NCBI RefSeq assembly: GCF_015679265.1
Contig: NZ_CP064942.1
Span: 3,700,001-3,764,000, forward strand
Origin: Pontivivens ytuae
GTDB lineage: Bacteria > Pseudomonadota > Alphaproteobacteria > Rhodobacterales > Rhodobacteraceae
Reading direction: 5' to 3'
Length of the DNA: 64,000 bases
A model generated the notes under the pieces. That model made no database searches, was not told the origin of the DNA, and saw only the letters and a list, made by a program, of their open reading frames with translations. How positions within the stretch are numbered: the first letter of the stretch is position 1; each line of letters begins with the position of its first letter. Below, in pieces: positions 1 to 64,000 of the stretch. The translations under genes and the position numbers were made by a program.

Positions 1-1137
1 CGCGACGAGTACTGGCGCTTCACCAACCCCGCGAAGCTGGTGGCCGACACGGCGCGCGCCGGCGTGATGGAGGCCGACCCGGTCTTCGAGGGCATCGACG
101 CGCTAGTCCTCACCTTCGTCGACGGTGTCTTCGACCCGGCGCACTCCGACGCGCTGGAGGGTGAGAACCTGGAGATCCAGCCGCTGACCGAGGCGCTGGA
201 GAGCGACATCCACTGGGCCGGCGAGCTTTTCGGCAAGCTGGAAGAGCGCGGCCAGACCCCGGTGCCGCGCGAGCTTGCGACGCTCAACACGGCCGTCGCC
301 TCCGAGGGCATGGTCATCCGCGCCACCGGCAATGTCGCGCGCCCCGTCCGCTTCAACTACATCCACAGCGATGAGAGTTCGGACGCCGTCCTGCACAACC
401 TCGTCCGCGTCGATGCAGGCGCGGAGCTGACGGTGCTGGAGAACGGCCCGGCCGCTGCCCGCTTCAACAAGATGTTCGAGATCGACATCGCCGAGGGCGG
501 CGCGCTGCATCACGTGCGCGCGCAAGGTAGAGACCACGAGCGGCAGGCGTTTACCGCGATGTTCACCCGGCTGGCGGCGGAAGCGACCTACAAGTCCTTC
601 ACCCTCACCGTGAACGGCGTGCTCACCCGCAACGAGCAGGTGGTTGAGTTCACCGGCGACGACGCTGTTGCGCATGTGGCCGGTGCCTCCATCGGCGAGG
701 GCGATTTCCACCACGACGACACCGTCTTCGTCACCCATGACGGGGTGAACTGCGAAAGCCGCCAGGTTTTTAAGAAGGTGCTGAAATCGGGTGCCACCGG
801 CGTCTTCCAGGGCAAGATCCTCGTGAAGGAAGGCGCGCAGAAGACCGATGGCTACCAGATCAGCCAGGGCCTGCTGCTCGACGATGACAGCCAGTTCCTC
901 GCCAAGCCCGAACTGGAGATCTACGCCGACGACGTCGCGTGCTCCCACGGCTCGACCTGTGGCGGGCTCGATGAGACCGGGCTCTTCTACCTGCTCTCCC
1001 GCGGCGTGCCGCGGAAGGACGCGACCAACATGCTGGTCATCGCCTTCCTCGACGAAGCGGTGCAGGAGATCGAGGACGAGGCGCTGGCCGAGACGATCCG
1101 CGAGCGCATCGGCGGCTGGCTGGCGCGCCGTGGCTGA
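1..1137 (+). CDS. sufD: Fe-S cluster assembly protein SufD (5' truncated by window edge)
   Basis: Scaffold subunit of the cytosolic SufBCD complex, which assembles Fe-S clusters from sulfur supplied by SufS. The reading frame is already open at base 1 (RDEYWRFTNP...), so the true start lies outside the window; 378 residues are visible against about 425 usual for the family. The C-terminal SufB/SufD core is intact, with the conserved ACSHGSTCGGLDE stretch (its His is the SufD residue implicated in cluster assembly) followed by FYLLSRGV. The stop overlaps the GTG start of the next gene, so the two are translationally linked. sufS lies three genes downstream in the same direction. The family call is firm; only the N-terminus is unseen. 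Confidence 0.95.
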   Translation, partial: RDEYWRFTNPAKLVADTARAGVMEADPVFEGIDALVLTFVDGVFDPAHSDALEGENLEIQPLTEALESDIHWAGELFGKLEERGQTPVPRELATLNTAVASEGMVIRATGNVARPVRFNYIHSDESSDAVLHNLVRVDAGAELTVLENGPAAARFNKMFEIDIAEGGALHHVRAQGRDHERQAFTAMFTRLAAEATYKSFTLTVNGVLTRNEQVVEFTGDDAVAHVAGASIGEGDFHHDDTVFVTHDGVNCESRQVFKKVLKSGATGVFQGKILVKEGAQKTDGYQISQGLLLDDDSQFLAKPELEIYADDVACSHGSTCGGLDETGLFYLLSRGVPRKDATNMLVIAFLDEAVQEIEDEALAETIRERIGGWLARRG

Positions 1138-1750
1138 GACGGCGCCCACCAGCGTCGCCGGTGAGATCCCGCGCGCCTGGGGCAACCCGCGCGCGGCAAT
1201 GCGGCGGCAGATGAGCATCGGCGATTGGGAGGGCAGGGCGCTCACCTACCTCCTGATCGGCGCGGTGCTCTGGTCGCTCGCCAACCTGCCGGTGGCCAAT
1301 GCGCGGGGCGGCCTGTCCGACGACGCGGCGGGCAACAGCCTTGGCGTGCTCATCGCCGCGCGCGTCTTCCAGATCGCCATCGGTGTTCTGATGACCACGC
1401 TCGTTCTGTTGCTCGTTGCCGCATTCACGCGGCTCGTCGCGCGTCTCTTCGGCGGGCAGGGCAGCTGGTCGAGCGCGCGCCTCGCCCTCGGCTGGTCGTT
1501 CCTCGCTTGCGCGCCGCTGGCCCTGCTCGCGGCCGTCGTCACCGCGGCCGCCCTCGGCATCGGAACACCCTTCCTGACCGAGGCGGCGGGCCTTGCCACG
1601 CTGATGGCACAGCTCGTCCTGCTCTACGTCTGGTCCGCCTCGTTGGCCGAGGCGGAGGGCTTCACCCGCACCTGGCCGGTGGTCCTGACCTTCGCCCTGC
1701 TGGTGGGTGGCGCCTGGATCGGTTTCGGCCTTCTGCTCGCACAGGGTTGA
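1130..1750 (+). CDS. YIP1-family integral membrane protein
   Basis: 206-residue membrane protein of the Yip1 type; exact function unknown. I place the start at the GTG overlapping the sufD stop, because the protein then begins just before the conserved hydrophobic part. About five hydrophobic segments are visible (roughly residues 39-54, 78-99, 119-142, 155-172 and 183-204). A LFGGQGSW motif at about 106-113 recurs almost unchanged in the next gene, so the two are diverged paralogues. The position inside a suf operon is an observation; a role in Fe-S metabolism is only a guess. Confidence 0.8.
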   Translation: MAETAPTSVAGEIPRAWGNPRAAMRRQMSIGDWEGRALTYLLIGAVLWSLANLPVANARGGLSDDAAGNSLGVLIAARVFQIAIGVLMTTLVLLLVAAFTRLVARLFGGQGSWSSARLALGWSFLACAPLALLAAVVTAAALGIGTPFLTEAAGLATLMAQLVLLYVWSASLAEAEGFTRTWPVVLTFALLVGGAWIGFGLLLAQG

Positions 1751-1815
1751 TTACGTGCCCCATTCTCGCCGAAATGTCGTCGCATACCTGAATCGTGGGG
1801 ACGGGGAGCAGGGCT

Positions 1816-2478
1816 TTGTCGGACGATTACTCGAACAGCGTCTCGGACGAATTCGAAGTCACGCACGGACATTTCGAAGAGAAACATGCGAACCTGGCCT
1901 GGCGTGTGCTCGACGCCTGGCGGGACATGGGCACATCGACCCGGCGTCTGATCCGCGAGGATCCGGCCGAGGGGCGGCTGCTCTTCTACGTGCTGATGGC
2001 CGATATCGTGGTCTTCCTGAGCTGGACGCTCAAGACCATCGTCATGCCGATGCCCGACATCCCGGTGCCTGCGGTGACCAGCCTCGTGCTGATCGGCACG
2101 CTGATGATGCGCACGGCGCTGATGTACGTGCTGGCGGCGGGCTGCGGCTTCACGCTGAAGCTCTTCGGCGGCAAGGGAAGCTGGCGCGACACCCGCGCGG
2201 GCGTGTTCTGGGGCGCGCTGGTCGCGGCGCCGTTCAGCCTGCTCGCCTCGCTCATCACGGTTGCACTTGCGATCTGGGGCGTGTCGGGCGGTGGCGAGCC
2301 GTGGTACGTGGTCCCGCTCTACTGGGGCAGCCTCATCCCCTTCGTGTTCTTCATCTCGCATGGACTGGCCGAGGCGCATCAGATGAAGGCGCCGCCGATC
2401 TTCATGGTGATGTCGATCCTCGCCACGCTCGCGGTCTTCATCGGGCTCGCCATCTCGCCGGACCTCTCGGCCTACTGA
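1816..2478 (+). CDS. YIP1-family integral membrane protein, second copy
   Basis: 220-residue membrane protein paralogous to the preceding gene. Both have a hydrophilic N-terminus of about 50 residues, then four to five hydrophobic segments and a shared core motif (LFGGKGSW at about 117-123). The TTG at 1816 is chosen because GGGGAG sits seven bases upstream of it. An in-frame GTG at 1795 would add seven residues but has no recognisable ribosome-binding site. It lies between sufD and sufS in the same orientation, so co-transcription is likely. Function is not known. Confidence 0.78.
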   Translation: MSDDYSNSVSDEFEVTHGHFEEKHANLAWRVLDAWRDMGTSTRRLIREDPAEGRLLFYVLMADIVVFLSWTLKTIVMPMPDIPVPAVTSLVLIGTLMMRTALMYVLAAGCGFTLKLFGGKGSWRDTRAGVFWGALVAAPFSLLASLITVALAIWGVSGGGEPWYVVPLYWGSLIPFVFFISHGLAEAHQMKAPPIFMVMSILATLAVFIGLAISPDLSAY

Positions 2479-2571
2479 GCCCTGCGACCCCGCGCGCCCT
2501 TTCGCAGGGCGCGCATCTCCCTATCTCTGTAGCCCTGACGGCGCGGGACACCCCGCGCGAAGGAGGCTGTC

Positions 2572-3792
2572 ATGTATGACGTGCACGCGGTCCGCCGCGA
2601 CTTTCCGATTCTGAGCCGCGAGGTGAACGGCAAGCCGCTGGTCTACCTCGACAACGGCGCCAGCGCGCAGAAGCCGCAGGCGGTGATCGACGCGGTGTCG
2701 AAGGCGTATGGCCACGAATACGCCAACGTGCATCGCGGCCTCCACACCCTCTCCACCATCGCGACGGAGAACTACGAGGCGGTGCGCGGCAAGATCGCCC
2801 GGTTCCTGAACGCCCCGCGGGAGGAGGAGGTGATCTTCACCACCGGCTCCACCATGGGCTTCAACCTGATCGCCTATGGCTGGGGGATGGAGAACCTCTC
2901 CGAAGGCGACGAGATCATCCTCAGCGTCATGGAGCACCACGCCAATATCGTGCCCTGGCATTTCCTGCGCGAGCGGCGCGGCGTGAAGCTCGTGTGGGTC
3001 GAGCCCGAGGCGGACGGCAGCTTCGATCCCGCCCGCGTGGCCGAGGCGCTGACCGAGCGGACGAAGCTCGTGACGCTCACCCACATGTCCAACGTGCTCG
3101 GCACCGTGGTCGACATCGCCGCGGTGGCGGAGATCCTGAAGCCCCGCGGCATCCCGCTGGCGGTAGACGGCTCGCAGGCCGCCGTGCACATGCCGGTCGA
3201 CATGCAGGCGCTCGGCTGCGACTTCTACTGCATCACGGGCCACAAGCTCTACGGCCCCTCGGCCTCCGGCGCGGTGTGGATCGCGTCCGAGCGGATGGCG
3301 GAGATGGGTCCCTTCATGGGCGGCGGCGACATGATCCGTACGGTCACCCGCGACGAGGTCACCTATAACGACCCGCCCCACAAGTTCGAGGCGGGCACGC
3401 CCGGCATCGTCCAGATGATCGGCCTCGGCGCCGCCCTCGACTACATGCAGGGCCTCGGCATGGAGGCGATCGCCAAGCATGAGGCGGGGCTGCGCGACTA
3501 CGCGCAGGAACGGCTCGCGGGCCTGAACTGGATCAACGTGCAAGGCGAGGCGCCGAGCAAGGGCGCCATCTTCTCCTTCACCATGGCCGGCGGCGCGCAC
3601 CCCCACGACATCTCCACCGTCGTGGACCAGAAGGGCGTTGCCGTGCGCGCCGGTCACCACTGCTGCCAGCCGCTGATGCAGCACATGGGCACGACGGCCA
3701 CCTGCCGCGCCAGCTTCGGCCTCTACAACACAACCCAAGAGGTGGACGTTCTGGTCGACGCCCTGGAGACCTGCCACCGGCTGTTTGGGTGA
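2572..3792 (+). CDS. sufS: Cysteine desulfurase SufS
   Basis: PLP-dependent group II cysteine desulfurase that takes sulfur from cysteine as a persulfide and passes it to the SufBCD scaffold. 406 residues, normal length. The PLP lysine is K225 in TGHKLYGPS, and the persulfide-forming cysteine is C364 in RAGHHCCQPLM; a second Cys follows it directly. The ATG is preceded by a strong GAAGGAGG site. It follows sufD and two membrane genes on the same strand and is probably the last gene of the operon, since the next 330 bases are repeats. Confidence 0.96.
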   Translation: MYDVHAVRRDFPILSREVNGKPLVYLDNGASAQKPQAVIDAVSKAYGHEYANVHRGLHTLSTIATENYEAVRGKIARFLNAPREEEVIFTTGSTMGFNLIAYGWGMENLSEGDEIILSVMEHHANIVPWHFLRERRGVKLVWVEPEADGSFDPARVAEALTERTKLVTLTHMSNVLGTVVDIAAVAEILKPRGIPLAVDGSQAAVHMPVDMQALGCDFYCITGHKLYGPSASGAVWIASERMAEMGPFMGGGDMIRTVTRDEVTYNDPPHKFEAGTPGIVQMIGLGAALDYMQGLGMEAIAKHEAGLRDYAQERLAGLNWINVQGEAPSKGAIFSFTMAGGAHPHDISTVVDQKGVAVRAGHHCCQPLMQHMGTTATCRASFGLYNTTQEVDVLVDALETCHRLFG

Positions 3793-3796
3793 GGCG

Positions 3797-3923
3797 CGCC
3801 CGGAAAACGCTCCTGTGGAGCGTTTTCAGCGCCGAACGGGCGGAGCCCCGGGGGAGCGGCGTCCCGGAAACGCTCCAGTGGAGCGTTTTCAGCGCCGAAC
3901 GGGCGGAGCCCCGGACCGAGCGG
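3797..3923. repeat. Two tandem ~62-bp repeat units, each with a small palindrome
   Basis: Two adjacent near-identical units (about 3797-3858 and 3859-3923). Each contains a perfect palindrome AAACGCTCC-NNN-GGAGCGTTT followed by CAGCGCCGAACGGGCGGAGC. The central three bases differ (TGT versus AGT). A third, diverged copy of the palindrome and its flank lies inverted at about 28399-28433. Being immediately after sufS, the hairpins could end its transcript, but there is no T-run. Confidence 0.75.
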
Positions 3924-3941
3924 CGCCCGTTTTAGCCGACC

Positions 3942-3961
3942 CCGGGGGCGCGGCCCCCGGA
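3942..3961. repeat. G+C-only hairpin
   Basis: CCGGGGGC-GCG-GCCCCCGG, a nearly loopless self-complementary stretch between the tandem repeats and the long palindrome. It could fold very stably in RNA, but there is no T-tract, so a terminator role is only possible. Confidence 0.4.
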
Positions 3962-3966
3962 CCCCC

Positions 3967-4022
3967 GGCGTATTGGGGGAAAGATGAAGGAGCGGCCGTC
4001 TTCATCTTTCCCCCAATACGCC
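3967..4022. repeat. Perfect 23-bp inverted repeat around a 10-base loop
   Basis: The left arm at 3967-3989 (GGCGTATTGGGGGAAAGATG and on to AAG) is the exact reverse complement of 4000-4022. The loop at 3990-3999 contains CGGCCG. It lies about 100 bases upstream of the clpP-like start, followed by CGCCGGAGGC. Single diverged arms of the same motif occur elsewhere in the window (about 19141-19160, 20719-20750, 26067-26090, 30640-30675, 34680-34720), always in non-coding DNA. Here two arms face each other. A transcription-stop or mRNA-end element is one possibility. Confidence 0.8.
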
Positions 4023-4124
4023 CGCCGGAGGCATCCCGCCGCCGCCCGATTTTCTCAAGGGAGCCATTGTGGTTCCCGGCCCCCGATGACTAACTGTCCC
4101 CCGACCAACCGGAAGAGGCACGCC

Positions 4125-4706
4125 ATGAGCGACGACGACAAGACCGACGAGAAGAAATCCGGCGCGGACCCGATGACCGACCGCCTGATGAAGGCGCGCC
4201 AGGTGCTGATCTGCGAGGAGATCAACCAGAAGATGGCGAGCCGCGTCATCAACCACCTGCTCGCCCTCGCGCAGGACAGCGACGAGGACATCACACTCTT
4301 CCTCAACTCCCAGGGCGGGCATGTGGAGGCGGGCGACTCGATCCACGACATCATCAAGTTCATCAAGCCGCGGGTGAAGATCGTCGGCACCGGCTGGGTG
4401 GCGAGTGCCGGCACGCACATCTTCCTCGCCGTGCCGAAGGAGGATCGGGTCTGTCTGCCCAACACCCGCTTCCTGATCCACCAGCCCTCGGGCGGCGTCG
4501 GCGGTCAGGTGACGGACATCGCGATCCAGGCCGAGCAGATCGAGATCATGCGCAAACGCCTCGCCAAGACCATCTCCGACGCGACCGGCCAGCCGGTCGA
4601 GAAGGTGCTCGAGGACATCGACCGCGACCGCTGGATGACCACGGACGAGGCGAAGGAGTACGGCATCCTCGACCGCGTCATCGTCACCGTGGACGAGCTG
4701 GGCTGA
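4125..4706 (+). CDS. ATP-dependent Clp protease proteolytic subunit (ClpP-like paralogue)
   Basis: 193-residue serine peptidase of the ClpP fold, which forms a barrel that degrades proteins fed by a Clp ATPase. The catalytic triad appears as S94 (WVASAGTH), H119 (FLIHQP) and D168 (DRDRW). The active-site environment differs from housekeeping ClpP, which usually has AASMGA around the Ser and a clpX gene next door. Neither is seen here, so this is more likely a ClpP2-type paralogue. The ATG at 4125 begins MSDDDK; an upstream in-frame extension would run through the inverted repeat and is rejected. A terminator follows directly. Confidence 0.88.
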   Translation: MSDDDKTDEKKSGADPMTDRLMKARQVLICEEINQKMASRVINHLLALAQDSDEDITLFLNSQGGHVEAGDSIHDIIKFIKPRVKIVGTGWVASAGTHIFLAVPKEDRVCLPNTRFLIHQPSGGVGGQVTDIAIQAEQIEIMRKRLAKTISDATGQPVEKVLEDIDRDRWMTTDEAKEYGILDRVIVTVDELG

Positions 4707-4713
4707 GGCATCG

Positions 4714-4743
4714 GAAGGGACCCTCTGGTAGGGTCCCTTCTTC
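4714..4743 (+). terminator. Rho-independent-type terminator after clpP-like gene
   Basis: Perfect 11-bp stem GAAGGGACCCT (4714-4724), five-base loop CTGGT, then AGGGTCCCTTC (4730-4740) and TTC. It starts eight bases after the stop codon. The T-tract is short. Confidence 0.75.
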
Positions 4744-4764
4744 GCATGGGCGCGGGAGGACGGG

Positions 4765-5067
4765 GTGAGCGAGCGGCGTCCCGAGATATCCCGGCCTCTG
4801 AGAGCCTTCCTCGCGCTCCATCTGCTCTATCGCCGACAGGATCGAAAGCTCGCGTCGCGTCCCAGGCTTCGGCCGATCGCGGTGGTGATGCATTTCTGCG
4901 GATTGCCGCTGGTTCTGGTGCTGTTGTGGCTGCCGATCGCCTCGCAGCTCACGGACGCACCGGCACTAGCCATCGTCATCTTTGCACCAGCGATCGCGGT
5001 CCTCGCATATCATGCGGTCGCAGCGATCGTTCTGAGCCTTCTGCGCAGGAAGACCGCGCGCGGGTGA
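4765..5067 (+). CDS. Small membrane protein, unknown
   Basis: 100-residue protein with a GTG start and a GGAGG site a few bases upstream. A basic N-terminal third (many Arg/Lys) is followed by two hydrophobic segments at about 40-62 and 66-92 and a basic tail RRKTARG. I do not recognise the family. It stands between the clpP terminator and a convergent gene with only seven bases between the two stops, so it is probably monocistronic. Confidence 0.6.
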   Translation: MSERRPEISRPLRAFLALHLLYRRQDRKLASRPRLRPIAVVMHFCGLPLVLVLLWLPIASQLTDAPALAIVIFAPAIAVLAYHAVAAIVLSLLRRKTARG

Positions 5068-5074
5068 GCCTCCC

Positions 5075-7543
5075 TCACTCCCCGCGCGGCACCAGCTCCG
5101 TCACGCCGATCGCATCGGCGCGGGCGCGGTCTTCGCTCAGGCTCATCGGGATGTAGTCGCCGCGCCGCCACAGCACCGACAGATCATCGTAGTGCCGGGA
5201 CAGGAGGTGCCCCGACTGGCCCGTGGAGATGATGTAGCGCGAGCTCTCCGGATCACCGAAATCGACCACCATGCGCAGGCCCGAGGCGTGGACATTCGCG
5301 AACGGGTTCGGCCCGTCGCCCGCCGTCAGCCCGCGCATCAGCGTATTGTCCCCGCCGGAGGTCGGCTGGATGATCGAGGCGATCAGCGAGAGGCCCGGTA
5401 CGCGGCTCAGCACCTCGTGCTCCTGCATCGCCAGATGCGCGTCGCCCCAGCGCCAGCCCTCGACCCGGCTGCCATAGCGCTCCCGCAAGTCCAGGAGCGC
5501 ATCGTCGAGCGACAGGCGCGCCATCTCCAGGCAGGTCTCCACCGGCGCCGATGTCCGTACGTCGCACCAGACGCCCGCGCCGTCGATGTCGCGGAACACC
5601 CGCTCGATGAAGAGCGGCTCCAGCCGGGTGATGCGCTCGGCCATCGGTCCGCCAAGCTCGTCACGGATCAGGCGGTGTTGCAGGTGGCGCATCCAGGCGG
5701 CATAGATCAGCCCCTCGGGCCCGTGCTCGCTCATCTCCCCGTTCCAGTCGGCGAGGCGGTCGAGGGCGACGTTGCGGATGGGGGAGAGGGCATCCTCCGA
5801 CACCGGGTTGCCGGTCCAGAACAGGTCCCGCGCCACGAGGGACAGCAGGATGCGCGCGGTCTGGCTCACCGTGTCGGTCTGCGCCTCGATGAAGCTGTCG
5901 ACGGTGTGGAACTCCCGCTCGGCCAGCAGGCGGCGGGCGCGCTGGATCCGCTGCGTGTCGCCCCAGTCGTGGCTGACATGGTAGGGGAAGTCGCGCACCG
6001 TGACCCGGTTGTTGGTGTTGAGCACGAGGCCGGAGCGGGGATTGTATGTCCCCGGCATCTCCTCGAACGGGACGAGGCCGAGCCAGTCGTTTTCCTCCAC
6101 CCAGCCGGGCACGGGGATCCGGCCCTCACCCTGGTGGGTCTCACGGCGCAGGGGCGCACGGCCGCCGACCTGGATCGCCACCTGCTCCCGGTCAGCCATG
6201 GTGAAGTTCTGGCTGGGCGCGATGAGCCCTTCGAGCGCGCGCCGCCCCTCCTCGACGGAGCGGGCGAAAGGCATCTCGATCAGGCTGTCCATCGAGCGGT
6301 CCGTGGGGTCGAGCGCGGTCCATGCCAGCGCCGCCACATGGCCCGGCGGCGTGATCGCAGCCACGCCGTAGCGGTGCGGCGGGATCACCGGGCCGTGCCG
6401 GGTCCAGCGCAGCGTGACGGTCCGCGCAGGCTCATCTCCCACCCCGATCAGGATGTCGCGCGTGCGGAAGGGCTGCGAGCCATCGGGCGTCAGGTACCGG
6501 TCGGGATCGGCGGGATCGATCCGCTCGATATAGATGTCCTGATCATCCGTTCCCGTGGTCGTCAGCCCCCACGCGAAGTCGTCATTGCGCCCGATGATGA
6601 CGCCCGGCAGCCCCGGGATCGTGCCACCGATCACACCGCCTTGCGGGAACTCCAGCCGCGCCAGCATCCAGATCGAAGGGGCGGACAGCCCCAGATGCGG
6701 GTCCGAGGCCATGAGCGTCGCTCCGGAGGCCGAGCGCGAGCCGTCCACCGCCCAGGCGTTCGAAGCCCCGGCAAAGCCCAAGGGCGCCACCGGGTCCAGC
6801 GGATGGCGCGGCATCTCGGGCAGCGCGGCGAAGTCCATCTCGGGGAACAGCTCCGCAAATTCCGGGCTGCCACCCATCATCGCCACCTCCGGCGCGTCGG
6901 GCATCAGGTCGCGCAGCCGCTCGGGCTGCAGCAGCAGCGAAAGCTCCGCCCGCCGCACCTCCAGCCCTGCGTGACCGGTGAGCTGCAACGCCATGATGCG
7001 GTTCACGGCAATCGAATCCGTCGGGGTCCAGGGTGCTATCGCGCGGGAAAAGATGAAGAATTCCGGCGAGCCGCGCCCCAGCGCCTCGACCTGCACTTCC
7101 GCGAGCCGCGCGTTCACCCCGTCCGCATAGGCGCGCATCGCGGCCTGCGTGCGCTCCGACTGGTTGGGCACCATGGCGCGCGCGACGCCGTAGATGTCGA
7201 GCGCGCGCAACAGGTGGTCGATCTCGAACGTCGCCTCGCCGAAAAGCTCGCTCAGCCGCCCCTGCGCGGTGCGCCGCAGGATGGTCATCTGCCACAGGCG
7301 GTCCTGCGCGTGGGCGTAGCCGAGGCCGAAATAGACGTCCTCCTCCGTCTCGCCGAAGATGTGGGGGACGGCGTGGCGGTCGCGCACGATTTCCACCGGT
7401 GCGGTGATCCCCTCGACCTCCACCCGGCTCTCGTAATCGGGCAGCGATCCGCTGGCGAGATACCAGGCGAGCACCAGCAGACCCGCGGCGAGCAGGCCGA
7501 GGCCCAGCACGATCCGAACCAGCCATCTGAACAGCGTGACCAC
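5075..7543 (-). CDS. Penicillin acylase family protein (Ntn-hydrolase)
   Basis: 822-residue precursor of an N-terminal-nucleophile amidase that hydrolyses acyl-amide bonds such as beta-lactam side chains or acyl-homoserine lactones; the substrate cannot be told from sequence. Residues 7-30 form an uncleaved-type membrane anchor or signal. The alpha subunit region follows, with the typical EIVRDRHAVPHI and FGLGYAHAQDRLWQM motifs. The autocleavage site and catalytic Ser are S261 in GASNAWAVDG, then the large beta subunit. Length fits the family. It is flanked by a convergent small gene and a divergent dehydrogenase, so it probably has its own promoter in 7544-7655. Confidence 0.9.
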   Translation of the reverse strand: MVTLFRWLVRIVLGLGLLAAGLLVLAWYLASGSLPDYESRVEVEGITAPVEIVRDRHAVPHIFGETEEDVYFGLGYAHAQDRLWQMTILRRTAQGRLSELFGEATFEIDHLLRALDIYGVARAMVPNQSERTQAAMRAYADGVNARLAEVQVEALGRGSPEFFIFSRAIAPWTPTDSIAVNRIMALQLTGHAGLEVRRAELSLLLQPERLRDLMPDAPEVAMMGGSPEFAELFPEMDFAALPEMPRHPLDPVAPLGFAGASNAWAVDGSRSASGATLMASDPHLGLSAPSIWMLARLEFPQGGVIGGTIPGLPGVIIGRNDDFAWGLTTTGTDDQDIYIERIDPADPDRYLTPDGSQPFRTRDILIGVGDEPARTVTLRWTRHGPVIPPHRYGVAAITPPGHVAALAWTALDPTDRSMDSLIEMPFARSVEEGRRALEGLIAPSQNFTMADREQVAIQVGGRAPLRRETHQGEGRIPVPGWVEENDWLGLVPFEEMPGTYNPRSGLVLNTNNRVTVRDFPYHVSHDWGDTQRIQRARRLLAEREFHTVDSFIEAQTDTVSQTARILLSLVARDLFWTGNPVSEDALSPIRNVALDRLADWNGEMSEHGPEGLIYAAWMRHLQHRLIRDELGGPMAERITRLEPLFIERVFRDIDGAGVWCDVRTSAPVETCLEMARLSLDDALLDLRERYGSRVEGWRWGDAHLAMQEHEVLSRVPGLSLIASIIQPTSGGDNTLMRGLTAGDGPNPFANVHASGLRMVVDFGDPESSRYIISTGQSGHLLSRHYDDLSVLWRRGDYIPMSLSEDRARADAIGVTELVPRGE

Positions 7544-7655
7544 GCCGGCATCCTCTCATCGGTTTCCGGGATTTCCCAAGCACTACCAGTGCGCTTGACA
7601 GGGTGCAATCGGCCCCCGACGCTGCGCGCGATCAAAGCATAGGGAGGACGCCGAC

Positions 7656-8534
7656 ATGGCGAAATGCGCATTCATCGGGCTGGGCGTGATGGGCTATCCC
7701 ATGGCCGGGCACCTCGCGGCGAAGGGCCACGAGGTCACGGTCTACAACCGCACCGCCGCGAAGGCCGAGGCGTGGGCCAAGGAGCATGGCGGCACGGCTG
7801 CTCCGACGCCTGCCGCGGCCGCGGACGGCGCCGAGTTCGTGTTCGCTTGCGTGGGCAACGACGACGACCTGCGCTCGGTCACGACCGGGCAGGACGGCGC
7901 GTTCGCCGCGGTCGGCACGGACGCCGTCTTCGTCGATCACACCACCGCCTCCGCCGATGTGGCGCGGGAGCTTGCCGCCGCCGCCGGCGAACACGGCTTC
8001 CACTTCATCGACGCGCCGGTCAGCGGCGGGCAGGCGGGGGCCGAGAACGGCGTGCTCACCGTGATGTGCGGCGGCGGGCAGGCGGCCTACGACCGCGCGG
8101 AGCCGGTGATCGCCGCCTTCGCGAAGTCCTGCCGCCTGATGGGTGACAGCGGGGCCGGTCAGATCACCAAGATGGTCAACCAGATCTGCATCGCGGGGCT
8201 GGTGCAGGCGCTCAGCGAGGGGCTGAACTTCGCGCAGAAGGCCGGGCTCGACGGCCACGCGGTCGTTGACGTGATCTCCAAGGGTGCGGCGGGCTCCTGG
8301 CAGATGGAGAACCGCGGGCCGACCATGCTCGACGACAAGTTCGACTTCGGCTTCGCCGTCGACTGGATGCGCAAGGATCTGGGCATTGTGCTGGACGAAG
8401 CGCGCAATATCGGTGCCTCCGTCCCCATAACCGCCACAGTCGATCAGTTCTATCAGGACGTGCAGAACATGGGGGGTGGCAGATGGGACACATCAAGTCT
8501 CATTCGGCGCCTGCGCAGGCTCGACGGCGAATAA
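7656..8534 (+). CDS. NAD(P)-dependent beta-hydroxyacid dehydrogenase (3-hydroxyisobutyrate dehydrogenase family)
   Basis: 292-residue cytosolic oxidoreductase of the 3-hydroxyisobutyrate/tartronate-semialdehyde/GLYR family. It has the Rossmann motif GLGVMGYPMAGH at 8-19, the substrate-binding DAPVSGGQAGAENG at 119-132, and the catalytic lysine K172 in GQITKMVNQ. A mmsB-type valine-degradation role is possible, but no mmsA or acyl-CoA dehydrogenase gene is nearby, so I leave the substrate open. Start ATG follows GGGAGGACGCCGAC. Confidence 0.88.
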   Translation: MAKCAFIGLGVMGYPMAGHLAAKGHEVTVYNRTAAKAEAWAKEHGGTAAPTPAAAADGAEFVFACVGNDDDLRSVTTGQDGAFAAVGTDAVFVDHTTASADVARELAAAAGEHGFHFIDAPVSGGQAGAENGVLTVMCGGGQAAYDRAEPVIAAFAKSCRLMGDSGAGQITKMVNQICIAGLVQALSEGLNFAQKAGLDGHAVVDVISKGAAGSWQMENRGPTMLDDKFDFGFAVDWMRKDLGIVLDEARNIGASVPITATVDQFYQDVQNMGGGRWDTSSLIRRLRRLDGE

Positions 8535-8609
8535 ACCAGTACAGCCCCTTGCGCTCACGACCTCGTGACCCGATATACATAAGTATACCGAACAAGAGGG
8601 AGGTGTCGG

Positions 8610-9308
8610 GTGCTGGAGCTTCTTGCTTCGGGCGCAGTGCGTCCGTTTGCGATTTCGCTTGGACTGCTGGCGGGGCTGATCCTGCTGGAACTGTTCGCAT
8701 TGATGCTTGGCGGCTCGCTGCTGGGCGCGGACAGCGACATCGACGCGGATGTGGATTTCGACACGGACGCGGGCGCCGATTTCAACCTTGAGGCGGGCAT
8801 CGAAGCCGGGGTCGAGGCCGTCGAGGCGGAGGTCGAGACTGGCCTCTCCGCCGGCGGTGGCCTCCTCTCCTGGCTCGGCCTCGGCCGCGTTCCCTTCCTG
8901 ATCTGGGTCGCGAGCCTGCTGGCGGGCTTCGGCCTCACCGGCGTCTTCCTGCAATCGGCGGCCACGGCCCTGATCGGCCCGCTTCCTGTGCTGCTCGCCG
9001 CCCTCATCGCCCTGCCGCCGGGCCTCCTCTTCGCCCGCGAGGTCTCGACCCTCGTGGCCCGCATCATGCCGAAGACGGAGAGCTCGGCGGTCTCCCGCCG
9101 CCGCCTCGGCGGCCGGGTGGGCACGATCACGCAGGGCACCGCTCGCCCCGGCAACCCGGCGGAGGCGCGCGTGCGCGACGCCTACGGCAACCTGCAATAC
9201 CTCCGCGTCGTCCCCGCAGACGGGGTCGAGGCGATCGAACAGGGCAGCGATGTCCTCATCCTGAGACAAAGAGATGGCAGCTTCACTGCCACGCCCCTGG
9301 CCGACTAA
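8610..9308 (+). CDS. YqiJ/NfeD-like inner membrane protein, partner of flotillin
   Basis: 232 residues with a GTG start behind GAGGGAGG. The first membrane segment (about 12-38) is followed by a very acidic stretch rich in Asp (DSDIDADVDFDTD). Two hydrophobic segments follow at about 98-118 and 123-145, then a C-terminal domain (about 165-232) of OB-fold/NfeD type. In known systems such proteins are encoded next to SPFH/flotillin genes and act together in membrane microdomains. The flotillin gene follows 33 bases downstream, which supports that pairing. Confidence 0.75.
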   Translation: MLELLASGAVRPFAISLGLLAGLILLELFALMLGGSLLGADSDIDADVDFDTDAGADFNLEAGIEAGVEAVEAEVETGLSAGGGLLSWLGLGRVPFLIWVASLLAGFGLTGVFLQSAATALIGPLPVLLAALIALPPGLLFAREVSTLVARIMPKTESSAVSRRRLGGRVGTITQGTARPGNPAEARVRDAYGNLQYLRVVPADGVEAIEQGSDVLILRQRDGSFTATPLAD

Positions 9309-9341
9309 CGGCCGCAGACCATCGGACAAAGGAGTTTCTTC

Positions 9342-11003
9342 ATGATGGAGATTGCATTTCTCGTCGGCGTGATTCTCGCCCTCGTCGTATTCATCGGCCT
9401 CGTCATGGCACGGCTGTACCGCCGCACGACCCGTGAGGTCTCGATCGTCAAGACCGGCTCCGGCGGCAAGAAGGTCATCATGGACGGCGGTACCATCGCC
9501 ATCCCGCTGCTGCATGAGATCAAGTACGTCAACATGAAGACGCTCCGCCTGGAGGTCGCGCGCAACGGCGACGGCGCGCTCATCACCCGCGACCGGATGC
9601 GCGTGGACGTGGGCGTGGAGTTCTACGTCTCGGTCAATGCCACCGATGACGGGGTCAGCCGCGCGGCCCAGACCCTCGGCGACCGGACCTTCGACGTGGA
9701 CCAGCTCCGCGAGATGATCGAGGGCAAGCTGATCGACGGCCTGCGCGCCGTGGCCGCCCGCATGACCATGGACGAGCTGCACGAGAACCGTGCCGAGTTC
9801 GTGCAGGAGGTGCAGAACACCGTCTCCGAGGACCTCTTGAAGAACGGTCTGGAGTTGGAGTCCGTCTCGCTCACCGCGCTCGACCAGACGCCCTTCGATG
9901 CGCTCGACGAAAACAATGCCTTCAACGCCGTGGGTATGCGCAAACTCGCCGAGGTGATCGCGGAGTCCAAGAAACAGCGCGCAAGCATCGAAGCGGAGGC
10001 CGAGGTCGAGGTGCGCCGGGCGGCCATGGTCGCCGAGCGCGAGAAGTACAATATCGAGCGCGATGAGGAGCAGGCGAAGATCGCCCAGGTCCAGGAGCTC
10101 GAGACGCTCCGCGCCGCGCAGGAGGCCGAGATCGCCCGCCGACGGGAGGACGCGGAGAAGGAGCGCGAGGAGGCCCGCATCACCCGTGAGCGTGCTGTGC
10201 GCGCCGCCGAGATCGCCCGTGAGCAGGCCATCCGCGCGGCCGAGATCGCGAAGGAGCGCGAGGTCGAGGTCGCCGATCAGGAGCGCCAGATCATCATCGC
10301 CACCAAGTCGGAGGAGGAGAGCCGCGCGCGCGCCAGCGCCGACACCGCCCGCGCCGAGGCGAAGAAGGCCGCCGAGGCGATCGAGACCGCCCGCGCGGTC
10401 GCGGAGGCCGAGCGTTCCAAGCAGATCGCCCTGATCGAGGCGGCCCGCGAGGCCGAGCGTCAGGCCACGCGCCTGCGGGTCGAGGCGACGGCGGAGAAGG
10501 ACGCCGCCCAGGATCGCGCCGATGCCCGTCGCGAGGAGGCGCAGGCCGACGCCGACGCGGTCTCGATCCGCGCCGAGGCGAAGAAGAAGGACCTGCTCGC
10601 CCAGGCCGAGGGTCAGCGCGCGATCACCGAAGCCGAGAACGCACTATCGTCCGCGATCATCGACATGAAGGTCGCCCTCGCGCGGCTGGAGGCGATGCCG
10701 CAGATCGTGGCCGAGATGGTGAAGCCGGCGGAGAAGATCGACTCGATCAAGATCCACCAGGTCACCGGCATGAACGGCGGCGGTGCCGCGGGCGACGGCT
10801 CCGGCGGCACGCCCGTCAACCAGGCCATGGACTCGATCCTCGGCATGGCGCTCCAGCTCCCGGCGATGAAGAAGCTCGGCGACGAGCTGGGCCTCTCGAT
10901 GGAAGACGGCCTCGCCGCCGTCGCCTCCGGCGCGCTGGAGGCCCCGAAGGAGGAGCCGGCGACCGACGAGCAGGAGCCGAAGCCGCCCCTCGCGGCCGAA
11001 TAA
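9342..11003 (+). CDS. Flotillin-family (SPFH domain) protein
   Basis: 553-residue membrane scaffold protein. An N-terminal membrane segment (about 3-22) precedes the SPFH/Band 7 domain (about 30-200). A long Glu/Arg/Ala-rich region at about 200-430 is predicted as coiled coil by its repeated charged heptads (EAEIARRREDAEKEREEAR). The C-terminal part is Gly-rich and then acidic. It closely resembles YqiK/FloA-type flotillins, which organise membrane microdomains. The start ATGATG follows AAAGGAG. It forms a two-gene unit with the YqiJ-like gene and is closed by a strong terminator. Confidence 0.9.
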   Translation: MMEIAFLVGVILALVVFIGLVMARLYRRTTREVSIVKTGSGGKKVIMDGGTIAIPLLHEIKYVNMKTLRLEVARNGDGALITRDRMRVDVGVEFYVSVNATDDGVSRAAQTLGDRTFDVDQLREMIEGKLIDGLRAVAARMTMDELHENRAEFVQEVQNTVSEDLLKNGLELESVSLTALDQTPFDALDENNAFNAVGMRKLAEVIAESKKQRASIEAEAEVEVRRAAMVAEREKYNIERDEEQAKIAQVQELETLRAAQEAEIARRREDAEKEREEARITRERAVRAAEIAREQAIRAAEIAKEREVEVADQERQIIIATKSEEESRARASADTARAEAKKAAEAIETARAVAEAERSKQIALIEAAREAERQATRLRVEATAEKDAAQDRADARREEAQADADAVSIRAEAKKKDLLAQAEGQRAITEAENALSSAIIDMKVALARLEAMPQIVAEMVKPAEKIDSIKIHQVTGMNGGGAAGDGSGGTPVNQAMDSILGMALQLPAMKKLGDELGLSMEDGLAAVASGALEAPKEEPATDEQEPKPPLAAE

Positions 11004-11019
11004 GTCCCTCAGACCCCTT

Positions 11020-11050
11020 GGCGCCCCGCATCCCGTGCGGGGCGCCTTGC
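11020..11050 (+). terminator. Terminator hairpin after flotillin gene
   Basis: Perfect 11-bp stem GGCGCCCCGCA (11020-11030), loop TCCCG, TGCGGGGCGCC (11036-11046), then TTGC. It begins 16 bases after the flotillin stop. Confidence 0.7.
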
Positions 11051-11052
11051 GT

Positions 11053-11259
11053 TCAGGCGCCCGCCTTGTTCTGCGCCACCCAGGCACTCGGGCTCATGCC
11101 CGTGAGCCGCCCGAAACGCCTCGCCCGTCCGGCAGGGCGTTTCTCATTTCGCGGCCGCTGCGAGCCGTGTGGCGCAGTCTCTCTCGTCAGGCTCTCGGCC
11201 ATCATGTTGATGGCAGCACTGACGGTCAGGGTCAGGATGAGAGCGGGATAGAGCATCAT
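11053..11259 (-). CDS. Possible small membrane-anchored protein
   Basis: 68-codon frame beginning ATGATGCTC with GAGGGAG six bases upstream. Residues 3-22 are hydrophobic (LYPALILTLTVSAAINMM); the rest is basic. The last residues (RFGRLTGMSPSAW) look by eye like the end of an AraC-type helix-turn-helix, which may be chance or a gene remnant. The good ribosome-binding site and the membrane segment favour a real small gene, but there is no second line of support. Confidence 0.4.
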   Translation of the reverse strand: MMLYPALILTLTVSAAINMMAESLTRETAPHGSQRPRNEKRPAGRARRFGRLTGMSPSAWVAQNKAGA

Positions 11260-11492
11260 GGCGATCTCCCTCTCAAGCTATTGATTTCGAATAGCTTAAC
11301 TCTGCCCAACCGGGGGCGGGTGCAGTCGCATGGAGCACTATATTGAACGGATAAGATGCCTGCACGGACGGAGATCGTCCTAAACAGGGTCACAAGCGCG
11401 ACCGCGACGCCCTCGATCGAACCCGTCGGGCCCGCGACCCTCCATATCTGTCTGCGCGCCTGCCGGCTGTTCGGGCATATGTCGCCAATCAG

Positions 11493-11825
11493 CTAGCCTG
11501 GATCTTCGAATTCGATGTTCTCGAGCCGATCGGGCAACGGCGTCTCCGCAGGCAGCGGAATATTCCCTATCGACGTCCGGATCGGGCCGTCGGTCGCCTT
11601 GTAGATGAAAAAGCACGCGCGGATGATCTGACGACCTGGCTCCTCGCCGTCCACCGAAAGGATCCGTTCGTCCCACGCGATCTGCTAGTTGGAGACCGGC
11701 TCGCCGGTTGCGGGTAGCACGATCTCTCCGAAATCGAAGTCTCTGCTGCTCCCGGAAATCACCAATTCGACAAGCCGCCAATGGCCGCGCCCGCTGTCAT
11801 GGTTTCCTATGATTTCAATGGGCAT
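11493..11825 (-). pseudogene. Small gene interrupted by an in-frame amber codon
   Basis: Reading the minus strand from the ATG at 11825 gives MPIEIIGNHDSGRGHWRLVE and on to GEPVSN. A TAG follows at 11687-11685 (codon 47). The same frame then stays open for 63 codons of ordinary-looking protein (QIAWDERILSVDGEE... FFIYKATDGP... IEFEDPG) to a second TAG at 11495-11493. Composition on both sides of the stop is protein-like and no competing frame is better, so this reads as a roughly 110-residue gene inactivated by one nonsense change. I do not recognise the family, and no strong ribosome-binding site precedes the ATG. Confidence 0.6.
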
Positions 11826-11923
11826 GTTCTGCGGACGGCCCGCTCTTCAACTTCGTTCAGGCGGCGGTGCGGGCGCTTGAGCCCACACCGCCCCGTCTGA
11901 GACGGAAGCAGAGACGCTGCAGA

Positions 11924-14900
11924 TCACTCCGCCGCGAGCGGGCGCTGGCCCGGCGGCTGGTATTCCGGCGCATCGGGTGCGGCCTCGGGCCACGCGGCGT
12001 CGTCGGTCCAGTCGATCTCGCCCGGACGACGCGCCCGGCGCGCCCGCTGGCGCAGGGCACCGTCGCGGTTCACCTTCGCATTGCGCCCGCTCATCAGCCC
12101 GCCGAGGCCGCGGCCCAGCCAGCCGAGGATCGTCATCGCCCAGACCCGCAGCGCCAGCATCGACGGGGTGAAGACCAGCGTCAGCACCGTCGCGATGCCG
12201 AGGCCGAAGACCACCGCCGTCGCGAGCTGCTTCCACCACAGCGCGGTTGGTGCGTCGACCGCATAGCCGCCCTGGGCGAAGTTCAGCGACACGCCCCAAG
12301 CCATCGGCGCCAGGCCTGCCATCGTGGTGATCGTGGTCAACAGCACCGGCCGCAGGCGGTCCTGCGCTGTGCGCGAGATCGCCTCGAGCCGCGACATGTA
12401 GCGGCTGTACTCCTGATAGGTGTCGATCAGAACGATGTTGTTGTTCACCACGATCCCCGCGAGCGCCACGATCCCCGTGCCGGTCATGATGATCGAGAAG
12501 GGCTGGTTCATGATGATCATGCCCCAGAGCGCCCCCGCCACGCTCATCACCACCGCCATCAGCACGACGACGGCGTTGTAGAACGAGTTGAACTGCGCGA
12601 GCAGGATCACGAACATCAGACCGAGCGCACCTGCGAAGGCCGACATCAGGAAGGCCTGGCTCTCCGCCTGTTCCTCCTGATCGCCGGTCCACTCCCAGCC
12701 GACGGTGGCGGGGAAGGGGGCCTCGGTCTCGATCCAGGTGGTCAGCGCCTCGATCCGCTCGGTGGGCGTGACAGGGGCGACGACGTATTTGTCGCCCGCA
12801 TACTCACCCGCCTCCGCCGGGGAGACGACATCGACGATGGAGCCGTCCTCGGCACGCGTCACCGTCATCAGACCGTCCGCCACGTTGGCGCGCACGTCGA
12901 AATAGCGCTGCGAGTTGTAGCGGTTGATCTCGGCCAGCTTCGGCACCGGCTGGCGCGTCACGAAGTTGGAGAGTGGCACGAGGCCATCATTCGTGCGCAC
13001 CCGCAGGCCGTCGAGGGTGGCGAGGATCCGGTCCTCCTCCGGGAAGCGGACGCGGATGTCGATCTCCTCGTCCGAGGTCTCGGTCCGCATGGTGTCGAGC
13101 AGGATACCGCGGGTGACGAGCTGGACCATGCCGCCGACGATGGCGACGTCCGCGCCGTAGCGGCCCGCGGCCTCCACATCCACGTCGATCTGCCAGTCGA
13201 TGCCGGGCAGGGGCCGCGTGTCGTCCACGTCGATCAGGCCCGGCGTCTCGTCGAACTGCATCCGCGCGCTGGTGGAGGCGGCCAGCAGGTCCTCCCAATC
13301 CGTGCCGGTCAGCCGCAGGTGGACGGGCTTGCCCTGGGCAGGGCCTTGCGCCGCCTCGCTGATCTCGGCCCGGATGCCGGGCAGGGCGGCGAGGCGTTCG
13401 TTGATCTCGTCGAGGATCTCGTTGCCGTCGCGGCGCGTGCCCCAGGGCTCCAGCTCGATCTGCACCTGGCCGATCGCATCCTTCGGCGCGCTGTCCCCAC
13501 CCGTATTCTGGTTGAGCCCGCCGGAGCCCGCGAAGGCGAAGATCGACTCCACCCCGTCGGTGCCGAGGATCACGTCCTCGACCTCGCGCACCAGCCGGTC
13601 CTTTTCATCGAGGCTGAGGTTGCCGCGGGCGCGCACATAGGCGATGGCGCGCTCGGGCTCCTGCTCGACGAAGAACTCCACGCCGTTGTTGTTCTGGCCG
13701 AAATAGCCGAACGTGAAGACGACGAAGCCCGCCACCGCCGCGATGGTAAGCAACGGCGTGATCGGGTTGGACACGTTCATCTTCGTGAGCCAGCCGAAGA
13801 GGTTGTGCCGGTAGCCCGCGCGCGGCGATGCCTCCCGCGGGCTGCGCTTGAACGAGCCCCCGACCATCGACAGCGCCATGAACATCAGCACGATGCCCGC
13901 CGCGAGCGGCAGCCGCGCCGCCGGCAGCGTCAGGAACGCCATCACCACACCAACGAGCACCGCGCCCACCGCGAGGAAGAGCACGATGCGCAGCGCCCAG
14001 TGCAACCGCCGCTGGAGCCCCTTCGAGCCGTTCTCCAGCGCCCGCGTGATCCGCCCGGCCACGCCGCCGACCACCGGCAGGTAGACCAGTGCCACCACGA
14101 GCGAGGCGGAGAGGACGAAGATCAGCGTGACGGGCAGCATCCCCATGAACTCGCCGGGAATGCCGGGCCAGAACAGCATCGGCAGGAAGGCGCAGAGCGT
14201 CGTCGCCGTGGACGAGATGATCGGCCAGAACATGCGCTTGGCCGACGCCGCATAGGCGCGCATCGGCCCCTCGCCGTTCTGGATCCGCTTGTCCGCGTAT
14301 TCCACCACCACGATCGCGCCGTCGACGAGCATCCCCACCGCGAGGATCAGGCCGAACATCACGATGTTGGACACCGTCATGCCGAGGATGGAGAGGAGCG
14401 CGAAGCACAACAGGAACGAGGTCGGGATCGCGAAGCCCACAAGCAGTGCGGAGCGCATCCCAAGTGCCCCCAGCATCACGATCATCACCAGCGCGATCGC
14501 GGTGAGGACCGAGGCTTCGAGCTGGCTGACCATGTCGCGCACGTTCGTCGACTCGTCCATCGAGAAGTCGACGCGCACCGCGTCCTGCAGCTCCGGCGGC
14601 CACATCGCCACCTGCTCGGCCACTGTCTGGCGCAGCAGGGCGACCGTGTCGATCAGGTTCACGCCCTTGCGCTTGACGATCTGTAGCGCGACCGTCGTCT
14701 CGCCATTGTAGCGGGCGGTCCCTTGCGCATCCTCGAAGGTGAGGCGGATGCTTGCGAGGTCGCCCAGCGTGATCACCCGGTCGCCGTTCACCTTCACCGG
14801 CAGGTCGTAGACATCCTGCGGCTCGTCGAAGCTCGACGGGATCTTGACCGCATAAGCGCCGGAGCCGTTCTCGACCTCGCCCGCCGCGACGAGCTGGTTG

Positions 14901-15526
14901 TTGTTCTGCACGGCCGCCAGCAGCTCGCCGGCGGTGACGTTGTAGGCCTCCAGCAGCAGCGGATCGATGATGACCTCGAGCATCTCATCGCGATGCCCGG
15001 CGAGGCCCGCCTCCAGCACCTCGGGCAGGGATTCGACCTCGTCCTGCAGGTCCTTGACGATCCTCAGCAGCGTCCGCTCGGGCACGTTCCCCGACAGGGA
15101 CACGACGAGGATCGGGAATTCGGAGAAGTTGATCTCGCTGATCGTCGGCTCTTCGGCGTCTTCGGGAAAGTCCGCCTGCGCCTGGTCCACCTTGTCGCGC
15201 ACATCGGCGATGGTCGCCGACTTGTCCCAGCCGAACTCGAACTCCAGCACGACGATGCCCACGCCCTCCGCCGCGGTGGAGGTCATGGAATCGAGCCCTT
15301 CGAGGTCGCGCAGCTCCGTCTCCAGCGGGCGGACCAGCAGATCCTCCGCATCCTCGGCGCTGACGCCGGGCAGGGGGGCTGTGACGACGAGGACGGGGAC
15401 GTCGATATCGGGCTCGCCCTCCTTCGGAAGGCCGGTATAGGCGAGCCACCCTGCCGCGAGCGACAGGACGATGAAGGCAAAGACCATGCGGGCGCGCGAG
15501 GCGGCCCAGTCGACGATACCCGTCAT
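11924..15526 (-). CDS. RND-family efflux transporter permease (AcrB-like)
   Basis: 1200-residue inner-membrane proton-driven exporter of the HAE/AcrB superfamily. A first membrane segment (about 11-30) is followed by a large periplasmic domain starting with GEPDIDVPVLVVTAPLPGVS. The membrane bundle contains the family motif MLVDGAIVVVEYADK, a second periplasmic half and a second bundle with GIVVNNNIVLIDTYQEY. The usual Asp-Asp pair of the relay is Asp-Gly here, as in some alphaproteobacterial branches. The ATG overlaps the stop of the adaptor gene (ATGA). No outer membrane factor gene is adjacent. Substrate unknown. Confidence 0.93.
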   Translation of the reverse strand: MTGIVDWAASRARMVFAFIVLSLAAGWLAYTGLPKEGEPDIDVPVLVVTAPLPGVSAEDAEDLLVRPLETELRDLEGLDSMTSTAAEGVGIVVLEFEFGWDKSATIADVRDKVDQAQADFPEDAEEPTISEINFSEFPILVVSLSGNVPERTLLRIVKDLQDEVESLPEVLEAGLAGHRDEMLEVIIDPLLLEAYNVTAGELLAAVQNNNQLVAAGEVENGSGAYAVKIPSSFDEPQDVYDLPVKVNGDRVITLGDLASIRLTFEDAQGTARYNGETTVALQIVKRKGVNLIDTVALLRQTVAEQVAMWPPELQDAVRVDFSMDESTNVRDMVSQLEASVLTAIALVMIVMLGALGMRSALLVGFAIPTSFLLCFALLSILGMTVSNIVMFGLILAVGMLVDGAIVVVEYADKRIQNGEGPMRAYAASAKRMFWPIISSTATTLCAFLPMLFWPGIPGEFMGMLPVTLIFVLSASLVVALVYLPVVGGVAGRITRALENGSKGLQRRLHWALRIVLFLAVGAVLVGVVMAFLTLPAARLPLAAGIVLMFMALSMVGGSFKRSPREASPRAGYRHNLFGWLTKMNVSNPITPLLTIAAVAGFVVFTFGYFGQNNNGVEFFVEQEPERAIAYVRARGNLSLDEKDRLVREVEDVILGTDGVESIFAFAGSGGLNQNTGGDSAPKDAIGQVQIELEPWGTRRDGNEILDEINERLAALPGIRAEISEAAQGPAQGKPVHLRLTGTDWEDLLAASTSARMQFDETPGLIDVDDTRPLPGIDWQIDVDVEAAGRYGADVAIVGGMVQLVTRGILLDTMRTETSDEEIDIRVRFPEEDRILATLDGLRVRTNDGLVPLSNFVTRQPVPKLAEINRYNSQRYFDVRANVADGLMTVTRAEDGSIVDVVSPAEAGEYAGDKYVVAPVTPTERIEALTTWIETEAPFPATVGWEWTGDQEEQAESQAFLMSAFAGALGLMFVILLAQFNSFYNAVVVLMAVVMSVAGALWGMIIMNQPFSIIMTGTGIVALAGIVVNNNIVLIDTYQEYSRYMSRLEAISRTAQDRLRPVLLTTITTMAGLAPMAWGVSLNFAQGGYAVDAPTALWWKQLATAVVFGLGIATVLTLVFTPSMLALRVWAMTILGWLGRGLGGLMSGRNAKVNRDGALRQRARRARRPGEIDWTDDAAWPEAAPDAPEYQPPGQRPLAAE

Positions 15527-16884
15527 TGCGCGATGTCCTCTGCTGCCGCGTCCGGAACGCGCAGATTGCCGGGCCGGGCGCGCGGCGGCGCCATGCCGAT
15601 CTCGGCCTGAACCGCCTGGGCCGGGGCGTCGGCGAGCACGTCGCTGGCACTCAGCGCCGCCTCGTCACCTTCAGATTCCGACGGCATCATGTCGGCAAGC
15701 GTGGTCAGCTGCGGCGCGGGCCCGTCCAGCGGCAGGCCCGGGATCAGGAAGGTGTGATCAGTCTCGTCCGCACCGGCCTCGCGGAAGGTCGGCGCGACGC
15801 TGCGGCCGTCATTCACGAATTCCTGGCCGACGACGATGACATCCTCCTGCGTGTCGAGACCTGACACCCATACGCCGTCCGCGCCGTCACGGATGATCTC
15901 CACCGGCTTGAACATCGCCACACCCTCCTCGACCACCCGCACGCCGAGCGCGCCGGTATCATCGAGCGTCAGGGAGGCTTGCGGCAGCAGGTGCGCCGTC
16001 ACACCGGCGAGGGCGATCACGATCTCCGCCGTCGAGCCGTCGCGCAGCGCGCCGTCGGCATTCGGCACCACGACCTCCACGCGGAAGGTGCGGGTCAGCG
16101 GATCGGCGGAGCGGCCGACGAAGACGACCTGGCCCGTGACCTCCTCACCGGAGATCAGCCGCGCGCCCGCCTGGGCACCCACCTGGATCTTGTTCACGTC
16201 GCGCTCGGCGGCAAAACCCACGAGGCGGATCTCGCTGAGATCGAGGATCGTCGCGCACACTGTGCCGGAGGTCAGCAGCGAGCCGAGCTCGGCCGTATCG
16301 GTCTCCAGCACACCGGCAAAGGGCGCGCGGATCTCCAGCCGCTCGATCTCCCGCTCCGCCGCCTCGACCGAGGCGATCGCCGCTTCGAGCTGTGCGCGGC
16401 GTGAAATCGCCTGGTTCTCGGACGTGATGCCGCGCTGGGAGAGCTGGCTCGCGGCAACCTCGTTGGCCTGCGCCTCGGCCAATGCCGCGCGGGCCTGCGC
16501 CAGCTCCGCCTGCCGCGTCTGCGCGTCGAGGCGGCACAGCAGGTCGCCCTCCTGCACCTGGCGCCCCTTGCGCAGCGGCGGGGAGATCACCTGGCCCGTC
16601 GTCTCGGCGGCCACATCCACGTTGCGCGCCGCCTCGGTGCGGCCGCGCAGGATGATACCGCTCTGCACCTCGCGCGCTTCGGAGCGCAGGGCGACGACCG
16701 CGATGGGCTGGGTGACGTCGGTTTCCTCGATGACCGCGACCGTTTCCTCTTCGGCGACGGCCTCGGCGGTCTCCTCGGTCTCGGCGGGGGCGGGCAGCCA
16801 CGCCATCAGGCGCTCCCGCTCCAGAACCACCATATATAGTGCTCCGATGACCAGGATAGCGGACAAAATCGGCAGGATCTTCAT
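15523..16884 (-). CDS. RND efflux periplasmic adaptor (membrane fusion protein)
   Basis: Periplasmic adaptor linking the RND permease to an outer membrane channel. The ATG at 16884 (MKILPILSA) is chosen because GGAG stands eight bases upstream; a GTG nine codons earlier has none. There is an N-terminal membrane anchor at about 3-19. After it come an acidic linker, a biotinyl-lipoyl-like half (VAAETTGQVISPPLRKG), an alpha-helical hairpin rich in Ala/Glu/Gln (about 120-185), then the second lipoyl half and beta-barrel (about 185-330). It overlaps the permease start by four bases and is divergent from the TPR gene. Confidence 0.9.
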   Translation of the reverse strand: MKILPILSAILVIGALYMVVLERERLMAWLPAPAETEETAEAVAEEETVAVIEETDVTQPIAVVALRSEAREVQSGIILRGRTEAARNVDVAAETTGQVISPPLRKGRQVQEGDLLCRLDAQTRQAELAQARAALAEAQANEVAASQLSQRGITSENQAISRRAQLEAAIASVEAAEREIERLEIRAPFAGVLETDTAELGSLLTSGTVCATILDLSEIRLVGFAAERDVNKIQVGAQAGARLISGEEVTGQVVFVGRSADPLTRTFRVEVVVPNADGALRDGSTAEIVIALAGVTAHLLPQASLTLDDTGALGVRVVEEGVAMFKPVEIIRDGADGVWVSGLDTQEDVIVVGQEFVNDGRSVAPTFREAGADETDHTFLIPGLPLDGPAPQLTTLADMMPSESEGDEAALSASDVLADAPAQAVQAEIGMAPPRARPGNLRVPDAAAEDIAQ

Positions 16885-17106
16885 GTCTAGGCTCCGAGAC
16901 ACCGGTTGCACTTGGTGCGAGATAGCGAGGCCACACTAGCGCAACAAGTGCGCTGCGGCAATTTATGTGAACGCGGGTCTCTTTTCGGGAACAATCAGGT
17001 TCCGCAACGTCGCGGATGCCTCAAAAGCAGGCAGATGCTTTCGCTTTGCACCTTGCGAACCGGTCCGCTAGTGTCCCGCGCGAACCGGATTTGCAGGGGA
17101 ATTGCG

Positions 17107-17793
17107 GTGAGCGACACCGACTCATTCATCGACGAAGTCAGCGAAGAGGTCCGCCGCGACCGGCTTTACCGCTACCTGCGGCGCTATGGCTGGATCGCCA
17201 TCGTGCTGGTGCTGCTGATCGTGGGCGGCGCGGCCTTCAACGAATGGCGCCAGGCGCAGGCCCGGGCCGGGGCCGAAACCTTCGGCGGCGCGCTTGCGGG
17301 CGCACTGACCGCCGGCGATCTCGACACCCGCATCGCGAGCCTCGAGGAGCTCACCGCCGGGGCCGAGGGCGATGCCGCTCACCTCGCCGCCTTCGCCCGC
17401 GCCCAGGCCCTCGTCGCCGCGGACCGGCCCGAAGAGGCCGCCGCCGCGTTCGCCGAGATCGCCGCCTCCGACGCCGATCCGCTCTACACCTCGCTCGCCA
17501 CCCTGCGCGCCAACAGCGTGCCCGGCGCGCTGCCCACCCCGCAGGAGCGCATCGATGCGATGACCGATCTGCTGCTGGAGGACGCGCCTTTCTCCCTTCT
17601 CGCCATGGAGCAGCGGGCCCTCGCTTTGATCGAGGAGGGCGACATCCCGGCCGCCCACGCGGATTTCGAGACCATTCTCAACGATCCGCTGGCCACCCGC
17701 GCCCTGCGCGACCGGACGCTGCAGATGCTGATCGCCACCGGGGGCGACGCGCCCGTGGAGCCCACCCTCGTCACGCCCTCCCAAGGAAACTGA
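17107..17793 (+). CDS. YfgM-type tetratricopeptide-repeat membrane protein
   Basis: 228-residue single-pass protein: a charged N-terminus (SDTDSFIDEVSEEVRRDR), one membrane segment at about 29-45 (WIAIVLVLLIVGGAAF), and a periplasmic helical domain with TPR-like repeats. In Escherichia coli the homologue YfgM binds the periplasmic chaperone PpiD near the Sec translocon. GTG at 17107 is selected for the upstream AGGGGA; the frame is open further upstream but without a start signal. The order yfgM-bamB-der is the same as in enterobacteria, which strengthens the call. Confidence 0.82.
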   Translation: MSDTDSFIDEVSEEVRRDRLYRYLRRYGWIAIVLVLLIVGGAAFNEWRQAQARAGAETFGGALAGALTAGDLDTRIASLEELTAGAEGDAAHLAAFARAQALVAADRPEEAAAAFAEIAASDADPLYTSLATLRANSVPGALPTPQERIDAMTDLLLEDAPFSLLAMEQRALALIEEGDIPAAHADFETILNDPLATRALRDRTLQMLIATGGDAPVEPTLVTPSQGN

Positions 17794-17797
17794 ACAC

Positions 17798-19096
17798 ATG
17801 CGGCCTCTCCTGCTTCTCGCCTCCGCCGGGGTCGCCCTGTCGGGCTGCGGTATCTTCTCCGGTGAGGAGCCGCCGTTGCCGGGGGAGCGCATCCCCGTTC
17901 GCCCCGCCGCCGTCGAGGAAACGGTGCGCGGCGCACCGCAGCCGGTGGCCCTTGGCGCGCCGCAGGTCAACACCCGCTGGACCCATGAGGGCGGCACGCC
18001 GAGCCACACCATCGCGCATCCGGCCCTCGGTGCCGAGCTTGCCCGGGCCTTCAGCTCCGATGTGGGGGCCGGAAGCAGCGGCGAGGTGCGCCTGACCTCC
18101 GGCCCCGTGGTGAGCGCCGACGCGATCTACACCCTCGACGCCACGGCCGGCGTGGTGGCGACCGCCCCCGACGGCTCCCGCCTCTGGTCGCGCTCGCTGG
18201 TCCCCGACGGCCAGCCGCGCGAGGACGGCTTCGGCGGCGGCGTCACGCTGGGGCAGGGCGTCCTCTTCGTCACCACCGGCTTCGGCGACATCTACGCACT
18301 GGAGGCGTCGACGGGCGCGATCGTCTGGCAGCAGAACGTGGGCGCGCCGTTCCGCGCGGCCTCCGTCGTCAGCGGGCGCCGGGTCATCGCGGTGTCGCGC
18401 AACGACGTCGCCACCGCCTTCGACGTCGAGACCGGCGCCATCGCCTGGCGCGTCAGCGGCGCGCGCGGCACGGCGGGCGTCCTCGGCGGGGCGCAGCCCA
18501 CGGCCTTCGACGGGCTCGCGGTGCTGCCCTTCTCCTCGGGCGAGGTGCTCGCCGTCTTCGACCGCAACGGCCGCCGCGCCTGGGCGAACGCCCTCGGCTC
18601 CGGCCGCCGCGGCCTTGCGCGGGCCTCCATCGCGGACGTCACCGGCGACCCGGTGTTCTCGGGCACCGACGTGATTGCGGGCAACCAGTCGGGCAGCCTC
18701 GTCTCCATCGACGCGCGCACCGGCATCCGCAACTGGACCCAGAGCGAGGGCGCGCAGGATGCGGTCCTCGCCGTCGGCGGCGCGCTCTGGTTCGTCTCCG
18801 ACCGCGCCGAGCTCATCCGCCTCGATGCGGAGAGCGGCGGCGTCGTCTGGCGCGTCCAACTGCCCGAGCGCAACCCGCGCGACCGCGACCTAGCCGCCCG
18901 CTATACAGGACCGGTGCTCGCGGGCGGACGGCTCTTCATCGCGAACGGCCATGACGGCGTGCTGATCTTCGACCCGGCAAGCGGGGACGAACTCGGCCGC
19001 CTCGACGTGTCCGGCGGGGCGGCCGCGGCCCCCGCCGTCGCCAACGAGACGCTCTACGTCCTCTCCAACGACGCGCGCCTCATCGCCTTCCGCTGA
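17798..19096 (+). CDS. bamB: Outer membrane assembly lipoprotein BamB (PQQ-repeat beta-propeller)
   Basis: 432-residue lipoprotein of the BAM complex, which folds outer-membrane beta-barrels. The signal peptide ends in a lipobox, with lipidated Cys at about residue 17 (ALSGCGIFSG). An extended linker follows, then repeated PQQ-type blades with typical motifs such as IYTLDATAGVVAT, IYALEASTGAIVWQQNVG, TAFDVETGAIAWRV and LVSIDARTGIRNW. It starts four bases after the TPR gene and is followed by der, matching conserved synteny. The firm family call rests on blade repeats plus lipobox plus context. Confidence 0.92.
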   Translation: MRPLLLLASAGVALSGCGIFSGEEPPLPGERIPVRPAAVEETVRGAPQPVALGAPQVNTRWTHEGGTPSHTIAHPALGAELARAFSSDVGAGSSGEVRLTSGPVVSADAIYTLDATAGVVATAPDGSRLWSRSLVPDGQPREDGFGGGVTLGQGVLFVTTGFGDIYALEASTGAIVWQQNVGAPFRAASVVSGRRVIAVSRNDVATAFDVETGAIAWRVSGARGTAGVLGGAQPTAFDGLAVLPFSSGEVLAVFDRNGRRAWANALGSGRRGLARASIADVTGDPVFSGTDVIAGNQSGSLVSIDARTGIRNWTQSEGAQDAVLAVGGALWFVSDRAELIRLDAESGGVVWRVQLPERNPRDRDLAARYTGPVLAGGRLFIANGHDGVLIFDPASGDELGRLDVSGGAAAAPAVANETLYVLSNDARLIAFR

Positions 19097-19267
19097 CACG
19101 CGCCTCAGCCGGCTCCGCCCGACGCGGAGCCGGACCGCCGCTTTCATCTTTCCCCAAATACGCACGACGCTGCGGCCCACCACCGGGCGCTCCGCCGGTT
19201 CGATCCCCCTTTCCAACGCCGGCAAAAGGCGCTAGACGGCGGCGTTTTCCGCCTCAGGTAGCAGCCC

Positions 19268-20683
19268 ATGTCCTTCACCCTCGCCATCGTCGGCCGTCCC
19301 AATGTCGGCAAGTCCACGCTGTTCAACCGGCTGGTGGGCAAGCGGCTGGCGCTGGTGGACGACCAGCCCGGCGTCACCCGCGACCTGCGCGAGGGGGCCG
19401 CGCGCCTCGGCCAGCTCCGCTTCACGGTGATCGACACCGCGGGGCTGGAGGAGGCGACGGATGAGAGCCTGCCGGGCCGGATGCGCGCGCTCACCGAACG
19501 CGCGGTGGCGGAGGCTGATCTCTGCCTCTTCGTCATCGACGCGCGCACCGGCGTGACCCAGCCCGACATGGTCTTCGCCGATATCCTACGCAAGCGCGCC
19601 GACGGCCGCGTGATCCTCGCCGCGAACAAGGCCGAGGGCAACGCCGGCGATGCGGGCTACTACGAGGCCTACACGCTCGGTCTCGGCGAGCCGATCCCGA
19701 TCTCCGCCGAGCATGGCGAGGGGATGGACGACCTGCGCGCGGCTCTCGAGCCCTGGGCCGAGCAGTTCGACGCCCGCGAGGCCGTCACCGAGCTCGAGGA
19801 GGGCGAAGAGGCCCCCGACCGCCCGCTCCAGATCGCCGTGGTCGGCCGCCCCAACGCCGGAAAATCCACCCTCATCAACAAGATCCTCGGCGAGGACCGT
19901 CTGCTGACGGGTCCCGAGGCCGGGATCACTCGCGACTCCATCGCCGTGCCCGTTCGCTGGGGCGAGCGTGATTTCCGCATCTTCGACACCGCCGGTATGC
20001 GCAAGCGCGCCAAGGTGCAGGAAAAGCTCGAAAAGCTCTCCGTCTCCGACGGCCTGCGCGCGGTGAAGTTCGCGGAGGTCGTCGTCGTCGTCCTCGACAC
20101 CTCCATCCCGTTCGAGAGCCAGGACCTGCGCATCGCCGACCTAGCCGAGCGCGAGGGCCGCGCCGTCGTCTTCGCCGCCAACAAGTGGGACGCGGAGGAG
20201 CACCGCGCCGAGCGCCTCGCCAGCATGAAGGAGCAGCTTGCGCGCCTTTTGCCACAGCTCTCCGGCGCGCCGCTCGTGACGGTGTCGGCGCTGACGGGCC
20301 GCGGCCTCGACCGGCTGCGTGAGGCGATCACCTCCGCCCACGACGTGTGGAACCGTCGCGTGCCGACGGGGCGCCTCAACCAGTGGCTCGCCGACCAGAC
20401 CTCATCCCATCCGCCGCCGGCACCCGGCGGCCGCCGCATCCGCCTGCGCTACATGACGCAGGCCAAGACCCGGCCCCCGACCTTCATCGTCTTCGCCTCG
20501 CTTCCCGAGGATCTGCCCGCCTCCTACAAACGCTTCCTCGTCAACGGGTTGCGGCGCGACTTTGATCTGCCCGGCACGCCGATCCGGCTGGAATTCCGCA
20601 AGCGCGACAACCCCTATGCCGACCGCAAGACCCACCGCGCGACCAAGCTGCGCAAGCGTCCGGGCTACAAGGACGACCGGTAG
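19268..20683 (+). CDS. der: Ribosome biogenesis GTPase Der (EngA)
   Basis: 471-residue tandem-domain GTPase needed for 50S subunit maturation. The first G domain has [11 protein letters not shown] at about 9-19 and DTAG; the second has [11 protein letters not shown] at about 196-206 and [11 protein letters not shown]. The C-terminal KH-like domain ends in [16 protein letters not shown]. Full length, no missing motif. It is 170 bases after bamB; the gap carries a copy of the ATTTGGGGAAAGATGAA motif, so it may have its own promoter. Confidence 0.97.
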
Positions 20684-20773
20684 GGCGCTGGAGGCGACGT
20701 CTCGGGGCGCTGCCCCGAACCCCGGGATACTTTTACAAGGCAGAAGGAGGGGGCCTTTCCTAATAGGAAGCGC

Positions 20774-21196
20774 TCACCCAACCACCGCGAAGTTGAAGCG
20801 CGCGCCGCCCCGCCGGTACTGCTCGACGAAACGGAGGGCCATATCCAGCTCCTCCTCCACATCCGCGCGTCGGTCGCGCAGTGTGCCGAGGCGCGGCTGC
20901 GCGGAGCGCAGGTGGTCGAGCAGTGCCCGGAGCCGGTCCGCCGCCGCCTCCAGCGGAACCCACACGCCATCCCGGATCATGAGCTCGCGCGTGTCCTCCA
21001 TCCCGTCGGGCAGCTCGGTCACGTCCATGTTCACCTGCATGTCGGTGTGATCGAAGAGCTCCGAGAACGGCGGCTGGCCGAGTTTCGCGCTGATCTTGTC
21101 GAGATCCTTGGAGAATTTGAGGAGCCACAGCAGGTCCTCCTCGTTGCAGCTCAACGTCCCGTCATGGAGCACGTTCGCCCAAAGAACCGTCGACAT
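20774..21196 (-). CDS. Uncharacterised soluble protein
   Basis: 140 residues starting at an ATG preceded by AGGGGAGG at eight bases. It is mildly acidic with no signal or membrane segment. Helical-looking C-terminus (LEAAADRLRALLDHLRSAQ... ADVEEELDMALRFVEQYRR). I do not recognise the family. The stop faces der convergently across about 90 bases. Codon use looks like the neighbours, and the ribosome-binding site makes it a likely real gene. Confidence 0.65.
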   Translation of the reverse strand: MSTVLWANVLHDGTLSCNEEDLLWLLKFSKDLDKISAKLGQPPFSELFDHTDMQVNMDVTELPDGMEDTRELMIRDGVWVPLEAAADRLRALLDHLRSAQPRLGTLRDRRADVEEELDMALRFVEQYRRGGARFNFAVVG

Positions 21197-21305
21197 GCGC
21201 GAAGCCTCCCCTGTTGCCGCGCGTGGAGCCTCCGCGGGAAATACGGCGGGAAGAAGGTCGGTCGCAGGGCATGCGGGGCGCAATGTCCTCTCGCGAAAGG
21301 AGAGG

Positions 21306-21812
21306 TCAGTAGCGCTTGACCACCGGCCCCGCATGCGCCTTTTGTTCCGGCGTCTCCTCGGTCAGCAGGCCGGGATGGCCAAGCCGGGCCTCCACCGCCG
21401 CGACTTGCTTGGGATAGGTGGCGACTACGGCCGTCGACAGCGTTCCCCCGACCGTCAGCGCGCAGATCGCCATCAGCGCCGGGTGCTGCGTCAGCCGCAT
21501 CGCGAGACCCGCCAGGGCGATCACCAGAAAGGTCAGCGCGCGGATGCCGAAGAGCGAGCCGCTGGCGCCCTGGAGCCACGCATCGAAGGACGGTCCGGCA
21601 TATTTCGGCAGGAAAAGGCCGCCGATCAGCCCGACCAGCAGCGCTCCGGCAAAGACGATCAGCCGCCCCGGCAACCAACGCTGATCGAACAGCGTCCGCA
21701 GCCCACGCCGGGCGCGTTCCCGCGCGATCCGCTCGGCTTTCGCCTCGGCCCGGCGGCGCTCGCCTTCCGCGGCGAGGCGGCTCACCCGCGCCTGAAAGTC
21801 GTTCTGTTCCAT
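21306..21812 (-). CDS. Uncharacterised membrane protein
   Basis: 168 residues. The first 45 are strongly charged and helical (RRRAEAKAERIARERARRG). They are followed by three hydrophobic segments at about 50-68, 90-107 and 112-128, and a short polar tail ending PVVKRY. No family recognised. It lies between two other minus-strand genes with gaps of 60-110 bases and could be co-transcribed with them. Confidence 0.65.
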   Translation of the reverse strand: MEQNDFQARVSRLAAEGERRRAEAKAERIARERARRGLRTLFDQRWLPGRLIVFAGALLVGLIGGLFLPKYAGPSFDAWLQGASGSLFGIRALTFLVIALAGLAMRLTQHPALMAICALTVGGTLSTAVVATYPKQVAAVEARLGHPGLLTEETPEQKAHAGPVVKRY

Positions 21813-21871
21813 CCCGTTGGCTCCCCACGAAGCCCGGGTATGGTGCAGCAGTTGACGTTACGTCGCAAGTC

Positions 21872-22531
21872 TCAGAGGAGGGCGGCCACCTTCTCGCCCT
21901 CGGCCGCCACCTCCGCCAGCGTGTCGCGGTTCTCACCGGGATGGAAGCGCGCGCGGACCGCCGTGGGCATCGGGGCTGGGGTGTGGAGCGTGACCCGCGG
22001 CCCGGTCTGCCGCGTCTCCGCCTGCCAGCTCTGCACCAGCGCGCGTTGAGCGGCCTTCGACGCCCCGTAAGCGCCGTAATGCGGCTGGCCCGCGACGGGA
22101 TCATCCATCATCACCGCATGGCCCGCCGGAGCGGCCTTCAGCAAGGGCTCGACCAGCGTCACCAGCCGCTGCGTCACGCGCCAGTTGACGGCGATCGACT
22201 TGTCGAGCTCCTTCTCCGCCACGTGGCTCGCGGGCGACAGGGGAGCGGCATAGATCGCCGTATGCACCCAGGCATCGACCCGGCCCCAGCGTTCATGCAC
22301 GGCGAGGCACATGCGCTGCACCCCCGGATCGTCGGAGAGATCGAGTGGCACCAGCGTCACGCCGCCGGGTAGCGTGTCGATCACGTCCGCCAGCTCCTCG
22401 AGCCCGCCGACGGTGCGCGCGACGGCCACCACGTGCGCCCCGCGCGTGGCAGCGGCTACGGCCACGGCCCGCCCCAGCCCGCGAGAGGCGCCGGTGACCA
22501 GAACGATCTTGTTTTCAAGGCTCTGTTCCAT
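21872..22531 (-). CDS. Short-chain dehydrogenase/reductase family protein with altered active site
   Basis: 219 residues. The N-terminal cofactor motif TGASRGLGRAV is intact, and the YxxxK pair is present (YGASK). The conserved Ser 13 residues before that Tyr is missing: the stretch reads HAVMMDDPVAGQPHYGAYG, with Met/Asp where Ser stands in active enzymes. Start MEQSLENK is chosen because upstream codons are not conserved-looking. It may be a non-catalytic or unusual SDR. Divergent from the four-paralogue array. Confidence 0.8.
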   Translation of the reverse strand: MEQSLENKIVLVTGASRGLGRAVAVAAATRGAHVVAVARTVGGLEELADVIDTLPGGVTLVPLDLSDDPGVQRMCLAVHERWGRVDAWVHTAIYAAPLSPASHVAEKELDKSIAVNWRVTQRLVTLVEPLLKAAPAGHAVMMDDPVAGQPHYGAYGASKAAQRALVQSWQAETRQTGPRVTLHTPAPMPTAVRARFHPGENRDTLAEVAAEGEKVAALL

Positions 22532-22631
22532 CCGCGCCTTCTGCCCGCAGCGGTGGCGGCTTGCAAGACCCTTGCGCGACTCGTCTGCTTGGCTAAACCC
22601 GTGGTTGCACGCCATGCCATCTGGACGCCCG

Positions 22632-23270
22632 ATGAAAACCTTTCTGCCGCTCGCCCTGCTTCTGTCGGCGGGACCCCTCGCTGCGGACTGCCCGCCCGAC
22701 GCCCCGCTCTCCGCCGATATCTACGTCCTGCATGAGGACGGCGACTACACGCGGTATCGCCCGGCAGGCGAGGGCATCGTCTCCGCCTTGATCTTCGATC
22801 TGGAAAGCGGGGCCAGCCCGGCCGAGCGCCTGCTTGCGGGTGGCGTGTTCGAAGTACTGTGGAGCGAGGAGGGCGTGCCGGATGCCCGCACACGCTACCG
22901 CACGGCGCTGTCCGAGCTGTTGCCGCTCGTGCCCGAGACGGAGTTCGAGGTCGAGGCGGTCGTCACCTACGAATCGGAAACGCCCGACGATCCCAAGGAT
23001 GTCGTGACCGTGGAGGAGGCGCTGCGCCTGACCACCGGCGCGTCCGGCACGCTGGAGATCGGCGCCTGCACCTATGCGGCGTTTCCCTTCACGGTGACGT
23101 TCCTGCGCAACGGCGAAGACGAACACGCCTATCACGGCAGCTATCTGCCCGGCATCGGGATCGAGATCTATCGGGGCTTCTCCGAGTTCCGTGGAGACTT
23201 GGGCCGGGTCGATGTCGAGACTCTGTCCATTTCGCTGTCGGCGCCCGCCGGCTGGTCCGGCGCGCGCTGA
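22632..23270 (+). CDS. Exported protein, first of four tandem paralogues
   Basis: 212 residues with a clean signal peptide (MKTFLPLALLLSAGPLAA, cut before DCPPD). The mature protein has a Cys two residues in, an acidic strand pattern (DIYVLHEDGDYTRY), and a second Cys in the motif IGACTYAAFPFTVTF. SYLPGIGIEIYRG and a C-terminal VETLSISL follow. The same layout repeats in the next three genes, so these are duplicates of an unnamed family. The paired Cys probably form a disulfide in the periplasm. An ATG six codons upstream is an alternative start. Confidence 0.75.
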   Translation: MKTFLPLALLLSAGPLAADCPPDAPLSADIYVLHEDGDYTRYRPAGEGIVSALIFDLESGASPAERLLAGGVFEVLWSEEGVPDARTRYRTALSELLPLVPETEFEVEAVVTYESETPDDPKDVVTVEEALRLTTGASGTLEIGACTYAAFPFTVTFLRNGEDEHAYHGSYLPGIGIEIYRGFSEFRGDLGRVDVETLSISLSAPAGWSGAR

Positions 23271-23271
23271 G

Positions 23272-23937
23272 ATGCGCCGCACGGCGCTCACGGCAGCTGT
23301 CGCCTGTCTCCTCGCCGCCCCGGCCGTCGCGGAGTGTCCGGCGCAGGCGCCGCTGGAGCGGGACGTTTTCGTCGCCTACGACGATGGTCACTTCACCCAG
23401 CTCCAGCCCGACACGCATCCGCTGTGGAGCCGCATCGTCAGCGGCCCCTTGGATGGGAGCGAGCCGCCCCGGGAATACGTGGTGATCGGCGGCCTCCTGA
23501 CGCTTCAGAGCTTCGAGGGCACCGGCGACGCGCGCCGACTCGTCTGGGCCAACGGCTTCGATATGGACCCGGCCACGCTGTTCCCGCTGGGACCCGGGGA
23601 GCGGCACGAACTCACCTCGCGCATCGAGGATTTCACCGGCAACAACACGCTTCTCGAGGTGCTGACTTCACCGACGCGCGGTCCTTCCCACAAGGAGGTG
23701 GTCACCATCGAGACCGGGCCGGAGCGCGAACGCGATGTCGCCGGGTGCCGCTATGAGGGCTTCGACGTCACGGTGACATACGATCCCGTGGTGGAGGAGG
23801 AAATCCCCTTCGTCAGCCACACGTTCTACATCCCCGCGATGCGGGTCGAGATCCTGATCGCCTACCAGTATCTCGATCCCGGTGCGGACCTGATGGAGGT
23901 CGTGCCGCTCTCGATCTCCCACGAGGCTCCGCTATGA
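23272..23937 (+). CDS. Exported protein, second of four tandem paralogues
   Basis: 221 residues beginning one base after the previous stop. Signal peptide MRRTALTAAVACLLAAPAVA, then ECPAQAPLERDVFVAYDDG with the first Cys. The second-Cys motif is altered to DVAGCRYEGFDVTVTY, followed by HTFYIPAMRVEIL and VVPLSISH. It is the most diverged of the four in the YLP-GI region. Its stop overlaps the next start by four bases (ATGA), so translation is coupled. Function unknown. Confidence 0.75.
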   Translation: MRRTALTAAVACLLAAPAVAECPAQAPLERDVFVAYDDGHFTQLQPDTHPLWSRIVSGPLDGSEPPREYVVIGGLLTLQSFEGTGDARRLVWANGFDMDPATLFPLGPGERHELTSRIEDFTGNNTLLEVLTSPTRGPSHKEVVTIETGPERERDVAGCRYEGFDVTVTYDPVVEEEIPFVSHTFYIPAMRVEILIAYQYLDPGADLMEVVPLSISHEAPL

Positions 23938-24638
23938 GCCGGTGGTGGAGCGCGGCCTCGCGTCGTGGAGGCATGATGCGTGGCCCCGCCTTCGTCGCCG
24001 CGCTGATCGCGGCTCCGGCGGCGGCGCAGGATCCGGCGCAGGACTGTCCTGCCGCGCCCTCGGACCGGGAGATCCGCGTGACCTATGACAACGGGGTCGC
24101 GCAGCGGTTCATCCCCCAGGCCGGAGCGCCGGGCCGCCTCGTGAGCAGCACCGCGCCCTCCGGCATCGCTTGGCAGGCCGTCCGGCATGGTGGGTTGATC
24201 GACTATCAGAGCTTCGGCCTCGTGGACGGCATCCGGCTGCCCGTCTACCACGACGACTACGACGCCGGCATCGCGGAGATCTTCCCGTTGCAGGCCTCCC
24301 GCAGTGTCGAGGTCGACGGGCTCCGCTACACCTTCCTCAACAGCGGGCTGGCGGTGCGCTGGTCCGATCTGGCCTACACGTTCCGGAACCCCGAACCGCG
24401 CCGGCTGCGCGTGGACGTGGGGGTCGAGCAGGTGCTGACGATCGGCGCGTGCTCCTATGCCAGCCTTCCCGTCGAGGTCCATCACTTCGAGGAGGGGGTG
24501 GAGGAGGTCGCGCGGATCGAAGCCCTCGACTACCTCCCGCAACTGGGCATCGCCATCATCCGCAAGCTTGAGCGTCCGGCCTTCGATCCGCCGATCACCA
24601 CATTTGATCCGGTCTCGATCTCCGACGACGCGGGCTGA
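23934..24638 (+). CDS. Exported protein, third of four tandem paralogues
   Basis: 234 residues from the overlapping ATG; a second ATG pair at codons 14-15 gives a more normal signal peptide (MMRGPAFVAALIAAPAAAQ) and may be the used start. The mature part opens QDCPAAPSDREIRVTYDNG and carries LTIGACSYASLPVEVHHFEEG, LDYLPQLGIAII and FDPVSI, matching its neighbours in order and spacing. It also keeps a GGLIDYQSF block that corresponds to GGLLTLQSF in copy two and AGVIDHQIS in copy four. No family name recognised. Confidence 0.75.
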   Translation: MSRWWSAASRRGGMMRGPAFVAALIAAPAAAQDPAQDCPAAPSDREIRVTYDNGVAQRFIPQAGAPGRLVSSTAPSGIAWQAVRHGGLIDYQSFGLVDGIRLPVYHDDYDAGIAEIFPLQASRSVEVDGLRYTFLNSGLAVRWSDLAYTFRNPEPRRLRVDVGVEQVLTIGACSYASLPVEVHHFEEGVEEVARIEALDYLPQLGIAIIRKLERPAFDPPITTFDPVSISDDAG

Positions 24639-24671
24639 GACGCCGCCCGCGCCGACCCGAAAGGAGCGTTC

Positions 24672-25334
24672 ATGCCCCACCTTCCTCGGCCCCGTTTCGC
24701 CACCCTCGCAGCCCTGCTGATCGCCGCGCCCGCCGCCGCGCAGGCGTGCCCGACCGCGACGACCACCACCGATATCCTCGTGACCTATGAGACCGCTCCG
24801 GACGAGCGTTTCACACCGCCGCAGGGCCGGATGGAGAGCCGGGTCGTGCGCCTCGCCCCGCAAGGCGACACGGCCGGAGACGTCGAGATCGTGCGCCTCG
24901 CCGGAGTGATCGACCACCAGATCTCCCTGCTGGACGGCGACCGCCACCCCCACACGCTCCTCCTCGTCGAGACGGACCTGTCGCCGCTCCTGCCGCTCAC
25001 CCCGCACCAGCGCCTGAGCGTCGAGGCCGGGGTCTACCGGTTCACGCCACCGGATGCGAGCGCGCGCGAGATGCGTGAGGCGATCGAGCAATGGCGGCCG
25101 GCCACGCTGCGCGTCAGCACCGGCCCCAAGCAGATCGCGACGATCGGGACGTGCCGTTATTCCAGCCTGACGGTCGAGGTCCGCTTCTCCGGACCGGACA
25201 GCGAAGAGCCCGAGATCACGAGCTATCTGACCTACCTGCCGGAGCTCGGCATCGCCCTGCGGCAGAGCGACTGGTTCCCCCGATACGACCCGATCATCTA
25301 CGAGCCGCAGTCGATCTCCACCGTCGCGCCATGA
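24672..25334 (+). CDS. Exported protein, fourth of four tandem paralogues
   Basis: 220 residues behind AAAGGAGCG. Signal peptide ends LLIAAPAAAQ, then ACPTATTTTDILVTYE with the first Cys. ATIGTCRYSSLTVEVRF carries the second Cys, and SYLTYLPELGIAL and EPQSI complete the family signature. It is closest to copy three. The array ends here; 73 bases later the bioY gene starts on the same strand. Confidence 0.75.
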   Translation: MPHLPRPRFATLAALLIAAPAAAQACPTATTTTDILVTYETAPDERFTPPQGRMESRVVRLAPQGDTAGDVEIVRLAGVIDHQISLLDGDRHPHTLLLVETDLSPLLPLTPHQRLSVEAGVYRFTPPDASAREMREAIEQWRPATLRVSTGPKQIATIGTCRYSSLTVEVRFSGPDSEEPEITSYLTYLPELGIALRQSDWFPRYDPIIYEPQSISTVAP

Positions 25335-25407
25335 CCGCTCCGGTTGACAAGCCGGGCGCCGCGGGGGCACATCCGATGCGACACTTTGTTGAAGCGAGGA
25401 CCCGCTC

Positions 25408-26004
25408 ATGAACCGCGACACCACCATGACCAAGGCGCTCTGGCCGTCCCAAACCCTGGCGCGCGACGGCGTGCTCATCGTCGGCGCCTCGATCCTCGTG
25501 GCGATCGCGGCGCAGGTCAGCATCGGCCAGCCCGTGCCGATCAGCCTGCAGACGCTGGCGATCCTGATCGTGGGCTTCTCGCTCGGTGCCAACCGCGGTG
25601 CGGCGGCCCTGATGCTCTATCTCGGCTACGGTGCGGCCGGCCTGCCGGTCTTTGCCAACGGCATGAACGGTGTGGCCTTCGTCGGCCCGACCGCGGGCTT
25701 CCTCGTCGGCTTCGTCGGCATGGCCTGGGCCGCGGGCTGGGCGGCGGAGCGCGGCATCGCGCGCGGCTTCTTCGGCACGGCCATCGCGGCACTGATCATC
25801 TCCGCACTGCTCTACGTGCCTGGCGTCGCCTGGCCGATGGGTGTCGCAGGTGCCATGGGCATCGAGGCGGGCTGGGTCGGTCTCTCCGCCGACCGCATCT
25901 GGGCGGGCTTCGTTGCCCCCTTCCTGCTCGGCGACGCGATCAAGGCCGTGCTGGCCGCGCTCATCGTCTCCGGCGGCTGGAGCCTGATCCGCCGCCGCGG
26001 CTGA
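25408..26004 (+). CDS. bioY: Biotin transporter BioY
   Basis: 198-residue substrate-binding membrane component of an ECF-type biotin importer. Six hydrophobic segments are visible. The family hallmarks include PVPISLQTLAILIVG near residue 45 and the Gly-rich GAAGLPVFANGMNG and FVGPTAGFLVGF loops. No bioM/bioN gene is adjacent, which is common because BioY can act alone or with shared ECF modules. I saw no obvious BioR-type palindrome in the 73 bases upstream. A strong terminator follows. Confidence 0.93.
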   Translation: MNRDTTMTKALWPSQTLARDGVLIVGASILVAIAAQVSIGQPVPISLQTLAILIVGFSLGANRGAAALMLYLGYGAAGLPVFANGMNGVAFVGPTAGFLVGFVGMAWAAGWAAERGIARGFFGTAIAALIISALLYVPGVAWPMGVAGAMGIEAGWVGLSADRIWAGFVAPFLLGDAIKAVLAALIVSGGWSLIRRRG

Positions 26005-26022
26005 ATCTCTCCAAACCAAAGG

Positions 26023-26055
26023 AAACGCCGCTCCACACCGGGGCGGCGTTTTTCA
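26023..26055 (+). terminator. Rho-independent terminator after bioY
   Basis: Stem AAACGCCGC (26023-26031) pairs with GCGGCGTTT (26043-26051) and is followed by more T residues (GTTTTTC). It lies between the convergent bioY and DUF1284 genes and may serve bioY only, because the T-run is on its side. Confidence 0.85.
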
Positions 26056-26066
26056 TTCTCTCTTCG

Positions 26067-26507
26067 TCAAGTATCCCCGCCGGAGGCCTCGGCCCCGTGC
26101 AACCGGGCGAGCGCCCCCTCGCACATCCCCTGCGCCAGCCAGGAGCACCCGACGCAGAGCACCGCCAGATCGCCCGGCGACACCCGCGCGCGCATCCGCG
26201 CCTGCGCCTCCTCCCAGCTCAGCACCTCGCCGGGTTCCAGCGCGAGCGCCCGCGCATGCCGCCGGTCGAGTGCCGCGATCCGCATTTCGTTGAGGCAGGC
26301 GGTCTCGCGCCGCTTGGGGCAGGGAGTACAGATGTCGTCGCTCTCCGCCACCACCTCGATGGCGGTGTCGGGCGCATCCCGCAGCCCCTCCACGATCCCG
26401 GCCATGTTGGCGACGAAGCGGCCCGAATAGCCCTTCCCCTCGAAGCCGAGGGCGCAGAGAAAATGGTGGGGGCGAAAGCGGACCGGCGCCGCCGGGCCGT
26501 CAGGCAT
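26067..26507 (-). CDS. DUF1284 domain protein, Cys-rich
   Basis: 146 residues. The opening RFRPHHFLCALGFEGKGYS is typical of DUF1284. Seven cysteines (about 18, 60, 63, 71, 118, 121, 129) include CTPCPKRRETAC and CVGCSWLAQGMC. This pattern suggests metal or Fe-S cluster binding; that is inference. Its ATG overlaps the 3' end of purF by eight bases, so it is translated from the purF mRNA. Confidence 0.85.
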   Translation of the reverse strand: MPDGPAAPVRFRPHHFLCALGFEGKGYSGRFVANMAGIVEGLRDAPDTAIEVVAESDDICTPCPKRRETACLNEMRIAALDRRHARALALEPGEVLSWEEAQARMRARVSPGDLAVLCVGCSWLAQGMCEGALARLHGAEASGGDT

Positions 26508-27963
26508 CCGCCTTCAGCCGCACGCGCCCCGCGGCGATCTGGTCGGTCGGTTCCACCGGGTAGTCGCCCGAGAAGCAGGCGTCGCAGAACTGCGGCTCGG
26601 CCGCGCGCCCCTTCTCCCCCGCGGCCCGGTAGAGCCCGTCGAGGGAGACGAAAGCGAGGCTATCCACGTCCAGATGCTCCCGCATCTCCTCGACGCTCAT
26701 CTGGGCGGCGAGCAGCTTCTCCCGCTCCGGCGTGTCGACCCCGTAGAAGCAGGGCCACTGCGTGGGCGGGGAGGCGATGCGGAAATGGACCTCGGCCGCC
26801 CCTGCATCGAGGATCATCTCCTTGATCTTGCGGGAGGTCGTGCCGCGCACCACCGAGTCGTCCACCAGCACCACCCGCTTGCCCCGGATCAGCGCCCGGT
26901 TCACGTTGAGCTTCAGGCGCACGCCCATGTTGCGGATCTCCGCCGTCGGCTCGATGAAGGTGCGGCCCATGTACTGGTTGCGGATGATGCCCATGGCGTA
27001 GGGGATGCCGCTCTCCTGCGAATAGCCGATCGCGGCGGGCGTGCCGCTGTCCGGCACGGGGCAGACCAGATCCGCCTCAACCGGCGCTTCCTTGGCGAGT
27101 TCCACGCCGATCTTCCGCCGCGTCTCGTAGACCGACTGCCCGCCGATCACGCTGTCGGGGCGGGAGAAGTAGACATGCTCGAAGATGCAGAACTTCTTGG
27201 GCTTCGCATCGAAGGGGAAAGAGCTCTCGATCCCGTCCGGCGTCGCGATGACCATCTCGCCCGGCGCGATCTCCCGCACGAACTCCGCCCCGATGATGTC
27301 GAGCGCGCAGGTCTCGGACGCCATCACCCAGCCCTCGCCGAGGCGGCCGAGCATTAGCGGCCGCACGCCGCGCGGGTCGCGCACGCCAATGAGCTTGGTG
27401 CGCGTCATCGCGATGACGGAGAACGCGCCCTCCACCCGGCGCAGCGCATCTTTCATCCGCTCCGGAATGCTCCGCTGGATCGAGCGGGCCATGAGGTGGA
27501 TGATGCATTCGGTGTCGCTGGAGCTCTGGAAGATCGAGCCGCGGTCGATCAGCTCCGCCCGCAGCTGCTCGGCATTGGTGAGGTTGCCGTTATGCGCGAT
27601 CGCGCAGCCCCCCATGGCGAACTCGGCAAAGAGCGGCTGCACGTCGCGGATCGCCGCCCCCTTGGAGCCAGAGGTGGAGTAGCGCACATGCCCGCAGGCG
27701 ATCTGCCCGGGCAATTGCTGCATCACGTCCGAGGAGGTGAAGTTGTCCCGCACATAGCCGAAGCGCCGGACCGAGTTGAACCCGACACCGGGCGCGAAGC
27801 TGACGATCCCGCCCGCCTCCTGCCCCCGGTGCTGCAGGGCGTGGAGGCCGAGGGCCACGAAGGTCGCCGCATCCGGCACGCCGATGGCGCCGAAGATACC
27901 GCATTCCTCGCGCAGCTTGTCGCCGTTCCAGGCGCTGTCGAACGGATGTCTCGGGAAGGTCAT
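26500..27963 (-). CDS. purF: Amidophosphoribosyltransferase PurF
   Basis: First committed enzyme of purine synthesis: makes phosphoribosylamine from PRPP and glutamine. 487 residues from the ATG at 27963, chosen because AGGGGTG lies just upstream; an ATG six codons earlier is possible. A short propeptide precedes the N-terminal nucleophile Cys in EECGIFG. The glutaminase half (about 21-260) is followed by the PRPP loop VVLVDDSVVRGTT and a C-terminal CDACFSGDYP, the Cys pair typical of the Bacillus-type enzyme that carries a 4Fe-4S cluster. The stop overlaps the DUF1284 start. Confidence 0.96.
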   Translation of the reverse strand: MTFPRHPFDSAWNGDKLREECGIFGAIGVPDAATFVALGLHALQHRGQEAGGIVSFAPGVGFNSVRRFGYVRDNFTSSDVMQQLPGQIACGHVRYSTSGSKGAAIRDVQPLFAEFAMGGCAIAHNGNLTNAEQLRAELIDRGSIFQSSSDTECIIHLMARSIQRSIPERMKDALRRVEGAFSVIAMTRTKLIGVRDPRGVRPLMLGRLGEGWVMASETCALDIIGAEFVREIAPGEMVIATPDGIESSFPFDAKPKKFCIFEHVYFSRPDSVIGGQSVYETRRKIGVELAKEAPVEADLVCPVPDSGTPAAIGYSQESGIPYAMGIIRNQYMGRTFIEPTAEIRNMGVRLKLNVNRALIRGKRVVLVDDSVVRGTTSRKIKEMILDAGAAEVHFRIASPPTQWPCFYGVDTPEREKLLAAQMSVEEMREHLDVDSLAFVSLDGLYRAAGEKGRAAEPQFCDACFSGDYPVEPTDQIAAGRVRLKADA

Positions 27964-28137
27964 GTGCGGCTCACCCCTCATGCACGACCGATCTTTGCGC
28001 GCCTTCTAGCGGCCCGTCACGAGGATGTCACGCGGGCCTTTCGGCGCGGTTTCTCCGGGTGGCGCCGAGGCCGCACATCGGCTGCCCCTTGCAACCGTCC
28101 CGGCCGCAGCGCCAGGACCGCCTGCTTACCGTCGCGC

Positions 28138-28206
28138 CGTCATCCTCGGGCCCGACCCGAGGATCTCCCCGATGCAGCAGATGGCCGGGTCAAGCCCGAC
28201 CATGAC
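28138..28206. repeat. Pair of palindromic repeats (REP-like)
   Basis: TCATCCTCGGGCCCGACCCG/AGGATC and GATGGCCGGGTCAAGCCCGA/CCATGAC, two inverted-repeat cores separated by about 15 bases. The same two cores recur together at about 31691-31757 and, diverged, at 44735-44800. Confidence 0.7.
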
Positions 28207-28310
28207 GTCCTTCCTCACCGCCCCGGCCTCCGCGCCGGGGCCGTCCACACCTCTTCCACGGTCCCGGCCCCGCGCCGGGACCGCTCGCAAACGAAGCGCC
28301 CTTCATCGAA

Positions 28311-28335
28311 AGACCCGGATCAGGTCCGGGGTGGT
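28311..28335 (-). repeat. ACCCCGGA-nnnnn-TCCGGGGT palindrome, copy 1
   Basis: Minus-strand copy (ACCCCGGACCTGATCCGGGT) of the palindrome that recurs at 31513, 31606, 41893, 43036 and 44643. Lies in the purF-cvpA gap. Confidence 0.7.
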
Positions 28336-28606
28336 TGCACGGCGAAGCACCCCACCGCCCGGCGGCACCGCCGGGCCGCGCCCGCCCGGACCTCCGCCCG
28401 TTCACGCCTCAAACGCTCCACAGGAGCGTTTGCAAGACGGCGTTCACCCTCCCCTCGGAAGGGCGCGTTGGCGATGTCGCTCCCAGAATGTATGACGCCG
28501 ATGCTTGAGGGCGTGAACATCTCAAGACTGTTCCGCCAGCGCCCTCCAGGTCGGGCGCGGCCCTCAGTTCTCTGAGCTCAGGTGGGAACTGCGTCCCAAA
28601 CCCCAC

Positions 28607-29164
28607 TTACTCCCCGCAACGCCCCAGCAGTTGCTCGTAGCTCTGGGTGATCTGCGGCGGCATCTCCGTGGGCAGGGCCGCGACCAGCGCGTCCTGGATC
28701 GATGCCAGCAGCCCCTGGCTCGCCGCTTCGGCCACCATGGTCTGGATGTCGGCGCCCACCGGCACCTGCTCCAGGATGATAAACGCGACCGCCACTAGCA
28801 GCAGGCCACGCGCCACTCCGAACAACAAGCCCAGCCCGCTGTCCACCGGCCCCAGCGCCGAGTTCTGCACGGAGCCCGACAGGAGCGGCGAGAACAGCGA
28901 CACGATCACCAGCGCGACCACGAAGACCGCGGCAAAGGCCGACAGGATCGCGAGCTGGCAGCTGTCGCCGATGATATCGCGCAGCACCGGCAGCTCCGAA
29001 ATGATCGGCTCCACCGTGGGCGCAAAGAAGAACGCGGCGATCGCGGCGATGATCCAACCGGCGATGGAGAGCACCTCCCGCACCAGCCCGCGCGAATAGG
29101 CGAGCAGGGCGGAGATCAGGACGACGGCCGCGACGCCCCCGTCCACAAGGTTGAACTGCTCCAT
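28607..29164 (-). CDS. CvpA-family membrane protein
   Basis: 185 residues with about four hydrophobic segments (roughly 8-27, 32-50, 70-95, 105-130), matching the CvpA/colicin V production fold. The family signature FNLVDGGVAAVVLISALLAYSRG with SRGLVREVLSI is clear. In many proteobacteria cvpA lies upstream of purF, as it does here on the same strand though separated by about 640 bases, and it follows radA by a short gap. Confidence 0.9.
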   Translation of the reverse strand: MEQFNLVDGGVAAVVLISALLAYSRGLVREVLSIAGWIIAAIAAFFFAPTVEPIISELPVLRDIIGDSCQLAILSAFAAVFVVALVIVSLFSPLLSGSVQNSALGPVDSGLGLLFGVARGLLLVAVAFIILEQVPVGADIQTMVAEAASQGLLASIQDALVAALPTEMPPQITQSYEQLLGRCGE

Positions 29165-29187
29165 AAGTCCCTCACCGCTCTTCTATT

Positions 29188-30552
29188 TCAGTCGATGCCC
29201 CCGAAAACGCTTTCCACGAAGCCCGGCAGATCGTCAAGGGTGTCCACGGCGATCGGGTCGGGACCTGTGCGCCGTGTGCCACCCGGCATCAACGCCCGGT
29301 TGAACCCGAGCTTCGCCGCCTCCCGCAGCCGCGCCTCGGCCTGCGGCACGGGGCGGAGCGCGCCGGAGAGGCTGATCTCGCCGAAGACGACGGTGCCTTC
29401 GGGCAAGGCGTGGTCCTGCCGGGCGCTCACCAGTGCGGTCGCCACGGCAAGGTCCGCCGCGGGCTCGCCGACCCGCAGGCCGCCGGCCACGTTGAGATAG
29501 ACATCCATGCCCCCGAACCCGATCCCGGCCCGCGCCTCCAGCACCGCGAGGATCATGGCGAGCCGCCCGCTGTCCCAGCCCACCACCGTGCGCCGCGGCG
29601 TGGCCAGCGGCGAGGGGGCCACCAGCGCCTGGATCTCGCAGAGCACCGGCCGCGTCCCCTCGATCCCGGCGAAGACGACGGAGCCCGAGGCCTGCCCGCG
29701 CTCGCTCAGGAACAGGGCGGAGGGGTTCGCGACCTCGGCGAGGCCCGCGCCGGTCATCTCGAACACCCCGATCTCGTCGGCGGGACCGAAGCGGTTCTTC
29801 ACCGCGCGCAGGATGCGGAACGGGTGCCCGCGCTCGCCCTCGAAATAGAGCACGGTGTCGACCATGTGCTCCACGACACGCGGTCCCGCGATCTGTCCCT
29901 CCTTGGTGACATGACCCACGAGCATCACGCTCACCCCGCGCCGCTTGGCGAAACTGACGAGCTCATGGGCGGCCGCCCGCACCTGGCTGACCGAGCCGGG
30001 GGCCGAGTCCACGTGATCGGCCCACATGGTCTGGATCGAGTCGATGATGGCGAGGCGCGGCCGCTCGGCCTCCAGCGTCGTGAGGATGTCGCGCAGGTTG
30101 GTCTCGGCCGCGAGCTTCACCGGCGCATCCGCGAGGCCGAGACGCTGGCCGCGCATCCGGACCTGTGCGGCCGCCTCTTCGCCCGAGACATAGACCACGC
30201 CCGCACCGGACCGCGCATAGGCGCCCGCAGCCTGCAACAGCAGCGTCGATTTCCCGATCCCCGGATCGCCGCCGACCAAGGTGGCCGAGGCCGGGACGAG
30301 CCCGCCACCTAGCACCCGGTCGAGCTCGTCGAGCCCCGAGAGCTGGCGCGGCAGCGGCGCCTCTTCGGCACTCAGATCGGTCAGCTCCACCGTGCGCCCG
30401 CGGCTCTTGCCCAGCGCCTTGGGCGCGGCCGAGCCGGTGCCCGCATCCTCGGTAATCGTGTTCCACTCGCCGCAATTCTCGCAGCGCCCGGCCCATTTCT
30501 TGTGAACTGTCCCACAAGAGGTGCAGATATAGGAGGTCGTGTTCTTCGCCAT
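29188..30552 (-). CDS. radA: DNA repair protein RadA
   Basis: 454-residue RecA-like ATPase that promotes branch migration in recombinational repair. An N-terminal zinc finger (CTSCGTVHKKWAGRCENCGE) precedes Walker A GGDPGIGKSTLL at about 94-105. The RadA-specific KNRFG motif is at about 252, and the C-terminal Lon-protease-like domain contains YLNVAGGLRVGEPAADLAVA. Full length. cvpA follows after 23 bases on the same strand. Confidence 0.97.
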   Translation of the reverse strand: MAKNTTSYICTSCGTVHKKWAGRCENCGEWNTITEDAGTGSAAPKALGKSRGRTVELTDLSAEEAPLPRQLSGLDELDRVLGGGLVPASATLVGGDPGIGKSTLLLQAAGAYARSGAGVVYVSGEEAAAQVRMRGQRLGLADAPVKLAAETNLRDILTTLEAERPRLAIIDSIQTMWADHVDSAPGSVSQVRAAAHELVSFAKRRGVSVMLVGHVTKEGQIAGPRVVEHMVDTVLYFEGERGHPFRILRAVKNRFGPADEIGVFEMTGAGLAEVANPSALFLSERGQASGSVVFAGIEGTRPVLCEIQALVAPSPLATPRRTVVGWDSGRLAMILAVLEARAGIGFGGMDVYLNVAGGLRVGEPAADLAVATALVSARQDHALPEGTVVFGEISLSGALRPVPQAEARLREAAKLGFNRALMPGGTRRTGPDPIAVDTLDDLPGFVESVFGGID

Positions 30553-30675
30553 CCGTCCCGCCTAGCCCGGCCGGAACGAAACCGCAACATCCGCCTTCGG
30601 ATTCGTTCAAATATCCATGGCCCTCCCGTGGCGGCCGGGGGCCTCCGGCGGGGATATTTTTCGGACAGATGAAGC

Positions 30676-30984
30676 TTAGAAGGGCAGGCCCAGCACCAGC
30701 GCCGTGCCGAAGAGGGCAAGGGCCAGCGGCAGCAGCCGGGTCCAGCCCGGGGTGACGAAGGTGAGCGCGAGGGCGCAGGCCACCGTGACCGCCCCGGCGA
30801 TCAGCGCCAGGATCGGCGAGACGAGGGAGATCGTGGCCATGCCCGCCAGCGTGCCGAGCCCCGCGCCCGCATGCAGCCAGCGGCGCAGGCCGTTCGTCAC
30901 GAATGCCTGCCAGAGCGCCCAAAACATCGCCGCGAAGGCGCCGAAGCCGAGGAGGATGCCGCCCAGCAGTTCGAAGATCGTCAC
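30676..30984 (-). CDS. Small membrane protein downstream of PqiA-like gene
   Basis: 102 residues from a GTG that overlaps the preceding stop (GTGA), giving translational coupling. Three to four hydrophobic segments fill almost the whole chain (for example GGILLGFGAFAAMFWALWQAF, ISLVSPILALIAGAVTVACALALTF, LLPLALALFGTALVLGLPF). Unknown family. The 23-bp-type motif (GGCGGGGATATTTTTCGGAC-AGATGAAG) lies in the gap right after it. Confidence 0.7.
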   Translation of the reverse strand: MTIFELLGGILLGFGAFAAMFWALWQAFVTNGLRRWLHAGAGLGTLAGMATISLVSPILALIAGAVTVACALALTFVTPGWTRLLPLALALFGTALVLGLPF

Positions 30985-31406
30985 GGCTTCCTCCAGCTCA
31001 GCCACAGCGACGCGCCCACGCAGGCGGTGAAGAGCCAGAGGCCCCAGCGCGGCTCGACGCTCGCCCCCGTCATGCCCTTCGCTACGACCACGTAGAGCGC
31101 GACGAGGAAGATGTCCGCGAAGGAGAGCCGCGCGATGAAGGGCAGGGCGCGGCCCCAGCCTTCGGGCAGCCGGCCCATCAGCAGCGCTTGCGTGGCGACG
31201 ACCTTGGCATAGGGAAAGACGATGGCGAGAAGGGCGACGAGCACCGACAGCGCGGCGTCGCTCGACCACAGCTTGACGACGCCCGACAGGATCGAGACGC
31301 CCTCGCCGCCGAAGATCCACATCACCCGCGCCTCCATCAGCGGTGCGGCCCACGCGACGGGGTAGAGAAGCAGCAGGGCGGCGTTGATGAGGGCGTCGCG
31401 GGTCAT
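30981..31406 (-). CDS. PqiA-like membrane protein (paraquat-inducible protein A family)
   Basis: 141 residues, about four membrane segments. It covers one half of the usual PqiA double module: ALLLLYPVAWAAPLMEA, GEGVSILSGVVKLWSSDAAL, then LLAIVFPYAKVVATQALL and SFADIFLVALYVVVAKG. In other bacteria PqiA-type proteins sit with MCE-domain lipid transport proteins. Here mlaF/mlaE-like genes lie upstream across a 440-base repeat region. The ATG at 31406 (MTRDALIN) is preferred; upstream codons run into repeats. Confidence 0.82.
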   Translation of the reverse strand: MTRDALINAALLLLYPVAWAAPLMEARVMWIFGGEGVSILSGVVKLWSSDAALSVLVALLAIVFPYAKVVATQALLMGRLPEGWGRALPFIARLSFADIFLVALYVVVAKGMTGASVEPRWGLWLFTACVGASLWLSWRKP

Positions 31407-31848
31407 TCGGGCCACCGCCCCGGCCCCTGCGCCGAGGCCGCAGAGGTCCGAGGCGCGGCGGAGATCCAAGGGGTTCCGGCTCTACGGCCGGAACGGTTGC
31501 AAGGTGAACAACCACCCCGGACCTGATCCGGGGCCGCCGGATGCAGGGTGGTGCGACGAGATCGAGCGGCCCCGGCGCGGGGGCCGGGGCGGTGGCAAGA
31601 AGCAGTACCACCCCGGACGTGATCCGGGGCCTTTCGGGGCGACTCCGTTACGGGTTGGCTGTAGCTCGTGGCGCGACGGTCGCATCTCACCGTCATGGTC
31701 GGGCCCGATCCGGCCATCTGCTGCATCAGGGGATCCTCGGGTCGAGCCCGAGGATGACGCCACGACGGAAGGCGTGCTGTCCCGGCGCGATGGCCGGGAT
31801 GGTTCGTGCCCTTGAGAACCCGCACAGCGCTCACCCGATCATACCGCC
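31407..31848. other. Gene-free gap occupied by repeats
   Basis: Most of these 442 bases belong to the palindrome cluster; nothing else was supported. Confidence 0.65.
31494..31757. repeat. Cluster of palindromic repeats
   Basis: Contains two copies of the ACCCCGGA-CNTGA-TCCGGGG palindrome (about 31513-31533 and 31606-31632) with CCCCGGCGCGGGGGCCGGGG between them. The TCATGGTCGGGCCCGATCCG and GGATCCTCGGGTCGAGCCCG pair follows at 31691-31757. The order and spacing match the cluster near 44.65-44.8 kb, so a composite unit has been copied. Confidence 0.75.
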
Positions 31849-32601
31849 TCAGCGCACCGTCTCGATCGGGCCCTCGGCGAGGCCGCCGACGAACTGGTGC
31901 ACGTAAGGGTCGGCGCAGCCGTCCATCTCCGCCACCGTGCCGCACCAGCGGATGCGACCATCGTGCAGCATCGCGACCCGGTCGGCGATGGCGCGCACGC
32001 TGGTCATGTCGTGGGTGATCGTCATGCCGGTGGCACCCATCTCGGCCGTGATCTCGCGGATCAGGTCGTTGATGACGCCCGACATGATCGGGTCGAGGCC
32101 CGTCGTCGGCTCGTCGAAGAAGATGATCTCCGGATCCGCGGCGATCGCGCGGGCGAGGCTCACCCGCTTCTGCATCCCGCCCGACAGCTCCGCCGGAAGC
32201 TGGTCCGCGACCTCCGCCTGCAGGCCCACGCGGCGAAGCTTTTCCACCGCGAGATCGCGCGCGTCCTGCCACTTCATCCCGCCGCGGCGTGCGCGGAAGG
32301 CCACGTTCTCCCACACCGGCAGGCTGTCGAAGAGTGCGCCGCCCTGGAACAGCATCCCGAACCGGGCGAGGAAGGCGTCACGGTCCTCCGCGTCCTCCAC
32401 CGCCTCGCCGTTCAGCCGCACCGTGCCGCCGTCGGGGCGCACGAGGCCCAGGATGCATTTCAGCAGCACCGACTTGCCGGTGCCCGATCCGCCGATGATG
32501 ACGGTGTTCTGGCCGCGCGGGGCGATCAGGTCGATCTCCCGCAACACGTGCTTGCGCCCGAAACTCTTGCGCAGCCCCTCGATCTCGATCCGCGTACTCA
32601 T
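31849..32601 (-). CDS. ABC transporter ATP-binding protein, MlaF-like
   Basis: 250 residues. Walker A IGGSGTGKSVLLK (about 38-50), signature ELSGGMQKR, Walker B EIIFFDEPTTGLDP and the switch His in THDM are all present. It couples ATP hydrolysis to phospholipid traffic between inner and outer membrane in the Mla/MCE system. The ATG overlaps the stop of the permease gene (ATGA). No MCE-domain (MlaD) gene follows: the next 440 bases are repeats, then a PqiA-like gene. Confidence 0.92.
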   Translation of the reverse strand: MSTRIEIEGLRKSFGRKHVLREIDLIAPRGQNTVIIGGSGTGKSVLLKCILGLVRPDGGTVRLNGEAVEDAEDRDAFLARFGMLFQGGALFDSLPVWENVAFRARRGGMKWQDARDLAVEKLRRVGLQAEVADQLPAELSGGMQKRVSLARAIAADPEIIFFDEPTTGLDPIMSGVINDLIREITAEMGATGMTITHDMTSVRAIADRVAMLHDGRIRWCGTVAEMDGCADPYVHQFVGGLAEGPIETVR

Positions 32602-33392
32602 GTGGAGAAGAACAACTCCGTCAGCAGGTAGTTCGCGGCGAAGATCAGGACGGAGGCCGAGACCACCGCATTGGTCGTCGCCCGGCCCACGCCCTGCGCG
32701 CCGCGGCCCGAATTGTAGCCCTGATAGCAGCCCATCAGCGCCACGATGAAGCCGAAGACCGCCGCCTTGGCGAGGCCCGAAACCACGTCGCCCACGGTCA
32801 GGAAATCGGCCGTAGTATTGATATAGGTCGCCGGATTGAAATCGAGACGTCCGACACCGACCGCCCAGCCGCCCATGATGCCGATGATGTCGCCCACGAA
32901 GGTCAGCAGCGGCAGCGCGATGGTCGCCGCGATCAGGCGCGGGACCACGAGATACTTCACGGGATTGGTCGAGAGCGTCTCCAGCGCGTCGATCTGCTCG
33001 GTCACGCGCATGGTCCCGATCTCCGCCGCGATCGAGGCCGAGACGCGGCCCGCTACCATCAGCCCCGCGAGCACCGGACCCAGCTCGCGCACCATGCCGA
33101 TGGCCACGATCGAGGGCACCACGCTTTCGGCGTTGAAGCGCGAGCCCCCGGCGAAGATCTGCAGCGCCAGCGCGCCCCCGGTAAACAGCGTCGTGAGGCC
33201 CACCACCGGCAGCGAGTAGTAGCCGATGCGCATGAACTGCCGCCCGATCTCCTTGGGATAGAAGGGTGGGCGCAGCACGTGGCTCACCGCATTCAGCGTG
33301 AACAGCACCAGCGCGCCGGTGGCGGTGCACAGGCCGATCACCCCGGCTCCGATCCCGGCGACGAAATTCTGCAGACTGATGAGGACCGGCAT
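32598..33392 (-). CDS. MlaE-family ABC transporter permease
   Basis: 264 residues, five to six membrane segments. MlaE signatures are clear: IGRQFMRIGYYSLPVVGLTTLFTG near 50-73, RVSASIAAEIGTMRVTEQIDALETL near 137-161, and LVVPRLIAATIALPLLTF. It forms the membrane part of a phospholipid transport complex with the overlapping MlaF-like ATPase. Confidence 0.93.
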   Translation of the reverse strand: MPVLISLQNFVAGIGAGVIGLCTATGALVLFTLNAVSHVLRPPFYPKEIGRQFMRIGYYSLPVVGLTTLFTGGALALQIFAGGSRFNAESVVPSIVAIGMVRELGPVLAGLMVAGRVSASIAAEIGTMRVTEQIDALETLSTNPVKYLVVPRLIAATIALPLLTFVGDIIGIMGGWAVGVGRLDFNPATYINTTADFLTVGDVVSGLAKAAVFGFIVALMGCYQGYNSGRGAQGVGRATTNAVVSASVLIFAANYLLTELFFST

Positions 33393-33501
33393 GGACGCCT
33401 CTTCTTTGGCTCCGGGTCATGTAACGGGCTCGATCAGACCCGCCAAGGGGGCTTTTTGGCCTGATCCGCCCGTTGACGATGGTTTTTACCAATCGTCGCC
33501 T

Positions 33502-34515
33502 TCAACCGACATATCGACGCGCATAGCGCGCGCCAAGGGCCGTCAGCACTTCGTAGCCGATGGTCCCGGCTGCCGCGGCCACCGCGTCGATGCCCTGATG
33601 TGGCCCCAGGAGGTCGAGCGTCGCGGGTGCGTCGGCGAGGTCGGTCACGTCCACCGTGATCAGGTCCATGGAGAGACGCCCGACCGCGGGGCAGGGCGTG
33701 TCCCCGGACCACAGCGTCAGCCCGGCCCCCAGCGCGCGGAAGAGCCCGTCGGCATAACCCGCGGACAGCGTCGCGATCCGGCTCGGCCGCTGCGCGATCC
33801 AGTCCGCGCCGTAGCCCACGCTCTCGCCGACGGCCACGTCCCGGACCTGAATGACCGGCAGCGAAAGCTTAACCACCGGTTGCGCCGCGGCGAAGGGCAG
33901 CCCGCCATAGAGCCCGATGCCCGGCCGCGTGAGGTCGAAGGCATAATTCGCCCCCATCAGCGTGCCTCCGGTCGCGGCGAGCGAACGCCGTCCTGCCGGC
34001 GCCATCTCGTGAAAGGCGGCGAGCTGAGTGGCGTTCTGCGGATGCTCCGGCGTGTCGGCACAGGCGAGGTGGGACAGGATCAGACGCGGCTCCCCGAGCG
34101 TTGGCAGATGGGCGAGATCCGCCGCCTCCAGCCCCAGCCGGTTCATGCCGGTATCGAGCTGGAGAGCGAAAGTGTGCTCCGCCAGATGCGAAGCAAAATC
34201 AGATACCTGCTCGATCGAATTCAGACACGGTATCAAGTCATTATCGCGATAAAACCCCGCATCCCCGGCCGCCATCAGCCCCGAAAACACGTAGATCTCC
34301 GGCCCGGGCCCCAGCACCTCGCGCAGCGCCACCCCTTCCTCGACCTGTGCGACGAAGAAGCTGCGCGCGCCGTCCTCGGCCAGCGCCCGGGCGACCGGCG
34401 CGAGGCCCAGCCCGTAGGCATCGGCCTTCACCACCGCGCCGGTCTCGGCACCCCGGTGGAGCGCCCGCCAGTTCGCGCGGATCGCGCCCAGATCGATTGT
34501 CAGCTCCGCCTGCAT
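33502..34515 (-). CDS. alr: Alanine racemase
   Basis: 337-residue PLP enzyme making D-alanine for peptidoglycan. The PLP lysine is K30 in [11 protein letters not shown]; the catalytic Tyr of the second domain is in SVGYGADW. The chain is shorter than the roughly 360 residues common in the family but no motif is missing. It lies between dnaB and the mlaE-like gene on the same strand; its order after dnaB is common in Rhodobacteraceae. Confidence 0.95.
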
Positions 34516-34679
34516 TCTGCCCTTCAGCGTTAACGAACCGGAAAGGATTTACCGCCTAGAGTTGAATCACGGGGACGGCTTGGGGGAGCCGACAACCGCA
34601 GTTGGTGAGGGCGGCCCGCCCGGCCGTCCGGCAATCCCGGCTTCCGGGATAGTGGGGTGCCGGGCAGCCCGGGCGGGCC

Positions 34680-34725
34680 GTGTCTTCATCACTCTCGACC
34701 AATACGCCCGCCGGAGGCGAAGGCC
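34680..34725. repeat. Diverged copy of the TATTGGGG...GATGAAG motif
   Basis: TCTTCATCACTCTCGACCAA/TACGCCCGCCGGAGGCGAAGG: same order of blocks as the right arm of the 3.97-4.02 kb palindrome, followed by GCCGGAGGC. It sits directly after the dnaB stop. Confidence 0.55.
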
Positions 34726-36216
34726 TCAATAGGCGGCCCCCGCCTGCCAGCTCTGCACCAGATCCGAGAACCGCGTGAAGCGCCCTTCGAAGGCGAGCGG
34801 GACCGAGCCGATGGGGCCGTGCCGCTGCTTGCCGATGATGACCTCCGCCTTGCCGGAGACCTGCTCCATCAGCTCCTGCCATTTGCGGGTCGCCTCCAGG
34901 TCGGTCTCCGACGGCTGCTCGCGCTCGCGATAGTATTCCTCGCGGTAGACGAACATCACGGCGTCCGCGTCCTGCTCGATCGAGCCCGATTCTCGAAGGT
35001 CCGAGAGCTGCGGCCGCTTGTCGTCGCGATTCTCCACCTGACGCGAGAGCTGCGACAGCGCGATCACCGGGATCTCCAGCTCCTTCGCGATCGCCTTCAG
35101 CCCTTGCGTGATCTCGGAGACCTCGTTCACCCGGCTCTCTGCCGCGCGGCTGCCGGTCCCTTTCAGAAGCTGGAGGTAGTCGACGAAGAGCACGTCGAGC
35201 CCGTGCTGCCGCTTCAGTCGTCGCGCGCGCGCCGCCACGGTCGAGATCGGCAGGGCGGGCGTATCGTCGATGAAGAGCGGAATGCGCTCCAGCGTCTTCG
35301 CCGCCTCGATGAAGCGCCGGAACTCGTCCGGATCGAGCGAGCCGTCGCGGATCTTGTGGCTGTCCACCTCCGCCTGCTCCGCAAGGATCCGCGCGGCGAG
35401 CTGGTCGGAGCTCATCTCCAGCGAGAAGAACCCCACGACGCCGCCATCCACCGTGCCTTCGGTCCCGTCCGTGCGCATCCCCGTCTTGTGCGCCTTCGCG
35501 ATGTTGAAGGCGATGTTGGTGGACAGCGCCGTTTTCCCCATCGACGGCCGCCCGGCAAGGATCAAAAGGTCCGACTTGTGCAGCCCGCCGAGCTTGTCGT
35601 CGAGGTCGCGCAGGCCCGTGGAGATCCCGGCAAGCCGCCCCTCCCGCTGATAGGCGGAGTTCGCGACGTTCACCGCCGTGGTCAGGGCCGCGAGGAACGA
35701 CTGGAAGCCGCCCTCCACACGCCCCTGTTCGGCGAGCTGGTAGAGCTTCGCCTCCGCCTCGACGATCTGGTCCTTGGGCTCGCTTTCGACCGTGACCGAC
35801 TTCGCCTTGCCCGAGATCTCCTCCCCGATCTCGATCAGGTTCCGCCGGATCGCGAGGTCATAGATCATCTGCGCGTAGTCGCGCGCCGCGAAGATCGAGA
35901 TCGCAGCACCCGCGAGCCGCGCGAGATATGCAGGTCCGCCGAGCTCCGCCAGACCGGCATCCTCGGCCAGGAACGCCTTCAGCGTCACCGGCGAGGCGAG
36001 CGCGTTCTTCTGGATGCGCCGCGCCGCGGTCTCGTAGATTCGCCGGTGCACCGGGTCGTAGAAATGCGCGGGCTCCACGATTGCCGCGACCTTGTCGTAG
36101 ACTTCGTTGTTGACGAGGAGCGCGCCTAAGAGCGCCTGTTCCGCCTCGATATTGTGGGGGAGCGGCTGCTCCTCCTCCGCCGCTCCACTGCCGGGAGCGT
36201 ATCCACCATCAGCCAT
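34726..36216 (-). CDS. dnaB: Replicative DNA helicase DnaB
   Basis: 496-residue hexameric 5'-3' helicase of the replication fork. The N-terminal DnaG/DnaC-binding domain (PHNIEAEQALLGALLVNNEVY) is followed by the RecA-like core with Walker A LAGRPSMGKTALS, Walker B LFVDYLQLL, and motif H4 (VIALSQLSRQVENR). Full length, no intein. It is divergent from the small gene at 36332 with about 115 bases between. Confidence 0.97.
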   Translation of the reverse strand: MADGGYAPGSGAAEEEQPLPHNIEAEQALLGALLVNNEVYDKVAAIVEPAHFYDPVHRRIYETAARRIQKNALASPVTLKAFLAEDAGLAELGGPAYLARLAGAAISIFAARDYAQMIYDLAIRRNLIEIGEEISGKAKSVTVESEPKDQIVEAEAKLYQLAEQGRVEGGFQSFLAALTTAVNVANSAYQREGRLAGISTGLRDLDDKLGGLHKSDLLILAGRPSMGKTALSTNIAFNIAKAHKTGMRTDGTEGTVDGGVVGFFSLEMSSDQLAARILAEQAEVDSHKIRDGSLDPDEFRRFIEAAKTLERIPLFIDDTPALPISTVAARARRLKRQHGLDVLFVDYLQLLKGTGSRAAESRVNEVSEITQGLKAIAKELEIPVIALSQLSRQVENRDDKRPQLSDLRESGSIEQDADAVMFVYREEYYREREQPSETDLEATRKWQELMEQVSGKAEVIIGKQRHGPIGSVPLAFEGRFTRFSDLVQSWQAGAAY

Positions 36217-36331
36217 CCATACGCCTCATCTGCTCGTCCCTGTGCCCAGGGTTGGCCAGCCTTATATCCCGACAAACCCCCATCCCCAGAGTGTTAAGGA
36301 TGGGGATAAGTGCGAATGCCGGAGCCGTGCC

Positions 36332-36643
36332 GTGGCGAAAGACTACCCCGAAACACCCGACGGCCGCTACTTCGTCGCGAAGGACCGGCTCTGGCGCAAG
36401 ACCGACCCGCGGCTGAGCGACACCGAACGGCGCGCCGCGGTGAAGGCCCTGATGAAAGCCCGCCGCGCCGTCCGCGATGCCGCCGACGAGGCCGAGGAAC
36501 GCGCCGCCCGCGACGCGGTGCAGGCGGCGAAGGAGCGCCTGGGCGAGCGCGGCCCGGTGTGGTGGGAGGACGGCGCACCGGATGAGACCGGCAAGGCGCC
36601 CTGGAACTCCAGCTACGCCGACTGGTGGGCGGCGCGCGCTTAA
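36332..36643 (+). CDS. Small basic/charged protein, unknown
   Basis: 103 residues from a GTG with CCGGAG upstream. The chain has GRYFVAKDRLWRKTDPRLSD near the N-terminus, a helical Ala/Arg/Glu-rich middle (AVKALMKARRAVRDAADEAE) and a Trp-rich end (GPVWWEDGAP... PWNSSYADWWAARA). This pattern is familiar from small alphaproteobacterial hypothetical proteins, but no function is known to me. It ends overlapping by four bases the stop of the convergent peptidase gene. Confidence 0.7.
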   Translation: MAKDYPETPDGRYFVAKDRLWRKTDPRLSDTERRAAVKALMKARRAVRDAADEAEERAARDAVQAAKERLGERGPVWWEDGAPDETGKAPWNSSYADWWAARA

Positions 36644-37566
36644 CCGCTGGGGCAGGCCGTCGCGAAGCGGGAGGACGGAAAGTCGCGGTCGAGGGTCAGC
36701 GGCATCAGCGTCAGCATCCCGTCATCGTCGATCAGGCCCGAGAGCTCATCGAGCATCCCTGCGATCTCCCGCACGAAGGCGGCCTCGCGCGCCGGGTCCG
36801 CCTCGCCATGGGCGAAGTCCATCGGGGATTTGCCGAGCCGCCAGGCCAGCGCGTCGATCCGCTCAGGGGAGACGGGATGCGTGCTCGCCGCCCGTCCCTC
36901 CGTCACCGGGTCCTGCCACCAGGCGGCCATGTAGTACCAGAACACCCCCATCGGCGCCCCGCCGAGCCGGGCGAAGTGGTCGAGCGCGAAGGCATCCGCC
37001 TCCCGCTCCTGCGCCTGGGAGGCCGCGCCCTCCATCCCCGCTTCGTGATCGAGCAGCAGGTGGCCGAGCTCGTGGGCCAGGATGAACTGGATGCCGGAGC
37101 TCAGGATCTTGCCCGACACGTCACCGGCGAAGGGATCGGCGAGCGCCGTCTCCCGGTCGATGGCAAACGCCTCCAAGGGCGCGGGGTAGGGGCGCCCTTC
37201 GCGCAGCAGACCCCACAGATAGGACTGGATGAAACCCGGCTCGCAGCCGCGCGCCTCGAACCAGGCAAAGAGCGTGGCCACGTCGTCGAAGAAGCGGATC
37301 GAGGTCAGCGGCATGCTGATCGTCTGCGTCGCGGGTGCCGCGTAGAAGGAGAGGGGGCTCGGCCCCTCGAGCGGGAAATCGAGGGTCACACCCGCCGCAC
37401 GCGGGCGCATCTCCCGCGGCAGGTTGCCGAGGATATCCTCGTCGAACACCGCGATGATGGTGGGCACCGCCCGCTCTTCGACCCGCCGCAGGTCGGCGGG
37501 GCCGTAGCGGACCTGCGCAGCGCAGAGCGTCGGCAGCAGCATCAGGATCAGGGCGCGGATCAGCAT
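36640..37566 (-). CDS. Exported zinc metallopeptidase-like protein (HExxH, DUF4344-like)
   Basis: 308 residues with a signal peptide (MLIRALILMLLPTLCAAQ). The zinc motif is HELGH at about 165-169 in FILAHELGHLLLDHEAG, followed by EREADAFALD at about 187-196, the arrangement of zincin-type gluzincins with a downstream ExxxD. The nearest pattern I know is the putative metallopeptidase DUF4344, but I cannot confirm it. Its ATG overlaps the end of the upstream membrane gene by seven bases, which suggests they work together. Confidence 0.75.
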   Translation of the reverse strand: MLIRALILMLLPTLCAAQVRYGPADLRRVEERAVPTIIAVFDEDILGNLPREMRPRAAGVTLDFPLEGPSPLSFYAAPATQTISMPLTSIRFFDDVATLFAWFEARGCEPGFIQSYLWGLLREGRPYPAPLEAFAIDRETALADPFAGDVSGKILSSGIQFILAHELGHLLLDHEAGMEGAASQAQEREADAFALDHFARLGGAPMGVFWYYMAAWWQDPVTEGRAASTHPVSPERIDALAWRLGKSPMDFAHGEADPAREAAFVREIAGMLDELSGLIDDDGMLTLMPLTLDRDFPSSRFATACPSG

Positions 37567-38141
37567 ACGACGTGCCTTTCCTCGTAGAACGCGCGGGCTG
37601 CGGCGTTCGGGGCGTCGGTGCTCTGGCCGCGGGCCCAGGCGGCGAAGGTGTCGGGCGCGCCCCAGTCCCCGGCCCAGACCGGGCGCATCAGCATCAGCTT
37701 GGCGTCGGCCAGATCGTCCTCCAGCCGCGGCGACAGCGAGCCGCCCTCGGCCAGGCAATTCAGGCTCCTCACCCGCCGTTGCGCGATGGTCCGGTCATAG
37801 GCGTCGTCCTCCACAGGGGCGGCGTCGCGGCTGGCGCCGAGAAACGCCGGCTGATCGCGCGACGCCACCTGGTCCGGCGCCTCCGCGGCATGAGGATCCA
37901 CGCTGATCGGGTTCGACAGGCTGACATAGGCGTAGGCGACCAGCGTCAGCAGGACGAAGACCGGCGTGGACAGCACCACCGACCCGCCGATGCCGAGCCC
38001 CTTGCTGGGATCCACGTCGAGCTTCTGGACCGAGCGCCAGAAGCCGATCATCACGATGAGGGCGATCAGGAGCACCGCGGCCGTCAGCGTCAGCCGCTCG
38101 GCCATGCGGAATGCGACAACGGGATCGGACTGTTCGAACAC
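37560..38141 (-). CDS. Membrane protein upstream of metallopeptidase
   Basis: 193 residues from a GTG (MFEQSDPVVAF). Two hydrophobic segments at about 18-36 and 53-74 are followed by a polar domain that ends in HVVC. Two Cys are present in the C-terminal part (RSLNCLAEGG and the terminal C). Family not recognised. It overlaps the downstream peptidase gene. Confidence 0.65.
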   Translation of the reverse strand: MFEQSDPVVAFRMAERLTLTAAVLLIALIVMIGFWRSVQKLDVDPSKGLGIGGSVVLSTPVFVLLTLVAYAYVSLSNPISVDPHAAEAPDQVASRDQPAFLGASRDAAPVEDDAYDRTIAQRRVRSLNCLAEGGSLSPRLEDDLADAKLMLMRPVWAGDWGAPDTFAAWARGQSTDAPNAAARAFYEERHVVC

Positions 38142-38218
38142 GCCAACACCTCGCTCTTCGAGTAAAATCGTAACAAAGCGGGTGGGCGCGCGCGAAGTAT
38201 TTCGCCGTGATTTCCGCG

Positions 38219-38854
38219 TCAGCGCGCGGTCGTCTTGCTTCTGTAGAGCGTCAGGAACGCCTCCACCGCCGTCGCGGCCTGCCGTTTGCGCGCAGCAGGC
38301 CCGAGCTGTGGCTCGCCGAGCAGCACGCGGATCTGGGTGTCGCGGATCACGAGGCCGTAGAGCATGGTGAAGGCCTCGCCCGCATCGTCGAGCGCCAGCA
38401 CGCCGTCCCCGGCCAGCCGCGCGAGGTAGCCCTCCACCAGCGGCCCGATCCGGTGGCGGCCGGAGGCGAGCAGCAGCGCCGCAAGCTCCGGCGTGCCCAT
38501 CGCCGCGCGGTTCAGTGCAACGGATGAGGGGCCGGTCAGCAGTCCCAGCAAGCCTTCCGCGAAGCCCGTCAGCACCGTGCGCGGCGGCCCGCCGGCCTCC
38601 AGCGCCTTGGTCACACGAATGGCGGCGCGGTCGGCATTGCGCTCCATAACCGCGGCCAACAGCCCCTCGCGCCCGCCGAACCAGCCGTTGAGCGTGCCCT
38701 TCGAGGCGCCGGCCCGCCGCGCGATCTCCGCCATCGTGGTCTGGGCGTAGCCGGCCTCGGCCAGCAGCGCCTCGGCCGCGTCGAGGATCGCATCGCGCCG
38801 GTCGGCGCGGGCGGCGGCGGGCAGGCGGCCGCGGGGGGCGGGATCGGCGCTCAT
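38219..38854 (-). CDS. TetR/AcrR-family transcriptional regulator
   Basis: 211 residues. The N-terminal helix-turn-helix is at about 21-65 (RRDAILDAAEALLAEAGYAQ, TTMAEIARRAGASKGTLNGWFGG). The C-terminal ligand domain resembles TetR_C proteins of efflux or membrane-gene regulators. It is divergent from the 38927 membrane gene, and a perfect palindrome lies in the shared 72-base gap, so it most likely represses that gene and itself. Confidence 0.9.
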   Translation of the reverse strand: MSADPAPRGRLPAAARADRRDAILDAAEALLAEAGYAQTTMAEIARRAGASKGTLNGWFGGREGLLAAVMERNADRAAIRVTKALEAGGPPRTVLTGFAEGLLGLLTGPSSVALNRAAMGTPELAALLLASGRHRIGPLVEGYLARLAGDGVLALDDAGEAFTMLYGLVIRDTQIRVLLGEPQLGPAARKRQAATAVEAFLTLYRSKTTAR

Positions 38855-38863
38855 GGTTGCTCC

Positions 38864-38893
38864 TTGACATTCGTACCTGTCAGTACGATTAAT
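38864..38893 (+). promoter_or_regulatory. Promoter with TetR-type operator in its spacer
   Basis: TTGACA (38864-38869) and ATTAAT (38888-38893) form a near-consensus promoter with an 18-base spacer. The spacer is filled by the perfect inverted repeat TCGTAC-CTGTCA-GTACGA (38871-38888). A further GTAC half-site follows (ATGCGTACC at about 38894-38902). A repressor bound here would block RNA polymerase for the rightward gene and probably also affect the TetR gene. Confidence 0.7.
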
Positions 38894-38926
38894 ATGCGTA
38901 CCGAAGGGTATCAATAGGAGCCTGCG

Positions 38927-39295
38927 ATGACCACCGCCCCCCGCACCGACCTGCCGCTGCGCGACCTGATGACTGGCGCGCTCTACGCCCTGATCCTGCT
39001 GCAACTCGTCCAGCTCGCGGCCGGGCTCGCGCAGGTACCGCCGCATCCCGCGTCTGCGGTCCTGCCGATCATCGCCGCCACCGCGGCGCTCGGCCTCTTC
39101 GCGCTGCCGCTGGTGCGGGCGGGCCGCCGGGCCGGGGCCTATGTCGGGATCGTCTTCTGCGCCGCCGCGATGATCGGGATGGGGCCGCACAAGCTGTTCC
39201 TGCAGGATGGCGGCGTGATCGCACCGGTGGCGCTGACCGGCTTCGCGCTGGAGCTCGCCTTCATCGCAGCCGCCGTGATGTCGCTGCGGCGCTGA
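38927..39295 (+). CDS. Small membrane protein under divergent TetR control
   Basis: 122 residues, four hydrophobic segments (about 17-38, 43-62, 70-84, 96-118), preceded by ATAGGAG. It resembles DUF6326-type or DoxX-like small membrane proteins; I do not recognise it firmly. The gene is divergent from and probably repressed by the TetR regulator. Confidence 0.75.
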   Translation: MTTAPRTDLPLRDLMTGALYALILLQLVQLAAGLAQVPPHPASAVLPIIAATAALGLFALPLVRAGRRAGAYVGIVFCAAAMIGMGPHKLFLQDGGVIAPVALTGFALELAFIAAAVMSLRR

Positions 39296-39307
39296 GCCCC
39301 GGGCGGC

Positions 39308-40861
39308 TCAGAAGTCCATGCTGAAGCTGAGCCGCCCGCCGTAGCTGACCACCTGTGGATCGCCGATGCCGCCATAGTCGGCCTCCATTCGGAAGCTGCC
39401 CGCGCCCTGGCGCCGCTCGTAGCCCGCGCGCATCCGGCCCGTCGCACTCTCGTAGGAGGTCGTCTGGTTCTCCTCGAAATCCATGTCGAAGCCGAGGAAC
39501 GGCGTGCCCGCATGCCGCGGGTGGCGGTATTCGGCGCGCAGGGCGACGCGGCCGGTCAGGCGCTCGTCCTCCGAGGCGCTGACCTCGCTGCCGCCCTCGG
39601 TCTCGTAGCCGCTGGTGAAGGTGTCCTGGTAGTCGATCTGCCCCGAAGGCATCAGCGCGAACGGCCCGACGGAGATGCGCGCCGCCGTCAGTTCGAGCGC
39701 CGCATACATCCGGTCGGTGTCGTAATGCCCGGACCCGCTCGTCTCCGACATCACCTCGCCGGAGGCCTGGCCATGCAGCACCCGCCCTTCGAGCACGGCG
39801 CGATGGGGCAGGCGGCTCGCGAAATAGGGCCCGGCGAGAAAGCCGGAGCTCTGCCCGTCCACCTCCGCCTCGCCCCCGGTCGCGGCGTGGTCGAAGACCG
39901 CCATGACGCCCACCAGCATGTCGCCGCCGATCATGCCGTCGACCCCGGTGCTCAGCGTCATGCTGGTCGTGTCGGTCTTCATGTAGTCGTATTCGCTGAA
40001 CCGCGCGGCGAGGTCGAACCACGCCGCCCCGGCCCCGCGGGCGAAGGGCGCGGCGCGCCGGGCCTCGATCTTCATCAGGTCGTCGGTGACCATCCCGTCG
40101 ATATCCACCGTCATCGCGCTGCTCGAAAAGCTGAGCGGCGCCATCCGCTCCTCACAACCGTAGCTGCGGCCGTCGCAGACCGGATCGCGGCCGGGGGTGA
40201 AGCGCAGCAGGCTCGTCATGCTCGGCCGCCGCACCGCACCGCGGACCCGGCCGGAGAGGCGCTGGTTGATGTAGCTCATACCCGGCTCGGCGCGCATCGC
40301 GTCGCGGTGATGGCGCACCGCGATCCGCGTGACGGAGCGGAGCTGGCTGCCATCATCGGCAAGGATCACGGCGGGGGCGGCCGGAAGCTCCTCCTGCACA
40401 TGCAGCGCGCACTCGGCGGGGAGCACGGCGCCGGGCACCTGCGGCTCGCTGCCCGTGATCACCAGCGCGTCGCCGTCAAACGTGAAGGTATAGGTGTCCT
40501 GCCCGGTATCGTTGGCGCAGTCCGCCGCGGTCAGGACCCAGTTGCCGCCGGTATCGCCGAAGGCCTCGACCGAGGCGATCGTGTAGGCGACGCGCAGCAC
40601 CTCCCCGTCCTCGGCACGGTGCTGCACGGTGGCGGGCAGGGCGATCTCGTCGCGCTCCAGCGCGGGACCGGAGGAGCGCCGCTCCATGCCCAGCGTGACG
40701 GTGGCCGAGATCGGGATGCCGCTCGGCCCCGTGACCTCGGCAACGGAAAGGGAGACATGCTGCGCCGCGTCCTGTGCGACCGCGGCACCCGTCGCCGCTG
40801 CCAGCAAAAGACCGGCCCGGCACATCTGCCGGGCCCCAGCGAACAACGCCAACTCACACAT
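39308..40861 (-). CDS. Autotransporter-type beta-barrel outer membrane protein
   Basis: 517 residues. Signal peptide near MCRAGLLLAAATGAAVAQ (the ATG 12 codons inside may be the real start). A short beta-rich passenger or linker (about 30-240) contains two Cys pairs. A C-terminal barrel of about 270 residues has the typical alternating strands and repeated GRMRAGYERR-type turns, ending in SFSMDF with the terminal aromatic residue recognised by BAM. The passenger is short for an autotransporter, so it could be an adhesin-like barrel with a small surface domain. Confidence 0.8.
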   Translation of the reverse strand: MCELALFAGARQMCRAGLLLAAATGAAVAQDAAQHVSLSVAEVTGPSGIPISATVTLGMERRSSGPALERDEIALPATVQHRAEDGEVLRVAYTIASVEAFGDTGGNWVLTAADCANDTGQDTYTFTFDGDALVITGSEPQVPGAVLPAECALHVQEELPAAPAVILADDGSQLRSVTRIAVRHHRDAMRAEPGMSYINQRLSGRVRGAVRRPSMTSLLRFTPGRDPVCDGRSYGCEERMAPLSFSSSAMTVDIDGMVTDDLMKIEARRAAPFARGAGAAWFDLAARFSEYDYMKTDTTSMTLSTGVDGMIGGDMLVGVMAVFDHAATGGEAEVDGQSSGFLAGPYFASRLPHRAVLEGRVLHGQASGEVMSETSGSGHYDTDRMYAALELTAARISVGPFALMPSGQIDYQDTFTSGYETEGGSEVSASEDERLTGRVALRAEYRHPRHAGTPFLGFDMDFEENQTTSYESATGRMRAGYERRQGAGSFRMEADYGGIGDPQVVSYGGRLSFSMDF

Positions 40862-41101
40862 GACCTACTGTCCCAAACGCGTGAGGTCGTCCGGCTCTTC
40901 GCGTCCGTAACGGCCCCGTGCACCCGGTCCGGCGCACTTCTTATGGAGACAAGCTATACGGGAGAATTGGGCAACTTCGTGTCAACCAAGGGCTGATCTG
41001 ACCCAAGGGCCGAATTCGTGGCTCCCATGCCACGTGGCGAAGATGCATCGTTAGGGGGTGCCGGGGCCAGGACGGGGACTGTCCGAGCGTGAGGCCCCGG
41101 C

Positions 41102-41138
41102 GATCGCACGTGCTCCTGGCACGCGAGCGCGTGCGATC
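41102..41138 (-). terminator. Stem-loop overlapping the stop codon
   Basis: GATCGCACGTGCTC (41102-41115) pairs with GAGCGCGTGCGATC (41125-41138) with one G-T wobble, across a nine-base loop. It covers the stop codon of the minus-strand triple-repeat gene. No T-run follows, so the terminator role is moderate. Confidence 0.5.
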
Positions 41139-41640
41139 AGTCGTTGTCCTCTGCCTCGTTCAGCATCTGGACAAGCTCGCTGAGGGTGTACTGCGTCGGA
41201 TCGACGTCGAGCGAACAGCCGAGCTGTTCCTTGGACTCGCGCGTCGCGACGTTGAGGCTCTCCTCCGCGTGGACAATCTCCAGCGGGTCGCGGTTGACGC
41301 AGTCCGGATCGTCCTCGCTGAGGCGCTTGAGCATGACGAGCTCGCTCAGCGTGTAGTCCTCCGGATCGACGCCGAGCGAGCCTGCGAGCTGGCCCGTCGC
41401 CGCATGGGAGGTATCGGGCGGATCGCTGAACAGCGCCTGCAGGCGGCGGTTCATGTCCTGCGTGCTGATGTCGGCTTCCATGATGGCCTTCATCTGCGCG
41501 AGTTCCGAGGCGCTGAAGGCATCGGGATCGACACCGAGCTCGAGCGCCAGCTCTTCGTGCCCGGTCTCCGGCTCCTGCGCGGAGAGGGGAAGGACCACGG
41601 CGAGAGCCAGCACGGCGGTGAGAGTCGCAATGCGCGACAT
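41137..41640 (-). CDS. Exported protein with three LGVDP-YTLSEL repeats
   Basis: 167 residues behind GGAGGAAACGCTC. Signal peptide MSRIATLTAVLALAVVLPLS-AQ. The mature chain has three copies of one ~20-residue unit: LGVDPDAFSASELAQMKAI (about 35-53), LGVDPEDYTLSELVMLKRL (89-107), LDVDPTQYTLSELVQMLNE (144-162). They are separated by acidic linkers; two Cys lie near 114 and 142. Each unit could form a helix-turn-helix or Ca-binding-like Asp loop; that is inference. Function and family unknown. Confidence 0.75.
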   Translation of the reverse strand: MSRIATLTAVLALAVVLPLSAQEPETGHEELALELGVDPDAFSASELAQMKAIMEADISTQDMNRRLQALFSDPPDTSHAATGQLAGSLGVDPEDYTLSELVMLKRLSEDDPDCVNRDPLEIVHAEESLNVATRESKEQLGCSLDVDPTQYTLSELVQMLNEAEDND

Positions 41641-41828
41641 GAGCGTTTCCTCCTGTTCTTGTTGGGTGGGCCGCATTCGGGGCGGCCTGTGGATAGATCG
41701 TAGGAGCAGCCGGGCCGGGCGGTGTTGACGGGCGTCAAAGGGCGGTCTGGGGGCTTTCGGTGGGAGATCCCCGGGGCGAGCCCGACGATGACGGCCCCCG
41801 ATCGATCGACCCGCCGCGCTATCAACCA

Positions 41829-41880
41829 ACACTACTCCGCCCGGAATCAAGCCGAAGGCGCCGGGCGAGCGCCTGCGCCG
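41829..41880 (+). repeat. Partial copy of ~175-bp interspersed repeat
   Basis: Only the first ~50 bases (CCGCCCGGAATCAAGCCGAA/GGCGCCGGGCGAGCGCCTGC) of the element described at 42016, directly before an ACCCCGGA palindrome. Confidence 0.65.
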
Positions 41881-41892
41881 GTTATCGGATGT

Positions 41893-41918
41893 ACCACCCC
41901 GGACTTGATCCGGGGTCT
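41893..41918 (+). repeat. ACCCCGGA-CTTGA-TCCGGGGT palindrome
   Basis: Perfect 8-bp arms around CTTGA, identical in core to the copies at 43036 and 44643. Confidence 0.8.
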
Positions 41919-42015
41919 CGTGCCGCATAGCGCGCCGGTCTCGGCGCTGCGACCGGGATGGTGCTTCGTAGCGCCCTCAACGAAGTCCCAGCCCGCTTGG
42001 CGCCTGACCAAGCAC

Positions 42016-42187
42016 CACCCCGCCCGGAACAAGCCGAAGGCGCCGGGCGAGCGCCTGCCCGTTCAGGCGGGCTGGCGCTTTGCAGTGGAGCGCGCTGGGG
42101 CAACCGAGCAATGACCTTGCCGGGATAAAGCACGCCGTTCAGAGGTAGGGAGCGCCATCCCACGAGCAGGCGCGCGCCCGGCTTGCG
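42016..42187 (+). repeat. ~175-bp interspersed repeat, left copy beside the kinase gene
   Basis: Begins CCGCCCGGAACAAGCCGAAG and runs through GGGCTGGCGCTTTGCAGTGG, GACCTTGCCGGGATAAAGCA and CGCCATCCCACGAGCAGGCG. It aligns along its length with 42837-43010 (same orientation) and with the reverse strand of 48621-48795. I see many identical blocks of 15-25 bases broken by single changes and no reading frame shared by the three. Confidence 0.8.
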
Positions 42188-42312
42188 ATGCGCATGTGCA
42201 GAGGTGCGGCGTCGTCGCCTTGTCATGCCGAGGGGCTAGAGACGTCCGAGTGGGCTACTGGCTGTTCCGCGAGGTTTCAGACCTGACCGCAGCGCTTTCC
42301 GGCGAGGAGCAC

Positions 42313-42834
42313 ATGGGCATCCGCAACTACCTGATCGAAGGCGTCTCGGGCACCGGCAAGACCTCGGTCTGCCACGAACTCCGCCGCCGCGGCCATCGCG
42401 CGCTGAACGGAGATCGGGATCTGGCCTACAAAGGCGATCCGGTAACCGGAGCGCCTGTGCAGGCACCCGTAGACGCTTCGGACGTGGATCGCGTCGCCTG
42501 GGTTCACGCGCATCAGATCTGGGACATCCGGAAAGTCCGGTCCATCGTCGCCGACCGAAGCCAAGCGATGTCCTTCCTGTGCGGCGGCTCGCGGAACTTC
42601 GCGCAGTTCGTCGATTGGTTCGACGACGTCTTCGTGCTGGAGATCGACCGCGAGACGCTGGAGCGCCGCCTCGACCAGCGGCCGGACGACGAGTTCGGAG
42701 GACGGCCCGAGGAGCGCGCGCTGATCCTCAGGCTGCACACGACGCGCGAGGATGTTCCGCAGAATGCCGTTGCTATCGACGCAACCGCACCACTTGAGCA
42801 GGTCGTTGACGAGATCCTGCGGAGGTGCAGTTAG
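42313..42834 (+). CDS. Small P-loop NTPase / nucleoside-kinase-like protein
   Basis: 173 residues, with GAGGAG upstream of the ATG. Walker A is GVSGTGKTS at 10-18. The chain then has WVHAHQIWDIRKVRSIVADR and a Walker-B-like FDDVFVLEID. An Arg-rich lid region (ETLERRLDQRPDDEFGGRPEE) is typical of adenylate/shikimate/gluconate-kinase-like folds. Substrate is unknown. The gene sits exactly between two direct copies of the ~175-bp repeat, as if the segment had been inserted or duplicated with them. Confidence 0.78.
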   Translation: MGIRNYLIEGVSGTGKTSVCHELRRRGHRALNGDRDLAYKGDPVTGAPVQAPVDASDVDRVAWVHAHQIWDIRKVRSIVADRSQAMSFLCGGSRNFAQFVDWFDDVFVLEIDRETLERRLDQRPDDEFGGRPEERALILRLHTTREDVPQNAVAIDATAPLEQVVDEILRRCS

Positions 42835-42836
42835 CG

Positions 42837-43010
42837 CACCCCGCCCGGAATCAAGCCGAAGGCGCCGGGCGAGCGCCTGCCCGTCCCGGCGGGCTGGCGC
42901 TTTGCAGTGGAGTGCGTTGCTGCAACGAAGCAATGACCTTGCCGGGATAAAGCATGCCGCTCAGAGGTGTGCAGCGCCATCCCACGGGCAGGCGCGCGGC
43001 CGGCTTTTGT
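42837..43010 (+). repeat. ~175-bp interspersed repeat, right copy beside the kinase gene
   Basis: Same orientation as 42016-42187 and starting two bases after the kinase stop. It contains CCGCCCGGAATCAAGCCGAA, GCTGGCGCTTTGCAGTGGAG, CAATGACCTTGCCGGGATAA and CAGCGCCATCCCACGGGCAG. Single-base differences are spread along the whole length. Confidence 0.8.
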
Positions 43011-43035
43011 GGCGCCAGTTTGAAAAAACTTAGAC

Positions 43036-43062
43036 ACCACCCCGGACTTGATCCGGGGTCTT
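43036..43062 (+). repeat. ACCCCGGA-CTTGA-TCCGGGGT palindrome
   Basis: Perfect copy, followed by a GGTCCCGGCGCTGCGGCCGG-type inverted sequence at about 43088-43112, the same pair as at 44643-44722. Confidence 0.8.
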
Positions 43063-43133
43063 TGGGAACGGAGCGCGTCGGTCCGGACGGTCCCGGCGCT
43101 GCGGCCGGGACGGTGCTCTTTGGGAAACCCAAA

Positions 43134-43167
43134 CGAAAAACCCCGCCCGGATCGCTCCGTGCGGGGT
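43134..43167 (-). terminator. Rho-independent terminator of rpsF-rpsR-rplI operon
   Basis: On the minus strand ACCCCGC-A-CGGA-GCGA-TCCG-G-GCGGGGT followed by TTTTCG, starting about 25 bases after the rplI stop. Strong stem and T-run. Confidence 0.88.
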
Positions 43168-43191
43168 CTGTCTCGCAGCAGCCGGTGAGGA

Positions 43192-43821
43192 TCAGACCTC
43201 GGGCTGCTCGTCGTCCTCGGCCGGGGCGTCCTCGATGGGCGCCGCGAGGTCGTCGTCGTCGCGGGCGGCTGCACCCACATCGTCGAAGAGCTCGGCGATG
43301 TCGAACTCGGCCTCGGCGTCTTCCTCTGCGCGGATGTCGGCGATCGACTTGCCCTGCGCCTGGATCTCGGCCTCTTCGGTCGAACGGGCGACGTTGACGG
43401 TGATGGTCGCCGACACCTCGGGGTGCAGCACCACTTCCATCTCGTGCAGGCCCAGTTCCTTGATCGGCTGGTCGAGCACGATCTGCCGGCGCTCGACGGT
43501 GAAGCCGTTCTCGGTCGCCGCATCGGCCGCGTCACGGGTGGTGACGGAGCCGTAGAGCGAGCCCGCATCCGACGCAGAGCGGATCACCACGAAGGTCTGG
43601 CCGTCGAGCTTCTCGGCGAGGCTCTCGGCTTCCTTCTTGGTTTCGAGGTTGCGCGCTTCGAGCTGTGCCTTCTGCGCCTCGAACTTCGCCTTGTTGGCGT
43701 CGTTCGCGCGCAGCGCCTTGCCCTGGGGCAGCAGGAAGTTGCGGGCGTAGCCCGGCTTGACGCTCACGATCTCGCCCATCTGGCCGAGCTTCGCGACACG
43801 TTCCAGAAGAATCACGTCCAT
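43192..43821 (-). CDS. rplI: 50S ribosomal protein bL9
   Basis: 209 residues. The N-terminal rRNA-binding domain ([35 protein letters not shown]) and C-terminal domain (about 80-150) are complete. The tail is longer than the usual ~150 residues and very acidic ([20 protein letters not shown]), as seen in Rhodobacteraceae. Last gene of the operon. Confidence 0.97.
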
Positions 43822-43831
43822 GGATCTACCC

Positions 43832-44059
43832 TCACTTCACGGCGTAGGGCAGCAGCGCGAGGAAGCGGGCGCGCTTGATGGCCTTGGCCAGCTCGCGCTG
43901 CTTCTTCGCGGACACTGCGGTGATGCGGGACGGGACGATCTTGCCGCGCTCGGAGATGTAGCGCTGGAGCAGTTTGACGTCCTTGTAGTCGATCTTCGGC
44001 GCGTTCTCGCCCGAGAACGGGCAGGACTTGCGTCGGCGGAAAAACGGTTTGCGTGCCAT
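43832..44059 (-). CDS. rpsR: 30S ribosomal protein bS18
   Basis: 75 residues: [56 protein letters not shown]. Normal length. It lies ten bases upstream of rplI and 18 bases after rpsF; bS18 binds bS6 on the 30S platform. Confidence 0.97.
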
Positions 44060-44077
44060 GTGGTCCTACTCCTTCGA

Positions 44078-44452
44078 TCAGTCGCGGCGCGGGCCGCGGT
44101 CGCGGCGGGGGCCACGCTCGTCGCGGGCATTCTTCGCCTGGATGACGGCCGACGGGCCTTCCTCGTGCTCGTCCACGCGGACGGTGAGGACGCGCATCAC
44201 GTCGTCATGGAGCCGCATCAGGCGCTCCATCTCCTGCACGGCGGCGGAGGGGGCGTCGGACCGCATGTAGGCGTAGTGCCCCTTGCGGTTCTTGTTGATC
44301 TTGTAGGCCATGGTCTTCAGACCCCAGTACTCGGTGTCCGAGACGGAGCCGCCATTGTCGGTGAGCACCTGCTGGAAGTGCTCGATCAGGCCCTCGGCCT
44401 GGGCGGTGGACAGGTCCTGCCGCGCGATGAAGGTATGCTCGTAGAGAGCCAT
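44078..44452 (-). CDS. rpsF: 30S ribosomal protein bS6
   Basis: 124 residues from MALYEHTF. The core (YEHTFIARQDLSTAQAEGL, WGLKTMAYKINKNRKGHYAY) is followed by a basic RGPRRDRGPRRD tail. First gene of the operon. Codons upstream of this ATG are not bS6-like, so the shorter start is used. Confidence 0.96.
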   Translation of the reverse strand: MALYEHTFIARQDLSTAQAEGLIEHFQQVLTDNGGSVSDTEYWGLKTMAYKINKNRKGHYAYMRSDAPSAAVQEMERLMRLHDDVMRVLTVRVDEHEEGPSAVIQAKNARDERGPRRDRGPRRD

Positions 44453-44860
44453 GGGTTCACCATCTGTCGGGCGCGCTTCAAAATGGACCCCGGTATCCCG
44501 GCGCGGGGCCATACGAGAGGCGACGCGGTTCATCGAACTGCGCCGGGAATGCGGCCTTATACGCGTGCGGCGCAGGGATGCAAGGGGTCTGGGCTCTTTG
44601 GTGCGGAGGGGTGCGCCTGGCCCGGAGGGTGCTTCGGAGAGCTACCACCCCGGACTTGATCCGGGGTCTTTCGATGAGGGGCGCTTCGCTGGGGAGCGGT
44701 CCCGGCGCTGCGGCCGGGACGGTAGGGCTTAGTGTCATGGTCGGGCTTGACCCGGCCATCTCGTGATCCCGGAGACCCTCGGGGCGAGCCCAAGAGTGAC
44801 AGCGGGCGATGGTTGAGCGGTTCCGGCACTGCGGCCGGGACGGTGGCTCGTCAACCACCC
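44453..44860. other. Gene-free gap upstream of rpsF
   Basis: About 408 bases. The rpsF promoter and leader should lie in 44453-44640, but I found no box or structure I trust. The remainder is the composite repeat cluster. Confidence 0.55.
44643..44850 (+). repeat. Composite palindromic repeat cluster
   Basis: ACCCCGGA-CTTGA-TCCGGGGT at 44643-44672, then GGTCCCGGCGCTGCGGCCGG/GAC near 44697-44722. GTCATGGTCGGGCTTGACCC/GGCCATC follows near 44735-44762, then a diverged GAGACCCTCGGGGCGAGCCC unit and a second copy of the GCACTGCGGCCGGGACGGTG block. The order resembles that at 31.5-31.76 kb. Confidence 0.75.
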
Positions 44861-45184
44861 TCAATGATACCGCTGGCCCACCTGCAGCACGGTGCCGTCG
44901 GCGCGGGTGATCTCGTGGGCGTAGAGCTCCAGCACCAGTTCGTCGTCGACATAGCCATGCACCGTCACGGGCTCGCCGAGCTCCACCGGCGGCGTGCTCG
45001 AACTGAAATAGACGGGAATGTTGCCGGTCTCGTCGGCGAGGATGAACTCGTCGTCGTCCATCACCTTGTCGACCGTGCCCGAGATGGTGACCATCGTGCC
45101 GCGCTGGATCTCCGCGATCGTGATGATCTGGGCGAGGGCGGGGGAGGCGAACAGGATCGCCAACAGGGCCAGCGCGGCACGCAT
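44861..45184 (-). CDS. Exported OB-fold (BOF/NirD-YgiW-like) protein, copy 1
   Basis: 107 residues with signal peptide MRAALALLAILFASPALA and AGGAG before the ATG. The mature protein is one small beta-domain: ITIAEIQRGTMVTISGTVDK, DDDEFILADETGNIPVYFSS, VTVHGYVDDELVLELYAHEI. This is the BOF pattern of periplasmic stress proteins. It is a tandem paralogue of the gene at 45342. Confidence 0.82.
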   Translation of the reverse strand: MRAALALLAILFASPALAQIITIAEIQRGTMVTISGTVDKVMDDDEFILADETGNIPVYFSSSTPPVELGEPVTVHGYVDDELVLELYAHEITRADGTVLQVGQRYH

Positions 45185-45341
45185 GGATATCTCCTAAGTC
45201 GATGGGACTGCACTGCTTTTGGAGATGGGTGCGGCAAAGTGGCGGTTCAAGACGAACCTGCCCACGCCATGTGCGTAAATTGCGCCCCGGACCGCAGTGG
45301 CGTTGGTCCGGCCCCGGTCCGGGGCGCTCTCCGGGGGGAGG

Positions 45342-45665
45342 TTATTCGTAGCGGCGGTCGAGCGTGACCACGGTGCCGTCGGCGCGGGTGATCTCGCGCG
45401 CATAGATCTCCTTGAACACGTCGTTGTCCACGAAGCCGCTGACGGTGACCATCTCGCCCACATCCGCCGGCACCCAGTTGGGACCGACATAGACGCGGAT
45501 GTTGCCGGTCTCGTCGCTCAGGCGGAACTCGTCCTCGTCGAGGAGACGTTCGACGACGCCGCTCACGGTCGTCATGCTCCCGCGCTCCACGTCGGCGATG
45601 GGGGTGATGTTGGCAAAGGCGGGCGCGGCCGCGACGAGGCCGGCAAGGACGAGGGCAAGACGCAT
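45342..45665 (-). CDS. Exported OB-fold (BOF/NirD-YgiW-like) protein, copy 2
   Basis: 107 residues, exactly the length of copy 1. Signal peptide MRLALVLAGLVAAAPAFA; mature NITPIADVERGSMTTVSGVV, DEDEFRLSDETGNIRVYVG, VTVSGFVDNDVFKEIYAREI, ITRADGTVVTLDRRYE. It shares the ADETGNI/SDETGNI and HEITRADGTV/REITRADGTV blocks with copy 1. Upstream base context TTAGGAG is also shared. Ligand unknown. Confidence 0.82.
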   Translation of the reverse strand: MRLALVLAGLVAAAPAFANITPIADVERGSMTTVSGVVERLLDEDEFRLSDETGNIRVYVGPNWVPADVGEMVTVSGFVDNDVFKEIYAREITRADGTVVTLDRRYE

Positions 45666-45877
45666 GGAGGGACTCCTAACAATCTGATTTCGCGAAACGA
45701 TTACCTGTGCGACGCACCCTGATGACGTGGTGGCCGATCGGGCGCCTCGCAAGACCCCGAAAAATGAACGGCAGATGAACGTGGCCCGGTCGCGCGGAGG
45801 GCTCCGCCCCCCGGCGCGCCTTGTATCGCCGCGCGCGCATCGGTAGACGGAACCGAGCCGCGACAAGGGAGAAGCGC

Positions 45878-46822
45878 ATGAGGGCATTCGTGTTTCCGGG
45901 CCAGGGCGCCCAGACCGTGGGCATGGGCAAGGCGCTGGCCGACGCCTATCCGGCAGCACAGGCGGTCTTCGACGAGGTGGACGAGGCCCTGGGCGAGAAG
46001 CTCTCCGCCCTCATCTGGGACGGCCCGATCGAGGACCTGACGCTCACCGCGAACGCGCAGCCCGCGCTGATGGCGACGTCCATCGCGGCGATGCGCGCGC
46101 TGGAGGCCGAGGGCGTCGCGATCACCGATGCGGAGTTCGTGGCGGGCCACTCGCTGGGCGAGTACTCGGCACTCTGCGCCGCGGGGGCGTTGAGCCTGTC
46201 CGACACCGCGCGGTTGCTGCGCACGCGGGGCGAGGCGATGCAATCCGCCGTCCCGGTGGGCGTCGGCGCGATGGCGGCCCTGCTGGGTCTCGATTTCGAG
46301 ACGGCGCAGGCCGTTGCCAAGGAAGCGGCCGAGGGCGAGGTCTGCCAGGCCGCCAACGACAACGATCCGACGCAGGTCGTCGTCTCCGGCCACAAGGGCG
46401 CCGTCGAGCGGGCCGTCGAGATCGCGAAGGAGAAGGGCGCGAAGCGTGCCGTGATGCTCCCCGTTTCCGCCCCTTTCCACTGCGCGCTGATGCAACCCGC
46501 GGCCGATGCGATGGCCGAGGCGCTCAGCCATGTCGACATCGAGCCGCCCGAGGTGAAGGTCGTGGCCAACGTGATCGCCCGCTGCGAGACCCAGCCGCAC
46601 CAGATCCGCTCGCTGCTGGTCGACCAGGTCACGGGCTCGGTCCGCTGGCGCGAGAGCGTGGAATACATGGCGAAGGAGGGCGTGACGGAGGTCTACGAGG
46701 TCGGCGCGGGCAAGGCGCTGTCGGGCATGATCCGGCGCATCGAGCGCTCCATCGCCTGCACGCCCGTCGGCACGCCGGAGGAGGCCGTGGCCGCCGCACA
46801 GAAGATCAAGGGAGAGGCATGA
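45878..46822 (+). CDS. fabD: Malonyl-CoA-ACP transacylase FabD
   Basis: 314 residues. FPGQGAQ near the N-terminus, the catalytic Ser is S92 in GHSLGEYSALCA, and the catalytic His is in VSAPFHCALM. It loads malonyl groups on AcpP for fatty acid elongation. The ATG at 45878 (MRAFVFPGQG) follows AAGGGAGAAGC. The stop overlaps the fabG start (ATGA). Confidence 0.97.
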   Translation: MRAFVFPGQGAQTVGMGKALADAYPAAQAVFDEVDEALGEKLSALIWDGPIEDLTLTANAQPALMATSIAAMRALEAEGVAITDAEFVAGHSLGEYSALCAAGALSLSDTARLLRTRGEAMQSAVPVGVGAMAALLGLDFETAQAVAKEAAEGEVCQAANDNDPTQVVVSGHKGAVERAVEIAKEKGAKRAVMLPVSAPFHCALMQPAADAMAEALSHVDIEPPEVKVVANVIARCETQPHQIRSLLVDQVTGSVRWRESVEYMAKEGVTEVYEVGAGKALSGMIRRIERSIACTPVGTPEEAVAAAQKIKGEA

Positions 46823-47559
46823 TGTTCGATCTGACAGGCAAGACCGCGCTGATCACCGGCGCATCGGGCGGCATCGGCGGGGCGATCGCCACCGCACTGC
46901 ACGGCGCGGGCGCGACGGTGGGGCTCAGCGGCACGCGCGAAGCGCCGCTCAAGGAGCTCGCCGGGACGCTCGGCGAGCGGGCGCATGTGCTGCCCTGCAA
47001 CCTCTCCGACCCCGAGGCGGTCGAGGCGCTGCCCAAGCAGGCGGCGGAGGCGATGGGCGGCCTCGACATCCTCGTCAACAATGCCGGGATCACGGCCGAC
47101 AACATCTTCATGCGCATGTCCGACGAGGAATGGCAGAAGGTACTCGACATCAACCTCACCGCCACAATGCGCCTGTGCCGTGCGGTGATGCGGCCGATGA
47201 TGAAGGCGCGCTGGGGCCGCATCGTCAACATCACCTCCGTGGTGGGTGTCACCGGCAATCCGGGGCAGGCGAACTACGCGGCCTCCAAGGCCGGGATGAT
47301 CGGTTTCACCAAGTCCGTGGCCGCCGAGGTCGCGAGCCGCGGCATCACCGCGAACTGCGTCGCCCCGGGCTTCATCGAGACGGCGATGACCGACAAGCTC
47401 AACGACAAGCAGAAGGAGGGGATCCTCGGCGCGATTCCCGCAGGGCGCATGGGCTCGGGCGAGGAGATCGCCTCCGCCGTGCTCTATCTCGCGAGTGCGG
47501 AGGCCGGCTACATCACCGGGCAAACCCTGCATGTGAACGGCGGAATGGCCATGATCTAA
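46819..47559 (+). CDS. fabG: 3-oxoacyl-ACP reductase FabG
   Basis: 246-residue SDR. Cofactor motif TGASGGIG, NNAG, and the Ser-Tyr-Lys triad at about S140, Y153, K157 (NITSVVGVTGNPGQANYAAS-K) are all present. NADPH-dependent reduction of 3-oxoacyl-ACP. Translationally coupled to fabD through a four-base overlap. A weak stem (CGCTTCGGGCG / CGCCGAAAGCG) follows the stop at 47560-47586. Confidence 0.97.
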   Translation: MMFDLTGKTALITGASGGIGGAIATALHGAGATVGLSGTREAPLKELAGTLGERAHVLPCNLSDPEAVEALPKQAAEAMGGLDILVNNAGITADNIFMRMSDEEWQKVLDINLTATMRLCRAVMRPMMKARWGRIVNITSVVGVTGNPGQANYAASKAGMIGFTKSVAAEVASRGITANCVAPGFIETAMTDKLNDKQKEGILGAIPAGRMGSGEEIASAVLYLASAEAGYITGQTLHVNGGMAMI

Positions 47560-47587
47560 GCGCTTCGGGCGCAGGCGCCGAAAGCGT

Positions 47588-47615
47588 TTGCGCCCGCGGA
47601 CCGGTGTGCTATAGC
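47588..47615 (+). promoter_or_regulatory. Possible promoter for acpP
   Basis: TTGCGC (47588-47593) and TATAGC (47610-47615) with a 16-base spacer, about 140 bases before the acpP ATG. It fits the need for stronger acpP expression than fabD/fabG. Inferred from sequence only. Confidence 0.4.
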
Positions 47616-47752
47616 GCGCCGCACGAACGGGCCGGTGGCATTGCCGAGAGGTCAAATTGCCGCTAGGGCATAATGAGAAACGCGTCCGGGCTCTCCGGGC
47701 CTGACAGGACGGGGCGCACGCCCCCGGCCACATCGAAACGAGGAAGAGACAT

Positions 47753-47986
47753 ATGAGCGACATCGCGGATCGCGTGAAGAAGATCGTCGTCGAGCATCTG
47801 AGCGTCGAAGAGGAGAAGGTGAGCGAGAACGCCTCCTTCATCGACGACCTGGGGGCGGACAGCCTCGACACCGTCGAGCTGGTCATGGCCTTCGAGGAAG
47901 AGTTCGGCATCGAGATCCCGGACGACGCTGCCGAGAACATCCAGACCGTCGGCGACGCGGTGAAGTTCATCAAGGAAAACCAGTAA
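47753..47986 (+). CDS. acpP: Acyl carrier protein AcpP
   Basis: 77-residue acidic carrier. The phosphopantetheine Ser is S37 in [12 protein letters not shown]. Normal length and sequence. GAGGAAGAGACAT precedes the ATG. Third gene of fabD-fabG-acpP; fabF comes 910 bases later on the same strand, separated by a repeat and an A+T-rich stretch. Confidence 0.98.
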
Positions 47987-48010
47987 GCGCCTGCGCTCAC
48001 TGCGGTTTTC

Positions 48011-48041
48011 AAAGGGCGGTCCCTAGGGGCCGCCCTTTTTC
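48011..48041 (+). terminator. Rho-independent terminator after acpP
   Basis: AAAGGGCGG (48011-48019), loop, CCGCCCTTT (48030-48038) followed by TT and C: strong stem with T-run 24 bases after the acpP stop. Confidence 0.9.
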
Positions 48042-48299
48042 GTTTCGGCCTTGGTGCGCGGGGCGGGCCTGCGCATTCGCATTGGACTGGCGAGGGCGGT
48101 GGCGGGCGCAGGTCGCCCGTTCAGGTGTGGTGGTCGCGCCTCATCTGACGCCCGGCGCGGCGGGATGCGGCCCCGTGAGGTACCCCGTGTCGGGCCGATC
48201 CGATGGTACCAGGGTCGTTGCGGCATCCGGCACCGCGCCGGCGCCGAAGCTGCGGGACACGAGCCAACGCCACGTGCTCTCCCGCTCGGTGAAGTTGCA

Positions 48300-48540
48300 A
48301 TCAGCTAAAGTCGGAACTCGATGATAAGGCATACTGTCTTCTGCTCAGTTATGGGTGAGTCGTGAGCTAAGCGATTAACCTCGGTCTTCAAAATAAATTT
48401 TTCGGCCTCTTGGGAAAACAGGGCGTTGGCTTTGAAATTCTATTATGACGCGTATTAAGCATTCTTTATTCGCGTGCGTTGAAGTTAACTTGTATTGATG
48501 GCCTTGAGAACGTTCGAAAGATCGTCGCCTGCGAGGTGCA
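48300..48540. other. A+T-rich island of atypical base composition
   Basis: Stretches such as CTTCAAAATAAATTTTTCGG, TGAAATTCTATTATGACGCG and GTTGAAGTTAACTTGTATTG stand out in an otherwise very G+C-rich window. No convincing gene. On the minus strand, just before the ~175-bp repeat, a frame reads REFAQLGVGGTASCH... to HLAGDDLSNVLKAINTS and stops; it may be the tail of a lost gene. Confidence 0.5.
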
Positions 48541-48620
48541 TTGTCCCGAATTGCTGCGCGCGCGGGCGGTCGCGATGGCAAGACGCGGTGCCCCCGACGC
48601 CAAGCTGTGCGAACTCCCGT

Positions 48621-48795
48621 AAGCCGGGCGTGCGCCGGTCCGTGGGGAGGCGCTCTTTCGTCAGAGCGGTTTGATTTATCCCGGCAAGACCCGCTGGACC
48701 GTCGATCTTCTCCCAACCTCGCAATGCGCCAGCCCGGCGGGACGGGCCGGCGCTCGCCCGGCGCCTTCGGCTTGATTCCGGGCGAGGTGGTGCAG
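48621..48795 (-). repeat. ~175-bp interspersed repeat, third full copy
   Basis: On the minus strand it reads GCACCACCTCGCCCGGAATC, AAGCCGAAGGCGCCGGGCGA, CTTGCCGGGATAAATC and ends CGCACGCCCGGCTT. It aligns throughout with 42016-42187 and 42837-43010, with more differences in the middle third. Confidence 0.75.
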
Positions 48796-48896
48796 GGTGA
48801 TGACCGTTCCGCGATGCTCGCATGCGGGCCCGCCCTTGCCGCCCCCCGCCGGGTGCCGCTATATGCCGTGCCAAGAAACGATGCGAGGAGAGCAGT

Positions 48897-50150
48897 ATGC
48901 GGCGTGTGGTTGTGACCGGGCTGGGGATGGTGTCTCCGCTCGCCTCCGGCGTGGAGGAAACGTGGGCGCGCATCCTCGATGGCCGGTCCGGGGCCGGGCC
49001 GATCACGCGGTTCGATGCGGAGCATCTCGCGACCCGCATCGCCTGCGAAGTGCCGCGCGGCGACGGCTCGGACGGGACCTTCAACCCCGATGACTGGCTG
49101 GAGGTGAAGGAACAGCGCAAGATCGACGACTTCATCATCTACTCCATCGCGGCCGCCGAGATGGCGTGCAGGGACGCCGACTGGCTGCCCGAGAAGGAGG
49201 AGGACCGGATCCGGACCGGGGTGATGATCGGCTCCGGCATCGGGGGCATCGACTCGATCCAGCAGACCTCCTACGTGCTGCGGGACAAGGGACCGCGCCG
49301 GGTGTCGCCCTTCTTCATTCCGGGCTCGCTGATCAACCTGACCTCGGGCCAGGTCTCGATCCGGTTCGGGTTCAAGGGGCCGAACCACTCGATCGTGACG
49401 GCCTGTTCGACAGGGGCGCATGCCATTGGCGATGCGGGCCGTCTCATCGCGCTCGGCGATGCGGAGGTGATGGTCGCGGGCGGGGCGGAGAGTGCCATCT
49501 GCGAGCTCGGCATCGTCGGCTTCAACGCGTGCAAGGCGCTCTCGACGCGCAACGACGAGCCTGAGAAAGCCTCGCGCCCCTACGATGCGGAGCGCGACGG
49601 CTTCGTGATGGGCGAAGGCGCGGGCGTCGTGGTGCTGGAGGAGTACGAGCACGCCAAGGCGCGCGGTGCGAAGATCTATGCCGAGCTGGTGGGCTATGGC
49701 CTGTCGGGCGATGCCTACCACATCACCGCGCCCTCCGAGGATGGCGACGGGGCCTTCCGCTCGATGAGTGCCGCGCTGAAGCGGGCGGGGCTGGAGCCCG
49801 GTGACGTGGATTACATCAACGCGCACGGCACCTCGACCATGGCCGACACGATCGAGCTGGGCGCCGTGGAGCGGTTGATGGGCAACGCGGCGGGGAAGGC
49901 GACGATGTCGTCGACCAAATCCTCCGTCGGGCACCTGCTGGGGGCTGCGGGGGCGGTGGAGGCGATCTTCTCCATCCTCGCGATCCGCGATCAGGTGGCC
50001 CCGCCGACGATCAACCTCGACAACCCGGCGGTGGAGACGCCGCTGGACCTCGCGCCGAACGCGAAGCGGGAGCGGGAGATCAACGTGGCCCTCTCCAACA
50101 GCTTCGGCTTCGGCGGCACCAATGCTTCGGTGATCTTCCAGAAGGTCTGA
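48897..50150 (+). CDS. fabF: Beta-ketoacyl-ACP synthase II FabF
   Basis: 417-residue condensing enzyme of fatty acid elongation. Catalytic Cys is C170 in TACSTGAHAIG; the two His are in NAHGTSTMADT and SSVGHLLGAAG. ATG at 48897 (MRRVVVTGLG) follows AGGAGAGC. mltG starts three bases after the stop, so the two are one operon. Confidence 0.97.
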   Translation: MRRVVVTGLGMVSPLASGVEETWARILDGRSGAGPITRFDAEHLATRIACEVPRGDGSDGTFNPDDWLEVKEQRKIDDFIIYSIAAAEMACRDADWLPEKEEDRIRTGVMIGSGIGGIDSIQQTSYVLRDKGPRRVSPFFIPGSLINLTSGQVSIRFGFKGPNHSIVTACSTGAHAIGDAGRLIALGDAEVMVAGGAESAICELGIVGFNACKALSTRNDEPEKASRPYDAERDGFVMGEGAGVVVLEEYEHAKARGAKIYAELVGYGLSGDAYHITAPSEDGDGAFRSMSAALKRAGLEPGDVDYINAHGTSTMADTIELGAVERLMGNAAGKATMSSTKSSVGHLLGAAGAVEAIFSILAIRDQVAPPTINLDNPAVETPLDLAPNAKREREINVALSNSFGFGGTNASVIFQKV

Positions 50151-50153
50151 TCC

Positions 50154-51143
50154 ATGCGCTCGATCCTTTCCAACCTGCTCACGCTGATGATCGTGGGGCT
50201 CTGCATTCTGGCCGGGGCCGTGTTCTGGGGCCAACGGGAGTTCACGCAACCCGGACCGCTGACGCAGGCGACCGTCATCACGGTGGAACGGGGCGCGACG
50301 CTGAACGGGGTCGCGCGGGTGCTGGAGGACGCCGGGGCGATCTCCAACACCGACGTGTTCCGGCTGGGCGCGCGGTATACGGAGACGGATCGCGGTCTGC
50401 GCTTCGGCGAGTACGAGATCCCGGCGGGTGCCTCGATGGAGGAGATCCTGGAGCTGCTGAACTCCGGCCGTTCGATCCTCTACCAGGTCACGATCCCCGA
50501 GGGCTGGACGAGTTGGCAGGCGGTGCAGCGGATCAACGAGAACGAGCTCCTGGTCGGTGAGATCACGGAGATGCCGCCGGAGGGCTCGCTCGCGCCCAAC
50601 ACCTACTCGATCGAGCGGGGGATGGAGCGGCAGGCGCTGGTCGACCTGATGATGGAGGCGCAGGCCGAGATCGTGGCCGAGGCGTGGGAGAACCGGGCCG
50701 AGGGTCTGCCGCTGGAAAGCCCCGAGGAGCTCCTGATCCTCGCCTCCATCGTGGAGAAGGAAACCGGCGTTTCGGCGGAGCGGGAGCAGGTGGCGAGCGT
50801 CTTCGTCAACCGGATCAACCGCGGCATGCGGCTGCAGACGGACCCGACGGTGATCTACGGCATCACGCTGGGCGAGGGGACGCTGGGGCGCGGGCTGCGG
50901 CGTAGCGAGCTCGATGCCGAGACGCCCTACAACACCTATGTGATTCCCGGGCTGCCTCCGACGCCGATCGCGAATCCGGGCCGTGCCTCCATCGAGGCGA
51001 CGGCGAACCCGGCGGAGACCGACTACTTCTTCTTCGTCGCGGACGGGACAGGCGGGCACGCATTTTCCGTGACTTATGAAGAGCATAACCGCAATGTGGC
51101 GCGCTGGCGGGCCATCGAGCGGCAGCGGTCGGAGAGCCAGTAG
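50154..51143 (+). CDS. mltG: Endolytic transglycosylase MltG
   Basis: 329 residues: one membrane segment at about 7-27, a LysM-like part (about 40-105), and the YceG catalytic domain. The catalytic Glu is E201 in ILASIVEKETG, followed by VASVFVNRINRGMRLQTDP, TVIYGITLG and the YNTYVIPGLPPTPIANPG signature. It cleaves nascent glycan strands at the inner membrane. It borders the GTA remnant. Confidence 0.96.
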   Translation: MRSILSNLLTLMIVGLCILAGAVFWGQREFTQPGPLTQATVITVERGATLNGVARVLEDAGAISNTDVFRLGARYTETDRGLRFGEYEIPAGASMEEILELLNSGRSILYQVTIPEGWTSWQAVQRINENELLVGEITEMPPEGSLAPNTYSIERGMERQALVDLMMEAQAEIVAEAWENRAEGLPLESPEELLILASIVEKETGVSAEREQVASVFVNRINRGMRLQTDPTVIYGITLGEGTLGRGLRRSELDAETPYNTYVIPGLPPTPIANPGRASIEATANPAETDYFFFVADGTGGHAFSVTYEEHNRNVARWRAIERQRSESQ

Positions 51144-51273
51144 GCGATTTTCCGCTTGACTTTGCGAACGGTCTTCGGCACAAAACATTCAAGCTGATAG
51201 AAGTGTGCAAGCGGCAGGGGAAACCCGGGCCGCTTTTTTTATTTCTCTCCAGCGATACGGAAACCTTTCATTC

Positions 51274-51615
51274 ATGTCTGACGATACCGACGCCGCACGG
51301 GTGAGGCTCGCCGCGCGCGCCGAAGCCGCGCGCGTTCTGTACGACAGCCTGACGCGGGCCCTGACCGGGCGCATCCAGTTCCTCGAAGGCGGAACGGTGG
51401 ACAGCGCCCAGGCCAAGGATGTCGCGTCCGAGCTGACCCAGCACCGCAAGGCGCTGCTCGCCCTGATCGAAAACGAGGTGAAACTCGATGGAAGCCCAGC
51501 AGACGGCGCAGCAGCGCCTCTCGATCTCGATGCCGCACGGGATGAACTTCGTGCGCGAATTCTTAAGCTCCGCAACCGACGCGGAGATCGAGGAGCTGCT
51601 GGCGGGGCTCAGTGA
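51274..51615 (+). CDS. Small protein at GTA gene 1 position (terminase small-subunit-like)
   Basis: 113 residues from MSDDTDAAR. Highly helical: RLAARAEAARVLYDSLTRAL, VDSAQAKDVASELTQHRKAL, DLDAARDELRARILKLRNRR. Immediately upstream of a terminase large-subunit frame and after mltG, this is where RcGTA-type clusters encode g1, shown in Rhodobacter capsulatus to be the small terminase. The assignment rests on position and helical character. The preceding leader (51144-51273) has the usual short gap. Confidence 0.65.
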   Translation: MSDDTDAARVRLAARAEAARVLYDSLTRALTGRIQFLEGGTVDSAQAKDVASELTQHRKALLALIENEVKLDGSPADGAAAPLDLDAARDELRARILKLRNRRGDRGAAGGAQ

Positions 51616-53950
51616 CAACGCGGTGCGTTCGCTGAGCTACCTGTTCGAGCTCTGGGCGCTGGAGGGACATCAGCTCGCCCCAGAAGGCGACTGGTCGACC
51701 TGGGTCTGCATGGGCGGCCGCGGCGCGGGCAAGACGCGGGCGGGCTCCGAATGGATCCGCACGCTAGTCGAGGGGGCGACGCCCGAGGCCGAGGGCGCGT
51801 ACCGGCGCATCGCGCTGGTGGGCGAGACCTACGATCAGGCGCGCGACGTCATGGTGCTGGGCGAGAGCGGGATCATCGCGTGCTCGCCGCCGGACCGGAA
51901 GCCCAAGTGGATCTCCTCGCGCCGGACGCTGGTCTGGCCGAACGGGGCGGAGGCGCAGGTGTTCTCGGCCTCCGACCCGCAGGCGCTGCGCGGGCCGCAG
52001 TTTGACGCGGCCTGGTGCGACGAGTTCGGCTGCCCGGCCATCGACAAGGGGACGAACCAGCCGAACGTGTTCCTCGACGAGAAGTCGAGCGAGAATGCGC
52101 TACCCCATTTCTCGACCGGGGCGCGGGATGATTTCATCCAGTATCGCTATCTCGATGCCGTCCTGAGCTACTGGGCCGATGACGGGCGCAATCCGATTTC
52201 CGAGATCTATGACGGGCCGATGCTGCGGCTGGATCGCTGCCATGTCTGGGCCTGGGACACGCGGCCGTGGCCGGAATCTCCGAACCGGCTGAGCCTGTGG
52301 TCGGATGGGGTGAATTACGGGCGGGGGCACTGGATCTCCGGCCGGTTGGAGATGGCGACGCTCGCCGATGTCACCGAGGAGGTCTGCGCGCGCTCCGGCG
52401 TGACGGAGGTCGACGTGTCAGGCCTGCATGGCGGAGTCGGGGGCATGGAGATGCGGGATGGGCAGTCGGCCCGCTCGGGGCTTCAGCCGCTGATGCTGGC
52501 TTTCGGGTTCGACGCGGTGGAGCGGGACGGAGAGCTCGTCTTCATTACGCGCACAGGGCATGAGACGGCGGATCTGCGGTCGGCGGATCTCGCGCTGGTC
52601 GACGAGGAGGGCGCCGGGCCGGTGCTGAGCCGCGGGGCCGAGGGCGAGCAGCCCGACCGCGTGCGCCTGCGCTACATCCAGATGGACCACGATTACCAGC
52701 GCGGGGCGGCCGAGGCGCTCGACAGTTTCGCGCCGCCGATGCGGGCCGAGACCTCCGAGGTGCCGCTGGCGCTCCATACCGGGCAGGCACAGGGCATCGC
52801 GGAGCGGCTCCTCGACGAGGGCCGGATCGCGCGGGACGGGGCGAAGCTGTCGCTGCCGCCCTCGCAGATCGGGCTGGAGCCGGGGGACGTGGTGCGGCTC
52901 GATGCTGGGCTCTTCCGCCTCGATCGGATCGAGGAGGCGGGGGCAAGGGGGCTGGAGGCGACGCGGGTCGACCCGGCGGTCTACGTGCCGGCCTACCATC
53001 CGGGGCACCTGTTCGACGGGCCTGGACCGCATGAGATCGGGCCGGTGCTGTTCGAGCTGATGGACCTGCCCTTGCTCAACGGCGACGAGGTGGAGCATGC
53101 GCCTTACCTTGCCGCGACGTCGGAGCCGTGGCCGGGGGCTGCGGCGGTCTACATCTCGTCGAGTTCCAGCGGGTTCGAGCTGGCGGCTCAGGTGACGCGG
53201 CCTGCGGTGATGGGCACGCTGGTCACGCCGCTCGCGGCTGCTCCTGCGGCGCGGTGGAGTGCGGGCTGCGAGATCGAGCTCGTCACCGGCGAGCTGGAGG
53301 CGCGGTCGGGTGCGGATGTGCTCGACGGAGCCAATGCGGCGGCGCTGCGCAACGGGGCGGGGGACTGGGAGGTGATCCAGTTCCGCGACGCGACGCTGGT
53401 CGGGCCGGATCGCTGGCGGATTGGCGGGCTGCTGCGCGGGCAGGCGGGGACGGAGTTCGTGATCCCGCCGAATTGGGAGGTGGGCACGCGCTTCGTCCTG
53501 CTCGACGACGCGGCGGAGCAGATCGACCTGCCGCTGTCTGCGCGCGGGCTGGAGCGTCAGCTTCGCGTCGGTCCCGCCTCGCGTCCCGTCGATGATGAGA
53601 GCTATGCCGCGGTGACGGAGGTCTTCGAGGGTGTGGGCCTGCGACCCTACGCGCCGGTGCATCTGCGGGCGCGCCGGACGGGGGGCGACCTGGAGGTGCG
53701 CTGGATCCGGCGGACCCGGGTCGACGGCGACCTCTGGACGGCGGGCGACGTGCCCCTCTCCGAAGAGCGGGAGGCGTATCTCCTGGAGCTCGTGAAGGAC
53801 GGCGCGGTGGTGCTGTCGCGTGAGGTCGTCGCGCCCTTGACCGTACTCGCAGCGGCGGATCTGCCGTCCGCTCCCTTCGACATCACCGTTTCCCAGATCT
53901 CGGCCCGGTTCGGGCCTGGAGCCCAGCAAAGGATGACCTGGAATGACTGA
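51488..53950 (+). CDS. Chimeric frame: GTA large terminase N-terminus fused to GTA gp15 C-terminus
   Basis: 820 codons without a stop. Residues about 20-179 are a TerL ATPase domain: SDNAVRSLSYLFELWALEGH, Walker A GGRGAGKTRAG at 76-86, SLRGPQFDAAWCDE-type Walker B at 167-179 (here ALRGPQFDAAWCDE). From residue 180 the sequence becomes GTA gp15 (Rcc01698-type): FGCPAIDKGTNQPNVFLDEK, HVWAWDTRPWPESP, GHWISGRLE, then the phage-tail and C-terminal parts to the end. In intact clusters these two parts lie in separate genes over 10 kb apart. The TerL nuclease domain and the first half of gp15 are missing. GAGGTG precedes the ATG; it overlaps gene 1 by 128 bases, and ATGs at codons 15 and 19 are alternatives. 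Confidence 0.88.
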   Translation: MEAQQTAQQRLSISMPHGMNFVREFLSSATDAEIEELLAGLSDNAVRSLSYLFELWALEGHQLAPEGDWSTWVCMGGRGAGKTRAGSEWIRTLVEGATPEAEGAYRRIALVGETYDQARDVMVLGESGIIACSPPDRKPKWISSRRTLVWPNGAEAQVFSASDPQALRGPQFDAAWCDEFGCPAIDKGTNQPNVFLDEKSSENALPHFSTGARDDFIQYRYLDAVLSYWADDGRNPISEIYDGPMLRLDRCHVWAWDTRPWPESPNRLSLWSDGVNYGRGHWISGRLEMATLADVTEEVCARSGVTEVDVSGLHGGVGGMEMRDGQSARSGLQPLMLAFGFDAVERDGELVFITRTGHETADLRSADLALVDEEGAGPVLSRGAEGEQPDRVRLRYIQMDHDYQRGAAEALDSFAPPMRAETSEVPLALHTGQAQGIAERLLDEGRIARDGAKLSLPPSQIGLEPGDVVRLDAGLFRLDRIEEAGARGLEATRVDPAVYVPAYHPGHLFDGPGPHEIGPVLFELMDLPLLNGDEVEHAPYLAATSEPWPGAAAVYISSSSSGFELAAQVTRPAVMGTLVTPLAAAPAARWSAGCEIELVTGELEARSGADVLDGANAAALRNGAGDWEVIQFRDATLVGPDRWRIGGLLRGQAGTEFVIPPNWEVGTRFVLLDDAAEQIDLPLSARGLERQLRVGPASRPVDDESYAAVTEVFEGVGLRPYAPVHLRARRTGGDLEVRWIRRTRVDGDLWTAGDVPLSEEREAYLLELVKDGAVVLSREVVAPLTVLAAADLPSAPFDITVSQISARFGPGAQQRMTWND

Positions 53951-54665
53951 GACCGCGAAACTCGGCCTGCCGCTCGTTCAGGCCGCACAGGCACAAAAGC
54001 ACGTCACGGTGAACGAGGCGCTGGCCCGGGTCGATGCGATGACCCAGCTTCGGCTCGTGACCGTTATGCGCCCGACGCCGCCGGTGGCGCCCGCGGATGG
54101 CGATTGCCACGCGGTGCCCGCCGGGGCGACCGGCGATTGGGCCGGCGAGGACGGGCGTGTCGCGGTGGCGAGCGCGGGCCTCTGGTCCTTCGTGACGCCG
54201 CAGATGGGCTGGCGCGCCTGGGATGTCGCGGGGCAGGCGGCGCTTACCCATGACGGGGTGGATTGGCGACGTGACGAGGCCGCGGTGTCAGCGGGTGGTG
54301 CCGCAACGCTGCTGCGCGTGGTCGAGGTCGATCACGTGATCGGCGCGGGCGAGGCGGTGAGCACCGTTGCGGGTATTATCCCCGGTCCGTCGCAGGTGGT
54401 GGGTGTCACCGGACGCGTGATCTCCCCCATCAGCGGGGCGGGTCTGACAGGTTGGCGGCTGGGCGTCTCCGGCTCCGACAACCGCTATGGCTCGTCGCTC
54501 GGGTTGGGGCTGAACTCCTACGCTCTCGGCTTCACCGGGCAGCCGATCACCTACTGGTCGGCGACGGACCTGATCCTGACACCGGAGGGGGGCGCGAGCT
54601 TCGACGGCGGCACGGTGCGGCTGGCGGTTCACCTAACGGAACTGTTGCCGCCCGCTGCCGTCTGA
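53943..54665 (+). CDS. DUF2793 protein (GTA-associated tail/fibre-type)
   Basis: 240 residues beginning eight bases before the end of the chimera. DUF2793 signature near the N-terminus: KLGLPLVQAAQAQKHVTVNE, DAMTQLRLV, DGDCHAVPAGATGDWAG, LWSFVTPQMGWRAWD. Such proteins are found at GTA cluster ends and as GTA tail fibres. The C-terminal half (about 130-235) is a Gly/Ser-rich beta-structure that could bind surface glycans. It seems intact despite the lost cluster. Confidence 0.8.
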   Translation: MTETAKLGLPLVQAAQAQKHVTVNEALARVDAMTQLRLVTVMRPTPPVAPADGDCHAVPAGATGDWAGEDGRVAVASAGLWSFVTPQMGWRAWDVAGQAALTHDGVDWRRDEAAVSAGGAATLLRVVEVDHVIGAGEAVSTVAGIIPGPSQVVGVTGRVISPISGAGLTGWRLGVSGSDNRYGSSLGLGLNSYALGFTGQPITYWSATDLILTPEGGASFDGGTVRLAVHLTELLPPAAV

Positions 54666-54751
54666 GGGCGGCGCCATGGCAGACGCCGCTTGATTTCCGC
54701 GCGCGAAGGGTCGATGTCAGATGGACTGCCCTGCGAAAGGAGATCGTCGCC

Positions 54752-55567
54752 ATGGCGCAGCCATCCGTTTCTGCATCCGTCACCGGCATCGATCCGGTCT
54801 GGTCCCAGATCACCGAGGAAGCGCACAAGATGTGCGTGGACGAGCCGCGCCTGGCCGGCCTCGTCCATGCCAGCGTGCTGACGCGCCGCAACTTCGAGGA
54901 TGCGCTGTCCTACCGGCTGGGCCAGAAGCTCGCCTCCGGTGAGATGACCGAAGGGCTGGTGCGGGAGATCTTTGCCGAGGCGCATGCCGCCGATCCGAAG
55001 CTGGGTCGCGCGGCGCGGGCAGATGCGGTGGCGGTCTACGAGCGCGATCCGGCCTGCCACCGGTTGATCCAGCCGCTGATGTTCTTCAAGGGGTTCCAGG
55101 CGTTGCAGGCCTACCGCATCGCCCGGCGGCTCTGGGAGCAGGGGCGCTGCGACATGGCGTACTTCCTGCAGATGCGCACGTCCGAGGTCTTCGGCGTCGA
55201 CATCCATCCGGGTGCGCGCGTCGGGCAGGGGATCATGATCGACCACGCCCATTCTGTGGTGATCGGCGAAACGGCGGTGGTGGGCGACAACGTCTCCATG
55301 CTGCATTCGGTGACGCTGGGCGGGACCGGCAAGGAGGATGGCGACCGCCATCCCAAGATCGGCGACGGTGTGCTGATCGGGGCCGGGGCCGCGGTGCTCG
55401 GCAACATCACCGTGGGCCATTGCAGCCGGATCGCGGCGGGCTCCGTCGTGCTGGAGCCGGTGCCGCCCTGCAAGACGGTTGCCGGCGTTCCGGCGCGGAT
55501 CGTGGGCGAGGCCGGATGCGATCAGCCGGCGCAGTCGATGAACCACCTTCTGGAATACGACGCGTGA
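54752..55567 (+). CDS. cysE: Serine O-acetyltransferase CysE
   Basis: 271 residues. The alpha-helical N-terminal domain (VWSQITEEAHKMCVDEPRLAG) is followed by the left-handed beta-helix with hexapeptides IHPGARVGQGIMIDHAHSVV, IGETAVVGDNVSMLHSVTLG, IGDGVLIGAGAAVLGNITVG. It makes O-acetylserine for cysteine synthesis. AAAGGAG precedes the ATG. It stands at the 3' end of the GTA remnant, as in other Rhodobacterales GTA loci. Confidence 0.96.
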   Translation: MAQPSVSASVTGIDPVWSQITEEAHKMCVDEPRLAGLVHASVLTRRNFEDALSYRLGQKLASGEMTEGLVREIFAEAHAADPKLGRAARADAVAVYERDPACHRLIQPLMFFKGFQALQAYRIARRLWEQGRCDMAYFLQMRTSEVFGVDIHPGARVGQGIMIDHAHSVVIGETAVVGDNVSMLHSVTLGGTGKEDGDRHPKIGDGVLIGAGAAVLGNITVGHCSRIAAGSVVLEPVPPCKTVAGVPARIVGEAGCDQPAQSMNHLLEYDA

Positions 55568-55645
55568 TCGTCACGGTTTCGTGATTGATGTTGGGCGCGG
55601 GTCGGTGAACACTGGCCCGGCCCCTCAATCGATTGCGAGACACAG

Positions 55646-57097
55646 ATGACACGCCTTTCCCCGACGCTTTGCCTTGCTCCGCTCCTGCTGGCCGCTCCGG
55701 CCGCGGCGGAGGTAACGCCGCAGGACGTGCTAGCGCACCTCCTTCTCCAGTTCGAGACGGCCGGCGAGGCGAGCTACGACACGGTGGAGCGGGCGGACGG
55801 TGGCATCACGCTGTCGGGCTTGTCGATCGACGTGGCCGAGGCTGACGTGTCGATGGAGATGCCGGGCCTCGTCTTCGAGATCATGCCGATCGATGACCCC
55901 GACTACGATGTCGAGGTCCTGATCCCGGAGGCGACGACCTTCACCATTTCCGTTCCGGACTACGACACGCCGCTCGAGATGACGATGCTGACCCGCGGCC
56001 TGCGCCAGGTCTTCGGCGGGGAGCCGGAGGCCATCGTGGCGCTGGCCGAGGCGGATGGTGTCGATCTGTCCTTCGTGTTCGAAGATGAGTTCGATGCGGA
56101 TCTCGAGAGTATCGCGGTCACCTTCTCCATCAACGAAATGCGGTCGCTGACGGCGTATGGCGGCGTTCTGGGGCCGCACGATTTCGAGTTCAGTGCCGGT
56201 CAGATCGGTATGAAGCAGAACATGTCGGGCGGCGAAGATACGGTGAGCTTCGATCTCAACTACACCGGCGCGTCGGCGACCGGTGTGGTCGGTGGGCCGA
56301 TGCTGCTCGCCACCAGCCAGACGCTGACCGGGGACGATGAGCTTCAGCTCGATATGACCGCCGAGGGCTCGCGCACGCTCGTCAACGGGGCGATGGACGG
56401 GACCGAGTGGCGGCTCGACATGTCGGGCGGTGCGACGGAACTCGCGGTGGCAATCAGTGAGGGCATGTTTTCCTATGGTGGCCGGTCCGACGACACCCGG
56501 ATGAAGTTTGCGTCCCGCGGGCTGCCGGTGCCGCCGATCGACGCGACGCTGTCGTCTGTCGAAGCGGAGATGGTGTTTCCCTTCATCGAAGGTGAGACCG
56601 CGTCGGATGCCGGGCTGCGGCTTCGGCTTGATGAGCTCGATGTGGCCGGGCACCTCTGGGATCTCTTCGATCCGCAGGGCGTGATTGCCCGGGAGCCGCT
56701 GAGCTTCGTCGTTGATGTGGACAGCAAGCTCACCATGACGGCCAACATGTTCGATCCCGAGCAGATGGACATGGCCGAGCCGCCGCAGATGGAGAGTGCG
56801 TCGGTCAACGAGTTGCGGCTCACCCTGGCCGGGGCCGCGGTGGAGGCGGCGGGAGACTTCCGCTTCGATCCCGTCACGCAGGTGCCCGTCGGTTCGCTGG
56901 ATGTCGAGGCGATCGGGATCAACACGCTTCTGGAGAACCTCACCCAGATCGGGCTGCTCGGCCCGGATCAGGTGATGCCCGCGCGGATGATGCTGGGTCT
57001 CTTCGCAGTGCCGGGCAATGCGCCGGATACCTACACCTCGCGGATCGAGGCGCTGGAGGACGGCCGGGTTCTCGCGAACGGCATGCCGCTCGAGTGA
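55646..57097 (+). CDS. DUF2125 family exported protein
   Basis: 483 residues with signal peptide MTRLSPTLCLAPLLLAAPAAA. Beta-rich and very acidic throughout, with long runs of strands such as GGITLSGLSIDVAEADVSME and SASVNELRLTLAGAAVEAAG. The pattern fits the alphaproteobacterial DUF2125 family, function unknown. Monocistronic, followed by a bidirectional terminator. Confidence 0.82.
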   Translation: MTRLSPTLCLAPLLLAAPAAAEVTPQDVLAHLLLQFETAGEASYDTVERADGGITLSGLSIDVAEADVSMEMPGLVFEIMPIDDPDYDVEVLIPEATTFTISVPDYDTPLEMTMLTRGLRQVFGGEPEAIVALAEADGVDLSFVFEDEFDADLESIAVTFSINEMRSLTAYGGVLGPHDFEFSAGQIGMKQNMSGGEDTVSFDLNYTGASATGVVGGPMLLATSQTLTGDDELQLDMTAEGSRTLVNGAMDGTEWRLDMSGGATELAVAISEGMFSYGGRSDDTRMKFASRGLPVPPIDATLSSVEAEMVFPFIEGETASDAGLRLRLDELDVAGHLWDLFDPQGVIAREPLSFVVDVDSKLTMTANMFDPEQMDMAEPPQMESASVNELRLTLAGAAVEAAGDFRFDPVTQVPVGSLDVEAIGINTLLENLTQIGLLGPDQVMPARMMLGLFAVPGNAPDTYTSRIEALEDGRVLANGMPLE

Positions 57098-57103
57098 CAT
57101 GAA

Positions 57104-57132
57104 AAAGGCCGGGCAAACGCCCGGCCTTTCTT
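57104..57132 (+). terminator. Bidirectional terminator
   Basis: AAAGGCCGGGC (57104-57114), loop AAAC, GCCCGGCCTTT (57119-57129), with A-run on the left and T/C on the right. It can stop both the DUF2125 gene and the convergent pdhC. Confidence 0.88.
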
Positions 57133-57148
57133 GCTTTTCAGGGGTTTG

Positions 57149-58504
57149 TCAGGCAAGCATGCCGATCGGATCTTCGAGGTTCGCCTTGATCGCAGCCAAG
57201 AACTCAGCCCCCAGCGCGCCATCGATGACCCGGTGATCGACGCTGAGCGTCACGCTCATCACGGTCGCCGTTGTCAGCTCGCCATCCTCCCCGACGATCG
57301 GTTTCTTCAGCCCCGCACCGACCGCGAGGATCGAGGCGTGCGGCGGGTTGATGACGGCGTCGAAGTTCTCGATCCCCATCATGCCGAGATTGGAGATCGC
57401 GAAGCTGCCGCCCTGGTATTCGTGAGGTGCGAGCTTGCGGTCGCGGGCGCGGGTGGCAAGGTCCTTCATCTCCGTCGACAATGTGCTCAGCGTCTTGGTG
57501 TCCGCGTCGCGCAGCACCGGGGTGAAGAGGCCACCCTCGATGGCGACGGCCACCGCGACGTCGGACGGCTTCAGCTTTAGGATCCGGTCGCCGGCCCAGA
57601 CCGCGTTGCAGTCCGGAACCTCCTGCAGGGCATTCGCGCAGGCCTTGATGATGAAGTCGTTGACCGAGAGCTTCACGCCCTTCGCCTCCAGCCCCTTGTT
57701 GAGCTGGGAGCGGAATTTCAGCAGCGCGTCGAGATGGATGTCGCGGCGCAGGTAGAAATGCGGGACCGTCTGCTTGGCTTCGGAGAGGCGGGCGGCGATG
57801 GTCTTGCGCATCCCGTCGAGCTTCATCTCCTCCACTTCGCGGTCGGCATACATCTTGGCGACCGTGTCGTAGGCCATGCCCTGCGCCGGTGCAGCGGCTG
57901 CGGCCGCCTGCGGGGCAGGGGCGTCGGCCTTCGCCGGGGCGGCGGCCTGCGGCTGCGCATTCTCCACATCCGCCTTCACGACGCGTCCCTTGGGACCGGA
58001 GCCCTTGATCTGCGCGAGGTCGAGGCCCTTGTCCTTCGCGATCCGGCGCGCGAGCGGCGAGGCGAAGACACGCTCGCCATCCGCGCGGCTGGGCGCCGGA
58101 GCCGCACCGCCCGCATCAGCCGGAGCGGCGTGGTCGAGGCCGTTGCCGCGGCCATGGCCCTTGGCGGGTTCGGTCGCCTCCGACGCCTCGGCCGGGGCCA
58201 CATTGCTGGACGGCGTCGGCTCGGCCGGAGCCGGCGCACTGCCGATATCGTCGGCGCTTTCCCCGTCCTCCAGCAGCACGGCGATCGGGTCGTTGACCTT
58301 CACGCCTTCGGTTCCCTCGGGCACGATGATCTTGCCGATCTTGCCTTCGTCGACCGCCTCGAACTCCATCGTCGCCTTGTCGGTCTCGATCTCCGCGATC
58401 ACGTCGCCGGAGGAGACCTCGTCCCCCTCCTTCACGTTCCATTTCGCGAGTGTGCCCTCCTCCATCGTGGGGGAGAGGGCGGGCATCAGGATGTTGATCG
58501 GCAT
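57149..58504 (-). CDS. pdhC: Pyruvate dehydrogenase E2 (dihydrolipoamide acetyltransferase)
   Basis: 451 residues. One N-terminal lipoyl domain with the modified lysine K43 in [12 protein letters not shown]. An Ala/Pro/Glu linker and the E1/E3-binding domain ([20 protein letters not shown]) follow, then the catalytic core with the active-site motif [12 protein letters not shown]. Forms the core of the complex. It is separated from pdhB by the gene at 58517. Confidence 0.96.
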
Positions 58505-58516
58505 AGCTTTTCCCCG

Positions 58517-59116
58517 CTAGTCTTTTGTGTCGTCGCCACTTCCGGCAGCAGTGTCGCTGCCGGGACGTGTGGCCGGGTTGCTTGTGGTCGAAGTGCTTGA
58601 TTGTGTTTCGTTGCCGCGTTGAACGCGTCGGTGCAGGCCCGTGAACACCTCCGAAGTGAAGAGGCCTGACAGAAAAGACACGATGATGATGCCGGCAGGT
58701 GATGGAGACAGGTCCGCCAGCGAAGCGTCGTTGCCGAAGATCAGCAGCTCTAGCAGACCGAGTTCTACAAGAAAAAAGCCGAAGATGCCGAACATACCGC
58801 CCGTGCCCAAGCGACCGTAGATCGCTTGGAGCTTCTCGTTTTCCTGTTCTTCCGCATTTATCGTGTCGTCGAATGTGACCCGCGCCAACGCGCCAAGAGA
58901 TCCTACGATGTAGGTGAGCATGATCGCGAACAGCGTGTCCTCCACATAACTCACGAGGCGCATGCCCGTTGTATCGTTCGAGTCTACCGGAGCAGATTGG
59001 ATCCAGCCCGCAAACTCAACGAAAAGCCAGATCAGGAAGAAGAAAAGTACGCTCATGCCATAGAACAGCATGATGTAAGGCGAACGCGGAAAACTCTTCT
59101 TCAGCCGGCTATACAT
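58517..59116 (-). CDS. Lower-G+C membrane protein inserted inside the pdh operon
   Basis: 199 residues, four hydrophobic segments (about 14-38, 61-79, 107-127, 140-160) and a Ser/Thr-rich polar tail. A Lys/Arg-rich N-terminus (MYSRLKKSFPRSPY) precedes the first segment. No family recognised. Visibly lower G+C and different codon use than pdhB and pdhC on both sides (runs such as TACAAGAAAAAAGCC). Eight bases separate it from pdhB and 12 from pdhC, so it is read on the pdh mRNA. Confidence 0.75.
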   Translation of the reverse strand: MYSRLKKSFPRSPYIMLFYGMSVLFFFLIWLFVEFAGWIQSAPVDSNDTTGMRLVSYVEDTLFAIMLTYIVGSLGALARVTFDDTINAEEQENEKLQAIYGRLGTGGMFGIFGFFLVELGLLELLIFGNDASLADLSPSPAGIIIVSFLSGLFTSEVFTGLHRRVQRGNETQSSTSTTSNPATRPGSDTAAGSGDDTKD

Positions 59117-59124
59117 CGGGCACT

Positions 59125-60513
59125 CTACTTGTAGGTCACGGCACGCACGGCATCGATCACCTCCTGGGTGGTCGTGAGCGCGAGCTTTTCGAGATTGGCG
59201 GCATAGGGCATCGGAACGTCCTTGCCGGTGCAGCTCAGCACCGGCGCGTCGAGATAGTCGAACGCCTCGGCCATGATCGTCGCCGCGATGTGGTTGGACA
59301 TGGACGCGACCGGGAAGCCTTCCTCCACCGTCACGCAGCGGTTGGTCTTCTTCACCGAGCCGATGACCGTCGCCATGTCGAGGGGGCGCAAGCTGCGCAG
59401 GTCGATGACCTCCGCCGAGATCCCCATCTCCTTCAGCGCATCCGCCGCCTCCATCACGTAGGTCATGCCGATGCCCCAGCTCACGAGGGTCACGTCGGTG
59501 CCCTCGCGCCAGATCTTCGCCTTGCCGAGCGGGATGGTGAAGTCGTCGAGCTCCGGCACGTCGAAGGTCTTGCCGTAGAGGATCTCGTTTTCCAAGAAGA
59601 CCACCGGGTTCGGATCGCGGATCGCCGATTTCAGCAGGCCCTTCGCATCGGCCGCCGAGTAGGGCTGGACGACCTTGAGGCCCGGAATGGACGCATACCA
59701 CGCCGCGTAGTCCTGGCTGTGCTGGGCTGCCACCCGCGCCGCCGCACCGTTGGGGCCGCGGAAGGTGATCGGGCAGCCCATCTGGCCGCCGGACATGTAG
59801 AGCGTCTTGGCGGCGGAGTTGATGATCTGGTCGATCGCCTGCATGGCGAAGTTGAAGGTCATGAACTCCACGATCGGGTTCAGCCCGCCAAAGGCAGCCC
59901 CCACGCCGACGCCGGTGAAGCCGTGCTCGGTGATCGGGGTGTCGATGACGCGCTTCGCGCCGAACTCGTCGAGCAGGCCCTGGCTGATCTTGTAGGCGCC
60001 CTGGTACTCGGCCACTTCCTCACCCATCAGGAACACCGTCTCGTCGCGGCGCATCTCCTCGGCCATCGCGTCGCGCAGCGCCTCGCGCACGGTCTGCGAC
60101 TTGAAGCTGGTGCCCTCGGGCACATCCGGTTCGGGCGTCGGGGGCACATCGGCGGCGGGCACCGCGGAAGCAGGAACGCTCGCATGCTCGACCTCTGCCG
60201 GCGCATCGGCCTGCGGGGCAGGGGCTTCCGCCGGGGCGGCACCGTTCGCCTTGATGTCATCGGCGCTCTCGCCGTCCTCCAGCAGCACGGCGATCGGCGT
60301 GTTCACCTTCACGCCCTCACTGCCCTCGGCCACGAGGATCTTGCCGACGACGCCCTCGTCGACGGCCTCGAACTCCATGGTGGCCTTGTCGGTCTCGATC
60401 TCCGCGATCACGTCGCCGGAGGAGACCTCGTCGCCTTCCTTCACGTTCCACTTTGCCAGCGTGCCTTCCTCCATCGTCGGGGAAAGGGCGGGCATCAGGA
60501 TTTCGGTTGCCAT
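59125..60513 (-). CDS. pdhB: Pyruvate dehydrogenase E1 beta with N-terminal lipoyl domain
   Basis: 462 residues. A lipoyl domain (K43 in [12 protein letters not shown]) almost identical to that of E2 is followed by a Pro/Ala linker and the E1-beta transketolase domain ([60 protein letters not shown]). A lipoyl domain on E1-beta is a known alphaproteobacterial trait. The ATG at 60513 ([10 protein letters not shown]) is used. Confidence 0.96.
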
Positions 60514-60621
60514 GTCAGATTGCTCCCATGGTCGGACGGGTGCGGCGGGCGGACGGGCCGGCACCCGGAAAAAGGGGAATACCGCCGCAGCCTGTGCGGC
60601 GCACGCAGAGGGAGCCGGTCA

Positions 60622-61641
60622 TCAGGCCGGCTCGTCCTGCGGGATCGTTTCGGCGTAGATGTCGGTGTAGAGCTCTTCGAGCGCGGGCTCCGGGCTGTCC
60701 TGGGAGAACTGCGCCGCCTCGTTGACGATGCCCTTGATCTCCTTGTCGACGTCCTTGAGCTCGTCCTCCGTGGCGTGCTTGCCGGTCAGCAGGAGCTGCT
60801 TGACGTGCTCGATCGCGTCGCGCTCCTCCCGCATCTTCTGCACCTCCTCGCGGGTGCGGTACTTCGCCGGGTCCGACATGGAGTGGCCGCGGTAGCGGTA
60901 GGTCTTGATCTCCAGGATGTAGGGGCCCTTGCCCGCGCGGCAGTGGGACACGGCCTTCTCGCCCGCCTCCTTCACCGCGAGCACGTCCATGCCATCCACT
61001 TCCTCGCCCGCGATGCCGAAGGCGGCACCCCGCTCCCAGTAGCTCGCGGACTTGGTGCCGCGCTTCACGGACGTGCCCATGGCGTACTGGTTGTTCTCGA
61101 TGACGAAGATGCAGGGCAGCTCCCAGAGGGCGGCCATGTTGTAGGTCTCGTAGACCTGGCCCTGGTTGGCCGCACCGTCCCCGAAATAGGTGAAGCAGAC
61201 CGTGTCCTCGCCCCGGTACTTGTTGGCGAAGGCGAGGCCCGCGCCGATCGGCACCTGCGCGCCGACGATGCCGTGGCCGCCGTAGAACTTCTTCTCTTCC
61301 GAGAACATGTGCATCGAGCCGCCCTTGCCCTTGGAGTAGCCGCCCTCGCGGCCCGTGAGCTCGGCCATCACGCCCTTGGGATCCATACCGCAGGCGAGCA
61401 TGTGCCCGTGGTCGCGGTAGGAGGTGACACGGCTGTCGCCCTCCTTCGCCGCCGCTTCCAGGCCCACCACCACGGCTTCCTGTCCGATGTAGAGGTGGCA
61501 GAACCCGCCGATCAGGCCCATGCCGTAGAGCTGGCCGGCCTTCTCCTCGAACCGGCGGATCAGGAGCATGTCGCGGTAATATTGAAGCAGGTCTTCCTTC
61601 GACGCATTCGGCTTCTTCGCCGCAGTCTTGCGGGTCGCCAT
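60622..61641 (-). CDS. pdhA: Pyruvate dehydrogenase E1 alpha
   Basis: 339 residues. The TPP motif is GDGAANQGQVYETYNMAAL to IENNQYAMGTS; phospho-loop-like YRYRGHSMSDPAKYRT follows. Start at ATG 61641 behind GGGGAGG; a second ATG 10 codons earlier lacks a site. First gene of pdhA-pdhB-(58517)-pdhC. Confidence 0.97.
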   Translation of the reverse strand: MATRKTAAKKPNASKEDLLQYYRDMLLIRRFEEKAGQLYGMGLIGGFCHLYIGQEAVVVGLEAAAKEGDSRVTSYRDHGHMLACGMDPKGVMAELTGREGGYSKGKGGSMHMFSEEKKFYGGHGIVGAQVPIGAGLAFANKYRGEDTVCFTYFGDGAANQGQVYETYNMAALWELPCIFVIENNQYAMGTSVKRGTKSASYWERGAAFGIAGEEVDGMDVLAVKEAGEKAVSHCRAGKGPYILEIKTYRYRGHSMSDPAKYRTREEVQKMREERDAIEHVKQLLLTGKHATEDELKDVDKEIKGIVNEAAQFSQDSPEPALEELYTDIYAETIPQDEPA

Positions 61642-61768
61642 TCCGTACCTCCCCAGGTCGTTCAATATCAAACTATCCGCAGTCTAACGCCGCGTCACGA
61701 CGATTGCACCCCCGCAAATGACGGAGCGGCATTCGCCCTGTGCAAGGCAGGTAGAGCGTTTTGTAAGG

Positions 61769-62113
61769 CTATCGAATGACGATTTCGTCCGGGCGGGCAT
61801 AGCCCAGGACGTGCCGCGCCCGCTCGTCGAGCAGGTCGAGGTCGAGGAAATCGTCCGACAGGCGGCGCGTGCGGTTGGTGAGCCCCGCCGCCTCATCCTG
61901 CAGGCGGGCAAGCGTCACTTCGAGGTCGCGCGCCTCCTGCTCCACCTCGATCAGACGGCCCATGCCGTGATTTCCCTGGAGCGCCGCATAGGCGAAATAG
62001 ACGATCAGCGTGAGCACCGCGAAGGAGAGCACCGCGTCGCCCAGGGCGCGCGCCGGAAACCGGGCGGTGATCGTGCGAAGCAAGGTCATCGGGGGCTCAA
62101 CTCTGCTGCTCAT
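61769..62113 (-). CDS. Septum formation initiator family protein (FtsB/DivIC-like)
   Basis: 114 residues from MSSRVEPPM, chosen because GGAGAG precedes it; ATGs at 62137 and 62089 are alternatives. One membrane segment at about 25-43, then a coiled coil (EVEQEARDLEVTLARLQDEA) and the family end RRLSDDFLDLDLLDERARHV-LGYARPDEIVIR. It links the FtsL-FtsQ division complex. Location before pdhA is common in alphaproteobacteria. Confidence 0.88.
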   Translation of the reverse strand: MSSRVEPPMTLLRTITARFPARALGDAVLSFAVLTLIVYFAYAALQGNHGMGRLIEVEQEARDLEVTLARLQDEAAGLTNRTRRLSDDFLDLDLLDERARHVLGYARPDEIVIR

Positions 62114-62217
62114 CCGGCCTCTCCGGGCCAGTGACATGACTATGCCAGAAGTGATTCGCCCTGTGAATCCCCTCAATGGCGAAAATAGGGCCGGGCGTGC
62201 AACCCGGCCCCGAATTG

Positions 62218-62994
62218 TCACACCGCGCCCTGCACTTGTGACCAGGCACTCGCATTCTGCTCCAGATGCGCCAGGCTGGTCGTGCCGGGGATGACCACGA
62301 TGTTGGGTGCGCGCTCCAGCAGCCAGGCGAGGGCCGCCACCGGCTCCAGCGCCGCGCCGTGCTTCATCGGATGCGCGCCGAGCGGGCCATAGGGGATGAA
62401 GGCGATGCCGCGCTCGGCGGTGTAGTCCACCAGCGCCTCATGCGCCCGCTCCGCACTGTTGAGCCGATTCTGTACGCTCGCCACCGGCCCGACGGCGAGC
62501 GCGCGGTCGAGCGTCTCGCGATCCACGTTGGACAGGCCGATATGGCGGATCAGCCCGTCGTCGCGCGCCTGCACCAGCGCCTCCATCGAGGTCTCGACGG
62601 GCACCTCCGGGTCGATCCAGTGAAGCTGGAACAGGTCGATCACGTCCCGGCGCAGGTTCACCCGCGCGTCCTCGATCTGCTGGCGCAGTGTGGCGGGCGA
62701 GGCGTCGCGTTTCATGCGGTCGGGCGCGAACTTGTCGATCCCGCCCTTGGTGGCGAGCACCACGTCACGCTCCGCCAGCGCCTCGCCCAGCAGCCGGTCG
62801 GCATGTTGCGGTCCATAGGCCCTTGCACTGTCGAAGAAATTCACGCCCAGATCCGCCGCGCGGGTCAGGAGCGCCTTGCCGCCCTCCCAATCGGGATAAG
62901 GGCCGAAATTGCCCGGCTGGCCCGTCAGGCGCATCGCGCCGAAGCCGATCCGGTCGATGGTCAGGTCGCCGCCAAGCTTGAAGGTCCGGTCCAT
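62218..62994 (-). CDS. Aldo/keto reductase
   Basis: 258 residues. The tetrad is D55, Y60 (FDSARAYG), K83 (LATKGG) and H125 (FQLHWIDP); the C-terminal cofactor part includes IVVIPGTTSLAHLEQNASA. NADPH-dependent reduction of aldehydes or ketones; substrate unknown. GAGGAGAAAG precedes the ATG. Divergent from the LysR gene, with an operator-like palindrome between. Confidence 0.93.
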   Translation of the reverse strand: MDRTFKLGGDLTIDRIGFGAMRLTGQPGNFGPYPDWEGGKALLTRAADLGVNFFDSARAYGPQHADRLLGEALAERDVVLATKGGIDKFAPDRMKRDASPATLRQQIEDARVNLRRDVIDLFQLHWIDPEVPVETSMEALVQARDDGLIRHIGLSNVDRETLDRALAVGPVASVQNRLNSAERAHEALVDYTAERGIAFIPYGPLGAHPMKHGAALEPVAALAWLLERAPNIVVIPGTTSLAHLEQNASAWSQVQGAV

Positions 62995-63086
62995 GGTCTT
63001 TCTCCTCTCATCCGGCATCATCGCCGTTGGAGGAGATATGCGGGCCGAGCGGTTCCTTCTGTAGTGCGTGTTGTAGCCATTCTGCT

Positions 63087-63101
63087 ATACGTCTGACGTA
63101 T
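63087..63101 (+). promoter_or_regulatory. Palindrome ATACGT-CTG-ACGTAT at LysR start
   Basis: A perfect 15-base inverted repeat, with the LysR-type T-N11-A shape, covers the first two bases of the lysR start codon. The gap to the divergent aldo/keto reductase start is 92 bases. It is a likely autoregulatory site that may also control the reductase. Confidence 0.5.
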
Positions 63102-64000
63102 GAGCCAGCCCACCGACCGCCTCACCCTGCTTGCCACCTTCGCCCGCATCGCGGAGCGGGGCTCGATCTCCGCCGCTGCGCGCGATCTCGGCATCACGCA
63201 GGCCACGGCCTCGCGCCACCTGCAGGATCTAGAGGCACGGCTCGGCACGCCGCTCGCCCGTCGCACAACCCATTCCCTCGCCCTGACCGGGGAGGGGGAG
63301 GCGGTGCTGGCCGAGGCGCGCGCTCTGCTGGCGGGGTGGGAGGCGCTGGTCGAGCGCCACGCCCAGGATGAGATACGCGGCCGCCTCTCGGTCGTCGCCC
63401 CGGTCGCGCTCGGCCAGACCGTGCTCACTGATATCGCGGTGGAGTTGGCGCGAACTCACCCGGCCCTGCGCATCGACTGGCGGCTGGAGGACGCGCCGGT
63501 CCGCCTCGCTGAGCTCGGCAGCGATTGCTGGATCCGCGTCGGCCCGGTTCCCGACGACACCCTCGTCGTGCGCTCGCTGGGGCAGGTCGAACGGCTGCTG
63601 GTCGCCGCCCCCGACCTATCCGGACCCCTACAGCACCCAAAGGCAGCGGAAACCCTGCCGCTCCTCGCCCTCGATCCCTTCGAAGGGGGCCGCATCGCCC
63701 TCATGAACGGCGCGCAAAGGCAGGAGATCGCGCCGCCCGTCACCTTCTCCACCAACAATATCGCCGCCCTGCACCGCGTCGCGCTCAGCGGCGCGGGCAT
63801 CGCGGTGCTGCCCTATTGGTACGTGGCCGATGACCTTCAGGCCGGCCGCCTCATCGACCTGCTGCCCGACTGGCGCGCGGCGGAGCTCACGGTCAACGTG
63901 GCATTCCCACCGGGCGCCCAACGGCTCCGCCGTCTCGCCGTCTTTCTAGATGCGGTGGAGGCAGGTCTGCCGAAAACGCCGGGGATCAGCGCGCCCGGAT
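63100..64000 (+). CDS. LysR-family transcriptional regulator (3' truncated by window edge)
   Basis: At least 300 residues: MSQPTDRLTLLATFARIAER, with the helix-turn-helix at about 22-49 (SISAAARDLGITQATASRHL). The effector domain from about 90 (GRLSVVAPVALGQTVLTDIA, NNIAALHRVALSGAGIAVLP) is essentially complete. The frame is open to the last base, so only the end is unseen. It probably controls the divergent aldo/keto reductase. Confidence 0.92.
   Translation, partial: MSQPTDRLTLLATFARIAERGSISAAARDLGITQATASRHLQDLEARLGTPLARRTTHSLALTGEGEAVLAEARALLAGWEALVERHAQDEIRGRLSVVAPVALGQTVLTDIAVELARTHPALRIDWRLEDAPVRLAELGSDCWIRVGPVPDDTLVVRSLGQVERLLVAAPDLSGPLQHPKAAETLPLLALDPFEGGRIALMNGAQRQEIAPPVTFSTNNIAALHRVALSGAGIAVLPYWYVADDLQAGRLIDLLPDWRAAELTVNVAFPPGAQRLRRLAVFLDAVEAGLPKTPGISAPG

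Follow-up and report, generated by a model that had tools for sequence, protein, structure and literature searches.

The window, that is the whole stretch of 64,000 nucleotides of the Pontivivens ytuae genome that was analysed, holds the remnant of a gene transfer agent (GTA) cluster. Gene transfer agents are tame, virus-like shuttles of DNA. The gene order is fabF-mltG-[g1-like ORF]-fusion-DUF2793-cysE, in which we take the first gene to be fabF and for which the gene numbers and roles of RcGTA are in part presumed (Table 1). At its centre lies a single open frame which starts with ATG and is free of stops, and which is a true fusion of the GTA large terminase (TerL), through its Walker B Asp, with the C-terminal half of gp15. 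Pfam assigns Terminase_6N to residues 74-180 (E 4.7e-16; model positions 2-105 of 215), the last third alone of GTA_TIM to residues 170-265 (model positions 204-299 of 299), Phage-tail_3 to residues 325-483 and Rcc01698_C to residues 573-670. PHROGs is concordant on this make-up, with a terminase large subunit at residues 62-181 and a tail protein at residues 147-817 that matches positions 613-1306 of 1309. A complete TerL comprising ATPase and nuclease is absent, and TerL residues 1-178 or 179 alone remain in the fusion. The joint is bridged by the tryptic peptide GPQFDAAWCDEFGCPAIDK. By tblastn, three genomes of the same genus, G001, G002 and G003, have a match to the g1-like ORF in the corresponding position (50-57% identity), as do some loci of the family, and the ORF hits zero Pfam or PHROGs families above the cut-off. 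Elsewhere in the window, on the minus strand, adjacent similar ORFs at 44861-45184 and within 45342-45959 (VERGSM/IQRGTM ... VSG/ISG ... EITRADGTV) are probably a tandem duplicate.

Table 1. Features of the collapsed GTA locus, with positions in the window.
Feature	Position	Strand	Basis and remarks
fabF-like gene, upstream flank	48885..50150	+	tblastn, conserved position in loci of the genus and the family
mltG-like gene, upstream flank	50154..51143	+	tblastn at the same place; name from the preliminary description
g1-like ORF, from its position a candidate small terminase	51274..51615	+	overlaps the start of the fusion
TerL::gp15 fusion gene	51488..53950	+	820 codons; ORF analysis, Pfam, PHROGs, same-genus comparison
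TerL part, residues 1-178	51488..52021	+	Pfam, DNA alignment, trees
Walker A GGRGAGKT of the fusion	51713-51736	+	
TGG codon of the joint	52013-52015	+	
Walker B Asp codon GAC, residue 178	52019-52021	+	read as TerL-derived
Glu codon GAG of the joint, present in both parents	52022-52024	+	DNA comparison
gp15 part, residues 180-820, opening TTC GGC TGC	52025..53947	+	Pfam, PHROGs; runs to the natural end
DUF2793 gene, downstream flank	53943..54665	+	Pfam, E 3.4e-27
cysE-like serine acetyltransferase, downstream flank	54753..55567	+	SATase_N, E 3.3e-36

The three same-genus genomes keep the two parents as separate open frames, with TerL of 489, 463 and 508 codons and gp15 of 1279, 1362 and 1280 codons in G001, G002 and G003, respectively. 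The starts of the TerL and gp15 matches lie about 11.5 kb apart in these genomes and the would-be breakpoints 11.05-11.11 kb apart, and among 61 scanned relatives a match spanning the joint was found in the window genome alone. Of the first 50 residues, 48 are identical to those of the intact protein P0002, which comes from the closest intact sibling, giving the sequence beside the joint a native look. In the window genome, which is one contig of 4,199,362 bases, a whole-genome profile search returned the fusion as the sole PF03237 terminase match, and whole-genome searches with the PF05065 capsid family and with the same-genus GTA portal gave no match. With GTA-type TerL and gp15 parts at the GTA locus and intact clusters in close kin, the locus is a remnant of the RcGTA-type cluster of Alphaproteobacteria, which it resembles in position, g1-like ORF, TerL and gp15 parts and neighbours, but of which all that separated the Walker B codon of TerL from the last third of the gp15 TIM domain has been lost. 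It is almost certainly a real collapsed cluster and not an artefact. What the preliminary description had claimed for the locus is supported in part: the domains and the DNA joint agree with TerL up to about residue 179 followed by the C-terminal half of gp15, the frame is uninterrupted for 820 codons, the joint by DNA falls inside 52013-52030, domains, flanks and same-genus comparison agree with loss of the cluster middle between mltG and cysE, and the intact cluster looked for in sister genomes is present, with TerL and gp15 about 11 kb apart.

A recurrent joint among GTA remnants

The preliminary description had regarded the fusion as a one-off product of one deletion, a claim that did not hold, since an identical joint is present in 15 of 394 family genomes and 10 of 54 Ruegeria genomes, and 172 of the 174 protein clusters listed with both parts in one frame have it too. 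The 394 family genomes represent 393 genera, and in the 15 the match across the joint is not accompanied by a second match; a repeated scan with P0102 as query returned the same 15, scoring in both scans being confined to the top two candidates of each genome. In Ruegeria, the genus of the family genome G070, all candidates were scored and none of the ten fusion genomes contains a second match. As G070 is common to both sets, the two scans give 24 fusion genomes overall. Mesorhizobium alhagi and Chelativorans multitrophicus, both Hyphomicrobiales, carry the fusion as well. The surroundings are conserved: in 14 fetched family loci cysE follows downstream in all and fabF-mltG precedes upstream in 13. 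A cognate GTA portal is found in none of the 24 genomes, two of which have distant portals (24-28% identity), and PF05065 capsid proteins occur elsewhere in eight of them, in no case beside the fusion. Several genomes (G019, G026, G440 and others) contain further relatives of gp15 at 37-41% identity elsewhere, which probably belong to GTA-like prophages.

With the fusion as query, 5.8 billion proteins were searched and yielded 3310 scored relatives, the best 120 of which comprise 113 fusions of similar length, including the window's own, and seven full-length gp15 proteins. Together with two further searches this gave a set of 332 proteins, clustered at 90% identity but with some near-duplicates (P0049 and P0052 are equal in 816 of 823 columns), in which P0001 is the window's own. 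Within this set, 173 proteins below 1000 aa fit the TerL pattern up to the W of the joint (171 with Walker A, two beginning after it); 172 of them read W-x-D-E and one, P0147, reads W-F-T-E. A single further protein with a Walker A stands outside these 173, namely P0188 (1236 aa), in which TerL runs to W-C-D and is followed by an earlier part of gp15. Hence, P0147 and P0188 are the only exceptions to the W-x-D-E-h-G joint among the 174 listed clusters that combine TerL and gp15 in one frame. Because the search ranking favours fusions, these counts are uninformative on frequency. The window fusion belongs to this recurrent class, defined by the in-frame W-x-D-E-h-G joint and by the absence of a separate TerL or gp15. 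That an assembly or database artefact lies behind the class is extremely unlikely: the window genome is one contig, and the same joint appears with different synonymous bases nearby in 24 genomes and in contigs from several sources. The same joint in 23 other genomes makes an assembly collapse at the window locus in particular very unlikely.

Other joins exist. The remaining 22 proteins below 1260 aa are pieces of gp15 or other joins and include P0178, P0263, P0267, P0290 and P0310. P0290 contains terL out of frame followed by gp15 from TELGC, and P0178 has a different N-terminal part followed by IFTELGC; a search of eight loci for a small terminase pattern that might account for this N-terminal part gave no match. 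Together with P0188, these database proteins, which come without DNA, hint that either site, in gp15 or in TerL, is joined to other partners as well, a use that is not predicted by selection on one exact protein. P0310 (654 aa, 13 members) starts at the joint with MDELGC, which would fit a broken TerL part in that lineage or a miscalled start. In P0267 (841 aa, four contigs) a PF05065 capsid domain assigned by Pfam is combined with the C-terminal part of gp15, which represents another GTA collapse with a different gp15 breakpoint. Eight further Ruegeria genomes show other damage (G421, G423, G424, G427, G446, G449, G452 and G467). In G446 the start of TerL is fused near the end of gp15, in frame for 239 codons (L246, about 7313-7996, reversed locus strand), in G449 TerL is broken about 20 residues later, and in G423 TerL residues 1-108 alone are kept. 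In the loci L029 (G006) and L156 (G223) the TerL and gp15 parts are about 1.5 kb apart, so that here, too, the GTA cluster has lost a large internal piece by another deletion.

Sequence at the joint and number of origins

The joint has the same codon register in 17 fusions from the family and the Hyphomicrobiales and in 10 from Ruegeria (G070 in both), with differing synonymous bases. The residue following the Glu is L in 34, Y in 25, I in 23, F in 18, M in 9 and V in 4 fusions and is gp15-derived, because it varies in the fusions yet is Leu in TerL of 41 of 42 intact loci. Judged by sequence, the Asp preceding the Glu is derived from TerL. Outside Ruegeria, the usage of the Glu codon itself in fusions (8 GAA, 6 GAG) is nearer to gp15 (21 and 15; p 1.0) than to TerL (9 and 33; p 0.019), and within Ruegeria the codon is non-discriminating (7 and 3 in fusions, 6 and 3 in TerL).

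What directs the break to this codon is not explained by homology alone. In 36 of the 42 intact loci (the other six did not contain the search pattern and were left out of this ranking and of the gp15 tree) the exact run shared at the joint measures 3-8 bases with a median of 4, an equally long run is found at a median of about 29,650 pairs of TerL and gp15 positions, and in one locus of 36 no in-frame match within ±25 residues is better than the joint. Short homology as the sole cause, or a deletion between direct repeats, found no support in this repeat ranking in intact kin, since the repeat at the joint is no longer than chance, and the earlier proposal that a W-x-x-E match drove the join is accordingly weak. 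Both parental sites can be written as TGG-N6-GAR. Such sites number a median of 9 between TerL and gp15 per intact stretch, and pairs more than 5 kb apart that are at least as alike as the joint pair number a median of 6, the joint pair counted, so that the motif alone fails to single out the joint pair. We know of no enzyme that would act at TGG-N6-GAR.

A single inherited origin is at odds with the trees. A single fusion clade was rejected in the tree of the gp15 part (17 fusions and 36 intact loci; AU p 2.8e-53) and in that of the TerL part (17 fusions and 42 intact loci; AU p 8.3e-94), and in both the fusions are interspersed among intact relatives. The window groups in both with its three intact same-genus relatives, with full support for gp15 and modest support (87) for TerL. 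A FastTree of 246 rows requires at least 41 changes between fusion and intact labels, 28 of which are forced by supported branches; this count is low if anything, because the rows left out, namely 46 of 240 proteins that did not fit the pattern and P0188, are mostly intact gp15 of Hyphomicrobiales. The Ruegeria tree requires at least six changes, four of them forced, and one clade is rejected there as well (AU p 8.9e-8); the fusions stand mostly as single tips. The genera of G106 and G243 are represented by one genome each, and the nearest intact kin of this pair has 61% identity. As the middle genes, once deleted, could return to a fusion by import alone, label changes are read mostly as gains. 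A single inherited origin without recombination is ruled out by the AU tests in the family and in Ruegeria, and the fusion likely arose in many separate events.

Label changes alone cannot tell many deletions from one old deletion allele, polymorphic or moved between species by homologous recombination, whose flanks were homogenised locally. Such an allele would account for one joint without a special mechanism, as a short piece across the joint is enough to delete the middle. The fusion P0044 (named R. atlantica) and the intact gp15 P0241 (named R. arenilitoris) fit this picture, with 98% identity over their common part (11 differences in about 650 residues), and GTA-minus lineages are discussed as cheaters in the available part of PMC10883770. 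However, from -30 to +60 bases around the joint, apart from the Glu codon (28 of 500 shuffles), the fusions show no greater likeness to one another than to intact loci, nor do they in any segment compared in Ruegeria, from which G423 was excluded, and the allele would have had to survive or be transferred across Rhodobacterales and Hyphomicrobiales. A slight excess lies further upstream, from -90 to -30 (2 and 21 of 500 shuffles). A clear local signal of transfer of the joint between species is thus absent from these comparisons; we keep the old allele as a rival and consider it unlikely, and a history of allele exchange is conceivable beside repeated deletion. Within Ruegeria, the first 90-180 aligned bases of terL are 96-99% identical in several species pairs, with the rest mostly at 80-94% and the pair G472-G468 at 80% in the start; overlap with g1, regulation or recombination could be causes of the high identity.

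The fusion protein and the loss of GTA production

A further possibility is that many joints form and that selection retains this one for its protein, e.g., as a tail-hub/ATPase piece that hinders phages or GTAs. Several observations point in this direction. The dN/dS ratio of the gp15 part (Nei-Gojobori) is 0.04-0.08 in most Ruegeria fusion comparisons, like the 0.05-0.11 of intact pairs, with higher values for G451 (0.09), G457 (0.14) and G448 (0.16), and many dS values above 1 are near saturation and one is undefined; the sister fusions G458-G459 give 0.055 at a dS of 1.42. As the ratio blends the time before and after the deletion, low values speak for selection or for young events. Moreover, 22 of 24 fusion genomes are free of in-frame stops, the Lys and Thr of Walker A and the Asp and Glu of Walker B are invariant in 75 aligned fusions (75 of the 173), some fusion clusters occur on many contigs (P0046 on 16, P0276 on 15, P0071 on 13 and P0274 on 11), and several non-fusion collapses in Ruegeria hold stops or mere scraps of gp15. 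Against this, selection would need a precision of one residue, with P0147 and P0188 as the only other joints in 174 clusters, the Ruegeria fusions are mostly single tips, in-frame stops are present in G339 and in G457, which also lacks part of the N-terminus, and P0310 is called without the TerL part. The AlphaFold2 model (mean pLDDT 78, pTM 0.44) is confident in the gp15 part from about residue 290 and fair in the TerL piece at 81-160, but drops to pLDDT 35-47 at residues 171-210, which include the joint, and neither the ATPase core nor the TIM barrel is complete. The idea that the exact residue is dictated by a folded alpha/beta hybrid was rejected on this model, in which the joint is of low confidence and Walker B is not built as a strand. 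Retention for the protein is possible but rather improbable; the fusion protein was probably a by-product at first, and purifying selection on it is possible. Of the earlier suggestion that the event is recent, or the chimera tolerated or used, the first part stands for P0044, whose deletion is clearly recent relative to P0241, and the second is left with a dN/dS that is unrelaxed in most Ruegeria comparisons.

The best reading, to which we give about an even chance (probability about 0.5), is a recurrent, site-biased deletion that turns GTA production off. A deletion of about 11 kb would place the Glu from the W-F-T-E strand of gp15 directly behind the Walker B Asp codon of terL and would take out the portal, the capsid and most tail genes. 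As portal and capsid genes were not found and would have been removed by the deletion, no GTA particles are expected. Two breakpoints favoured at the DNA level, both TGG-N6-GAR, may break or exchange, and the product would always be in frame because both sites are broken or exchanged at the same register. Fusion alleles may then become visible because losing a production that kills the producer pays non-producers, as the literature on cheaters suggests. A stronger form, in which the deletion is a built-in off switch of the GTA, i.e., a sequence-guided, codon-exact excision from the terL site to the gp15 site that leaves an in-frame fusion, is doubtful. Site-specific programmed deletions are found, e.g., in the excision elements of sporulating or heterocyst-forming bacteria. 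These share one exact joint that is formed repeatedly, but TerL::gp15, for which the repeats were ranked, is not known to have a recombinase, an attachment repeat or an excised circle.

Among solved structures, the closest folds to the fusion are the phage R4C baseplate (rank 1; chain 8gtc_M) and the native GTA particle (rank 3; chain 6tba_8A, 51% identity over 236 columns), both resembling its gp15 part. Damaged or lost GTA clusters are already known. In the available part of PMC10883770, pseudogenised clusters are treated as possible cheater lineages, alike to the fusion genomes in that production is lost through damage to the cluster, and that of PMC6209664 weighs the costs against the benefits of GTAs in models. 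However, no common joint is mentioned in the former part, whereas here one in-frame joint recurs, beside collapses with other joints in G446, G449, G423 and G452. Among the literature matches listed, none of the titles and abstract openings concerns a TerL::gp15 fusion, recurrent and codon-exact or otherwise.

How GTAs persist against non-producing cheaters is an open question. On fusions, annotations like "phage tail protein" and "baseplate megatron protein" mask the loss of the GTA in the host. With one recognisable joint, a non-producer allele becomes countable in genomes, metagenomes and cultures, it can be dated against intact siblings, and laboratory tests for its new formation are feasible. 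A joint that arises at a high rate by a defined mechanism would represent a new kind of switch; if the fusion is selected, it would be a new domesticated protein built from two virus genes.
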